Positions 1 to 48,038 of a stretch of 48,038 nucleotides of DNA are shown here, piece by piece. This DNA comes from Phycisphaerales bacterium (GTDB lineage Bacteria; Planctomycetota; Phycisphaerae; Phycisphaerales; UBA1924). The number at the start of each line of letters is the position of its first letter. Within the stretch, counting starts at the first letter, position 1. The stretch covers positions 1 to 48,038 of the forward strand of contig JABWBC010000010.1 in assembly GCA_013360695.1 (NCBI GenBank), given 5' to 3'. The notes below the pieces were generated by a model. It did no database searches and had not been told where the DNA came from. It worked only from the letters and a program-made list of their open reading frames with translations. Both the position numbers and the translations under genes were made by a program.

Positions 1-42
1 TTCCCAAGCTGAATGTCGGGAGTTCGATCCTCCTCGCCCGCT
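1..42 (+). tRNA. tRNA-Gly(CCC), 3' part
   Basis: The window opens inside the anticodon loop. Bases 1-7 (TTCCCAA) give anticodon CCC. The 3' half of the anticodon stem (8-12), variable loop (13-17), T-arm GGGAG/TTCGATC/CTCCT (18-34) and 3' acceptor strand CGCCCGC (35-41) follow. The discriminator base is T42, as is common for tRNA-Gly. CCA is not encoded. The 5' half lies outside the window. A recombinase remnant lies about 800 bp downstream, so this tRNA may have been an attachment site (inference). Confidence 0.88.
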
Positions 43-48
43 TTGTCT

Positions 49-95
49 GCCGCCGATGTCACCCCCCCCGGGGGGTGATGACACCGGCGGCTTTT
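49..95 (+). terminator. Intrinsic terminator after tRNA-Gly
   Basis: Outer arms GCCGCCG (49-55) and CGGCGGC (85-91) and inner arms TCACCCCCC / GGGGGGTGA form a long, very GC-rich hairpin. TTTT (92-95) follows directly. It should end transcription of the tRNA-Gly gene. Confidence 0.85.
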
Positions 96-204
96 CGTTG
101 ACAAACTCCGCAGAAGTCGCGAGTTCCGGCGAGGCGGGCGAGGGCGGCCGGATCGGGGCCAACGGCCGGACGATGACAGGGAATGACCTGGGTGGACGCT
201 CGCT

Positions 205-236
205 TGTGCAAGCGCGTGTGCAAGCGTTGTGCAAGG
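205..236. repeat. Three short direct repeats TGTGCAAG
   Basis: TGTGCAAG occurs at 205-212, 217-224 and 228-235, spaced 12 and 11 bp, close to one helical turn. The rest of the 43-323 interval has no convincing gene. The repeats lie between the tRNA 3' end and the recombinase remnant, so they could be leftover integrase arm-type sites or a protein-binding array. Both readings are inference. Confidence 0.4.
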
Positions 237-323
237 TGTGGCGCCTCCGATTCCCCGCATCTGCCTCCGCACGCGTTGGACCGGCGGGCTGGTGACCGGC
301 ATCATCGCGCCGCGCAAAGCGAT

Positions 324-806
324 TCAGGGGTTGGGGGCGGAGGCGGGCGTGGGTGAGGCCCGCCCGCTCGCGGCCTTCGCGAGCGCAGCGGCCGCGGCTT
401 CGCGGCGGACCTGGCTCAGATTCACCCACGCCCCGAAGGCGCCGATGACGAGGCCCGCGATCACAAGGAATCGCGACGCCGCTTGACCGCTCATGGACAT
501 CGACATCCCCATGAGGCGTAACGTCACCGGCGCGTCACTGCCAATCTCGATCATGATGAAGAGGTAGATCAGCACGGCAAACGCCGTTACCTTGGCATAA
601 CTCGCAACCCTGCCCGAGCGTGTGCTGGCGCTCGCGTCGGGCCTGTGAGACAGGGTTGAGATCGAGACAAAGCAGAGCAGCGTCAGGATCGGGGCGAGCC
701 AGTCGGCCACCCATGCGACTTTGTAGACCTCACCGACGATGACTGCCGCAATGGCGAGCACGGCCAGCATGAAGTACACGAACCACGCGTGTTTGACCAG
801 GTTCAT
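324..806 (-). CDS. Small multi-pass membrane protein, unknown function
   Basis: A 160-residue protein with about four hydrophobic segments (near residues 8-26, 32-52, 70-90 and 107-130). Its C-terminal tail is rich in Ala, Arg and Pro. I recognise no family. The ATG at 806 is preceded by TAAACT and a 5-nt gap with no ribosome binding site, like several other genes here. It lies between the tRNA-Gly terminator and the recombinase remnant, so it may be cargo of a lost element, although its base composition looks ordinary. The membrane-segment pattern makes it more credible than a chance ORF. Confidence 0.6.
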   Translation of the reverse strand: MNLVKHAWFVYFMLAVLAIAAVIVGEVYKVAWVADWLAPILTLLCFVSISTLSHRPDASASTRSGRVASYAKVTAFAVLIYLFIMIEIGSDAPVTLRLMGMSMSMSGQAASRFLVIAGLVIGAFGAWVNLSQVRREAAAAALAKAASGRASPTPASAPNP

Positions 807-811
807 GACTT

Positions 812-817
812 AGTTTA
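812..817 (-). promoter_or_regulatory. -10-like TAAACT before the membrane protein
   Basis: On the minus strand TAAACT is followed by AAGTC and then the ATG at 806. The 5-nt gap would place the transcription start at or next to the start codon. No clear -35 box was found. Confidence 0.4.
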
Positions 818-838
818 GCAACCATCACGCCGCCACCG

Positions 839-1088
839 TTACGCGTTGCGGAGTGAACTCACCGCTGCTTTCGCCGGCGCGTACTTGCCAAATGCGTCGT
901 GGATGCCCAGGGGCAGGTCCGGCAGGATGGCCACCGCACCGGCCGCGTCGAGGAGTTTCGGGTCGGTGAAGACGTCGGCGGCGAGGCTCGGGTCGCTGTG
1001 CCGCATCGCGGCTTCGGGCGTGCATCGAGGTGCCCGCCTTCGTCGTGTGCTTCAATGCAAGGTAATCAGCGATCTCTCGCGAGCGTCG
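839..1088 (-). pseudogene. Tyrosine recombinase (integrase) C-terminal remnant
   Basis: Reading the minus strand down from the ligA stop, one frame gives EIADYLALKHTTKAGTSMHA. Another frame then gives AAMRHSDPSLAADVFTDPKL, then LLDAAGAVAILPDLPL and a stop at 839-841. The pattern MRHSD...(Y)TDPxLLDxAGAV..LP matches the C-terminus of planctomycete phage-type integrases, whose catalytic Tyr lies in the YTDP position. Here that residue is Phe. A frame change, the missing core domain and the lost Tyr indicate a dead gene. The last frame alone could encode 55 residues from ATG 1006, but I read it as decay. The family assignment is from memory of the motif and was not searched. Confidence 0.6.
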
Positions 1089-7168
<6,080 letters not shown>

Positions 7169-7198
7169 CCGGACATCGTTCCCGATGACCCGCGCGCG

Positions 7199-7228
7199 TT
7201 GGCCGATGGCAAACGTCGGGCGTACACT
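7199..7228 (+). promoter_or_regulatory. Candidate promoter of tRNA-Met
   Basis: TTGGCC (7199-7204, four matches to TTGACA), an 18-bp spacer and TACACT (7223-7228) lie just upstream of the mature tRNA 5' end at 7240. Expected initiation is near 7235. Confidence 0.5.
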
Positions 7229-7239
7229 TGGTTTGCCCT

Positions 7240-7314
7240 GCCGAGGTAGCTCAGCTGGTTTAGAGCGCTGGATTCATAACCCGGAGGTCGGCGGTTCGAG
7301 TCCGCCCCTCGGCA
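7240..7314 (+). tRNA. tRNA-Met(CAT)
   Basis: Acceptor GCCGAGG (7240-7246) pairs with CCTCGGC (7307-7313); discriminator A is at 7314. The D-arm is GCTC/GAGC, the anticodon loop TTCATAA gives CAT, and the T-arm is GGCGG/TTCGAGT/CCGCC. The GGATTCATAACCC arm with an A31-C39 mismatch is typical of elongator tRNA-Met rather than initiator or Ile2, though lysidine-modified tRNA-Ile cannot be fully excluded. CCA is not encoded. Confidence 0.93.
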
Positions 7315-7315
7315 T

Positions 7316-7576
7316 TTGAGCACGATCGCCAACAGTTCCGACGCGCCCACCCTCCGGGAGCGGGTCGCCAAGGTCATCGACCTCATCCGCCCGGCGGTGC
7401 AATCCGACGGCGGAGACCTTGAGTTGGTGGATATCACGCCCGGTGGAGTGGTTCAGATCCGGCTGCATGGGGCCTGCGTGGGCTGTCCGTCGAGCGCCAT
7501 CACCCTTCAGATGGGCGTGGAACGGAATCTCAAGACGCATGTGCCGGAAGTCACTGGCGTTGAGGCGGTCGGTTGA
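7316..7576 (+). CDS. NifU C-terminal-domain iron-sulfur scaffold
   Basis: An 86-residue single NifU-like domain: RVAKVIDLIRPAVQSDGGDL, then GVVQIRLHGACVGCPSSAIT with the CxxC cluster-binding motif, then LQMGVERNLK. Proteins of this type (Nfu) carry or assemble Fe-S clusters for apoproteins. No ATG or GTG precedes the conserved domain, so the start is taken as TTG 7316-7318, only one base after the tRNA-Met discriminator. There is no ribosome binding site outside the tRNA. Release of the tRNA 3' end would therefore leave a message that begins almost exactly at the start codon. Confidence 0.88.
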   Translation: MSTIANSSDAPTLRERVAKVIDLIRPAVQSDGGDLELVDITPGGVVQIRLHGACVGCPSSAITLQMGVERNLKTHVPEVTGVEAVG

Positions 7577-7647
7577 CGCGCAAGCCATGCCCGAGCGGTT
7601 CTTGTTCGGGTCGATTTCATAAGTCCTTGACATATCGGGCCTAGGAA

Positions 7648-7667
7648 ATGGAAGGCGGGGCTTCCAT
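7648..7667 (+). promoter_or_regulatory. Perfect inverted repeat between nfu and csrA
   Basis: ATGGAAG (7648-7654) and CTTCCAT (7661-7667) flank GCGGGG. It could be an operator or a weak terminator for the Nfu gene, although no T-run follows. It overlaps the -35 position expected for the TATAAC box at 7685. Confidence 0.4.
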
Positions 7668-7690
7668 GTGGGGCGGGTTTCGGGTATAAC
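7662..7690 (+). promoter_or_regulatory. Candidate csrA promoter
   Basis: TATAAC (7685-7690) is a good -10 box. Seventeen bases upstream is TTCCAT (7662-7667), a poor -35. Initiation would be near 7697, giving a leader of about 52 nt that starts just before the hairpin at 7700-7740. Confidence 0.5.
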
Positions 7691-7699
7691 TCCGCGTCG

Positions 7700-7740
7700 G
7701 TGGGAAGCGGCCCACGGAAATCGGGCCGCTTGGGTGGGAG
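7700..7740 (+). promoter_or_regulatory. Structured csrA leader with a GGA loop motif (putative CsrA autoregulatory site)
   Basis: AAGCGGCCC (7705-7713) and GGGCCGCTT (7723-7731) form a perfect 9-bp stem. The 9-nt loop ACGGAAATC carries ACGGA, matching the ANGGA core bound by CsrA/RsmA. A second GGA lies inside the ribosome binding site GGTGGGAG, about 21 nt downstream. GTGGG at 7700-7704 or 7734-7738 can pair with CCCAC (7711-7715), giving competing folds, one of which would hide the ribosome binding site. Confidence 0.6.
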
Positions 7741-7748
7741 TGATTCCG

Positions 7749-7964
7749 ATGCTGGTCATTACTCGGCGTGAAGGCGAAGAAGTCGTCATCGGCGATCCGC
7801 GGAATCCGATCGGGATTGTGCGGATCGCGTCGGTGAAGGGTGAGCGGGTGCGGGTCGCGTTTGATTTCCCGCGCGAGGTTGAAATCAACCGGCGTGAGAT
7901 CGCCGACCAGATCGTGACCCAGGAGCCGACGGTGGTCGGCGTGATCAAGCCCGAGACGGCATGA
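7749..7964 (+). CDS. csrA: Translational regulator CsrA
   Basis: A 71-residue CsrA/RsmA homologue. It begins MLVITRREGEEVVIGD, with the Leu4 and Arg6-type residues of the RNA-binding beta-1 strand, and contains EVEINRREIADQI, equivalent to the VxVxREEI region with the second RNA-contact Arg. The family forms dimers that bind ANGGA sites in mRNA leaders and block or stabilise translation. The start at 7749 is set by the conserved MLVITR and GGGAG about 8 nt upstream. No flagellar genes, which often flank csrA, are present, so its targets here are unknown. Confidence 0.92.
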   Translation: MLVITRREGEEVVIGDPRNPIGIVRIASVKGERVRVAFDFPREVEINRREIADQIVTQEPTVVGVIKPETA

Positions 7965-8160
7965 TCGGGGCCGAGTCGGCCTGAGCGTTGACCGCGACGC
8001 GGTGATCCATTGATCGTCCAGACAAGCTCTCGACGGTTCTGCGGGCCGGTGGTTCAGCACAGGGCCGAGCGATCAGCGTGCGCAAAGTCAATTGGACCTT
8101 TTGATTCATTGAGCCCGGGGTTCTCCGCGTCATCATCAATGGCGAGAGAGGAGAATACCC

Positions 8161-8916
8161 ATGAGATCCTCGCTGGCAGCGTTGCTTGTATCGGCGGCGG
8201 CGTCGGGCGCTTCGGCGCAGAACATCCTGTTCAACCCGGACTTTGAAGAGCTCGCGTATCTGAACTCCGGGCAGACGCAGGTCGGTGTCGGCGAGCAGAA
8301 GATGTTTGTCCGCGACCACTGGTTGCCCGGCTACGACGCCGGCATTTACGGCATCATGGACTGGATTCATAGCTGGTCGGATGTGGGCTTTGGCGAGGGC
8401 GCCCGGGACGCCGGGCTCTCCCGCGCCGACTTTGGCGGGAGCGGCGACACCCAGTACGCGTTCATCAACAACTGGGACACTCGCCTCAGCCAGGTTACGT
8501 CGCACAGCATCGCGGCCGGCGAGGTGTTCAACGCGAGCATCTACGTCGGGGCACGCGGACCCAACCAGGGCGGGCGCGTGCAGCTCTGGGCCGGTGTTCC
8601 GAGCTATGACAACCCCGACATCTTCGACTCCAGCGCGGTGCTGCTGGCGGACCTGAAGGTTGCGACCGGCGACTGGACCGATTTCACGCCGGACATAGTG
8701 CTTGATGAGGGTGTGTGGAACCAGGCTTTGCTGTCCGTCACGATCCCCGACGGCAGCAGCGCGATCGGCCTGCCGCTCACGATGTCATTTTTGACGAGCG
8801 GCGGATCCTGGGGAGCTCTGAACTTCGATGCTGCCTCACTCGAAGTCGTGCCTTCCGCGGGAACGTGGGCCTTGGCGGCGATCGCGGGCTTCTTCGTGTT
8901 CCGTCGCGCACGATGA
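8161..8916 (+). CDS. Secreted protein with PEP-CTERM-like sorting tail
   Basis: A 251-residue protein with signal peptide MRSSLAALLVSAAASGASAQ. The body (residues about 22-220, starting NILFNPDFEELAYLNSG) resembles beta-sandwich carbohydrate-binding-like domains of planctomycete exported proteins. The C-terminus is VPSAGTWALAAIAGFFVF then RRAR: a short Pro/Gly motif, a membrane helix and an Arg end, as in PEP-CTERM substrates of exosortases. The ribosome binding site AGAGGAG lies just before the ATG. No exosortase is in the window. Confidence 0.8.
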   Translation: MRSSLAALLVSAAASGASAQNILFNPDFEELAYLNSGQTQVGVGEQKMFVRDHWLPGYDAGIYGIMDWIHSWSDVGFGEGARDAGLSRADFGGSGDTQYAFINNWDTRLSQVTSHSIAAGEVFNASIYVGARGPNQGGRVQLWAGVPSYDNPDIFDSSAVLLADLKVATGDWTDFTPDIVLDEGVWNQALLSVTIPDGSSAIGLPLTMSFLTSGGSWGALNFDAASLEVVPSAGTWALAAIAGFFVFRRAR

Positions 8917-8945
8917 AGCCGAGAGAGAGACGAGGGGGAGTGGTT

Positions 8946-9005
8946 GGCGCCCTTGGCTCCTTCGAGGGCGCCGCATCGCGGGCCCGTTGAGAAGAGCGGG
9001 TCCGC
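8946..9005. terminator. Two hairpins between convergent genes
   Basis: GGCGCCCT (8946-8953) pairs with AGGGCGCC (8965-8972). GCGGGCCCG (8978-8986) pairs with CGGGTCCGC (8997-9005) with one G-U pair. They lie between the ends of the convergent PEP-CTERM-like gene and topoisomerase VI B gene. There is no T-run, so factor-independent termination is uncertain. Confidence 0.45.
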
Positions 9006-9086
9006 GACTTTCGTAGGTACGCAGCAACGCAGCTCTGGAGCGATGTGCCGTCCGGGCCGCGCACACATCGGCGGGGCGACCTGATC

Positions 9087-11606
9087 TCAGAAGAGTCGCG
9101 GGCCGTCGTCGATCGGCACGAGCTTGCCGTCGACGAGTCGCAGCTTGGGTTTGCTTGGTTTGGCGGCCGGTCCCTCGGGAACCTTCGCGATCTTGGTCAC
9201 GAGCGACGAGGTCTTCGGCGACTCGCGCGATGGCTTTTCGGATGATTTCTTCGGCGCGCGCTTTGGTTCAGCCTTTTCTTCCGGCTTGGCCGTGGACTTG
9301 GTTGATGGCTTGGCGTCCCGCTTGGCCGCGAGCTTCGAATCAGCACGCGCGTCAAACCTAGGCGCGGGTCCGCCGCGCCTGGGAGAGTCTTCGTCGCGGA
9401 GCGACGCCACCTTTAACGCCGCGGCTTCGGCCTTGGAGAACTCGAGCGGAGGGGAGTCGTCGTCGCGGGACGCTTTGCCTCGCGTTGGCTCGGGCGCGGA
9501 GGAGCGAGACTCGCGCGACGCACGCTTGCCTCGGGTCTTGGGCGCGTCATCGAGATCGAGCGCTGGCGCGGCGCCGGCGGCCCGCCCGGGCGTGTCGGGC
9601 GAGGGAGCATCGACGATGATCACGCCGTCTTGGTCCGACGGATCGTCCTTCATCGCCTTGCCCTCGTCGTCGAGCTCGACATCGGCGATCGCGGTCTTGG
9701 ACCTGGCCTGCGCCAGAAGCGCCTCGTAGAGCTTCTTGGCGTCGGCGCCGGTGATGGCATTGCACGCCTTGGCGATCTCGCCGATGTACTTCTGGAAGAC
9801 GTCTCGGCGCTCGCCCTCGCGTTTCATCTTGGCGCGCTTGCGCAGGTAGATGCCGAGCTTTCGCCCGCACTCCATGAGCGCGAGCTTCATTTCCTTGCGG
9901 ATTTCGTCGTAGTCGGCGATCGCTTCCTTCGACTCGCTGGTGAACGGCACCCACACGCTGGCCATGTGGATCATGATGACCAGCGGCCCAACCGGCAGGC
10001 TGTTGCGCGGGTGCTGCAGGTCGTAGTTCCGCCAGTTCGTCTCAGTCACCGCCTTGAAGCTCGAGCACGCGCTCTGCTGGAACAGCAACGGCACGCGGTT
10101 GGCGAAACGGATCACGCGCGAGGAATCGTCCGCGGCCAACTCGCCGCCGAACGCGATGGCGGCCTCGATCAGGAACGGACGCCCGCGGTAGATGTCGGGC
10201 TCGCGGCTGGACGCGGCGTAGAACTCCGCTCGCACGCCCTTGAACATGCCCTTGAGCAACTGCTGCACGCCGATCGGTGCCAGGCAGTCGGTGGGCGGCG
10301 GCGCGAGCTTGGAATCCTGGAACTCCTTGTACAGCTTCTCGGCCTGCGGCGGCTCGATGTCGGCGACTTTGGTGCGGCTTGTCACGCCGATCTTGGAACA
10401 GAACTCGCTGGCGGTCGGGGCGGAGATGCGGCAGAACTTCTCCTGCAGGAAGGCGTAGAGCGTGCCGCCCTTTTCTGCGGCCTCGTAGTCCTTGAGCATC
10501 TGCAGCAGGATGCCGAGCTCGATCCCTTTGGGGTGCGGCTGAATTTCCTTGGTCTCGGGCGGGAGTTCGCTCACCGCGCGAGGGAAGACGACCAGGGGGC
10601 CCATGTCCTCGGTCATCACGGGGTCGGTGTTGGAAGTCGAGCCCGAATCGCTCGCGGACGATGGAGCTTCGCCGTTCTTGCCCCCGGGTTCGCCGACGGC
10701 CGGCTTGCCCTTCTTCAAGAGGGGCGTGTCGTCCTCCTCCTCGATCGTGCGGGTCGGGCGCACAAGAACGATTCTGGCATGCGGATTGGCGATGGCGGTG
10801 AGTTCGAGGAACTCGTCGACGCTGCCGCGGCCCTTCTGGTACTTGCCCTCGAGCTCGATCGTGACGCTGGTTCCGGTCGGAAAACTGGCGGGGCTCAGGA
10901 ACTCGCCACGCTCGGCGAGTTCGCGCACGGCGGGGTTCAGCTCGCGGAGGCGTGCGAGCGGGAAGTCGTCCGTCTCGTCGTCGGCGGTGACCTCAGCGCG
11001 ATTGGTCTTGGTGTTCATCGCCAACTCGATGTGGTGCGCGGCCTTGCGTGCATCGGGGCGGGTCTGGATCATCATGGGCTTGCCGGTGGTGATCAGGCCG
11101 TACATGCCTGCGGCGGAGATACCGATGCCCTGCTGGCCTCGCGACATCTTGAGGCGATGGAATTTCGAGCCATAGAGGAGGCGGCCGAAGATGTTCTCGA
11201 CCTGCTTGCGGACGATGCCCGGGCCGTTGTCGACGATGGTGACGCGGTAGCGCCCGGACTTGGCGGCCTTGGACTTTTTGGCCTCGGCGGCGTCGTCCTT
11301 GGCGTTCGGGGACTTCGGCGGCTTGCTGTTTTCATCGAGGTCTTCGATGACGACGACGATTTCGGGGAGGATGCCGGCTTCCTCGCAGGCGTCGAGGCTG
11401 TTGTCGACGGCCTCCTTCACCGTGGTCAGGAGCGCCTTGCGGGGATTGTCAAAGCCCAGCAGGTGCCGGTTCTTGGCGAAGAACTCGGACACGGAGATGT
11501 CGCGCTGCTTGGCGGCCATGGACTCGGCCGTCGCGCGGGGGGTGGATTTCTTGGGCGTCGTTCCGTCTTTGGCCAACGGGAGTTCCAGAACAGGGGACTG
11601 TGACAT
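9087..11606 (-). CDS. top6B: DNA topoisomerase VI subunit B
   Basis: An 839-residue ATPase subunit of the type IIB topoisomerase. The GHKL fold shows the N box KEAVDNSLDACEEAGILPE, G1 box VDNGPGI and G2 box SRGQQGIGISAAGMYG. The transducer contains GPLVIMIHMASVWVPFTSES followed by K, the switch-Lys region. Relative to archaeal proteins it has charged insertions near residues 95-125 and 305-350 and an Ala/Lys/Arg/Ser-rich, probably disordered tail of about 200 residues. ATG 11606 is chosen because AGGAGG lies about 10 nt upstream; the frame is open further upstream. Subunit A is at 16885-18018 on the other strand. Confidence 0.93.
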   Translation of the reverse strand: MSQSPVLELPLAKDGTTPKKSTPRATAESMAAKQRDISVSEFFAKNRHLLGFDNPRKALLTTVKEAVDNSLDACEEAGILPEIVVVIEDLDENSKPPKSPNAKDDAAEAKKSKAAKSGRYRVTIVDNGPGIVRKQVENIFGRLLYGSKFHRLKMSRGQQGIGISAAGMYGLITTGKPMMIQTRPDARKAAHHIELAMNTKTNRAEVTADDETDDFPLARLRELNPAVRELAERGEFLSPASFPTGTSVTIELEGKYQKGRGSVDEFLELTAIANPHARIVLVRPTRTIEEEDDTPLLKKGKPAVGEPGGKNGEAPSSASDSGSTSNTDPVMTEDMGPLVVFPRAVSELPPETKEIQPHPKGIELGILLQMLKDYEAAEKGGTLYAFLQEKFCRISAPTASEFCSKIGVTSRTKVADIEPPQAEKLYKEFQDSKLAPPPTDCLAPIGVQQLLKGMFKGVRAEFYAASSREPDIYRGRPFLIEAAIAFGGELAADDSSRVIRFANRVPLLFQQSACSSFKAVTETNWRNYDLQHPRNSLPVGPLVIMIHMASVWVPFTSESKEAIADYDEIRKEMKLALMECGRKLGIYLRKRAKMKREGERRDVFQKYIGEIAKACNAITGADAKKLYEALLAQARSKTAIADVELDDEGKAMKDDPSDQDGVIIVDAPSPDTPGRAAGAAPALDLDDAPKTRGKRASRESRSSAPEPTRGKASRDDDSPPLEFSKAEAAALKVASLRDEDSPRRGGPAPRFDARADSKLAAKRDAKPSTKSTAKPEEKAEPKRAPKKSSEKPSRESPKTSSLVTKIAKVPEGPAAKPSKPKLRLVDGKLVPIDDGPRLF

Positions 11607-11780
11607 GTCGGCGAGCCCTCCTTGGCATCGGCGCGGGGGAGTGTATGGCGGGCAAGGCAGGGAGTGGCCCGCGGACGCCCGGAAGGGCGTTCGGCGTGGG
11701 GCGATTTGGACGGTGTACGGGCGATCTTGAAGTTCGCGCAAATCAGGCACCTGAGGGGTGCGAGCGGAAGGCGGAGTCGT

Positions 11781-11786
11781 TATACT
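11781..11786 (+). promoter_or_regulatory. -10 box TATACT upstream of PEP-CTERM gene
   Basis: TATACT is a near-consensus -10 element. It lies 120 bp before the start codon at 11906, in the 300-bp gap after the divergent topoisomerase VI B gene. No clear -35 box precedes it. I see no other gene in this gap. Confidence 0.45.
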
Positions 11787-11905
11787 TCCTCCGCCCAGAG
11801 AGGGCCCAGACAGGTGCTTTGCGCGGGATTCCGCCCGGAAGGGGAGGGACTTCTTCCGGTCTTGCGCAGGGCCTACTTCCCTGGCTGGTTAGGAGGGTAG
11901 AAAAG

Positions 11906-12556
11906 ATGAAGATTTTTGCTTTGGCCGTTCTCGCGGCCAGCGCGGGCGTTGCGTCCGCGGCTGTCACTGTTTCGCAATGGGACCTCACCGGCACGCCCGG
12001 TGACCAGGCCTTCACGGCCGGCTCGGGCGTCGCCAACGTGACTGCCGACAACCTGACGCGCGGCGCGGGCCTGACCGCCAACACCGGCGGCAACTCGCTG
12101 AATTCGTCCGGCTGGAGCCAGCAGGCGACCGACTACGTCAGCCTTGGTTTCACCGTGGCGGGCGGCTATGGCGTCGACCTCAAGGATTTCTACTTCGGCG
12201 CTCGCTCGTCAAACACCGGGCCGGGTCTCATGGGTCTGTACTACAGCGGCGACGGCTTTGCCAGTCCGATCGCTTCGTTCGTGATGCCCTCGGGCTCGGT
12301 CTTCATCAACCAGGTCGTTGACCTCAGCGCTCTTCCGGTTCTGACCGGCAACGTTGAGTTCCGCTTTGCCCAGATCGGCAACGTGTCGGCCAACGGCGGC
12401 ACGACCAGCGGCTCGGGCACCTGGCGCATCACGGCCTACTTCGTCGGCGGGAATTTCGACCGCAACCTGCAGTTCACGGGCGATGTCGTCCCGACCCCGG
12501 GCGCGGTCGCGCTGCTCGGCCTCGGCGGGCTCGTCGCCGGCCGTCGCCGCCGCTAA
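11906..12556 (+). CDS. Secreted PEP-CTERM-like protein
   Basis: A 216-residue protein with signal peptide MKIFALAVLAASAGVASA. The body is rich in Gly, Ser, Asn and Thr (VSQWDLTGTPGDQAFTAG, DFYFGARSSNTGPGLMG) and likely forms a beta-sandwich. The tail VPTPGAVALLGLGGLVAG then RRRR is the classic planctomycete variant of the PEP-CTERM signal. The start is fixed by AGGAGGG (11891-11897) 8 nt before the ATG; the frame runs further upstream without support. A strong terminator follows. Confidence 0.85.
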   Translation: MKIFALAVLAASAGVASAAVTVSQWDLTGTPGDQAFTAGSGVANVTADNLTRGAGLTANTGGNSLNSSGWSQQATDYVSLGFTVAGGYGVDLKDFYFGARSSNTGPGLMGLYYSGDGFASPIASFVMPSGSVFINQVVDLSALPVLTGNVEFRFAQIGNVSANGGTTSGSGTWRITAYFVGGNFDRNLQFTGDVVPTPGAVALLGLGGLVAGRRRR

Positions 12557-12634
12557 GTTCTTGTTTCTCGCGTCGGCCGCCGAATCCTGACCACTTCGGC
12601 GTCTGACTTCGGTTTGACCACAGTTCAGAACGAC

Positions 12635-12671
12635 GACACCGGGGCGCTTGTGGCGTCCCGGTGTTGTTTTT
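12635..12671 (+). terminator. Intrinsic terminator after PEP-CTERM gene
   Basis: GACACCGGG (12635-12643) pairs with CCCGGTGTT (12657-12665) across a GC-rich loop, followed by GTTTTT. This is a canonical Rho-independent terminator. Confidence 0.85.
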
Positions 12672-12695
12672 GAGCGGCGAATCCGGCGAGGTAAC

Positions 12696-12714
12696 GGCCT
12701 AAACTCCCCCTCAC
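12696..12714 (+). promoter_or_regulatory. ndk promoter core, shared with phoU
   Basis: GGCCTAAACTCCCCCTCAC contains -10 TAAACT (12700-12705). It matches the phoU upstream element at 43239-43257 at 17 of 19 positions. Initiation is expected in or just after the C-run, giving a leader of about 50 nt. Confidence 0.5.
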
Positions 12715-12764
12715 CCATCGCGACGCGGGCGAACGCCCTCTCGCGGCATTTCGGAGAACGAACC

Positions 12765-13235
12765 ATGGAAACGACGCTGATCATCCTCAAGCCCGACGCC
12801 GTGCAGCGCGGGCTCATCGGCCGTATCGTCTCGCGTTTCGAGGACAAGGGCCTCCAGGTGGTCGGCATGAAGCTCATGCAGATCAGCCAGCAGCTGGCTG
12901 CGACGCACTACGAAGCGCACAAGGAGCGTCCGTTCTATCCGGGCCTCGTGAAGTTCATGACCTCCAGCCCGGTCGTCGTCATGGCGATCCGCGGCAACGG
13001 CGCGACCACGATCGCCCGCAACATGATGGGCGCCACGTTTGGGAGCAAGGCCAACCCCGGCACGATCCGCGGCGACTTCGGCGTGTCCAATTCCTTCAAC
13101 CTGATCCACGGTTCGGACAGCCCCGAGGCGGCGGAGCGCGAGCTGAAGCTGTTCTTTGCCCCGGGCGAGGTGCTGAACTGGCCGCGGCACGGTGATCAGT
13201 GGATCTACGACATGTCGGGCGGAAAGATCGAGTAA
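12765..13235 (+). CDS. ndk: Nucleoside diphosphate kinase
   Basis: A 156-residue enzyme that transfers the gamma phosphate between nucleoside tri- and diphosphates through a phosphohistidine. METTLIILKPDAVQRGLIG and the catalytic motif NLIHGSDS (His115) are intact, and the C-terminal region is slightly longer than the usual 140-150 residues. ATG 12765 has GGAG about 8 nt before it and starts the conserved N-terminus. It appears monocistronic, with its own promoter and a following hairpin. Confidence 0.96.
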   Translation: METTLIILKPDAVQRGLIGRIVSRFEDKGLQVVGMKLMQISQQLAATHYEAHKERPFYPGLVKFMTSSPVVVMAIRGNGATTIARNMMGATFGSKANPGTIRGDFGVSNSFNLIHGSDSPEAAERELKLFFAPGEVLNWPRHGDQWIYDMSGGKIE

Positions 13236-13264
13236 ATACCCCCGCTGCTTTCGAGTGATTTCAC

Positions 13265-13304
13265 GCCGGGCCTGGGGAGATCCTCGGGCCCGGCTCATGT
13301 TTTG
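13265..13304 (+). terminator. Candidate terminator after ndk
   Basis: GCCGGGC (13265-13271) pairs with GCCCGGC (13288-13294), with further pairing possible inside. A short TTTT occurs at 13300-13303, six bases after the stem, so efficiency is uncertain. Confidence 0.5.
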
Positions 13305-13381
13305 AGTCGAGAGGCGATGAGATCGCGTGACGTGGCCTCTCATGGCGATGGTTGGCGACGCCTGAACCGGCCGCGGGTGGG

Positions 13382-13387
13382 TACGCT
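13382..13387 (+). promoter_or_regulatory. -10-like TACGCT before GH78 gene
   Basis: TACGCT, then GCGGGT, then ATG 13394. The 6-nt spacing and lack of a purine-rich ribosome binding site fit leaderless initiation. Confidence 0.4.
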
Positions 13388-13393
13388 GCGGGT

Positions 13394-15796
13394 ATGGAAA
13401 TTCCGAATGGTCGGCGTTGGTTCATGCTGGCGTGCGTGATGCTCGTCGTGTGCATGATCGTGCCCGTGGCGATCGCGGCGGCTGGCGGTCGAGGAGCGGA
13501 AGACGCGGGCGAAGAGGCCGCGTGGCTCTCGACGGGCGTTGACGCGGACGGGCGGGCGTGCCCGCTCTTTCGGGGCGAGTTTGCGGTCGACCAGAGCGTG
13601 AAAAAGGCGACGCTGTCGATCGTCGGCCTCGGGCACTTTCGCGCGACCGTCAACGGAGAGAGGGTGAGCGATTCGGTCATCGACCAGCCCTGGTCGCAGT
13701 ACAACGCGACGATCTACGAGCAGTCGTTCGACGTCACAGGGCTTGTGCGCATGGGAGACAACGCGATCGGCGTTATGCTGGGCAACTCGTTCTGGCGTGT
13801 CGGGCCGGTGAACGACCAAGGCCGATTCAGCAAGACCGACGCGATGCCGGACTTCTCGGCGGGGCGGAACTTCCTGCTGCGTGCGTCGATTGATCTGACA
13901 CTTACCGACGGGAGCCGCCGTCGCGTAGTGAGCGGGGCGGACTGGAAGTGGGCGGATGGGCCGATCACCTTCTCGCACATCTACGCGGGCGAGGACTACG
14001 ACGCGACGCGGGAGGTGAAGGGGTGGGACACGCCCGGCAAGCCCGCTGGCGCGTGGAATGCCGCGGCGGTTGTGGACGCGCCGAAGGCGGCGATTGTTCC
14101 GTTTTCCACGCCGGCGATGAAGGAGTTTGAGGTATTTTCGCCGCGGGAGCGACGGATCGCGGGCGGCGCTGGGGAGGGCATCTCCACCTACATCTTTCCC
14201 CAGAATTGCTCGTCGCTGATTCGCTTCACGGTCGAGGGCAAGGCGGGCGCCAAGATCCGCTTCAAGCCCTGCGAGTACATGGATCCCGCGACGGGGCGGG
14301 TAAAGTTCACGTACACGTGGGGAACGGGCAAGGACATCTGGCACGATTACACGCTGCGCGAGGGCGAGCAGACCCACCAGATCATCTTCTGCTATGAGGG
14401 CGCGCAGTTCGTCGAGGTGGACGGCGCGGTCGCGCCGGGCGAAGCGAACCCCAAGGGCCTCCCGGTGATGAAGTCGGTCGAGATGGTGCACGTGCGGGCG
14501 GCGTGCGACAGTGTCGGTTCCTTCGAGTGCGCCTCGAAGATGCAGAACGACGCACACAAGATCATTGACTGGGCGATTCGGTCGAACATGGCGCATGTCG
14601 TGACCGATTGCCCGCACCGCGAAAAGAACGGCTGGCAGGAGCAGAACTGGCACATGGCACGGGCGTTGTCGTATCGCTATGACACTCACGCGTACATGAC
14701 CAAAGTCATGCACGACGTTCGCGACACGCAGCTTCCGGATGGGCACATTCCAACGAATTGTCCGAATTATCTCGTGGGCGTGCCGCCGCACGGATTCTGG
14801 AACGAGGCACCCGAGTGGGGAATCTCCGGTGTGTTGGTGCCGTGGCATCTATACGAGTGGTACGGTGATCGCGAGACGCTTGCGGCGTCGCTGGAGAGCA
14901 TGAAGAAGTTCGTCGACTATCTCTCGTCGACCGCGAAGGACGGCGTGATCACGAGCAATCTCGGCGATTGGTACGACTATGGGCACGGCAAGGGCGACGG
15001 CCCGAGCCAGTGGACGCCGGCCGAGGTGAGCGCGACCGCGATCTGGGCGCTGGGCGCACGCACCGTGGCGGATGCCGCGAAGGTCCTGGGGCACGAGCGG
15101 GCCGAGGCAACGTATCGCGAACTCTACAACACGATCCGCGCGACGTTCCAAGCCAAGTTGTATGACTCCGCCACCGCAACCACTCTGAACAAGGGCTCGT
15201 GCCAGGCGGGAGTTTCGACGGCGTTGTGCGCGGGGCTGATCCCCGACGCGGGTCGCGGGCGCGCGGTCGAAGCGATCGTGAAGGACCTCGAGGGGCGCGG
15301 ATATCAGCAGACCTCGGGCGAGGTGCTGCAGGTCTTCCTCATCCGCGCGCTTGCCGAGGCGGGGCGGAACGATGTCCTGCACAAGGTGTATGCGCGGCGC
15401 GATCGTGGCAGCTACGGCTTCATGGTTGAGAGCGGCCTGACCACGCTGCCCGAGTCGTGGGACGCCAAGCCCGGAACCGGCAATAGCCTGAACCACTTCA
15501 TGCTGGGCCATCTTGTCGAGTGGCATTTCGCGTACGTCGCGGGCATTCGCCAGGAACCGGGGAGCGTCGGCTGGAGGCGCATCATCATCCAGCCCGATTC
15601 GGGCCCGCTCGCGAGTTATGAGGCCACCTTTAAGAGCCCGCGTGGTGAGATTGTCTCCAAGGGAAAACTTGTCAACGGCAAGCTCAGCGTTTCGATTGCG
15701 ATCCCGGCGAGCGTGGAGAAGGCAACGCTGATCTGGCCGGGCGGACAGAAGGTAGAGCTTGCGATCGGGAAAACGACGGAATTGGTGCAGCCTTAG
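13394..15796 (+). CDS. Alpha-L-rhamnosidase-like glycoside hydrolase (GH78)
   Basis: An 800-residue protein whose N-terminal hydrophobic segment (WFMLACVMLVVCMIVPVAIA) is a signal peptide or anchor. Beta-sandwich domains follow (FRATVNGERVSDSVIDQPWS, GNSFWRVG), as in GH78. The (alpha/alpha)6 catalytic domain carries DCPHREKNGW near residues 405-415, matching the GH78 DCPxREkxGW motif with its Asp and general-acid Glu, and LPESWD near residue 686 with the other acid. The residue after GW where families usually have Asp (GWxGD) is Gln here (GWQEQ). Substrate is probably rhamnose-containing polysaccharide. ATG 13394 is preferred over an upstream in-frame ATG because it directly precedes the signal. 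Confidence 0.88.
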   Translation: MEIPNGRRWFMLACVMLVVCMIVPVAIAAAGGRGAEDAGEEAAWLSTGVDADGRACPLFRGEFAVDQSVKKATLSIVGLGHFRATVNGERVSDSVIDQPWSQYNATIYEQSFDVTGLVRMGDNAIGVMLGNSFWRVGPVNDQGRFSKTDAMPDFSAGRNFLLRASIDLTLTDGSRRRVVSGADWKWADGPITFSHIYAGEDYDATREVKGWDTPGKPAGAWNAAAVVDAPKAAIVPFSTPAMKEFEVFSPRERRIAGGAGEGISTYIFPQNCSSLIRFTVEGKAGAKIRFKPCEYMDPATGRVKFTYTWGTGKDIWHDYTLREGEQTHQIIFCYEGAQFVEVDGAVAPGEANPKGLPVMKSVEMVHVRAACDSVGSFECASKMQNDAHKIIDWAIRSNMAHVVTDCPHREKNGWQEQNWHMARALSYRYDTHAYMTKVMHDVRDTQLPDGHIPTNCPNYLVGVPPHGFWNEAPEWGISGVLVPWHLYEWYGDRETLAASLESMKKFVDYLSSTAKDGVITSNLGDWYDYGHGKGDGPSQWTPAEVSATAIWALGARTVADAAKVLGHERAEATYRELYNTIRATFQAKLYDSATATTLNKGSCQAGVSTALCAGLIPDAGRGRAVEAIVKDLEGRGYQQTSGEVLQVFLIRALAEAGRNDVLHKVYARRDRGSYGFMVESGLTTLPESWDAKPGTGNSLNHFMLGHLVEWHFAYVAGIRQEPGSVGWRRIIIQPDSGPLASYEATFKSPRGEIVSKGKLVNGKLSVSIAIPASVEKATLIWPGGQKVELAIGKTTELVQP

Positions 15797-15868
15797 CGAG
15801 CAAAGAGGCGACGCCATTGCGGTGTTTCAAGTGCTGAACGTGCGCCGTCGCTTGTCGCGTGCCCGCGA

Positions 15869-15874
15869 TACGCT
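15869..15874 (+). promoter_or_regulatory. -10-like TACGCT before UbiA-like gene
   Basis: TACGCT, then CCATGC, then the GTG start at 15881: the same hexamer and the same 6-nt gap as in front of the GH78 gene. Confidence 0.4.
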
Positions 15875-15880
15875 CCATGC

Positions 15881-16783
15881 GTGAGAAGCAATGCGGGCAT
15901 TCGGGTGATCGACGCGATCGGACACGTCGGCGCGTGGGCGGGGGCTTATTGTGCCGGGGCGTCCGCGTGCTTTGTGCAACTCGCGGGCCTTGGAGATGCT
16001 CCTGACGCTCCCCTGCTGCTCTCGGTCTTTCTCGCGTCGACGGGCGCGTACGCGCTCGACCGCGTCAAGCTCCGCGATTCGTGGATCGACCCCGCGGACA
16101 TCGAGGCGCAGCCAGAGCGATACGCGTTTCTCCGCGCGCACTCGCGACTGGTCCGGCTTGCCGCGCTCCTTGCAATCGCGGCGGCGGGCGTGATCGGGCT
16201 CACGATCTCAGCTTGGGCGCCGCTCGCGAGCGCGATGGCCGCCGTGGGCGTCGTCGCGTACGCGCCAAGGCCAAAGAAGCACCGCTCGCGGGTTAAGGAT
16301 GTGCCGTGGTTGAAAAACCTCTACGTCGCGGCCGGGATATCCGTATTCGCGGCGCTGGCGGGGCTGGCGGCCCACATCAGGCACGAAGACCGGTCGATCG
16401 TCGGGTTGTTCACGGCGCTCGCCGCCCCCGGTGTCATCGCGACGCTCACGCTGCTCATGGCCCGCGTGCTGGTCGACGCGGCCTTGTGCGACCTTGACGA
16501 CGAGGCGTCGGACGCCCGTCACGGAACCCGCACGTTCGTGACGCTGCTCGGGCCGCGCAGGCTCTGGATGCTGTCGGGGCTCATTCGCCTCGGCCTGATC
16601 GGGCTGACGCTTGCGGCGTGGCCTTGCCCGTGGCGGGCCAGGCTGGTGTGGGGCGGCGCGATGGTGGCGGGGACGCTCGCGGTCCGGGTGCGTCGCCCGC
16701 GCGAGCTGCGCGACGTGGTCGACGTTCGATTCGCGGCCGAGGCGGTGCTCGCCACGCTCGCGTTACGCTGGCTCGCGGGCTAG
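15881..16783 (+). CDS. UbiA-like integral membrane prenyltransferase homologue
   Basis: A 300-residue protein with about seven to eight membrane segments. Two Asp-containing loops fall where UbiA-family enzymes bind prenyl diphosphate through Mg2+: YALDRVKLRDSWIDPAD near residue 60 and DAALCDLDDEASDARHGTRT near residue 205, followed by FVTLLG as in the family's second motif. The first motif is not the classical NDxxDxxxD, so substrate and activity are uncertain. The start is GTG 15881; ATG 15877 is out of frame. It is followed after 101 bp by topoisomerase VI A, with no obvious functional link. Confidence 0.65.
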   Translation: MRSNAGIRVIDAIGHVGAWAGAYCAGASACFVQLAGLGDAPDAPLLLSVFLASTGAYALDRVKLRDSWIDPADIEAQPERYAFLRAHSRLVRLAALLAIAAAGVIGLTISAWAPLASAMAAVGVVAYAPRPKKHRSRVKDVPWLKNLYVAAGISVFAALAGLAAHIRHEDRSIVGLFTALAAPGVIATLTLLMARVLVDAALCDLDDEASDARHGTRTFVTLLGPRRLWMLSGLIRLGLIGLTLAAWPCPWRARLVWGGAMVAGTLAVRVRRPRELRDVVDVRFAAEAVLATLALRWLAG

Positions 16784-16803
16784 CGCGGGAGGGGTTGCTC
16801 GAC

Positions 16804-16809
16804 TACACT
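16804..16809 (+). promoter_or_regulatory. -10-like TACACT before topoisomerase VI A
   Basis: TACACT followed by CCGCCCG, similar to the ndk and csrA boxes. A transcript from near 16816 would leave a leader of about 70 nt. No -35 consensus is seen. Confidence 0.4.
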
Positions 16810-16884
16810 CCGCCCGAGCGGCAGGGAAGCCGTGCGGGGTGTTTGGCCGCGATTTTGGCGGCGGAGTGAACGGAGATCGATTCG

Positions 16885-18018
16885 ATGGCCAAGGGATCCA
16901 GCAAGGGCGCGTCGGGGCGGATCAAGGAACGTGACGCGCGCACGATGAAGAAGATCGAGGGGCTGGCCGAGCGCGTCGTGAAGACGTCGATGTCGGGCAA
17001 GGACCCTTCGATCGACATCCCCACTCGCTCCAAGAGCAACACCATCTGGAACAAGAAGCGCGGCATCCTCGAGATGGGCGATTCAACCAGCGAACGCCCG
17101 CTGTTTGATCTCAAGACCGCCAAGCAGTTCATGCAGACCATGCTGCACGCCAGCACGATCAAGGACCTGATCGAGGCCGAGAAGACCAGCAGCCTCCGCG
17201 GTGTGTTCTACAAGGCCAAGCACACGATCGCGGGCACTCGCGAGAACACGTTTGACGCGCAGGAAGAGAGCGACCCAATCCTCGAAGACTTGGAGGTGAC
17301 ACTCGGCGCTCTGCGCGAGGAGTTGCACGTTTTCGCGGAGAATCGCGGCACGCTGGTGGGCAACATCACCATCATCGACAAAGGCGACGAGATCAACGCC
17401 CGCAAGCAGGGCTCGGGCGGTTGGGGCATCCCGTCGATCGTCGAGCCCGACGTGATCCAGTTCGGCAAGTGCGAGGCCAAGTTCGTGCTCCACGTTGAAA
17501 AGGGCACGGTGTGGAACCGCTTCAACGAGGACCGCTTCTGGGAGAAGAACAACTGCATCCTGACGCACGGCGCGGGGCAGCCGCCGCGTGGGTGCCGGCG
17601 ATTGCTGCAGCGGCTGAACCAGGAACTCAAGCTGCCCATCATCTGCGTGCTCGATAACGACCCTTGGGGGCACTACATCTACAGCGTGATCAAGCAGGGC
17701 TCGATCTCGCTGGCCTTCGAGAGCTCGCGCCTGGCGATTCCCGACGCGAAGTTCCTGGGCATCCGAGCCAAGGACTACCGCGAGTGCGAGCTGGGCGAGG
17801 CCGTCAAGATCGATCTCACCGACAACGACATCAAGCGCGCCAACGAGATCGCGGCGTACCCGTGGTTCGCCGAGAACAAGGCGTGGCAGCGCGAGATCGA
17901 GGCGCTGCTCAAGAACGGCTTCAAGATGGAAGTCGAAGCGATGATCACCAAGGACATCAGCTACGTGACCGAGGAGTATGTGCCGCAGCGGCTGAAGGCG
18001 AAGGATTGGTTGGATTGA
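16885..18018 (+). CDS. top6A: DNA topoisomerase VI subunit A (Spo11-like)
   Basis: A 377-residue DNA-cleaving subunit. The winged-helix (CAP) domain carries the catalytic Tyr in SSLRGVFYKAKH (Y109), equivalent to the Spo11 DIFY and archaeal VYY motifs. The Toprim domain has the metal-binding Glu in KFVLHVEKGTVW (E205) and the acidic pair in ICVLDNDPWGHYIY (D257, D259). All catalytic residues are intact. GGAG about 11 nt upstream supports ATG 16885. Subunit B lies about 5 kb upstream on the opposite strand, unlike the adjacent arrangement usual in archaea. Confidence 0.95.
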   Translation: MAKGSSKGASGRIKERDARTMKKIEGLAERVVKTSMSGKDPSIDIPTRSKSNTIWNKKRGILEMGDSTSERPLFDLKTAKQFMQTMLHASTIKDLIEAEKTSSLRGVFYKAKHTIAGTRENTFDAQEESDPILEDLEVTLGALREELHVFAENRGTLVGNITIIDKGDEINARKQGSGGWGIPSIVEPDVIQFGKCEAKFVLHVEKGTVWNRFNEDRFWEKNNCILTHGAGQPPRGCRRLLQRLNQELKLPIICVLDNDPWGHYIYSVIKQGSISLAFESSRLAIPDAKFLGIRAKDYRECELGEAVKIDLTDNDIKRANEIAAYPWFAENKAWQREIEALLKNGFKMEVEAMITKDISYVTEEYVPQRLKAKDWLD

Positions 18019-18629
18019 GCGACATCGGGCAAGATCGAATCTGTCCGCGTTGCGAGTATCCGCTCGCCGGTGATGTTCAGGTTCGTTGCCCAGAGTGCGG
18101 TGAGGTGGTTACCCCGATCTGCGCCGTGCGCCCACGGTTGGCATTGCGCCTATCGGCTTACGGCGGCATCATCTTGGCGTCGTTTCTGCTCGGGTGGTTC
18201 ACATGCGCCGCGGGATCGCTGGAAGTGTTGCGACCAATGCCGTTTCCGCATGTGATCGTCGGCTGGTCGACTCCGAGAGCGATATATCCGCTGAGTGGGT
18301 GCTCAGCGGCAGTATTGTCGGCACTTATCGCAATGCCCGTCGCGAGGGGAAGTGCTCGTCTACCGGTGTGGAGCTCGTGGATCATCTCTGCGCTCGTTGC
18401 AGGCGCGGCTATCTGGTGTGTCCACGGCATCCAGCCCTCGTTGACGTACAACACCAGGTTCTTCACGGTATCCAGCGTGATGGTCTCCCTTGTGACGGGC
18501 GCTGCTACTGCGTTCCTTTGGTTTCGATCGACAAGGATCCGCTCGTATGGCAACGCTGCGATGGCATGTGCGGCGGCCTCGCTTTGGCAGGCTGGCTACG
18601 CGTTTCCATATCTCGGTGAGATGCTGTAG
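18015..18629 (+). CDS. Zinc-ribbon multi-pass membrane protein
   Basis: A 204-residue protein. The N-terminus has a two-CxxC zinc ribbon (RICPRCEYPLAG, VRCPECGEVV), followed by four or five hydrophobic segments from residue 45 on. This architecture, a rubredoxin-like knuckle before membrane helices, is common in Phycisphaerae and has no assigned function. The start is taken as TTG 18015, overlapping the top6A stop by 4 nt (TTGA), which suggests translational coupling. A related but not identical protein is at 22431-22907. Confidence 0.65.
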   Translation: MSDIGQDRICPRCEYPLAGDVQVRCPECGEVVTPICAVRPRLALRLSAYGGIILASFLLGWFTCAAGSLEVLRPMPFPHVIVGWSTPRAIYPLSGCSAAVLSALIAMPVARGSARLPVWSSWIISALVAGAAIWCVHGIQPSLTYNTRFFTVSSVMVSLVTGAATAFLWFRSTRIRSYGNAAMACAAASLWQAGYAFPYLGEML

Positions 18630-18739
18630 CAACGAAGCTTCCGTTTCGCATGCGTGGTGGCACAGACTTGCGAGATTGCCGAGTCGTTCGACCCTCGCCC
18701 TCGCTCACGCTCGGGCTACTGATGCTGAGCGAGGTGTGG

Positions 18740-18745
18740 TAGAAT
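18740..18745 (+). promoter_or_regulatory. -10 box TAGAAT before esterase gene
   Basis: TAGAAT (5 of 6 match), then GCTCGG, then ATG 18752. No ribosome binding site is present, so this is a good candidate for a leaderless start. Confidence 0.5.
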
Positions 18746-18751
18746 GCTCGG

Positions 18752-19747
18752 ATGCTCATTCCAACCGCGATCCTGCTCGTGTTCGGCCCCGCACTCTTCG
18801 AGCCCCCCACTCCCGGCTCGGCCCCGACCGCACCGGCTGTTGCTCCCGTCAGCGCGCCCGCCGCGCCGGCCGTTGCTCCCGCGCCGAAGTTCACGCCCAA
18901 CATTACCTACACCTCGTATCCGCGTGAGGGCGCACCGTCGCTCGAGCTCATGCTCAACCTGGCGCAGCCCGCGGACCTGAAGCCCGGCGACGCGCGGCCG
19001 TGCATCGTCGCTATTCACGGCGGCGGATGGGCTGCGGGAAAGCGCGAGGACCTCAACTTCCTCATCAGCGAGGCGGCCAAGCAGGGCTTCGTCGGCGCAA
19101 CGATTTCATATCGCTTCGCGCCAGGATTCCGATTCCCGGCCCAGATCGAGGACTGCGCCGCCGCGGTGCGATTCCTGAAACAGAACGCGGAGAAGTACGG
19201 GCTCGACCCGGACCGCATCGGCGCGATCGGCATTTCCGCGGGCGCGCACCTGGCGATGCTCTTGGCGGTGGGCGGCGAGAACGATGGGCTCGGGATGAAG
19301 GCCGCGGATTCGTCCCTGACCGGCCGCGTGCGTGCCAGCGTAGCGTTCTTCGGTCCGACCGACCTATCGAGCAAGGACTTTGCGCCGACGACGACGCAGA
19401 TCCTGAACGGACTGATCGGCGCGGACGACATGATCGACGGCGTCTCAAAGGTGGATCGCGCGAAGAAGGCGTCGCCCGTCACGTATGTCACGAAGGACGA
19501 TTCGCCGATCCTGATGTTCTTTGGCACCAAGGACCCGCTCGTGCCGCACACGCAGGCGTATGGGATGCTCGACGCGATGACGCGGGCCAGCGTGAACGGG
19601 CGAGCGGAAATCATCGCCAACGAGGGGCACGGGTTCAAGATGCCCGAGATGACGCGGACGCTCAAGGACGCGGCCGATTTTCTGCTGGAGAACATGGCGG
19701 AACGCAAAGCCACTCCTCCGGCGGGGACGGAGCCGGCGAAGAAATAG
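18752..19747 (+). CDS. Exported alpha/beta-hydrolase (BD-FAE/acetyl esterase type)
   Basis: A 331-residue protein with a short N-terminal hydrophobic segment and a Pro/Ala linker (residues about 17-47), so probably exported. The fold shows the oxyanion motif HGGGW, nucleophile motif GISAGAHL, an Asp in FFGTKDPLVP and a His in EGHGF. This layout fits carboxylesterases and sugar-acetyl esterases that trim polysaccharide side groups. It ends 30 bp from the convergent SGNH hydrolase gene. The exact substrate is unknown. Confidence 0.85.
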   Translation: MLIPTAILLVFGPALFEPPTPGSAPTAPAVAPVSAPAAPAVAPAPKFTPNITYTSYPREGAPSLELMLNLAQPADLKPGDARPCIVAIHGGGWAAGKREDLNFLISEAAKQGFVGATISYRFAPGFRFPAQIEDCAAAVRFLKQNAEKYGLDPDRIGAIGISAGAHLAMLLAVGGENDGLGMKAADSSLTGRVRASVAFFGPTDLSSKDFAPTTTQILNGLIGADDMIDGVSKVDRAKKASPVTYVTKDDSPILMFFGTKDPLVPHTQAYGMLDAMTRASVNGRAEIIANEGHGFKMPEMTRTLKDAADFLLENMAERKATPPAGTEPAKK

Positions 19748-19777
19748 ACGCGGGGTGACAGTCGCGTGTCGATGCGT

Positions 19778-20608
19778 CTACTTCTTGGAGGCAGGCTCGG
19801 CCTTCTGCGGCTTGGCTTCCGCGTCCTTCTTCTCGCCGAGCAGCTTGGCGAGATCCTCCTCGATCGCCTCGGCCCAACGCTTGTAACCCTCGGCGGTGAG
19901 GTGCAAGTAGTCGGGCATGATGTCCTTGGTCAGATCGCCCTTGCCGTTGAAGAAGGCCGAGGCGATGTCCTTGTAGAAGACCCGCTTGTTGTCGGCGTAA
20001 CCCTTGATGATCTCGTTGATCGCGATGTTCAGCTTGCGGTGCGGGTGGTCGGCGGTCTCGCTGCGCGGGAAGACGCCGAGCAAGAGGATCTTGGTCTTTG
20101 GGCACTTCTTCTCGATGCGGTCGATGATTGCCTTGATGCCCGCGGCGGTATCCTCGGGCTTGTCCTGGCGATGGCCGGTGTTGTTGGTGCCGATCATGAT
20201 GACGACCAGGTCGGGCGACAGGCCGTCGAAGTTGCCGTGGTCGAGACGCCAGAGGACGTGCTCGGTGCGATCGCCGCTGATGCCGAAGTTGGCGGCGGCG
20301 CGCTTCGCGTAGAACTTGTCCCACACCTGTCGTCCGGGGCCTTCCCACGCCTCGGTGATTGAATCACCGACGAAGACGAGCTTGGCTTTGCCTTCCTTGG
20401 AGATTTCGTTGAAATGATCGTGACGCTTCTGCGTGCCCTCGTGGAACTCGGGCGTGGTCGCCTTGATCTCGGCCTTGTCCGGCTGCTTCACGGGGGCGGG
20501 GTCCTTCTTGTCGGCGGGCTTCTCGGCGGGCTTGGTGTTCTGAGCCATGGCGGAGAGCGACAGCGCGAGCGATCCGGCGGTGACGACGAGCATTCGAGCG
20601 GTCTTCAT
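19778..20608 (-). CDS. SGNH/GDSL-family hydrolase, exported
   Basis: A 276-residue protein with signal peptide MKTARMLVVTAGSLALSLSAMAQ, then a Lys/Pro/Ala linker. The catalytic blocks are LVFVGDSITEAW (Ser), FGISGD (Gly), MIGTNNTGH (Asn) and DYLHLTAEG (Asp-His). The spacing fits the PAF-acetylhydrolase-like SGNH group, which often deacetylates sugars. The C-terminus is Lys/Ala rich. GAAGGGA precedes the ATG. It is the last gene of a long co-directional run. Confidence 0.88.
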   Translation of the reverse strand: MKTARMLVVTAGSLALSLSAMAQNTKPAEKPADKKDPAPVKQPDKAEIKATTPEFHEGTQKRHDHFNEISKEGKAKLVFVGDSITEAWEGPGRQVWDKFYAKRAAANFGISGDRTEHVLWRLDHGNFDGLSPDLVVIMIGTNNTGHRQDKPEDTAAGIKAIIDRIEKKCPKTKILLLGVFPRSETADHPHRKLNIAINEIIKGYADNKRVFYKDIASAFFNGKGDLTKDIMPDYLHLTAEGYKRWAEAIEEDLAKLLGEKKDAEAKPQKAEPASKK

Positions 20609-20682
20609 GGCTATCCCTTCGGGCCCGGAGCGGGCGAGTGTGCGAGGCGAAAGCGACAGGTTACCACGCTTGGCACGGCGAG

Positions 20683-21363
20683 TCAGCGGATGAGGCGGGC
20701 GAGTTCGCGGACCTGCGATACGTCAAATCGCCCGTGGACGCGGCAGGACGAGTGCACCCAGCCGCCGGAGGCGATCGCGAACTCGAGGGCGTTCGAGGAA
20801 CGCACACCGCCACAGGCGACGATTCCGACTTGAGGGGCGGCGAGATCGCGTGCCCGAGCGAGCGAGGCCAGCCGATCGGCCATCGATCGGGCCGAATGGT
20901 CGAGGCCCGGCGCGCCGGCGCTGAGCGTGTGGGAGACGCCAAGAGCGGCGAGGGCATCGATCGCGGCGCGTGTGTCGCCCGCGTCGTCAAAGGCGCGATG
21001 GAAGGCAACGACGATGCTGGGATTCGCGGTCCGGGCGACGTTGATGATCTCGCGGCACGCGGGCGTATCGATTTCGCCGCGGCGAGTGAGCACGCCGATT
21101 ACGATGCCGGTCGCGCCGGCTGCCACGACACGCCGAGCGCTCTCGATCAGCGCGTCGAGCGTTGGGTGATCCGCGACGTAACTGTCGCTCTCTCGGACCA
21201 GGGCAAAGGCGGGGATGGTAACGGCGGCGACGACACTCGAGACGAGTTCGACGCTCGGCGTCATGCCGTGGCGATCCAGTTCGGCGCAGAGCTCCAGCCG
21301 ATCCGCGTGCTGGGCGGCGATGACGGCCTCGGCGAGGTTGTCGACGGCGATTTCGAGAGGCAT
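20683..21363 (-). CDS. cutC: CutC family protein
   Basis: A 226-residue TIM-barrel protein. It shows ADRLELCAELDRHGMTPS near the N-terminus, the family signature VVAFHRAFD and GVRSSN near the end. CutC was linked to copper tolerance, but its biochemical role is unsettled. It lies 33 bp after the UDP-glucuronate decarboxylase gene and is slightly shorter than the usual 240-250 residues. Confidence 0.9.
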   Translation of the reverse strand: MPLEIAVDNLAEAVIAAQHADRLELCAELDRHGMTPSVELVSSVVAAVTIPAFALVRESDSYVADHPTLDALIESARRVVAAGATGIVIGVLTRRGEIDTPACREIINVARTANPSIVVAFHRAFDDAGDTRAAIDALAALGVSHTLSAGAPGLDHSARSMADRLASLARARDLAAPQVGIVACGGVRSSNALEFAIASGGWVHSSCRVHGRFDVSQVRELARLIR

Positions 21364-21396
21364 GTCGCGATGGCGGGCGGCGATGGGCGGACGCGA

Positions 21397-22380
21397 TCAG
21401 AAATTCGGCGTGGGCGGGCGGAAATCGTCGAAGTTCAGCGTGCGGAAATACTCGATCGTCTTCTTCAGCCCGTCGCGGAGCGCGATGCGCGGCTCCCAGT
21501 TCAGGCGCGTTCGCGCGAGAGTGATGTCCGGGCAGCGGCGTGACGGATCATCCGCGGGGAGCGGCTTATTGACCACTCGCGACTTTGAGCCCGTCAGCTC
21601 GATCACCATCTCCGCGAGCTGCTTCATCGAGACTTCGCCGGGGTTGCCGAGATTCACCGGACCGATGAGGTCGTCGGGGGCATTCATCATGCGCACGAAG
21701 CCGTCGATCAGGTCGTCGACAAAGCAGAAGGAGCGGCTCTGGTTGCCGTCGCCGAAGAGCGTGATGTCCTCGTTTCGCAGGGCCTGGCGGATGAAGTTTG
21801 AGACGACACGTCCGTCGAAGGGGTGCATGCGCGGGCCGAACGTGTTGAAGATGCGCACGACGCGGATGTTCACGCGGTTCATGCGGTGGTAATCGAAGAA
21901 GAGAGTTTCGGCGGCGCGTTTGCCCTCGTCGTAGCAGGCTCGCGGCCCGATGGGGTTGACGTTGCCGCGGTAAGTCTCGCGCTGGGGGTGCTCGGCGGGA
22001 TCGCCGTAGACCTCGCTGGTGGAGGCCTGGAAGACCTTGGCGCGGCAGCGTTTGGCCATGCCCAGCACATTGATCGCGCCGAGCACGGAGGTCTTCATCG
22101 TCTTGATCGGGTTGTACTGGTAGTGTCCGGGCGCGGCGGGGCAGGCGAGGTTGTAGATCTCGTCGACCTCGAGCCAGATGTCGTGGGTGATGTCGTGGCG
22201 GATCAGTTCGAAATTGGGCTTGCCGAGCAGGTGGGCAACGTTGCTCTTCTGGCTGGTGAAGAAATTGTCGAGGCAGATGACGTCGTGCCCGAGCGACACG
22301 AGGCGGTCGCAGAGGTGCGAGCCGAGAAACCCGGCACCGCCGGTGACGAGAATCCGCTTGACCTTGAGGGAGTTGGACAT
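21397..22380 (-). CDS. UDP-glucuronate decarboxylase (UXS-type SDR)
   Basis: A 327-residue extended short-chain dehydrogenase/reductase. It has the NAD motif [11 protein letters not shown], the UXS signature [20 protein letters not shown], catalytic STSEVYGDP and YDEGK (Tyr and Lys), and [19 protein letters not shown]. The family makes UDP-xylose from UDP-glucuronate for surface polysaccharides. ATG 22380 starts the conserved N-terminus and has GGAG about 10 nt before it; the frame extends further upstream without support. It lies 33 bp before cutC. Confidence 0.92.
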
Positions 22381-22430
22381 TCGGGGGCTCCGGGTGAGGA
22401 GCAAGGATAGCGGCGGAACGGATGAGGGCA

Positions 22431-22907
22431 CTAGCGACGTACGACGTGGTACAACTGCCCCAGCTGAAGCAAGGTGACGCCAGCAGCCGCCCAGAAGCCG
22501 ATGAAGACGACGGCCTCGACGAGCCAGGCTGGCCACCGATCTCTCGCCGCAACATGCGCGACCTCGGCAGCCCGCACACGACGCAGGGTGAAATGGATGC
22601 CCACCAGTGCGACAACTATGCAAAGCAGCAGCATGACTAGGTGGACTACGGTCTCTTGCCGGCCATGCATCTGAATTTGCTCGAAGCTCACATCCATGAT
22701 GACAAAGAAGAGCAATCCAGACCACAGTCCGGGCGTCACGAGGTCCGGGGCGAGCCCCCAACGCGAGGGAACCGTTGTCAGGAACGGGCCACGCTCTGGG
22801 TCGTACTCCTTCCCACACTCAGAGCAGCGATTCGGCACTTGGCCGTTGGACGCGAGATCGTACCCGCATCCGACACATCGACGCGAAGATGGCGGCTTCT
22901 CGCTCAT
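22431..22907 (-). CDS. Zinc-ribbon membrane protein
   Basis: A 158-residue protein: N-terminal CxxC pairs ([20 protein letters not shown]) followed by three hydrophobic segments (about residues 60-75, 88-108 and 128-150). It has the same general design as the protein at 18015-18629. Function unknown. It is co-directional with its neighbours, 10 bp after the aldo/keto reductase gene and 50 bp before the decarboxylase gene. Confidence 0.7.
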
Positions 22908-22917
22908 GTGCTGTCGT

Positions 22918-23721
22918 CTATTCGCCCGCCGCGGCCCGGCAGTTTGCCGCTAGGTGCGCGGGGCTTGAGGTACCCACGATCACGCTCGACACGCCGGGCG
23001 TTCCGGTCGCGAAGCGAAGCGCCTCCGCTACGGGATCCGTGGCCTGAGCGGCGGGCCCGGCGTTTTCGCGTGCCACCGCCGCGTGCCCGCTGGCCAGCGC
23101 CTTCTTGATGAGCACGCCCTTACTCCGCCATTTCGCCTCGGCGATGACCGCGAGGTCGTCCTTAGCGCCGGGGTTCAGCGTCACCATCACGACATCGCAT
23201 CGATCAAGCGCCCGCAGGCCGCCCGTGACGGTCTTGGTCGACGCGCCGAACGAGCGGATGAGCCCGCGCGATTTGAGGTGTTCGAGTTCGTCGATGGTCT
23301 CGTCGAGTTCGGGCGCATTCTCGACCAGTCCGTCGGAGTGGATGAGCACGCACTCGACTCGATCGGTGCGGAGGCGAATGAGGCTTCGTTCGACGCTCGT
23401 CCGCACGGCGGGCGGAGTGAAATCGAATCGCGACAGGCCATCCTGAAACTCTTCGCCGACCTTGGTGACGATGGTCCAGCGATCGCGATGTCCCGCGAGG
23501 AGCGAGCCGAGTCGCGACTCGCTCGTGCCGTAGGCCGGCGCAGTGTCGATGAGGGTGATGCCGAGGCTCGTGGCGGCGGAGATGAGCGATTTGGCCTCGT
23601 CGTCGCTGGGGATTCGCGTGCCGCCGGGGTACTTCACGCCCTGGTCGCGCCCAAGCTTAACGGTGCCAAGTCCGATGACGCTGACGGCAAGGCCCGTGGA
23701 ACCCAGCGGCCTCAACTCCAT
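22918..23721 (-). CDS. Aldo/keto reductase
   Basis: A 267-residue NAD(P)H-dependent oxidoreductase. The tetrad is visible: Asp and Tyr in LIDTAPAYGTSE, Lys in IVTKVGEEF and His in ECVLIHSDG. The C-terminal cofactor region includes VIVGTSSPAHLAAN. It is shorter than the typical 300+ residues but complete. ATG 23721 overlaps the end of the FAD oxidoreductase gene by 10 nt, so the two are probably translated together. The substrate is unknown. Confidence 0.9.
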   Translation of the reverse strand: MELRPLGSTGLAVSVIGLGTVKLGRDQGVKYPGGTRIPSDDEAKSLISAATSLGITLIDTAPAYGTSESRLGSLLAGHRDRWTIVTKVGEEFQDGLSRFDFTPPAVRTSVERSLIRLRTDRVECVLIHSDGLVENAPELDETIDELEHLKSRGLIRSFGASTKTVTGGLRALDRCDVVMVTLNPGAKDDLAVIAEAKWRSKGVLIKKALASGHAAVARENAGPAAQATDPVAEALRFATGTPGVSSVIVGTSSPAHLAANCRAAAGE

Positions 23722-24950
23722 CGCACGCCTCCCTCGTTCCAGGGGAGCGGCGCGGGCGCCAGCGATGACTCGCCGGCGTCGACCACGCCGGTCGGGCGGA
23801 TGTTCGCGGTTTCGAGGAGGTCGAACACGCGACCGGCGGCCGCGGGCGCGAGCGCGAGCTTGGTCGGCCAGACCGCGAGCGTGTGGCCACCGGCGGCGAT
23901 GGGCGAGACGATGGGGGTGTCGGGGCGTTTGCCGCTGGGAGTTCGCCCTTCGGCGCGATCGACGCGGAGCGTCGCCCAGGTCGCGCGCGAGAGATCGATC
24001 CAGGGCATGCACTCGCGCAACGCGAGCTTGGCCGCCTGGATCTGCGATGGTCCGTCGCGCGAGACGCCGTCTTCCGCCAGTGCGCCGCCCAGGTACCACA
24101 CGAAGGAACCGGCGTCGGGGGCGGAGGTGACCGTGAGGCGGGGCTTGTCCGAGAGTTCCCGGATGCAGTGGCCGAAGAGGTCGCAAGGGGCGCCGCGCAT
24201 CATCACCATGTGGAGCGGGCGGCGCTGGGCGACATGCCGAGCGGCGGCGTCAGCTCCCGAGCCCGAGTGATCGTCCGCGAGCGAGGTGATGAGGGATTCG
24301 TTGCCGACCCCGGCGCAAAGCACGGCGGCGGACGCGTGGGTCGCGTGCGTTTGTCCGGTCGCGTCGCTCCACGAGAGGATGTTGGGCTTCACCCAGCGCG
24401 GGCGGGCACCGGCCGAGAGGCGGGCCATGGGTCCCCGGGCGCTGCGGGTAAGTTCGTGGAGGAGTGTCGAGGAGTCGACGACCTTCTCGTCGATCTCCCA
24501 GACGCCGACAGCCTTCGGCGCGGCCTTGAACGCCGCGGGACGATGTTCGCCTTCGAGCTTGCGCACATCGGACTTGAGCACACCCGCGGCAACCGCGCCC
24601 GTGAAGCGGGAAAGGAAGCTCTCGCTGGTCCACATCACGGTGGTCGGCGAGAGGACGGACACACCGCGGAGGTCCGGGCCATCGGTGCCCTTGAGGGCGC
24701 GGGTCCACACTTCCTGAGCGAGTTGCAGTTCGACCGAGGCCTGAGCGACGTCTTTGCCGAAAGCGTATTTGGTGCCGCGGTGCAGGATGCCTTGGGAGGC
24801 GATCGTCTGGCCGTTCCCGAGCGAGGATTGTTCGAGGAGGAGCGTTGAGTAGCCGGCGCGTTCGAGTCGCCAGCGGGTCCACAGGCCAGCCACGCCGCCG
24901 CCGAAGATGACGACATCGACGCGATCGGGGATGGATGGGTTCGAGGTCAT
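23712..24950 (-). CDS. FAD-dependent oxidoreductase (DAO-like)
   Basis: A 412-residue flavoprotein. It begins with the dinucleotide-binding motif VVIFGGGVAGLWTRWRLERA and the second strand LLLEQSSLGNGQTIASQG, a pattern seen in glycerol-3-phosphate dehydrogenase and D-amino-acid oxidase relatives. A later flavin contact region includes LCAGVGNES. The partner aldo/keto reductase overlaps it by 10 nt, so the two may work on one pathway; the substrate cannot be read from the sequence. Confidence 0.82.
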   Translation of the reverse strand: MTSNPSIPDRVDVVIFGGGVAGLWTRWRLERAGYSTLLLEQSSLGNGQTIASQGILHRGTKYAFGKDVAQASVELQLAQEVWTRALKGTDGPDLRGVSVLSPTTVMWTSESFLSRFTGAVAAGVLKSDVRKLEGEHRPAAFKAAPKAVGVWEIDEKVVDSSTLLHELTRSARGPMARLSAGARPRWVKPNILSWSDATGQTHATHASAAVLCAGVGNESLITSLADDHSGSGADAAARHVAQRRPLHMVMMRGAPCDLFGHCIRELSDKPRLTVTSAPDAGSFVWYLGGALAEDGVSRDGPSQIQAAKLALRECMPWIDLSRATWATLRVDRAEGRTPSGKRPDTPIVSPIAAGGHTLAVWPTKLALAPAAAGRVFDLLETANIRPTGVVDAGESSLAPAPLPWNEGGVRWS

Positions 24951-24968
24951 GCCATTGCCAGGTGCCGG

Positions 24969-25715
24969 CTAATCCGATTTCGGCTTGGGCGGGATGTTGA
25001 GCGTTTGGCCGATGCGGAGCGATTCGGGAGAGGAGAGCCGATCGCGGTTGGCCTGGAAGATGAGGTCGGCGTGCTTCATCGAGCCGAAGAGCTTCTGGCT
25101 AATGCCGGAGAGCGTGTCGCCGGACTGCACGACATAGACCGAAGCCTGGCCTTCCTCGCCCTTGGCGGGCGGCGCGACCGGCTTGCCCTGGATGTTTGCG
25201 GGATCCTTGGGAACGCGGATCGTTCTCCCGGGCATCAGGCGGCGCGGGTCCATGAGCGGATTGGCGCGAACGATCGCTTGGGCGTGGACCGGCGTGCCGA
25301 AGAAGCGAGTTGAGATCGCGGCGAACGTGTCGCCCTTCTGAACGACGTAGTCCTCAAACTCAGGCGCGATGACGGCGGGCTCCGGTTGAGGGGGCCTTGG
25401 GCCGGGCGAGGAGTCTTTGGCCGTGGGCTCCCTCGGCAACAGTTCGGGAGACTTGTCGGTCTTGATGAGGCCCTGAGTCGGCCCGTCGACTTTGGGCGGA
25501 GGAGCGCCCACGCCCTGATCGAGGCGAGGCGGGTGTTGCGGGTTCGTGGTGACCGGCGTGGACGGGTCCGCGCCGCTGGTCTCGAGCGTCAGCTCGCCCG
25601 GGCCATGCCCGAAGGAAATCTCGGGACGATTCGGCTCCCAAAGCCAATAGGCCGCGATCCACAGCCCGACCAGGAACAACAAACCCGCGGCGACCTTTTC
25701 GGGCCTCTGAACCAC
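24969..25715 (-). CDS. Membrane-anchored protein with two LysM domains
   Basis: A 248-residue protein: one membrane helix (residues 9-27), a Pro-rich linker to about residue 120, and two LysM modules, YVVQKGDTFAAISTRFFGTP to TIRVPKD and YVVQSGDTLSGISQKLFGS to TLNIPPKP. LysM binds peptidoglycan or other GlcNAc polymers, so the protein may tether the envelope. The start is GTG 25715. It lies 60 bp after secDF and 18 bp before the FAD gene. Confidence 0.88.
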   Translation of the reverse strand: MVQRPEKVAAGLLFLVGLWIAAYWLWEPNRPEISFGHGPGELTLETSGADPSTPVTTNPQHPPRLDQGVGAPPPKVDGPTQGLIKTDKSPELLPREPTAKDSSPGPRPPQPEPAVIAPEFEDYVVQKGDTFAAISTRFFGTPVHAQAIVRANPLMDPRRLMPGRTIRVPKDPANIQGKPVAPPAKGEEGQASVYVVQSGDTLSGISQKLFGSMKHADLIFQANRDRLSSPESLRIGQTLNIPPKPKSD

Positions 25716-25775
25716 GGCGTTCCTCCCGCGGGGTTCCTTCCCCGCGACTACGAGCCGCCACGCTCACGACCAGCC

Positions 25776-28700
25776 TCAGGGCTTGGCGGCTTCCTTGTCG
25801 TACTTCTTCGCCCACACCAGCGGGGCTCCCAGCGAGATCGACGAGATCGTACCGATGATGACGCCCAGCCCCAGCGAATACGCGAACGAACGCACCGCCT
25901 CGCCCCCCACAAGGTACAGGATAAAGGTGGAAAGAATGGTCGTCGAACCGGTCATGATCGTGCGGCTCATGGTCTGGTTGATTGAGTCGTTGATGGTCTT
26001 GCGGCTGGCGAACGGGAGCTTGCCGCGGTTTTCGCGGATGCGGTCGAGCACGACGATCTTGTCGTTGATCGAGTAGCCCAAGATCGTCAGAATCGCCGCG
26101 ATAACCGTCAGGTCGATCTTGAAGGGGAGCAGGCCGAGCGACTGAGCGAGCCCCGGGCTGGCGTCATAGATTATCTCGGCCAGGGCGATGAGCCCGACCG
26201 CCGCGAAACAGTCGATGAGCGTCGGCACGATCGAGGCGATCGAGTATCGAACCGAGTTGAAACGCACCCACACATAGATCACGACCAGGAGCGTGGAGAG
26301 CGCGATCGCCACGATCGCCTGGGCCGTGAACTGATCCGCCACCGCGGGACCGATGGTCTGCACGTTGAGGAAGGTCGTTGATTCCGCCGCGGCCTGAACG
26401 AGCACGCTCCACTCCGCGTCGCGCAGGTCGCTGGCCCAGATCCCTTCGCCGCTGAAGTAGTTGATGTTTTCGTCGCGGACCAGCAGCACGGCGGACCTTA
26501 CCTGCTCCTCCGTCCCGTCGATCACCTGCAGTTCGTGCGTACGCCCGAGCGTCGAAGCAAACTCGGGCTCGGCCCTGGTCTGGTCGAGCCGGTCCCGGAG
26601 TGCGCCGATCGCCACCGGCGGATCGATGTTCTCGATGACGATGGCCAGGCCGCCGATGAAATCCTGCACGGGTGTGCGGATTCCCGGGCGGTCGATGCTC
26701 TGCCCGAGCACCGGCGAAAGGACCGGATAGGCTGGGGCTTCGCGCGGGGTAATCGCGCCGCTCCCGGTGAAACGCAGGCGAGGACGCGCGTCGACCACGT
26801 CGGCAAAGACCTCGGAGAGGGCGCCCGAGATCGCCTTGGAATCCGTCAGCGACGTTTTGATCGTGAACGTGTGCGAGGTGACCCCGTCGGCCTCTGGGTT
26901 CACGACCTGCACGTCCGCGTTGCGCAGTGCAAGCAGGTCTGGGTGCTTGTCGGCGGCCTTGGAAAGACGATCTGCGACGTCCTGACGCTTCAGGGCCTTG
27001 GGTTTGCCGGCCTCGTCGGCGCCGGTGCGGAGGGTGACGGCCGTTCCGCCCACGAACTCCGTGTCGAGCATCTTCACGCCGCGCGTCACGACCATGGTCG
27101 CGGACAGGCCGATCAGCCCCGCGAAGATGACGTAGAACACACCGCGGAACTTCATCCAGTCGACGTTGAGCGTGAAAGCCCGCTGCACGGCCGGGACCGC
27201 CAGGGGGAGCATGGTGGTCTGTCGCCAGCCAAACTTCTCGATCATCACGTCAAAGATGAGGCGTGTGAAGGTGAGCTGCGAGAAGAGCGTGGTGAGCACT
27301 CCGATGCCCATGGTGATGGCGAAACCCTTGATCTCGGGCGTTCCGACGAAGCCCAGCACCAGACACACGATGAGGTTGGTCAGGTTGCCGTCGATGATCG
27401 CGGACAGTGCCTTGGAGTAACCCAGCCGGACGGCGGTGCGGAGGTCCGCGCCGCGCCCGATGATCTCCTCACGCATTCGCTCAAACACCAGAACGTTCGA
27501 GTCGACCGCCATCGCAAAGGTGAGGATCACGCCCGCGATGCCGGGGAGGGTGAACGCAGCTCGGTTGAGCGCCATCGCACCCAGCAGCAGCAGGCAGTTC
27601 ACGAGCAAGCCCATCAGGGCGATTCCGCCGCAGGTGAAGTAGTAGACGATCAGGAAACCGGCGCAGACAACGAATGAATACAGGCCGGCCTTCAGACCCA
27701 GCTTCAGATTGTCGAAGCCCATGTCGGGCCCAAGCACGCTAACGCTCATGGGCTCGGGCGACAGCTTGGCCTGGAGCGAGCCGGCGGCCAGCGTGCGGAT
27801 CACGTACTGACGCTCTCGCTGGTCGAAATCGCCCGTGATCTGCCCGCTCTTGGAGATCGCCGATTGCAGCGTCGGCGCCGTGTAGATCTGGTCGTCGAGC
27901 AAGACGGCCATCGGCTGCTTCACATGGTCTTTGGTCAGTTCGCCCAGCAGCACCCCGCCCCGCGGGTCCATCTCAAACGCGATGCAGGGGCGCCCCAACT
28001 CGTCTCGGCTCTCATAGGCGCGGCTCACCTTCCACGCGCCCTCCGCCGTGGTCAGGCGCGTTTTCCGCGTGTCCCAGCAGAGCAGGTAATACTCGCCGTT
28101 GTGCTCGGCCCCGACGTATCCCCGCCCGCGGAAGAAGCCCGCGGAATCCTGGTCCAGCATCTTCATCTCGTCGGTCGAGTTGTACCACGTCGAGATGTCG
28201 TTGATCTTGTACCACCGGGCCTCGCTGGAGCGGATGTTCCGCGGGCCGCGGTCGATCAACTCCTGACGCAGACGCATTTCCTCGGCGGGGCTCCAGCCGG
28301 GCTGGATCGTGATGCGGAACGAGAGCACGCCCGCGCCACGCAGCATGCGGATCAGGTCCTGGGGGTCGTCGAGCGAGCGGCGTTGCTTGGTGTAGGTGTC
28401 GTACGAAGCGATGACCTTGTCGAGGTCGTCGGATATCTCCGGGTGCGCCTCGCGGATCTTCTTGAGGGCGCGGTCGCGCGCGCTCCCCAGCGAGACGACC
28501 GTACCCGTCTGCTGATCGCGCAGCGTTCGCTCCCGCCCGGAGAGCAGCAGGGCGCGACGGACCTCTTCGGGCGAGACCGCCGCGCGCAGCACCGCGGCCG
28601 ACGCATCGTCCGCCGACTTCTCCGCGGTCGCCGCCGCGTCGACCAGCGCGTCGAGTTCGTCACCCGCTTTTCCCGCCGCCCTGGCCGCATCGAGTTCGGC

Positions 28701-29192
28701 GCGTCTCGCGAGCGCCGCATCCCACGCCGTGGATGCCGCACGAAGGAGGTCGACTCGCTTGGCGTCGCCGCCCGCGAGCTTCTGGATCTCCGCGTCGCGC
28801 TGCTCGGCCGGCGAACGCAGCAACTGATCGAGCCGCTCGCCCTTCACGGCGCCACGCCCGATCCTTGCAAGCTCGTCCTCAAAGGCCTTCTTGAGCGCCT
28901 TCACCTCGTCGTTGGGGAGCGGCATCGTGATCTCGATCCGGTCCCGCCCCTGCGGAACCATCGAGATCTCCATCAGCCCGTCCGGGTCGACGCGCTTGCG
29001 CAGGACATCGATGGTCTCGGCCAGCACCGCCTTGGCGTCCTCGCCGCTCTTGATCTGAACGGAATACACGAGGCTCGCCCCGCCGCGCAGGTCCTTGCCG
29101 AGACGCAGCTTCTCCTTGGGCGGGATGATCGCCCAGATGGCGACGCCGAGAAAGACAAGAGTGATGATCGCGGTCCGCAGAATCGGTCGCAT
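25776..29192 (-). CDS. secDF: Protein translocase SecDF fusion
   Basis: A 1138-residue fusion of SecD and SecF, membrane subunits that use the proton gradient to help the Sec translocon. The SecD part (to about residue 640) has DLRGGASLVYSV and a periplasmic domain; the SecF part (from about 690) has EFVGGTAVTLRTG and a second helix bundle containing NYSINDK-like GYSINDKIVVLDR. Between residues about 100 and 270 the first periplasmic region carries an Ala/Arg/Glu/Asp-rich helical insertion, probably coiled coil, larger than in E. coli SecD. It follows yajC by 27 bp, a common arrangement. Confidence 0.95.
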   Translation of the reverse strand: MRPILRTAIITLVFLGVAIWAIIPPKEKLRLGKDLRGGASLVYSVQIKSGEDAKAVLAETIDVLRKRVDPDGLMEISMVPQGRDRIEITMPLPNDEVKALKKAFEDELARIGRGAVKGERLDQLLRSPAEQRDAEIQKLAGGDAKRVDLLRAASTAWDAALARRAELDAARAAGKAGDELDALVDAAATAEKSADDASAAVLRAAVSPEEVRRALLLSGRERTLRDQQTGTVVSLGSARDRALKKIREAHPEISDDLDKVIASYDTYTKQRRSLDDPQDLIRMLRGAGVLSFRITIQPGWSPAEEMRLRQELIDRGPRNIRSSEARWYKINDISTWYNSTDEMKMLDQDSAGFFRGRGYVGAEHNGEYYLLCWDTRKTRLTTAEGAWKVSRAYESRDELGRPCIAFEMDPRGGVLLGELTKDHVKQPMAVLLDDQIYTAPTLQSAISKSGQITGDFDQRERQYVIRTLAAGSLQAKLSPEPMSVSVLGPDMGFDNLKLGLKAGLYSFVVCAGFLIVYYFTCGGIALMGLLVNCLLLLGAMALNRAAFTLPGIAGVILTFAMAVDSNVLVFERMREEIIGRGADLRTAVRLGYSKALSAIIDGNLTNLIVCLVLGFVGTPEIKGFAITMGIGVLTTLFSQLTFTRLIFDVMIEKFGWRQTTMLPLAVPAVQRAFTLNVDWMKFRGVFYVIFAGLIGLSATMVVTRGVKMLDTEFVGGTAVTLRTGADEAGKPKALKRQDVADRLSKAADKHPDLLALRNADVQVVNPEADGVTSHTFTIKTSLTDSKAISGALSEVFADVVDARPRLRFTGSGAITPREAPAYPVLSPVLGQSIDRPGIRTPVQDFIGGLAIVIENIDPPVAIGALRDRLDQTRAEPEFASTLGRTHELQVIDGTEEQVRSAVLLVRDENINYFSGEGIWASDLRDAEWSVLVQAAAESTTFLNVQTIGPAVADQFTAQAIVAIALSTLLVVIYVWVRFNSVRYSIASIVPTLIDCFAAVGLIALAEIIYDASPGLAQSLGLLPFKIDLTVIAAILTILGYSINDKIVVLDRIRENRGKLPFASRKTINDSINQTMSRTIMTGSTTILSTFILYLVGGEAVRSFAYSLGLGVIIGTISSISLGAPLVWAKKYDKEAAKP

Positions 29193-29219
29193 AGGGAAAG
29201 CAAACTCCGGAAAGTTCGA

Positions 29220-29738
29220 TCAGGCCGTGGTCTTTTCGCGCGAAGTCGTCTTCACCTCGAGATCGCCCGCGCCGCCGCCCTTGGCGTGCTCACGCGAGGG
29301 TACGATCGACTGGATCGCGGCCTTGGAAACACGCATCCGCCCGTCTTCGAGACGAATCACGACCGAATCGTCGCCGATCTCGGCCACGTCGCCGATGATC
29401 CCGCCCATCGTCACGACCTTGTCCCCCTTGGACAGGCCCGACATCAGCGATTCGCGGCGCTTCTTGTCCTTGCGCCCCATGAAAATCTGCATGCCGATGA
29501 TGAACACGAACACGAGGACGAGCGGCATGAAGAAAGACAGGCCCCCCGAGGGCGACGCCGGGGAGGTTCCGCCCGTCGCCGGAGCGCCCGTGCCGCCCGC
29601 CGGCTGCTGAACCGCGCCCTTGGCGGCCGCTTCGTTTTCCATGCCGGGCATCGGCACGGCGTTGCCCTTCGCGGGCTGGTCCTGCGCTATCACGGTCCAA
29701 GCCGCGAACGCCACTTCAGTGCTCTGCATCATGCTCAT
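29220..29738 (-). CDS. yajC: Preprotein translocase subunit YajC
   Basis: A 172-residue SecDF-associated protein. A Pro/Ala/Gly-rich N-terminal part (residues about 20-60) precedes one membrane helix (FFMPLVLVFVFIIGMQIF) and the YajC motif RESLMSGLSKGDKVVTMGG, then a beta-rich domain. The usual length is 90-120; the extra N-terminal stretch is unusual. ATG 29738 is chosen, although an in-frame TTG at 29747 would add three residues. It sits between tgt and secDF, the classic tgt-yajC-secDF order. Confidence 0.93.
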   Translation of the reverse strand: MSMMQSTEVAFAAWTVIAQDQPAKGNAVPMPGMENEAAAKGAVQQPAGGTGAPATGGTSPASPSGGLSFFMPLVLVFVFIIGMQIFMGRKDKKRRESLMSGLSKGDKVVTMGGIIGDVAEIGDDSVVIRLEDGRMRVSKAAIQSIVPSREHAKGGGAGDLEVKTTSREKTTA

Positions 29739-29780
29739 GGGTTCCAATCGGCGCGGCGGTGATCCCGCCCGCGCATGAGG

Positions 29781-31094
29781 TTACTCGATCCCTTGGGCGG
29801 CTACCGGCCAATTCCGAACCAGCCCCGACCAGTCATCATTCTGAATCGCCCGGCGGATGTCCAACATCAGCCGCTGGAAGTGCCGCACATTGTGCAAACT
29901 GACCAGAATAGGCCCCAACATTTCCCCCACCATGAAGAGGTGGCGGAGGTACCCCCGGCTGAAAGGCCCTGGCCCGACGCTCGCCCCGTGCCGGGCGGGG
30001 TCGCAGGCCAGGCAGTCGCACCCCTGCTCGATCGGTCCCTGGTCCTCGGCAAACTTGGCGTTACGAAGCCTGATCTGCCCTGTCTGCGTGAACGCGTTGG
30101 CGTTCCGCCCGTTGCGCGTCGGTAGTACGCAATCGAACATATCCACACCCGCCCGGACCGCGGCGACGAGGTCTCGCTCATAGCCCACGCCCATCAGATA
30201 GCGGGGCTTGCCTTCGGGCAGCAGCGGCGCCGTGTGACGCACCACGCGGGCGATCTCCTCGAACGGCTCCCCCACCGCCACGCCGCCGATCGCGTAGCCC
30301 GGCAGGTCGATCGCGGCGATTCTCTCCGCGCACCACGCACGCCGATCCAGGTCGGTGCCGCCCTGCACGATGCCGAAGAGGGACTGATCCTGCGTGCGCG
30401 CATGGGCGGCCTTGCACCGATCCAGCCAGCGGACGGTGCGCTCATTGGCGATCGCGAGCCGGGCGGCGTGGTCGTAGCCCTTCTTCCTGGTGTCGCGACG
30501 GATCGCGCTCTGCAATCGCGGGTCGGCGTTCCGTCCTCGCTTGCCTTGCCTTTCGGTCTGTGCTTCGTCTTCTCCCTGACCCGACTTCCCGCTGTCCTGC
30601 AGTATCGCTCCCGGCCGCGCTTCTTCCGACGGCGGGCAATCGTCGAACGCCATGATGATGTCGGCGCCGAGCTGGTTCTGCACCTCGATCGCTCGCTCGG
30701 GCGTGAGGCGGACCGCCGAGCCGTCGATGATGGATTTAAACGTCACGCCGTCGTCATCGACGCTGTTGGTCTCCGACAGCGAATAGGCCTGATACCCGCC
30801 TGAATCGGTGAGGATCGGGCGATTCCAACGCATGAACGCGTGGACGCCACCCATGCGCTGCACGAGTTCCGAGCCCGGGCGGAGCATGAGGTGGTAGGTG
30901 TTATTCAGCAGAATTTGAGCGCCGGTCGCCTCGACCATGCCCGGGAGCAGCCCCTTGACGCTCGCACGCGTGCCGACCGGCATGAACGCGGGCGTGTCGA
31001 ACGAGCCGTGCGGCGTGGTAACGCGACCGACGCGGGCCCTGCTGACACCCGAGCGATGCAGAATCTCAAAGTCCAGTGCGGGCCCGGTTTTCAC
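29781..31094 (-). CDS. tgt: tRNA-guanine transglycosylase (queuosine pathway)
   Basis: A 437-residue enzyme that swaps guanine 34 for a queuine precursor in GUN-anticodon tRNAs. Key parts: TDSGGYQAYSLS (acid Asp97), GIVQGGTD, AIGGVAVGEP, DMFDCVLPTRNGRN with the nucleophilic Asp, and the zinc site CDCLAC plus a downstream His. A hydrophilic insertion of about 45-50 residues (157-207, Gln/Glu/Lys/Arg rich) splits DDCPPSE from the helix ending RTVRWLDRCKAAH, making it longer than the usual 370-380. The start is GTG 31094; TATCGT lies 8 nt upstream. Confidence 0.95.
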   Translation of the reverse strand: MKTGPALDFEILHRSGVSRARVGRVTTPHGSFDTPAFMPVGTRASVKGLLPGMVEATGAQILLNNTYHLMLRPGSELVQRMGGVHAFMRWNRPILTDSGGYQAYSLSETNSVDDDGVTFKSIIDGSAVRLTPERAIEVQNQLGADIIMAFDDCPPSEEARPGAILQDSGKSGQGEDEAQTERQGKRGRNADPRLQSAIRRDTRKKGYDHAARLAIANERTVRWLDRCKAAHARTQDQSLFGIVQGGTDLDRRAWCAERIAAIDLPGYAIGGVAVGEPFEEIARVVRHTAPLLPEGKPRYLMGVGYERDLVAAVRAGVDMFDCVLPTRNGRNANAFTQTGQIRLRNAKFAEDQGPIEQGCDCLACDPARHGASVGPGPFSRGYLRHLFMVGEMLGPILVSLHNVRHFQRLMLDIRRAIQNDDWSGLVRNWPVAAQGIE

Positions 31095-31135
31095 GAGGGA
31101 AGACGATAGGTTGGGCGAGCGATCCGCGCCGCTTT

Positions 31136-32029
31136 CTACGCGCTCCTTCTCGAGTCCGTCGCGGAGCGAAGGGCCGCCTTTTCCTTTTCAGTCAGCGCGC
31201 CCATTCCCTCGGCCCTGATCTTGGCCAGGATGCGATCGAGTTCGGCTTGATCGGGTCCGCCGCCCGAGGCGGGCTTGCGCTTGCTCGGGCCGGGCTTGCG
31301 CGAGTCGTTGAGGACGTCGAAGAAATCGTGGAGCAAATGCGAGCGGCGGATGAAGAAGAAGCCCGCGATCGCGCCGCCGATGTGGGCCGCGTCGCCGCCG
31401 GCGTTCTGCCCGCCGACCAGCAGGTTGAACGCCGCGATGCCGACGTAGCAATACGCCATGACCTTCATGCGGAGGGAAATGGGCGGGAAGATCATCTGGA
31501 TCATGGCGTCGGGCGCGACGAACGCGCAGGCCATGATCACGCCGAACACGCCCGCCGACGCGCCGATTAGCGGCGTCTCGGGGCTTCCGATGAGCAGGAA
31601 CGGCACGGATTGCAGATTCCACATCTTGAGGGCGGCGTAACCAAGCCCGTTGAGGACCACGTACATAACGCCGCCGAAGATGCCGCAGACCAGGTAGAAG
31701 GCGGCGTATTTCCGCGGGCCCAGGTGTCGCTCGACCATGCCGCCAAAGACCCAAAGCCCCAGCAGATTCATCACCAGGTGCATCAGCCCGCCGTGAAGGA
31801 ACTGGAACGTGAGCAATCGCCAGAATTGCAGGCGTGGCACGAGCTGATAGGTGGAGAAATAGCCGTGCTCGAAGATCCAGTCATGAACCGCCTTGCCGCC
31901 AAAGCCCTGGATCAGGAAGACCGCCACGTTGATGATGATGATCCATGTGTTGACGGAATAGCGCGACGAAAAACCGCCGAGCCCGCGGGGCTCGCGCTGG
32001 CGAGCGTACTGGCGATCGGAAAGTCCCAT
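31136..32029 (-). CDS. Rhomboid-family intramembrane serine protease
   Basis: A 297-residue protein with six or more membrane helices. Rhomboid marks: HGGLMHLVMNLLGLW (oxyanion His/Asn region), the catalytic Ser in GASAGVFG (S158) and the His in AAHIGGAIAGF (H216), so it should be active. The cytoplasmic tail ends with a conserved helical motif (LDRILAKIRAEGMGALTEKE) that also occurs in the next-door M50-like protein. ATG 32029 (MGLSDRQY) is chosen by similarity to common planctomycete starts; the frame is open to 32278 and ATG 32116 is possible. Confidence 0.9.
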   Translation of the reverse strand: MGLSDRQYARQREPRGLGGFSSRYSVNTWIIIINVAVFLIQGFGGKAVHDWIFEHGYFSTYQLVPRLQFWRLLTFQFLHGGLMHLVMNLLGLWVFGGMVERHLGPRKYAAFYLVCGIFGGVMYVVLNGLGYAALKMWNLQSVPFLLIGSPETPLIGASAGVFGVIMACAFVAPDAMIQMIFPPISLRMKVMAYCYVGIAAFNLLVGGQNAGGDAAHIGGAIAGFFFIRRSHLLHDFFDVLNDSRKPGPSKRKPASGGGPDQAELDRILAKIRAEGMGALTEKEKAALRSATDSRRSA

Positions 32030-32183
32030 CCCGGCGTGGTCCTCCGTGTGGCCCGACGGGCGGGCGCGGTGTTCATGGGTCGGGGACAGCGTGTCGTCCC
32101 GTGGGACACGCTCCATCAGGCATACACCCGTCCCTTGGCGCAGTTCGTGAGATGGTAGCTTCGGCTCCCTAGGCCCAAGGACA

Positions 32184-33323
32184 TCAGTGATTCCGGGGGT
32201 TGTTGGGAGCATCGCCCCCCCGGTTTTTCCCACGGAGCTTTCGTTCCCGGGCTGCGTCCAACGTCGCCCGCTCCTCACGGCTCAGGCTCTCCAAGCCCGA
32301 TCGGGTAATTTTCGCCAGAATCCCATCAACTTCTGCATCGGCCTGGGCCTCGGGATTGCAGTTGTCGGGCTTCTCGTCACAAGGAGGAGCCGAATCGGGC
32401 TCCAGGTCTAGGTCCGGCGCCTCCAGGGCGTCGAGGTCGGCTTCGAGCCGTTCCAGCGGGTCCAATTCTCTATGTAGATCGCGCCGATTCCCGCCCAGCG
32501 CTCGCCATTCCGGCCGGCCCGGTTCGGCGATGAACTCCGCCCGCCGGCGTTCAAACCAGCAAATCATGCCTCCGAACACCGACAATCCCATGACGCGCTC
32601 CAAGGAGGCCGTCATCGCAGCCACGAACAGCACGAGCGCGACGACCATGCCCACGCGAGCCGCCAGCAGAATCCCGGCCCGGCGGACGGAACGATCCGCG
32701 ACCGCCGCCTCGATCAACCGCCCGGCGTCGAGCGGGAAGATCGGGATGAGGTTGAGAAGCGTGACCAGCAGAGTGACGGCGTAGGCCCACCAGAGCACCA
32801 GCGTGCCCGTGGAACCGATCCGAGCCGCCACAGCCGCGGGGTCGAGCGGGTTGAAGAAGACCAGTTCCTGGCTCAAGCCCGCCAGAAGCAGCACGCCGGC
32901 GAGCGTAACGGAGAGAGCGGCACCGATCGCGATTCCGCTCATCGCCACCACCATCCGCGCCAGCCTCGGCCCGGGTACGCCATGGCTCGAAAGCGAGCCC
33001 AGAGGCCAAAGAACGACGGGCATCGGTTCGGCACCCAGCGACTGGGCGGCCAGAGCGCGACAGACCTCGCGCAGGACGACGTTCAAGGCCAGCGCGCCGA
33101 GCGCCGCCGCGACGTGCGCCAATCCGAGCCTTGCCCCTGATACCGACAGCACCAATTCAAAGGCTACGAAAAGGACGAACACGACGTGGACACGCATCGA
33201 AAGCCGACCGAAGGTCATCAGCGGCACCGACCACTGCATCGGATCCTCGCGCCAATGCCCGCGCCAGGGCTTGTGGCCCTTGGGCGTCGTCGGCGGGTCG
33301 GGATCGTGCGAGGGTCGGACCAT
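32184..33323 (-). CDS. M50 (site-2 protease)-like membrane protein lacking HExxH
   Basis: A 379-residue multi-pass protein. WSVPLMTFGRLSMRVHVVFV resembles the entry of M50 proteases. Where the family has HELGHALAA this protein has REVCRALAA (residues 85-93), so both zinc-binding His are Arg; the Glu is kept. The second site NLIPIFPLDAGRL (191-203), equivalent to NLLPxPPLDGG, keeps the Asp. It is therefore probably a non-proteolytic pseudoenzyme. The C-terminal 50 residues contain VDGILAKITRSGLESLSREE, matching the rhomboid tail. ATG 33323 or the Met at residue 29 could be the start. Confidence 0.75.
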   Translation of the reverse strand: MVRPSHDPDPPTTPKGHKPWRGHWREDPMQWSVPLMTFGRLSMRVHVVFVLFVAFELVLSVSGARLGLAHVAAALGALALNVVLREVCRALAAQSLGAEPMPVVLWPLGSLSSHGVPGPRLARMVVAMSGIAIGAALSVTLAGVLLLAGLSQELVFFNPLDPAAVAARIGSTGTLVLWWAYAVTLLVTLLNLIPIFPLDAGRLIEAAVADRSVRRAGILLAARVGMVVALVLFVAAMTASLERVMGLSVFGGMICWFERRRAEFIAEPGRPEWRALGGNRRDLHRELDPLERLEADLDALEAPDLDLEPDSAPPCDEKPDNCNPEAQADAEVDGILAKITRSGLESLSREERATLDAARERKLRGKNRGGDAPNNPRNH

Positions 33324-33351
33324 TTCGATCTCTCACATCGCCTTGAGCTTC

Positions 33352-33906
33352 TCAGGCCGGGATGAGCCCGAGCCTGGCGGCCCACATCAGCGTCAGCATG
33401 CTCTTGGCATCGACCAATTCCCCCGACTGGATCATCGACAGGGCACGGGTTGCCGGTGTCGGGTGCACCGTCAATTGCTCGTCGGGTTCCAGAGCCTGGC
33501 CCACCTGCGTCAAGCCGCGGGCGACGAACGCCCACATCTTTTCGTCGGACAAGCCCGGCGATGTGTAGAACCAGCCAAGGGGTGAAATTGTTGCGGCCGT
33601 GAGCCCGGTTTCTTCGCGAAGTTCGCGTGCGGCACACTTCAGGGGCTCTTCGCCCCTTTCGAGCGTTCCGGCGGGGAGTTCGAACAGGTCGGCGGAAATG
33701 GCGTGGCGTCGATTCCGGATGAGCACCACCATCGGCTCTGGGCCTTCGAGGATGGGCAGGATGATGACCGCGCCGGGGTGCTGCACATATTGACGCCGGA
33801 GCGTCGCGCCCCCCGGCGCCGGGATCGAGAGTTCAACAAAGTCGAACTTCGCGCCCTTGAAAAGAACCCGGCGCCCATCGGCGTTACAGTTGGCGGCCAT
33901 CTCCAT
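33352..33906 (-). CDS. NUDIX hydrolase (ADP-ribose pyrophosphatase-like)
   Basis: A 184-residue protein with an intact NUDIX box, GTLERGEEPLKCAARELREE then TGL (GX5EX7REUXEEXGU). PGAVIILPILEGPEPMVVLI and FYTSPGLSDEKMWAFVA support an ADP-ribose pyrophosphatase-like enzyme. Starts at 33906 or 33900 are both ATG. The gene is divergent from the MlaF-like ATPase with only 21 bp between start codons, and ends 28 bp before the M50-like gene. Confidence 0.9.
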   Translation of the reverse strand: MEMAANCNADGRRVLFKGAKFDFVELSIPAPGGATLRRQYVQHPGAVIILPILEGPEPMVVLIRNRRHAISADLFELPAGTLERGEEPLKCAARELREETGLTAATISPLGWFYTSPGLSDEKMWAFVARGLTQVGQALEPDEQLTVHPTPATRALSMIQSGELVDAKSMLTLMWAARLGLIPA

Positions 33907-33913
33907 GCCGATG

Positions 33914-33921
33914 ACGATAGT
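33914..33921. promoter_or_regulatory. Overlapping divergent -10 candidates
   Basis: ACGATAGT reads GATAGT on the plus strand (6 nt before ATG 33928) and TATCGT on the minus strand (7 nt before ATG 33906). In a 21-bp divergent gap, both genes could use nearly the same bases as -10 elements and be transcribed without leaders. Speculative. Confidence 0.3.
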
Positions 33922-33927
33922 GCCGGG

Positions 33928-34803
33928 ATGCGCGACACGATGCGGACGCCGAAGCTCTCTCCAGACCGGAACGGAACCAGCGCCCAGGTGGCCGATGCGC
34001 CCGCGATCATTCGCTTTGTCGGTGTTCACAAGCGATTCGGGCAGCAGCACGTGCTCGAAGACCTGAGCATGGATATCCCGACCGGTCTGACCACCGTCGT
34101 CATGGGCCCCTCGGGCTGCGGCAAGTCGGTGATGCTCAAGCACATCGTGGGCCTGCTCCGCCCCGATGCCGGTGAGGTATATTTCGACGGTGAGCGCATC
34201 GACCGCCTGAAGGAGCGCGAATTCCGACGCATCCGCCTCCAGATCGGGCTGCTGTTCCAGATGGCCGCCCTGTTCGACTCGATGAACGTGCTCCAGAACA
34301 TCGAGTTCCCGCTGGTCGAGCACACGACGCTTACGGCGGCGGAGCGGCGCGATCGCGTCCGCGAGGCGCTCGAGATGGTGGACCTGGCGGGTGTTGAACA
34401 GAAGCTCCCCGCACAACTCTCGGGTGGGCAGCGCAAGCGCGTCGGCCTGGCCCGCGCGATCGTCCTCCGCCCGCGCGTCGTGCTCTACGACGAACCGACC
34501 ACCGGCCTTGACCCCATCCGCTCCGACGGGATCAACGAGCTGATCATCAAGCTCCGCCGCACCATGAACGTCACCAGCATCGTGGTGACGCACGACCTGG
34601 TCTCGGCCCGCAAGGTCGCGGACCACGTCGTGATGCTCCTGGGCGGAAAAATCGCCGCCAAGGGCACATACGACCAGATCGAGAGCAATTCCGACCCGCA
34701 CGTGCAGCACTTCGTGAAGGGCCACTACGACAAGGCCGACGAGGATGTCATGCCGGCGATCCCGCATCGCAATGATTCCCCCGCCCCGGAGGCCATGCCG
34801 TGA
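33928..34803 (+). CDS. MlaF-like ABC transporter ATPase
   Basis: A 291-residue ATPase: Walker A GPSGCGKS, signature LSGGQRKRVGLARA, Walker B VVLYDEPTTGLDP and H-loop VTHD. The sequence LGLLFQMAALFDSMNV-like QIGLLFQMAALFDSMNVLQN is typical of MlaF/Ttg2A, the ATPase of MCE phospholipid transporters between outer and inner membrane. ATG 33928 is preferred; the upstream open frame overlaps the NUDIX gene. It overlaps the MCE gene by 4 nt (GTGA). Confidence 0.92.
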   Translation: MRDTMRTPKLSPDRNGTSAQVADAPAIIRFVGVHKRFGQQHVLEDLSMDIPTGLTTVVMGPSGCGKSVMLKHIVGLLRPDAGEVYFDGERIDRLKEREFRRIRLQIGLLFQMAALFDSMNVLQNIEFPLVEHTTLTAAERRDRVREALEMVDLAGVEQKLPAQLSGGQRKRVGLARAIVLRPRVVLYDEPTTGLDPIRSDGINELIIKLRRTMNVTSIVVTHDLVSARKVADHVVMLLGGKIAAKGTYDQIESNSDPHVQHFVKGHYDKADEDVMPAIPHRNDSPAPEAMP

Positions 34804-35849
34804 GCGAGAAAAAACTGGACAACGTGCCCTCGACCTTCTTTCGCGATTTCCTGACCGGCCTGACGGCGCTGGCGGGTTTGCTCGCGCTCATCTTCATGCT
34901 CTGGCGCTTCGGAGAGCTCAACAAGTCGCTCTTCGCCACGTACAACTTCGTCGTGTACGTCCCCGAGGCGGGGGGCGTGTCTGAATCGTCCCCTGTCACG
35001 CTCAACGGCGTGAGCATCGGCAGCGTCGAGACCGTCGCCTTCGATCCGTCCCGTGGCGTGAAGATGACTCTCAGCGTGCGCGAAGACACCTCCATCCCGA
35101 CCAACTTCACAGTCTACTTTGATCGCTCGTTCGTCGGGCAGACGTCGCTTCGCCTCGGCGTGCCGCGGGGGCAGGACGGAAAGCCGGCGCCGTCGCAGGA
35201 GAAGGTCGTGGCCAACGCGGAGTTCGACCGCGAGGCGGGCGACCTGTTCACGACGCTCCAAGAGATGGTCCAGGAGCCGCTGGCCAAGCTCGGCAAGGCG
35301 GCGGACGGGATCGACACGCTGGCGGCGACATACTCATCGATGGGCGACAAGATCAACGACATGATCGAGCCGCGCACGCTGTCCGACGTGGACGCGGGCG
35401 CCGCGCCGAACATCCGCAGCACGATCGCGCGGGTTGATCGCGCGATCGCCAACGCCGACAAGTGGCTGGCGGACGACACGATCCGCGGCGATGTCCGCGA
35501 GGTTGTGTCGCGGGCCAAGGCGTTCCTGGACGAGGCGAAGGCGACGGCGGAATCGATCAAGAAGGCCGCGGAGTCCGCCGACACGAAGATCGCCGATCTT
35601 TCGGCGCAGGGCAAGCAGACTCTGGCGGACGCTTCGCGCACGCTGGAGAAGACCGGCGACGCCGCGGCCGAGATCGGCGCGGTCGCCGCGAGCATCAACA
35701 AGGGCGAGGGCACCGCGGGCATGCTGGTCAAGAACCCCGACTTGTATCGCTCGCTCAACGAGACGGTGCAGCGCCTGGATCAGACGCTGGTCGAGCTAAA
35801 GCTGCTTATCCAGAAGTACAAGGACGAAGGGTTGCCGATCAAGCTGTGA
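34800..35849 (+). CDS. MCE-domain (MlaD-like) lipid transport protein
   Basis: A 349-residue protein with one N-terminal membrane helix (residues 15-38), an MCE domain (about 45-125, YNFVVYVPEAGGVSESSPVT, GVSIGSVETV) and a long helical, Ala/Lys/Asp-rich C-terminal part predicted to form a needle or tube. It starts with GTG overlapping the MlaF stop, so the two are coupled. An MlaE permease gene, normally between or next to them, is missing. Confidence 0.9.
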   Translation: MSEKKLDNVPSTFFRDFLTGLTALAGLLALIFMLWRFGELNKSLFATYNFVVYVPEAGGVSESSPVTLNGVSIGSVETVAFDPSRGVKMTLSVREDTSIPTNFTVYFDRSFVGQTSLRLGVPRGQDGKPAPSQEKVVANAEFDREAGDLFTTLQEMVQEPLAKLGKAADGIDTLAATYSSMGDKINDMIEPRTLSDVDAGAAPNIRSTIARVDRAIANADKWLADDTIRGDVREVVSRAKAFLDEAKATAESIKKAAESADTKIADLSAQGKQTLADASRTLEKTGDAAAEIGAVAASINKGEGTAGMLVKNPDLYRSLNETVQRLDQTLVELKLLIQKYKDEGLPIKL

Positions 35850-36018
35850 CGCGGCGTTGGGCGGCTCGTCGATCCCGCCCGATTGAGTGGCCCGGGGGCC
35901 CCGCCGGTGTCAATTCGAATCTTCTCGCCGCACCAGCTTTGTTCTTGCGTGCTTTCATGTGGGATTGGCTGCGTTCGGGGTTGCCAAACGTTCCCACTTA
36001 CGCCGCGCTGACGCCCGC

Positions 36019-36046
36019 TTGACTTTCGGTTAGCGTTCCCTAACAG
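36019..36046 (+). promoter_or_regulatory. Candidate promoter of envelope operon
   Basis: TTGACT (36019-36024, 5 of 6) with a 16-bp spacer and TAACAG (36041-36046, weak -10). The spacer and -10 contain GTTAG...CTAAC, a possible operator. A transcript from here would have a leader of about 140 nt. Confidence 0.4.
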
Positions 36047-36125
36047 TAAGGATGCATTCGACGAAACGCTCGCGGAAACCATCGCTCCCGCAACTTTCCT
36101 GACCGATGCACGACATACATTCCGA

Positions 36126-36167
36126 CCGCCCGACGACGCTCGATCCACGAGCGATCACGACGGGCGG
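36126..36167 (+). promoter_or_regulatory. Leader hairpin before envelope operon
   Basis: Outer arms CCGCCCG (36126-36132) and CGGGCGG (36161-36167) enclose inner arms CGCTCG (36137-36142) and CGAGCG (36148-36153). The stem ends 13 nt before the ribosome binding site AGGAG (36181-36185), so it could affect translation of the first gene. No T-run follows, so it is not a simple terminator. Confidence 0.5.
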
Positions 36168-36192
36168 CACGCACCACACGAGGAGTCCTCTC

Positions 36193-38061
36193 GTGACCAT
36201 TTCCAAACTCTCGGCCACTTCTGCAACTCGCTTCGCGACATGCCTCATCGCGGGCTTTGCCGGCGTGGCGCTGGCGCCGTCGCTTCTGGCTCAAGACTCC
36301 GGCACGCGCAAACCGCCGCCGCCAACCGAGGTCGTCGCTCGCCCTTCTGGCCCGGGCGCGGAGTTCCTCGCGGCGTACCGTCAGGCCGGCCGCCCCACGC
36401 TCGCGATCGTCGAGTACATCCGTCCCTCACGTGACGGCTCGCGCGACGTCGAGACCGCCGAGATCTCCATGCTGGGCGGGCGCACCCGCGAGCACTTCCG
36501 TTCTAGCCAGGTGACGCTCCTGCCCGAAAGCGCAACGGCCCGCGTCGCCAAGCGCAACGACATCGCCGAGGTTGCCGCGACCGACCCGCGCCAGGCCGCC
36601 CGCGTCATCGCCGACGAATCAAAGGCCGACGTCGTCATTACGCTGACGCTCGTGCCCCAGGAGGGCCGCAACGACGGCGTGAAGTTCCTGGCCCATTACT
36701 ACGTGATCGACGTCCGCCGCGATCAGATCGTCGCGGAATGGCCGTTCGAGATGTACCCGCGCGGCGGACGATCGGTGCTCGACGCGTCGGACATGAGCTA
36801 CTACGCCGACGCGATCGCCGACGACATCAAGAGCAAGTTTGTCGAGTTCTACGCGTCGCCCGACGCCGCCATCGCCGGCATCCGCTACGAGATGGACTTT
36901 TCGGGCAAGATCAGCTTCGCCGACACGCAGTCGATCACGGCGCTGCTCCGGCGCATCCCGGGCGTGCAGGACGTGCAGCTCCGCCGAGCCCAGTCGATCA
37001 CACGCGACAGCTATCGCGCCGAGTACCAGCTCTGGTACACCGGGCGCGGCACGGACCTGGCCTATTCGCTGCAGAGCGGCGCGTGGACCGAGCTCGGCAA
37101 GTGGGCCGCCCTCCCCAGCTTCCGCGACGGCAAGGCCGAGATCATGCTGGGCACGCTCCCCGCGGCGGAGAGCCCGTGGCTCCATCGCGCGACCGCGAAC
37201 AATGCCCAGGCACGCCAGGCGCTCGTCGAGGCCTATCGCTCCGCGGGAGAGCCCAAGGTCGGCGTGCTCGTGAGCCGCATGTCGGGCGACAACACAACGT
37301 GGGTCTGGTGGCGCTGGGTGCGCGAGAACTGGAACAGCGACCAGACCAAGATCACGTTCACCGACGACACGACGGCGCTCCGCGAGTACGGCGCCGCGAC
37401 GATCCAGAACTCCGTGCTCAAGCGTCTCTCGGACCTCGGCATCGCCTGCGTGGATGAGGAGCAGCTGCGCTCCGCGATCCTGCGCGACAAGGACCGCCTG
37501 TCCCAGATCTCGTCCGACGAGGACCTCGCCAAGCTCGTCGAGCGCGAGCTCGGCGTGCAGGTTCTCCTCACGGGCGACGGGAGCGTGTTCGGCACGCCCT
37601 CGCAGCGATCCGTGTCGTACACGTTCCGCGCCAAGAGCACGTCGGACGGGCGCGTGCTCGCCGCGACCGATCCCTCGACGCGCTTGCTGGATGCTTCTCC
37701 CAACGCCGTCGAGAGCGCCGCGCCCGCGATGGCCGACGAACTGGCCGCCCAGATCGTCGACGGCCTGATCTCCTCGTGGTCGTCGTCGCACCGCCTGTCG
37801 GTGCTCGTCACCGACGTGCGCACGCCCGACGAACTCCCCAGGCTTCGCACCTCGATCGAGAAGCTCACGGGCGTGACGGGCACGAAGCTGTACGAGCTCG
37901 ACCGAGCCAAGGACAACGCGATCGCCCGCTTCGACGTGATGTACTCGGGCGACGCCGACAAACTGCTGGAGGCGATCCGATCCGTCAACGAGCCCGGCTT
38001 TGTGTTCGACATGAACGCCGGCACGCGCGACCGGGTTACCATCAGGCTGAAGAACCAGTGA
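36193..38061 (+). CDS. Periplasmic protein with duplicated CsgG/LpoB-like modules
   Basis: A 622-residue exported protein; signal peptide TRFATCLIAGFAGVALAPSLLAQ. Start is GTG 36193, with AGGAG 7 nt before it. Two copies of an A-B unit are visible. A1 starts FLAAYRQAGRPTLAIVEYIR (about residue 58) and includes KADVVITLTLVPQEG; A2 starts LVEAYRSAGEPKVGVLVSRM (about 344) and includes GVQVLLTGDGSVFG. These look like CsgG/LpoB-fold modules. B1 (ITALLRRIPGVQDVQLRRAQ, YTGRGTDLAYSL) and B2 (IEKLTGVTGTKLYELDRAKD, YSGDADKLLEAI) are matching small alpha/beta modules. First gene of a five-gene envelope operon. Family names are inferred from pattern, not searched. Confidence 0.7.
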   Translation: MTISKLSATSATRFATCLIAGFAGVALAPSLLAQDSGTRKPPPPTEVVARPSGPGAEFLAAYRQAGRPTLAIVEYIRPSRDGSRDVETAEISMLGGRTREHFRSSQVTLLPESATARVAKRNDIAEVAATDPRQAARVIADESKADVVITLTLVPQEGRNDGVKFLAHYYVIDVRRDQIVAEWPFEMYPRGGRSVLDASDMSYYADAIADDIKSKFVEFYASPDAAIAGIRYEMDFSGKISFADTQSITALLRRIPGVQDVQLRRAQSITRDSYRAEYQLWYTGRGTDLAYSLQSGAWTELGKWAALPSFRDGKAEIMLGTLPAAESPWLHRATANNAQARQALVEAYRSAGEPKVGVLVSRMSGDNTTWVWWRWVRENWNSDQTKITFTDDTTALREYGAATIQNSVLKRLSDLGIACVDEEQLRSAILRDKDRLSQISSDEDLAKLVERELGVQVLLTGDGSVFGTPSQRSVSYTFRAKSTSDGRVLAATDPSTRLLDASPNAVESAAPAMADELAAQIVDGLISSWSSSHRLSVLVTDVRTPDELPRLRTSIEKLTGVTGTKLYELDRAKDNAIARFDVMYSGDADKLLEAIRSVNEPGFVFDMNAGTRDRVTIRLKNQ

Positions 38062-38146
38062 CCGAATCGCTCGCCGCGCGTCGCTTCGTCTGGCGTACGG
38101 GCGAGACCAACACCCTCACGAACCGCATTTCATGGAGAGGAGTTTC

Positions 38147-38794
38147 ATGTTTCCCGAAGGCCATCACGGTTATTTTGTCACCAAGTCCCTCTCGCTTGCG
38201 ATCGGCGCCGGCGCGATCATCGCTTCGAGCGGCTGCACGCCGCCCCAGGCGCCCGGGCACGGGCGCGTCGATTCCGGCGCCGTCACCCGCGCCGAGGAGG
38301 ACTCGGGGCAGATCTATCTCGCCGACATGCGCGAGGCGAGCGACCGCATGGTCGATTCGCTCATCAAGGACCTGACCGAGCTGCAGCAGAACGAGCTTCG
38401 CCAGGGCGGCGACTACGAGTGCACGCTGGTCTATGGCGACATCGCGAACAAGTCCCGCGCCATGCCGACCACGGACTTCGAGTACGTCCGTGAGCGGATG
38501 CGCGACATGATGCTCTCGAGCCGCGAGTTCCGCAAGAGCTTCCGCGTGGTCGAGAGCCGCGACCGCTACGAGCAGGTGCGGATCCGCGAGGAAGGCGCCT
38601 CCGACCCGCTCCAGCGTAATACCGGCATCACCTCCAACCGCGTGCTCAACCCCGCGTTCACCTACTACCTCAACGGCAACACGTTCCAGCTCGATCGCGG
38701 CACGACCCGCGGCTACTACTTCAACTTCCAGCTCATGCGCGCCAGCGACAGCGAGATCGTGTGGAGCCACAAGTACGAGGTGACGTACCGGTGA
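38147..38794 (+). CDS. LpoB-like lipoprotein 1
   Basis: A 215-residue lipoprotein: signal with lipobox IASSGC. The body (YLADMREASDRMVDSLIKDL, LVYGDIANKSRAMPTTDFEY, VRERMRDMMLSSREFRKSFR) follows the pattern of LpoB, the outer-membrane activator of a peptidoglycan synthase. GAGAGGAG lies 4-5 nt before ATG 38147. Its stop overlaps the next start by 4 nt. The role in peptidoglycan activation is an inference from family. Confidence 0.75.
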   Translation: MFPEGHHGYFVTKSLSLAIGAGAIIASSGCTPPQAPGHGRVDSGAVTRAEEDSGQIYLADMREASDRMVDSLIKDLTELQQNELRQGGDYECTLVYGDIANKSRAMPTTDFEYVRERMRDMMLSSREFRKSFRVVESRDRYEQVRIREEGASDPLQRNTGITSNRVLNPAFTYYLNGNTFQLDRGTTRGYYFNFQLMRASDSEIVWSHKYEVTYR

Positions 38795-39420
38795 CGCACG
38801 CCCCGCCCAACCCGGAGGGCCTCCGTGGCACTCACCGCTTCATCCGCTCGCTCTCTTCGGCGGCGGCGTTTGGGGTGCTGCTGCTGATCCCCGCGTGCGC
38901 CTCGGGCCCGGCTCACATGCAGGGCGAGTCCTCCACCATCGCGTTCGAGGACATCACCGACACCGCCAAGGAAATGGCCGAGAAGCTGGCCGCCAGCGAT
39001 TTCCTGAAGGACCGCACGCCGAATTCGCCGCCCGTGACGATCACGCTCAGCAAGGTCGTGAACTACACGTCCGACGTGATCCGCGACTCGGAGCGCTGGT
39101 ACCTGATGTACCGAGTGCTGGATTCCGTGCCGCTGCGCGAACTCCGGACCAACAAGAACATCAAGCTCGTGATCCCGCGTGAGCGGCTGGAGGACCTTCG
39201 CATCGCGGCCGGTGACCCGGACCTTCCGCCGCTGGGCGAGCAGCGTGATCCCACCCACGTCATGGACGCGACGTTCCGTTCCGTGACCTACCAGGCGGGC
39301 AAGGCCCGCACCGACGCGTACTACTGCCAGTACCGAATCACCAACGTCCGCTCGGGCGAGGTCGCCTGGAGCGACGGCTTTGAGTTCAAGCGTTCCGCCC
39401 TCGGGCGGCTGATCGACTAG
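38791..39420 (+). CDS. LpoB-like lipoprotein 2
   Basis: A 209-residue lipoprotein with lipobox LIPAC. EDITDTAKEMAEKLAASDFL, PVTITLSKVVNYTSDVIRDS and the end YRITNVRSGEVAWSDGFEFK parallel the preceding protein (LMRASDSEIVWSHKYEV), so the two are diverged paralogues. Start GTG 38791 overlaps the upstream stop (GTGA). The next gene begins 2 bp after its stop, so translation is probably coupled. Confidence 0.72.
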   Translation: MTHAPPNPEGLRGTHRFIRSLSSAAAFGVLLLIPACASGPAHMQGESSTIAFEDITDTAKEMAEKLAASDFLKDRTPNSPPVTITLSKVVNYTSDVIRDSERWYLMYRVLDSVPLRELRTNKNIKLVIPRERLEDLRIAAGDPDLPPLGEQRDPTHVMDATFRSVTYQAGKARTDAYYCQYRITNVRSGEVAWSDGFEFKRSALGRLID

Positions 39421-39422
39421 GC

Positions 39423-41156
39423 ATGCTGTCGCAAGCGTCATCTCGTTGGGGGGAAGCGGGCGCGATCGTGTGCGTCGCGCTGGCCGCTGCGTCGGCCGGT
39501 TGCACCAACGGCGATCCGGATTTCGACATCCGGGCCGACGTCGCGCGCGGCGACTACTCACGGGCCGAGTCCAAACTGCGCGACTATGTTGGCGCCAACG
39601 ACAAACGCCCGCTCGAGTACCTTCTCGATCGCTCGCGCCTGGGAATCGTCACGCTCGCCGACGGGCGGCCCGACGCCGCCGAGCCCTGGCTCGCCGAGTC
39701 CTTCGCAACGCTCCGGCGTCAGGGGCTCAACGAGAATCGCCAGGTCGGCGCGGCGGTGCTGGGCGAATCGGGCCAGCTTTTCTGGAAGGGCGAGCCCTTC
39801 GAGCAGGCGCTCACGCTGCACTACACCGCGCTCTGCTACGCGATGCTGAACCAGTGGGACAACGCGCGTGCGGCCGCGAACGCGTCGCTCTTCCAGCTGC
39901 GCAGCTATGCCCAGGGCGATCAATCGCTGAGCAAGGCCGAGCTGGCGCAGCGGGCCGCGACGCAGGACGAGGCGTGGCTCGACAAGGGATACGCCAACGT
40001 CAAGACCGATTTCGCGCTCGGATATTTCGTCGCAGGAGTCGCGAACTTCGCGTTGGGGCGGAGCGACCCGGACCGCGCGAACGAGGCCCGCGACTTCTTC
40101 CGAGAGGCCTTCACGCTACGCCCTGATCTTCGCCCCATCGCCGAGGCCATCGTCGACGGCCGGGCCAACACGGTCGTGTTCGTCGACGCCGGCTCCGGGC
40201 CGTCGAAGCAGCGTTACGGCGACGACGGCGTGCTCACTCGTTTCGCGGGCGGCGGTGGCGCGGTCGGCTCGCTCGCGATCTCAGTCAACAACGCCCCCAG
40301 CAACGCCGCGCTCGCCTGTGATGTCCAGACGATGGCGAGCGATCATCGCTGGAACAACCTCGAAGATGTGCGCCAGTTCAAGAGCCTCTTGGGCACCGGC
40401 CTGATCGCGGGCGGCGTGATCGTCGCGGGTACCAGCGACAATCGAAGCAGCGAGGGACGGCGGAACGCGCAGCTCGCGACCGGCCTTGCGATGGTGCTCG
40501 CGGGCCTTGCCGTCAAGGCGACCGCGCAGGCGGACATCCGCCACTGCGAAGTGATGCCGGCATCGATCCTGGTTGGCGCGACGACGATCGACGGTTCCGC
40601 GACGCTTGGTATCCATGGCCCGGGCCTCGACATGGTCTTGCCCGGCGTCCTGGGGCCCAGCGCCGCCGAGCCGCTCCGTGTCGTCTACGTGCGTGTGCCC
40701 GCGCAGCCGGTGCCCGCGTGGGCATCGTCGGGGCGCGTGGTGTACGCGACCGACTCGCTCGCCACCCGCGTGCCGGGCGACGACCTGCCCTACATCCTGG
40801 GCGGGCGCTGCTGCCGAACACCGAGCGCCGAGACGCTGCGCCTGTACCAGGCCTCGGGCAACCTCACGAATCTGTCGCTGATGGACCTGCAGAACCTCTA
40901 CACCGACGAGGGCATCACGTGGCGCGCCGGGGATGAAATCGACGGCCCGAAGCGTCACATCCTGAACGCCGGCACATCGCTCGTCGCGCCCGTCGCGGGC
41001 TCGACCGGCTTTGCCCGCCTCGTCGGCCAAGAGCACCCGCCGTACCAGCCCAAGTCCGCCCGCGTGAAAGAACTCGCCGCGTTCTATGCGGCCCGTGCAA
41101 CGACCATGTCCGCGAACCCGACAAATACGATCACTCCCACGGAGAAGAAGCCATGA
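39423..41156 (+). CDS. COG3014-like TPR lipoprotein
   Basis: A 577-residue lipoprotein with lipobox ASAGC. Residues about 35-230 are helical repeats (RGDYSRAESKLRDYV, FWKGEPFEQALTLHYTALCY, ALGYFVAGVANFALGRSD); FWKGEPFEQ...YYAL-type spacing recalls COG3014. The C-terminal half has NTVVFVDAGSGPSKQRYGDD and beta-rich segments. COG3014 genes often travel with lpoB and ycfL in other bacteria, which agrees with this operon. Function unknown; it may scaffold envelope complexes. Confidence 0.7.
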   Translation: MLSQASSRWGEAGAIVCVALAAASAGCTNGDPDFDIRADVARGDYSRAESKLRDYVGANDKRPLEYLLDRSRLGIVTLADGRPDAAEPWLAESFATLRRQGLNENRQVGAAVLGESGQLFWKGEPFEQALTLHYTALCYAMLNQWDNARAAANASLFQLRSYAQGDQSLSKAELAQRAATQDEAWLDKGYANVKTDFALGYFVAGVANFALGRSDPDRANEARDFFREAFTLRPDLRPIAEAIVDGRANTVVFVDAGSGPSKQRYGDDGVLTRFAGGGGAVGSLAISVNNAPSNAALACDVQTMASDHRWNNLEDVRQFKSLLGTGLIAGGVIVAGTSDNRSSEGRRNAQLATGLAMVLAGLAVKATAQADIRHCEVMPASILVGATTIDGSATLGIHGPGLDMVLPGVLGPSAAEPLRVVYVRVPAQPVPAWASSGRVVYATDSLATRVPGDDLPYILGGRCCRTPSAETLRLYQASGNLTNLSLMDLQNLYTDEGITWRAGDEIDGPKRHILNAGTSLVAPVAGSTGFARLVGQEHPPYQPKSARVKELAAFYAARATTMSANPTNTITPTEKKP

Positions 41157-41572
41157 AAAGCAGCACGTCCCATACGCTCGCCCGCGCCATGCTCCTCGCG
41201 ACGCCGATTCTGCTCGGCGCGTGCGACCCCGTGAAGGCGCCGGGCGCCGCCAAGGCCGATCCGCTCCCGTCCGCCGCGTATCCGCAGATCGTCGCGGCCG
41301 AGGGGCTCAGCGGCTACATCGCCTACGACGCGCCGAAGGTCAGCGCCACCAGGCCGATGGAAGTAACGGTGCCCGTGCGTGCCCTCACCGACAACCAGGA
41401 TCTCAACATCCAATACCGCTTCTCGTTCTTCGATCAGAACGGGGTGCCGCTCAACGACAACCCCGACTGGCGCTTCCTCAAGCTCCCGTCGCGCAATCAG
41501 CGATTCCTCAGCGGCTTTGCCCGCGAGCAATCCGCGGTCGATTGGCGCCTCGAAATCCGCCCGGCGAAGTGA
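41153..41572 (+). CDS. YcfL/DUF1425-like lipoprotein
   Basis: A 139-residue lipoprotein, lipobox LLGAC. The domain MEVTVPVRALTDNQDLNIQY then RFSFFDQNGVPLNDNPDWRF resembles YcfL (DUF1425), encoded next to lpoB in enterobacteria. ATG 41153 overlaps the previous stop (ATGA). It closes the operon; the next 163 bp before convergent eno hold no gene and no clear terminator. Confidence 0.72.
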   Translation: MKSSTSHTLARAMLLATPILLGACDPVKAPGAAKADPLPSAAYPQIVAAEGLSGYIAYDAPKVSATRPMEVTVPVRALTDNQDLNIQYRFSFFDQNGVPLNDNPDWRFLKLPSRNQRFLSGFAREQSAVDWRLEIRPAK

Positions 41573-41735
41573 AGTTCCGGCCAAGAGTGCCACCGACTGC
41601 GGTTCGCGGCTGGTGGTTGTTCTTCGTGGTGCCGCGATCCGGCCAACGCATGTGGCAACCGCCGTGTTGCGGAGTTGCTTCGGGCCGCAGGAATGTGAAC
41701 ATCCGCGGCTCAGGTCGGAGGGCATCGCCAGGGCC

Positions 41736-43257
<1,522 letters not shown>

Positions 43258-43285
43258 ACCGGCCGCCGCATGGCCCGAGGAACGC

Positions 43286-43987
43286 ATGCCCACCACACCC
43301 TCCGGCTTCTCCGAGCGCATCGAATCGCTCCGCTCCCAGCTCTTCGAGCAGGGGCGGCGCGTTCAATCGCTCCTCGAGATGGCCTTCAACGGCCTGTTTA
43401 GCCGAGACCTCGAACAGGCCAAACGCTGCGTGGCGGCCGACGACGAAGTGGACAAGGTCGACGTCGAGATGGAACGGGCGGCGGTGGCGCTACTGGGCGA
43501 CGCGGTGAAGGAGGGCGCGACGCTCGATCAGGACTCGCTCCGCATGGTCCTCACGATCGTGAAGTGCAACAACGAGCTCGAGCGCGTCGCGGACTGTGCC
43601 GTGGAGATCGCGGAATTGGCCGCGCACATGCGATCGCTCTCCTCGCCCCTCCCCGACACCTTCCGCGTGATGGCCAACAGCTCGGTGGGGATCCTCCGCG
43701 ACACCTGCGTCAGTATCCAGAAGAAGGACGCGGCCCTCGCCAAGGTCGTGCTCCAGAGTCAGCACGCGGTGACCGCGTTCAAGGACGCCCTGCTGCGCGA
43801 CGCGGAGGAAAGAATCGCCAGCGGAAACATGAGCGTCGACTTTGCCTTCCGTCTCCATGAGGTTGCGACCGTGTGCGAGGTCGTGGCCGATCACTGCACC
43901 AACATGGCCGAACAGATCATCTACGCCATGACCGGCGCGATCGTTCGCCACACCGAGGCCAAGTGGATCGAACTCCCGCGATCGTGA
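43286..43987 (+). CDS. phoU: PhoU-family protein
   Basis: A 233-residue all-helical protein with two PhoU-type three-helix units. Acidic metal-binding-like motifs are visible: AADDEVDKVDVEME, NNELERVADCAVEIAELAAH and HEVATVCEVVADHCTNMAEQ. PhoU links the Pst phosphate transporter to the PhoR/PhoB system or to other phosphate transporters. No pst or pho genes are near. The second motif (VCEVVADHCTNMAE) departs somewhat from ERIGDHAxNIAE. Confidence 0.85.
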   Translation: MPTTPSGFSERIESLRSQLFEQGRRVQSLLEMAFNGLFSRDLEQAKRCVAADDEVDKVDVEMERAAVALLGDAVKEGATLDQDSLRMVLTIVKCNNELERVADCAVEIAELAAHMRSLSSPLPDTFRVMANSSVGILRDTCVSIQKKDAALAKVVLQSQHAVTAFKDALLRDAEERIASGNMSVDFAFRLHEVATVCEVVADHCTNMAEQIIYAMTGAIVRHTEAKWIELPRS

Positions 43988-44098
43988 GCGCCGAGATCCC
44001 GTGGCATCAGGCGCGACGGTCTCGTCTTCCGGTCCGTGTGTCCGGGGTGGTTCGGTGGTCTACGCCGGTGTGTTCGAATCTTCGTTCGCACACGTTTG

Positions 44099-45304
44099 TC
44101 ACTCGCCCGCGAGCGTGCTGAACACCTCGACGATCGCTCGCGCCGCGATCACGGCGTCATCCACACTCACCATCGGCCCAAAGCTCGCTCGAAGCGTCGA
44201 CCTTCCGCCCGCGGCCAATGGCGCGCAATGCAAGCCGGCTCGCGTCACCACGCCGTGCTCGCTCTCCAGCATGGCCGCGGCCTGATGCACGTCGACCGAG
44301 TCATGCAGGAACGCGAACACACCAACACTCGCGTGGCCCGGTGTAGACCGGCCGACGATCGACAGACCGCGCGTTGGGGAGTCACCTTGCCCGCGCCCTG
44401 CCTCGTCGATGCCGAGTTCTTTGAGAACTCCCATGAAAGCACCAATCGAGAGCACTTCGCGCGAATACCCGTCCCTCGCACACTCTCGCATCACCCATCG
44501 CACGCCCGCGTCGAGCCCCGCGAGCCCCGCGACGTTCATCGTGCCCGACTCAAATCGCTCCGGCATCGCTCGCGGCTGCGTACGAGATTCCGATTCGGTG
44601 CCCGTGCCGCCGGTGCGGAGTGGTTCGACACGATCCTCAAAGCCGGAGCGAATGTACAGCCCGCCCGTGCCGGTCGGCCCGAGCAGCCCCTTGTGTCCTG
44701 AGAACGCCAGCATGTCGACGCCAAGCTCCCGCACGCTTGCCGTCATGTGCCCGAGCGTCTGCGTCGCATCGAGCAAGAGCGGCACGCCTTTGGCCTGGCA
44801 CGCTTCCGCGATCTTCGTCGAGCGCTGCACAATCCCCGTCACGTTGCTCGCGTGGTTGAGCACGACGAGCCTTGTGTCGCTACGGATCGCGTGGCAGACC
44901 GCCGACGGCGCGACGATTCCATTTTCGCCCGCGTCCACGATCGTCACGCTCGCGCCGAGCGACCGGACAAACTCGATCGGGCGCAGCACGGAGTTGTGGT
45001 CGAGCGCCGACGCGACGACATGCACCGCCTCGCCGCGTCGAAGAAGCGGCTCAACAACGCCGCGGATCGCGAGATTCAGCGCGTCCGTCGCGTTGTGCGT
45101 GAAGGCGATCGACTCCGCCCGCTCCGCGTCGAGGAGTTCCGCGACGGCGTCCCGGCACGAATCGATGATCTTGGCCGCCCGGCGCGAGCCCGCGTGCGCA
45201 CCTCGTCCCGCCGAGCCCGCGACATCCGAGAGACACCGCGCGACCGCCTCAACCACCTCGGGCGGCTTGGGAAAGCTCGTCGAGGCGTTGTCGAGGTAAA
45301 TCAT
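44099..45304 (-). CDS. Cysteine desulfurase-family PLP enzyme
   Basis: A 401-residue class V aminotransferase-fold enzyme. It starts MIYLDNASTSFPKPPEVVEA; the PLP Lys is in LAFSGHKGLLGPTGTG and a candidate sulfur-accepting Cys in RAGLHCAPLAAGG. THNATDALNLAI and SALDHNSVLRP are typical. These features suggest a cysteine desulfurase or relative supplying sulfur for Fe-S clusters or other thiolation. No suf or isc partners are adjacent; the Nfu-type scaffold is 37 kb away. Confidence 0.85.
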   Translation of the reverse strand: MIYLDNASTSFPKPPEVVEAVARCLSDVAGSAGRGAHAGSRRAAKIIDSCRDAVAELLDAERAESIAFTHNATDALNLAIRGVVEPLLRRGEAVHVVASALDHNSVLRPIEFVRSLGASVTIVDAGENGIVAPSAVCHAIRSDTRLVVLNHASNVTGIVQRSTKIAEACQAKGVPLLLDATQTLGHMTASVRELGVDMLAFSGHKGLLGPTGTGGLYIRSGFEDRVEPLRTGGTGTESESRTQPRAMPERFESGTMNVAGLAGLDAGVRWVMRECARDGYSREVLSIGAFMGVLKELGIDEAGRGQGDSPTRGLSIVGRSTPGHASVGVFAFLHDSVDVHQAAAMLESEHGVVTRAGLHCAPLAAGGRSTLRASFGPMVSVDDAVIAARAIVEVFSTLAGE

Positions 45305-45473
45305 CGCTCATCTCACGCCAAGACGCGGAGCCACGTCCGTGGAACTCGCCTGATTCAGTAGCCCTGCCGTCAGGGTGGAGGTGCTCAGCCCGCCGGATGG
45401 CCACCCTGCTGCGACATGGAGGTCTCTCCGCTTCTCATCTCTGGTGCCCAGGACCTCATGCCCAGTGCTTCTT

Positions 45474-46598
45474 CTACTTCGGCACCTTGTAGAACGGCAT
45501 CGGCACGATCTTGGCCTCAAGCACGCCGCGCCCGATATCGACCTGGAGCGCCGTGCCGACGGCCGCTTTGTCCTTGTCGACAAACGCCATCGCGATAACC
45601 TTCTCCAGCGTCGGGCTCAGGCATCCGCTGGTCACCACGCCGACTTCCTTGTCGCCGATCTTGACCACGTTCCCCTGGCGCGCCGTGCGCTTGCCCTCGA
45701 TCTCAAGCCCGACCAGCTTCCGTGCCGGCCCGCCCGACTCAATCGTCGTTCGCAGCGCGTCCATGCCGACGAACTTCTCGCCGAGCTGGCCCTGGTCCTT
45801 GTCCATCGCGATCGCAAAGTCCACGCCGCACGAGAGAGCGTTGATCTCCTCGCCCAGTTCATGCCCATAGAGCGGCATGGCGGCCTCCATGCGCAGCGTG
45901 TCGCGCGCGCCCAGCCCGATCGGCTTGACCATCGCGTCCGGCGCCTTGAGATTGATGTCGCGGAAGAGCATCTTCAGGCCCATGTCCACCGCGCCCGCCG
46001 GCAGGATCACCTCCACGCCGTCCTCGCCCGTATACCCCGTGCGGCTCACGATCAGCTTCATCACCAGGAGGTTTTTGATCGTGAAGCGATACCGCTTGAG
46101 CGTCGGCACCTCGCGGCTCACCTGCCCCACCATCTCGATGATCTTGGGCCCTTGCAGCGCCACCATCGCGGTGTCGAGCGTCTCGTCCTTGATCTTCACC
46201 GAAAGATCGCCCGCCGTGCGCACCTGCTCAAAGTGCCCCAGCAGCTTCTCGCGGTTCGACGCGTTCACCACCACGAGAAACTCGTCCTCGTCGATGCGAT
46301 AGACGATCACGTCGTCACGGACGCCGCCCTTCTCGTTGCACACCAGCGAATAACGGCACTGCCCGTTCTGCATGTCGTAGATCTTGCGGGAGCAGAGGCG
46401 TTCGAGCAGCCGGCGCGCGTGACGCCCGCTGAAGCGAACGCGCCCCATATGCGACACGTCAAAGATGCCGCCGCTGGTGCGGACCTGCTTGTGCTCCTCG
46501 TGGATCGAGGAATACCGGATGGGCATCTCCCAGCCCACGAAATCGACCATGCTGCCGCCGTTGTCGGCGTGAAACTTGTGAAGTGGCGTGCGCTGCAC
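45474..46598 (-). CDS. gcvT: Aminomethyltransferase (glycine cleavage T-protein)
   Basis: A 374-residue enzyme that moves the aminomethyl carbon from H-protein lipoamide to tetrahydrofolate. Typical parts: PLHKFHADNGGSMVDFVGWE, GIFDVSHMGRVRFSG, SRTGYTGEDGVEV, GLGARDTLRMEAAMPLYGHE, TSGCLSPTLEKVIAMAFV. The start is GTG 46598 with GGGAGG about 7 nt before it. gcvH and gcvP are not in the window. It connects to folate carbon units, as does folD. Confidence 0.95.
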   Translation of the reverse strand: MQRTPLHKFHADNGGSMVDFVGWEMPIRYSSIHEEHKQVRTSGGIFDVSHMGRVRFSGRHARRLLERLCSRKIYDMQNGQCRYSLVCNEKGGVRDDVIVYRIDEDEFLVVVNASNREKLLGHFEQVRTAGDLSVKIKDETLDTAMVALQGPKIIEMVGQVSREVPTLKRYRFTIKNLLVMKLIVSRTGYTGEDGVEVILPAGAVDMGLKMLFRDINLKAPDAMVKPIGLGARDTLRMEAAMPLYGHELGEEINALSCGVDFAIAMDKDQGQLGEKFVGMDALRTTIESGGPARKLVGLEIEGKRTARQGNVVKIGDKEVGVVTSGCLSPTLEKVIAMAFVDKDKAAVGTALQVDIGRGVLEAKIVPMPFYKVPK

Positions 46599-46744
46599 GG
46601 GTGGCCTCCCAAAAATGTCCCGAAAAGTAGCTGAGGCTAGCGCCCCCGAACCCGATCTGCAAGCGCCGGCCGTCCAGCGCCGCTCCGGACGCTGCCATCC
46701 GCGAGCCTGGCTTCGGAATTGAGAATTCTTGATCGAGGGTCGAA

Positions 46745-47635
46745 CTACTCGGCGAATCGCACCCCGGCGTTGTCAATCAGCCGAACGCTCCCCACCCGCG
46801 CCGCGATCAGGGCCCGCATCGCTCCCGCACCCGGCTCTTTCAGCGTCGCGCCGTCACGCACGACCGCGTACTCCACCATCAAACCCGCGGCCTGCATTTC
46901 CCCCACCATCCACGCCTCGAACTCGTGCCGGCTCTTGAACCGGACGCTTTCGCGCAGCACCCGTGAAATCGACAGAGCCCGCTTTCGATCCGTCTCGCTC
47001 AGGAACCGGTTGCGGCTGCTCATGGCTAGACCGTCCGACTCGCGCACCGTCGCGCCGGGCACGATCTCGATCCCGAGCATCTCCTGCTCCGTCATCGCGC
47101 GAATGACCTGCAACTGCTGCCAGTCCTTTTCGCCGAACACCGCGACGGTCGGCCTCACCATTTCAAACAGGCGCCGCACCACCTGGCACACGCCCGCGAA
47201 ATGCCCCGGGCGCTTCGCGTCCTCCAGCCCCGGTGCTTTCGCAACCCGCGGCAGGTCCGGCACGCGGATCACTCGGCCCGGCGGGTACACCTCGTCTGCC
47301 TCGGGAGCAAAGACCACGTCCGCGCCCGCCGCCCTGCACACCTCGGCGTCGGCGTCGAGCGTGCGCGGATAGCACGTGTAGTCCGCCGCCTCGTTGAATT
47401 GCGTCGGGTTGACGAAGATGCTCACGGCGACCTCGCCACCACGTGCTCGCGCGATGCCGGCCGCCTGACGGATCAGCGACGCGTGCCCGGCGTGCAGCGC
47501 CCCCATTGTGGGAACGAACACCCGCTGCTTGTTCTCTCCCAATTCCAGATGTGTGGTCACGACGCGCATCGCCGCAAGGGTGGTACGCCACGCCGCGCCT
47601 GTCAAGTCCGCCATCAGCCGCCGCGGTTCAGTCAT
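46745..47635 (-). CDS. panC: Pantothenate synthetase
   Basis: A 296-residue enzyme joining pantoate and beta-alanine using ATP in coenzyme A synthesis. Motifs: FVPTMGALHAGHASLIRQA, SIFVNPTQFNEAADYTCYPR, VFGEKDWQQLQVIR and MSSRNRFLS. All ATP and pantoate contacts look intact. ATG 47635 is the longest start, with GGGGAGAGAGG about 10 nt before it; 47614 and 47569 are in-frame alternatives, and the latter gives the usual N-terminus and length. No panB or panD nearby. Confidence 0.94.
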   Translation of the reverse strand: MTEPRRLMADLTGAAWRTTLAAMRVVTTHLELGENKQRVFVPTMGALHAGHASLIRQAAGIARARGGEVAVSIFVNPTQFNEAADYTCYPRTLDADAEVCRAAGADVVFAPEADEVYPPGRVIRVPDLPRVAKAPGLEDAKRPGHFAGVCQVVRRLFEMVRPTVAVFGEKDWQQLQVIRAMTEQEMLGIEIVPGATVRESDGLAMSSRNRFLSETDRKRALSISRVLRESVRFKSRHEFEAWMVGEMQAAGLMVEYAVVRDGATLKEPGAGAMRALIAARVGSVRLIDNAGVRFAE

Positions 47636-47683
47636 TTCGGGAAGTTCCCTCTCTCCCCAATGCCTGATGCCCGACGCCTCCCG

Positions 47684-48038
47684 CTACTTCCCCTTCGACG
47701 TCACCCAGTCCCGTATGGGCCCCTGTCCTGGCACTGGCAGCAGCTCCAGCTCAATGCGATACAACCCTTCCTGCTCGTACTCGCACACCGACACCCGACC
47801 CATCAGCGCCACGGGCTCCGCGTCGATCAAGTGGACCGCGGCCACGATCACGCGCCCGACGTATGTCATGCGCCGCGATTGCAGCACCAGGTGCGAGCGG
47901 CCAAGCCCGCGCGCCTTGGCCGTCCATGTCGTGCCCGGCCGCCACCTCTCGTCAAGTTCCGACGCGTCCAGTTCCGCATTGAACGGGTGAAGCTTGGTTC
48001 GCCCGGCGCTCACCGGCCCGGCGGGCATCCCCGGCATG
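47684..48038 (-). CDS. Possible PilZ-like protein, probably cut by the window edge
   Basis: At least 117 residues up to the window end. The segment GRSHLVLQSRRMTYVGRVIV, then ALMGRVSVCEYEQEGLYRIE and LELLPVP, has the beta-strand pattern of a PilZ C-terminus, but the c-di-GMP-binding RxxxR and DxSxxG motifs are not clearly seen. ATG 48037 at the edge may not be the true start. It lies 48 bp upstream of panC in the same direction. Confidence 0.45.
   Translation of the reverse strand, partial: MPGMPAGPVSAGRTKLHPFNAELDASELDERWRPGTTWTAKARGLGRSHLVLQSRRMTYVGRVIVAAVHLIDAEPVALMGRVSVCEYEQEGLYRIELELLPVPGQGPIRDWVTSKGK

Follow-up and report, generated by a model that had tools for sequence, protein, structure and literature searches.

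LpoB is an outer-membrane lipoprotein of E. coli that activates PBP1B, a class A synthase, by binding the UB2H domain of that enzyme (PMC3060616, PMC6220978), and it has been portrayed as an innovation that arose recently in enterobacteria and is bound up with PBP1B (PMC3060616). Its gene adjoins ycfL, a member of the DUF1425 family, in the order hinT-ycfL-lpoB-thiK. The equivalent locus of Aeromonas caviae (NZ_AP026896.1) reads hinT-COG3014-ycfL-lpoB-thiK, the two outer names being assigned by eye to open reading frames (ORFs), and thus holds a COG3014-like gene that the E. coli locus does not. The 4.9 Mb A. caviae record (L319) carries no annotation at this place and is filed as plasmid pKAM479_3; its size and genes look chromosomal. 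No paper on the function of DUF1425 or COG3014 was found in the literature. Planctomycetes are named among the bacteria that build their walls without class A PBPs (PMC8406291), and an LpoB-type operon from this phylum is the subject of the present analysis.

The operon lies within a 48,038-nucleotide stretch of a Phycisphaerales bacterium (the window), on contig C162 of a source genome (G000) of 3.84 Mb that is 89% complete; its close relatives are metagenome-assembled genomes (MAGs) of Phycisphaerales or Phycisphaerae bacterium. Five genes follow each other on the forward strand: gene 1 (36193..38061), which starts with GTG and encodes 622 residues; genes 2 (38132..38794) and 3 (38761..39420), named LpoB-a and LpoB-b here; gene 4 (39423..41156), a COG3014-like TPR lipoprotein; and gene 5 (41153..41572), a DUF1425/YcfL-family lipoprotein. 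Genes 2 and 3 overlap by 34 bp and genes 4 and 5 by 4 bp, genes 3 and 4 are 2 bp apart, and only the 70-bp gap between genes 1 and 2 is wider, so the co-directional arrangement with three tight junctions out of four, as first read from the sequence, is borne out by the ORF coordinates. Gene 2 more likely begins at a GTG at position 38177 than at 38132. Lipobox cysteines are legible in genes 2 to 5, while gene 1 has a signal peptide without a lipobox. A rough lipobox scan of the named loci was positive for most of the genes 2 to 5 found there and for 2/26 gene 1 homologues, counts that are lower bounds because start codons in the homologues were set mechanically. The cysteine of gene 5 is followed by Asp, which in E. 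coli lipoproteins is an inner-membrane retention signal and would speak against an outer-membrane location if planctomycetes sort their lipoproteins in the same way. An ABC ATPase gene and an MlaD-domain (PF02470) gene form a co-directional pair at 33703-35849 of the window, about 340 bp upstream of gene 1. Such mlaF/mlaD-like genes adjoin the operon only in the window's genus; Mla is therefore not regarded as part of the system, and a functional tie to it was dropped.

Genes 2 and 3 passed the cut-off of the Pfam LpoB family (PF13036, 22.3 bits) narrowly, with 28.2 and 23.7 bits, and scored 19.0 and 19.3 bits against the NCBIfam LpoB equivalog TIGR02722, far below its cut-off of 110.55. Gene 5 is clearly DUF1425 (PF07233, 47 bits against a cut-off of 28.3). 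LpoB-a (lipobox SSGC) and LpoB-b (lipobox IPAC) are diverged paralogues (hhalign probability 99.2%, E 2e-19), and they formed separate groups when 75 LpoB proteins were placed in a tree. The LpoB proteins of E. coli and Aeromonas sat among the canonical planctomycete LpoBs, most of which had been taken from operons that pair gene 4 with LpoB, in this arbitrarily rooted tree with its long E. coli branch. The linker between the lipobox cysteine and the LpoB domain measures about 23-35 residues in LpoB-a, in Aeromonas and in canonical planctomycete LpoBs and is shorter still in LpoB-b, whereas that of E. coli LpoB is Pro-rich and about 50 residues long. The short linkers fit an action close to the outer membrane rather than a reach across the wall. 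The same genome carries an extra LpoB/CsgG/FlgT_M-like gene (L170:1-600, G000:C158:265-525; PF13036 at E 7e-7), and two genomes of the window's genus, G003 and G001, gave similar matches.

Gene 4 reached only a sub-threshold TPR match in Pfam, and its profile found no match among PDB sequences. Its predicted structure (pLDDT 83.5, pTM 0.83) shows a TPR domain at residues ~30-247; for this N-terminal half of the protein a fold search returned TPR proteins only. A beta region comes next, then a pair of long helices (~314-336 and ~344-366) with hydrophobic and Gly-rich sequence across the alignment, then the conserved motif AD-x-R-x(4)-LP, and finally a C-terminal module at ~432-562. This last module, which belongs to no Pfam family, has an ORF to itself, close to LpoB or to the core of gene 4, in four other planctomycete loci (L298:2658-3542, L299:4045-4527, L300:6519-7508 and L301:5180-5764). 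I take the gene 4 family to be COG3014. The sequence-only reading had named two diverged LpoB-like lipoproteins, a COG3014-like TPR lipoprotein and a YcfL-like lipoprotein, and had pointed to a known association of the three families in other phyla. These identifications stand, given the Pfam scores, the paralogy, the lipoboxes (LGAC in gene 5), the predicted TPR domain and the gene 4 homologue that lies beside ycfL and lpoB in Aeromonas.

Comparison with that locus showed how much is shared. Profiles built from the planctomycete families, for gene 4 from the core of its family, matched the COG3014-like, YcfL and LpoB proteins of A. caviae at 2e-17, 6e-14 and 3e-17, respectively. These homologues of genes 4, 5 and 2/3 are adjacent and co-directional, and for gene 4 the Aeromonas homologue and that from planctomycete locus L302 share 35% identity over 94%. 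The Aeromonas locus differs in having a single LpoB gene, the order COG3014-ycfL-lpoB, a gene 4 homologue that ends without the C-terminal module, no gene 1, and hinT and thiK as flanks. At the E. coli locus a DUF1425 gene likewise adjoins that of an LpoB-family outer-membrane lipoprotein, but no gene 4 homologue is present, and both the class A synthase and the UB2H on which E. coli LpoB acts are missing here. What is new in the window's operon is a duplication, a fusion and an added gene, all upon a known and widespread COG3014-YcfL-LpoB module.

Within the Phycisphaerae, the core of LpoB-a, LpoB-b, gene 4 and DUF1425 is kept in about 80 loci. Homologues of gene 4 were found in 60/120 genomes of the family and of DUF1425 in 69/120, and the two are mostly neighbours. 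Gene order was compared over 119 stretches, which come from two locus sets overlapping in genomes: 53 read LpoB-a, LpoB-b, gene 4, DUF1425, and another 31 read the same with gene 1 at the end. The genes flanking the module vary from genus to genus and no gene family recurs in the neighbourhoods examined; since the set recurs in most of the 119 stretches although its flanks differ, the five genes are not a chance grouping, and the conserved neighbourhood that had been proposed as a check was found. In several relatives (L078, L082, L086 and L089) the module is followed immediately by purE and/or purK, as judged by eye.

Gene 1 was expected from the initial reading to be a large duplicated protein at the front of the operon, built on a CsgG/LpoB-like fold; the duplication and the fold held up, while the front position turned out to be a peculiarity of the window's genus. 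AlphaFold2 divided the protein into modules A1 (~56-222), B1 (~230-321), A2 (~338-530) and B2 (~533-620), with the same order of secondary-structure elements in both halves, and hhalign confirmed the A-B-A-B duplication (A1-A2 probability 96.8%, E 2e-10; B1-B2 97.4%, E 1e-11; whole halves E 1e-17). The model was built with 24 homologues (pLDDT 72, pTM 0.38), at which its modules are credible and their arrangement is not. Superposed on known structures, A2 scored highest with the periplasmic proteins TolB (Z 11.6, rmsd 2.3 over 118 residues) and FlgT of the Vibrio flagellar ring (Z 11.4, 146 residues), followed by CsgG and PelC (Z ~10), GNA1162 (8.9), LpoB (8.3) and LptE (8.1), and FlgT was also its top Foldseek match (E 2.7e-6). 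As modelled, A2 is therefore of the TolB-N/CsgG/FlgT-M/LpoB fold, and A1 is tied to it through the hhalign match. The likeness ends there for the described proteins: FlgT and the N-terminal domain of TolB sit in other neighbourhoods and share no sequence similarity with gene 1 in Pfam and PDB searches, nor do they have its duplicated architecture, and GNA1162 (DUF799) of Neisseria is a single-domain lipoprotein of another family. Gene 1 had no Pfam match, single-sequence and profile searches of PDB sequences gave none either, and hhalign detected no sequence-level link between its modules and the LpoB, DUF1425 or gene 4 families of the operon; any common descent of the A modules and LpoB would thus be argued from the fold.

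The distribution of gene 1 sets it apart from the core. A profile search was positive in 31/163 family genomes, two of them weakly, and with only ~29 firm cases gene 1 is inessential to the module. It leads the operon in 6 of the 119 stretches, all from the window's genus, and stands downstream in ~35; outside that genus, DUF1425 lies directly upstream of gene 1 in 24/24 loci whose contig reaches that far. Gene 1 is hence an optional member that switched position, not a fixed leader. Most of its relatives read A-B-A and do without the last B module. One homologue, in G014 (L172:6336-9752), is a single ORF of 1138 aa with a C-terminal subtilase (PF00082, E 7e-34), and its neighbours are a pair of LpoB-like genes and another, second gene for DUF1425.

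The sequence-only reading had also suggested a cell-wall synthase activator or an outer-membrane lipoprotein complex of new composition, and had proposed co-occurrence with class A PBPs as a check. The defining domain of class A PBPs is GT51. This domain (PF00912) was found in 1/120 family genomes, while the same search was positive in 10/14 controls. It was absent from the source genome and from the genus mates G002 and G003, which are 94% and 93% complete. No UB2H-bearing PBP was seen in the family genomes and no UB2H match at all in the source genome; the UB2H matches that did occur lie mostly in ORFs of ~1100-1200 or 700-800 aa, the sizes of Mfd and UvrB, to which I assign them by length; that a docking site is missing is supported independently by the lack of GT51. 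Transpeptidases were present in 120/120 family genomes, usually two, as expected of class B PBPs. With GT51 absent and transpeptidases present, the wall must be made by other polymerases.

The same question was put to 334 Planctomycetota genomes, many of them incomplete MAGs. LpoB was found in 197 of them, a member of the gene 4 family in 180 and GT51 in 47; 162 have LpoB and gene 4 together. Uncorrected for relatedness, LpoB and gene 4 co-occurred strongly (Fisher odds ratio 30.6), whereas LpoB was independent of GT51 (odds ratio 1.03, p 1.0), and by the coordinates of the strongest matches LpoB adjoins gene 4 in 49/49 genomes compared. The LpoB family therefore travels with gene 4, not with a PBP, and in bacteria that nearly all do without class A PBPs an LpoB-type operon must serve another role. 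The proposed co-occurrence thus failed, and with it the activator in its known form; of the two suggestions, only the lipoprotein complex of new composition is retained, as an interpretation.

Taken together, the operon probably specifies a periplasmic complex of lipoproteins that is anchored in the outer membrane and elaborates on the COG3014-YcfL-LpoB module; I infer the formation of this complex, its place at the outer membrane, its stoichiometry and its physiological role. Gene 4 would be the scaffold: lipid-anchored, it would contact other proteins through its TPR domain, and its hydrophobic, Gly-rich pair of helices may dip into the membrane. The two diverged LpoBs and YcfL would be its obligatory partners, LpoB-a and LpoB-b possibly as a heteromer. 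Gene 1, predicted to be soluble and to alternate two TolB-N/CsgG-type modules with two alpha/beta modules, may be an accessory periplasmic subunit that docks on the lipoproteins in the manner of TolB on Pal, or of FlgT within the flagellar ring. Such a complex would need no class A PBP, and its most plausible roles are in outer-membrane or wall integrity or in tuning synthesis by SEDS and class B PBPs.

The last of these roles can also be read as the whole function of the operon, which would then follow the logic of LpoB with a SEDS/class B PBP synthase as its target. The transpeptidases found throughout the family suit such an activator, and regulation of wall synthesis from the outer membrane is an established principle (PMC3060616). 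Nevertheless, no recurrent family stands beside the module in the neighbourhoods examined, so that nothing there ties it to wall synthesis, and the half of the family without a gene 4 homologue has kept its transpeptidases, and I regard this explanation as unlikely. Less likely again, and in my estimate quite improbable, is an outer-membrane export pore or assembly platform in which proteins of CsgG fold would make up a ring and the hydrophobic pair of gene 4 would insert into the membrane. The CsgG-type fold of gene 1 and the combination of a Gly-rich helical pair with a TPR scaffold are in keeping with it, but genes 1 to 3 gave no match to the CsgG family (PF03783) up to E 1, no linked substrate gene was seen, most members of the module lack gene 1, and the fold is common to many proteins that form no channel, TolB, LpoB and LptE among them. 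An E. coli-type activator, in which LpoB-a and LpoB-b stimulate a class A PBP through UB2H, can draw on the Pfam scores of genes 2 and 3 and on the grouping of E. coli and Aeromonas LpoB with canonical planctomycete LpoBs, but is very hard to sustain against the near-total absence of GT51 from the family, its independence of LpoB across the phylum, UB2H matches of mostly Mfd or UvrB size, equivalog scores of 19 against 110 bits, the short linkers and the published listing of planctomycetes without class A PBPs (PMC8406291).

Beyond the preferred reading of a lipoprotein complex, the LpoB family appears to be older than PBP1B activation and separable from it. A more tentative proposal, to which I give somewhat less than an even chance, is that COG3014-YcfL-LpoB forms an envelope complex of ancient origin that has a function of its own, that PBP1B activation was a late enterobacterial co-option, and that planctomycetes keep the older function. 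Enterobacteria would then have retained ycfL-lpoB without a neighbouring COG3014 gene and gained the long linker, and planctomycetes, mostly without class A PBPs, would have added a second LpoB and gene 1.

The LpoB family is thus widespread in a phylum mostly without class A PBPs, and is locked there to another partner gene. This makes it a testable claim that PBP activation was not the original job of LpoB, and that YcfL and COG3014 belong with it. The literature on such an operon is almost nil, and the operon also opens a way into the biology of the planctomycete envelope.
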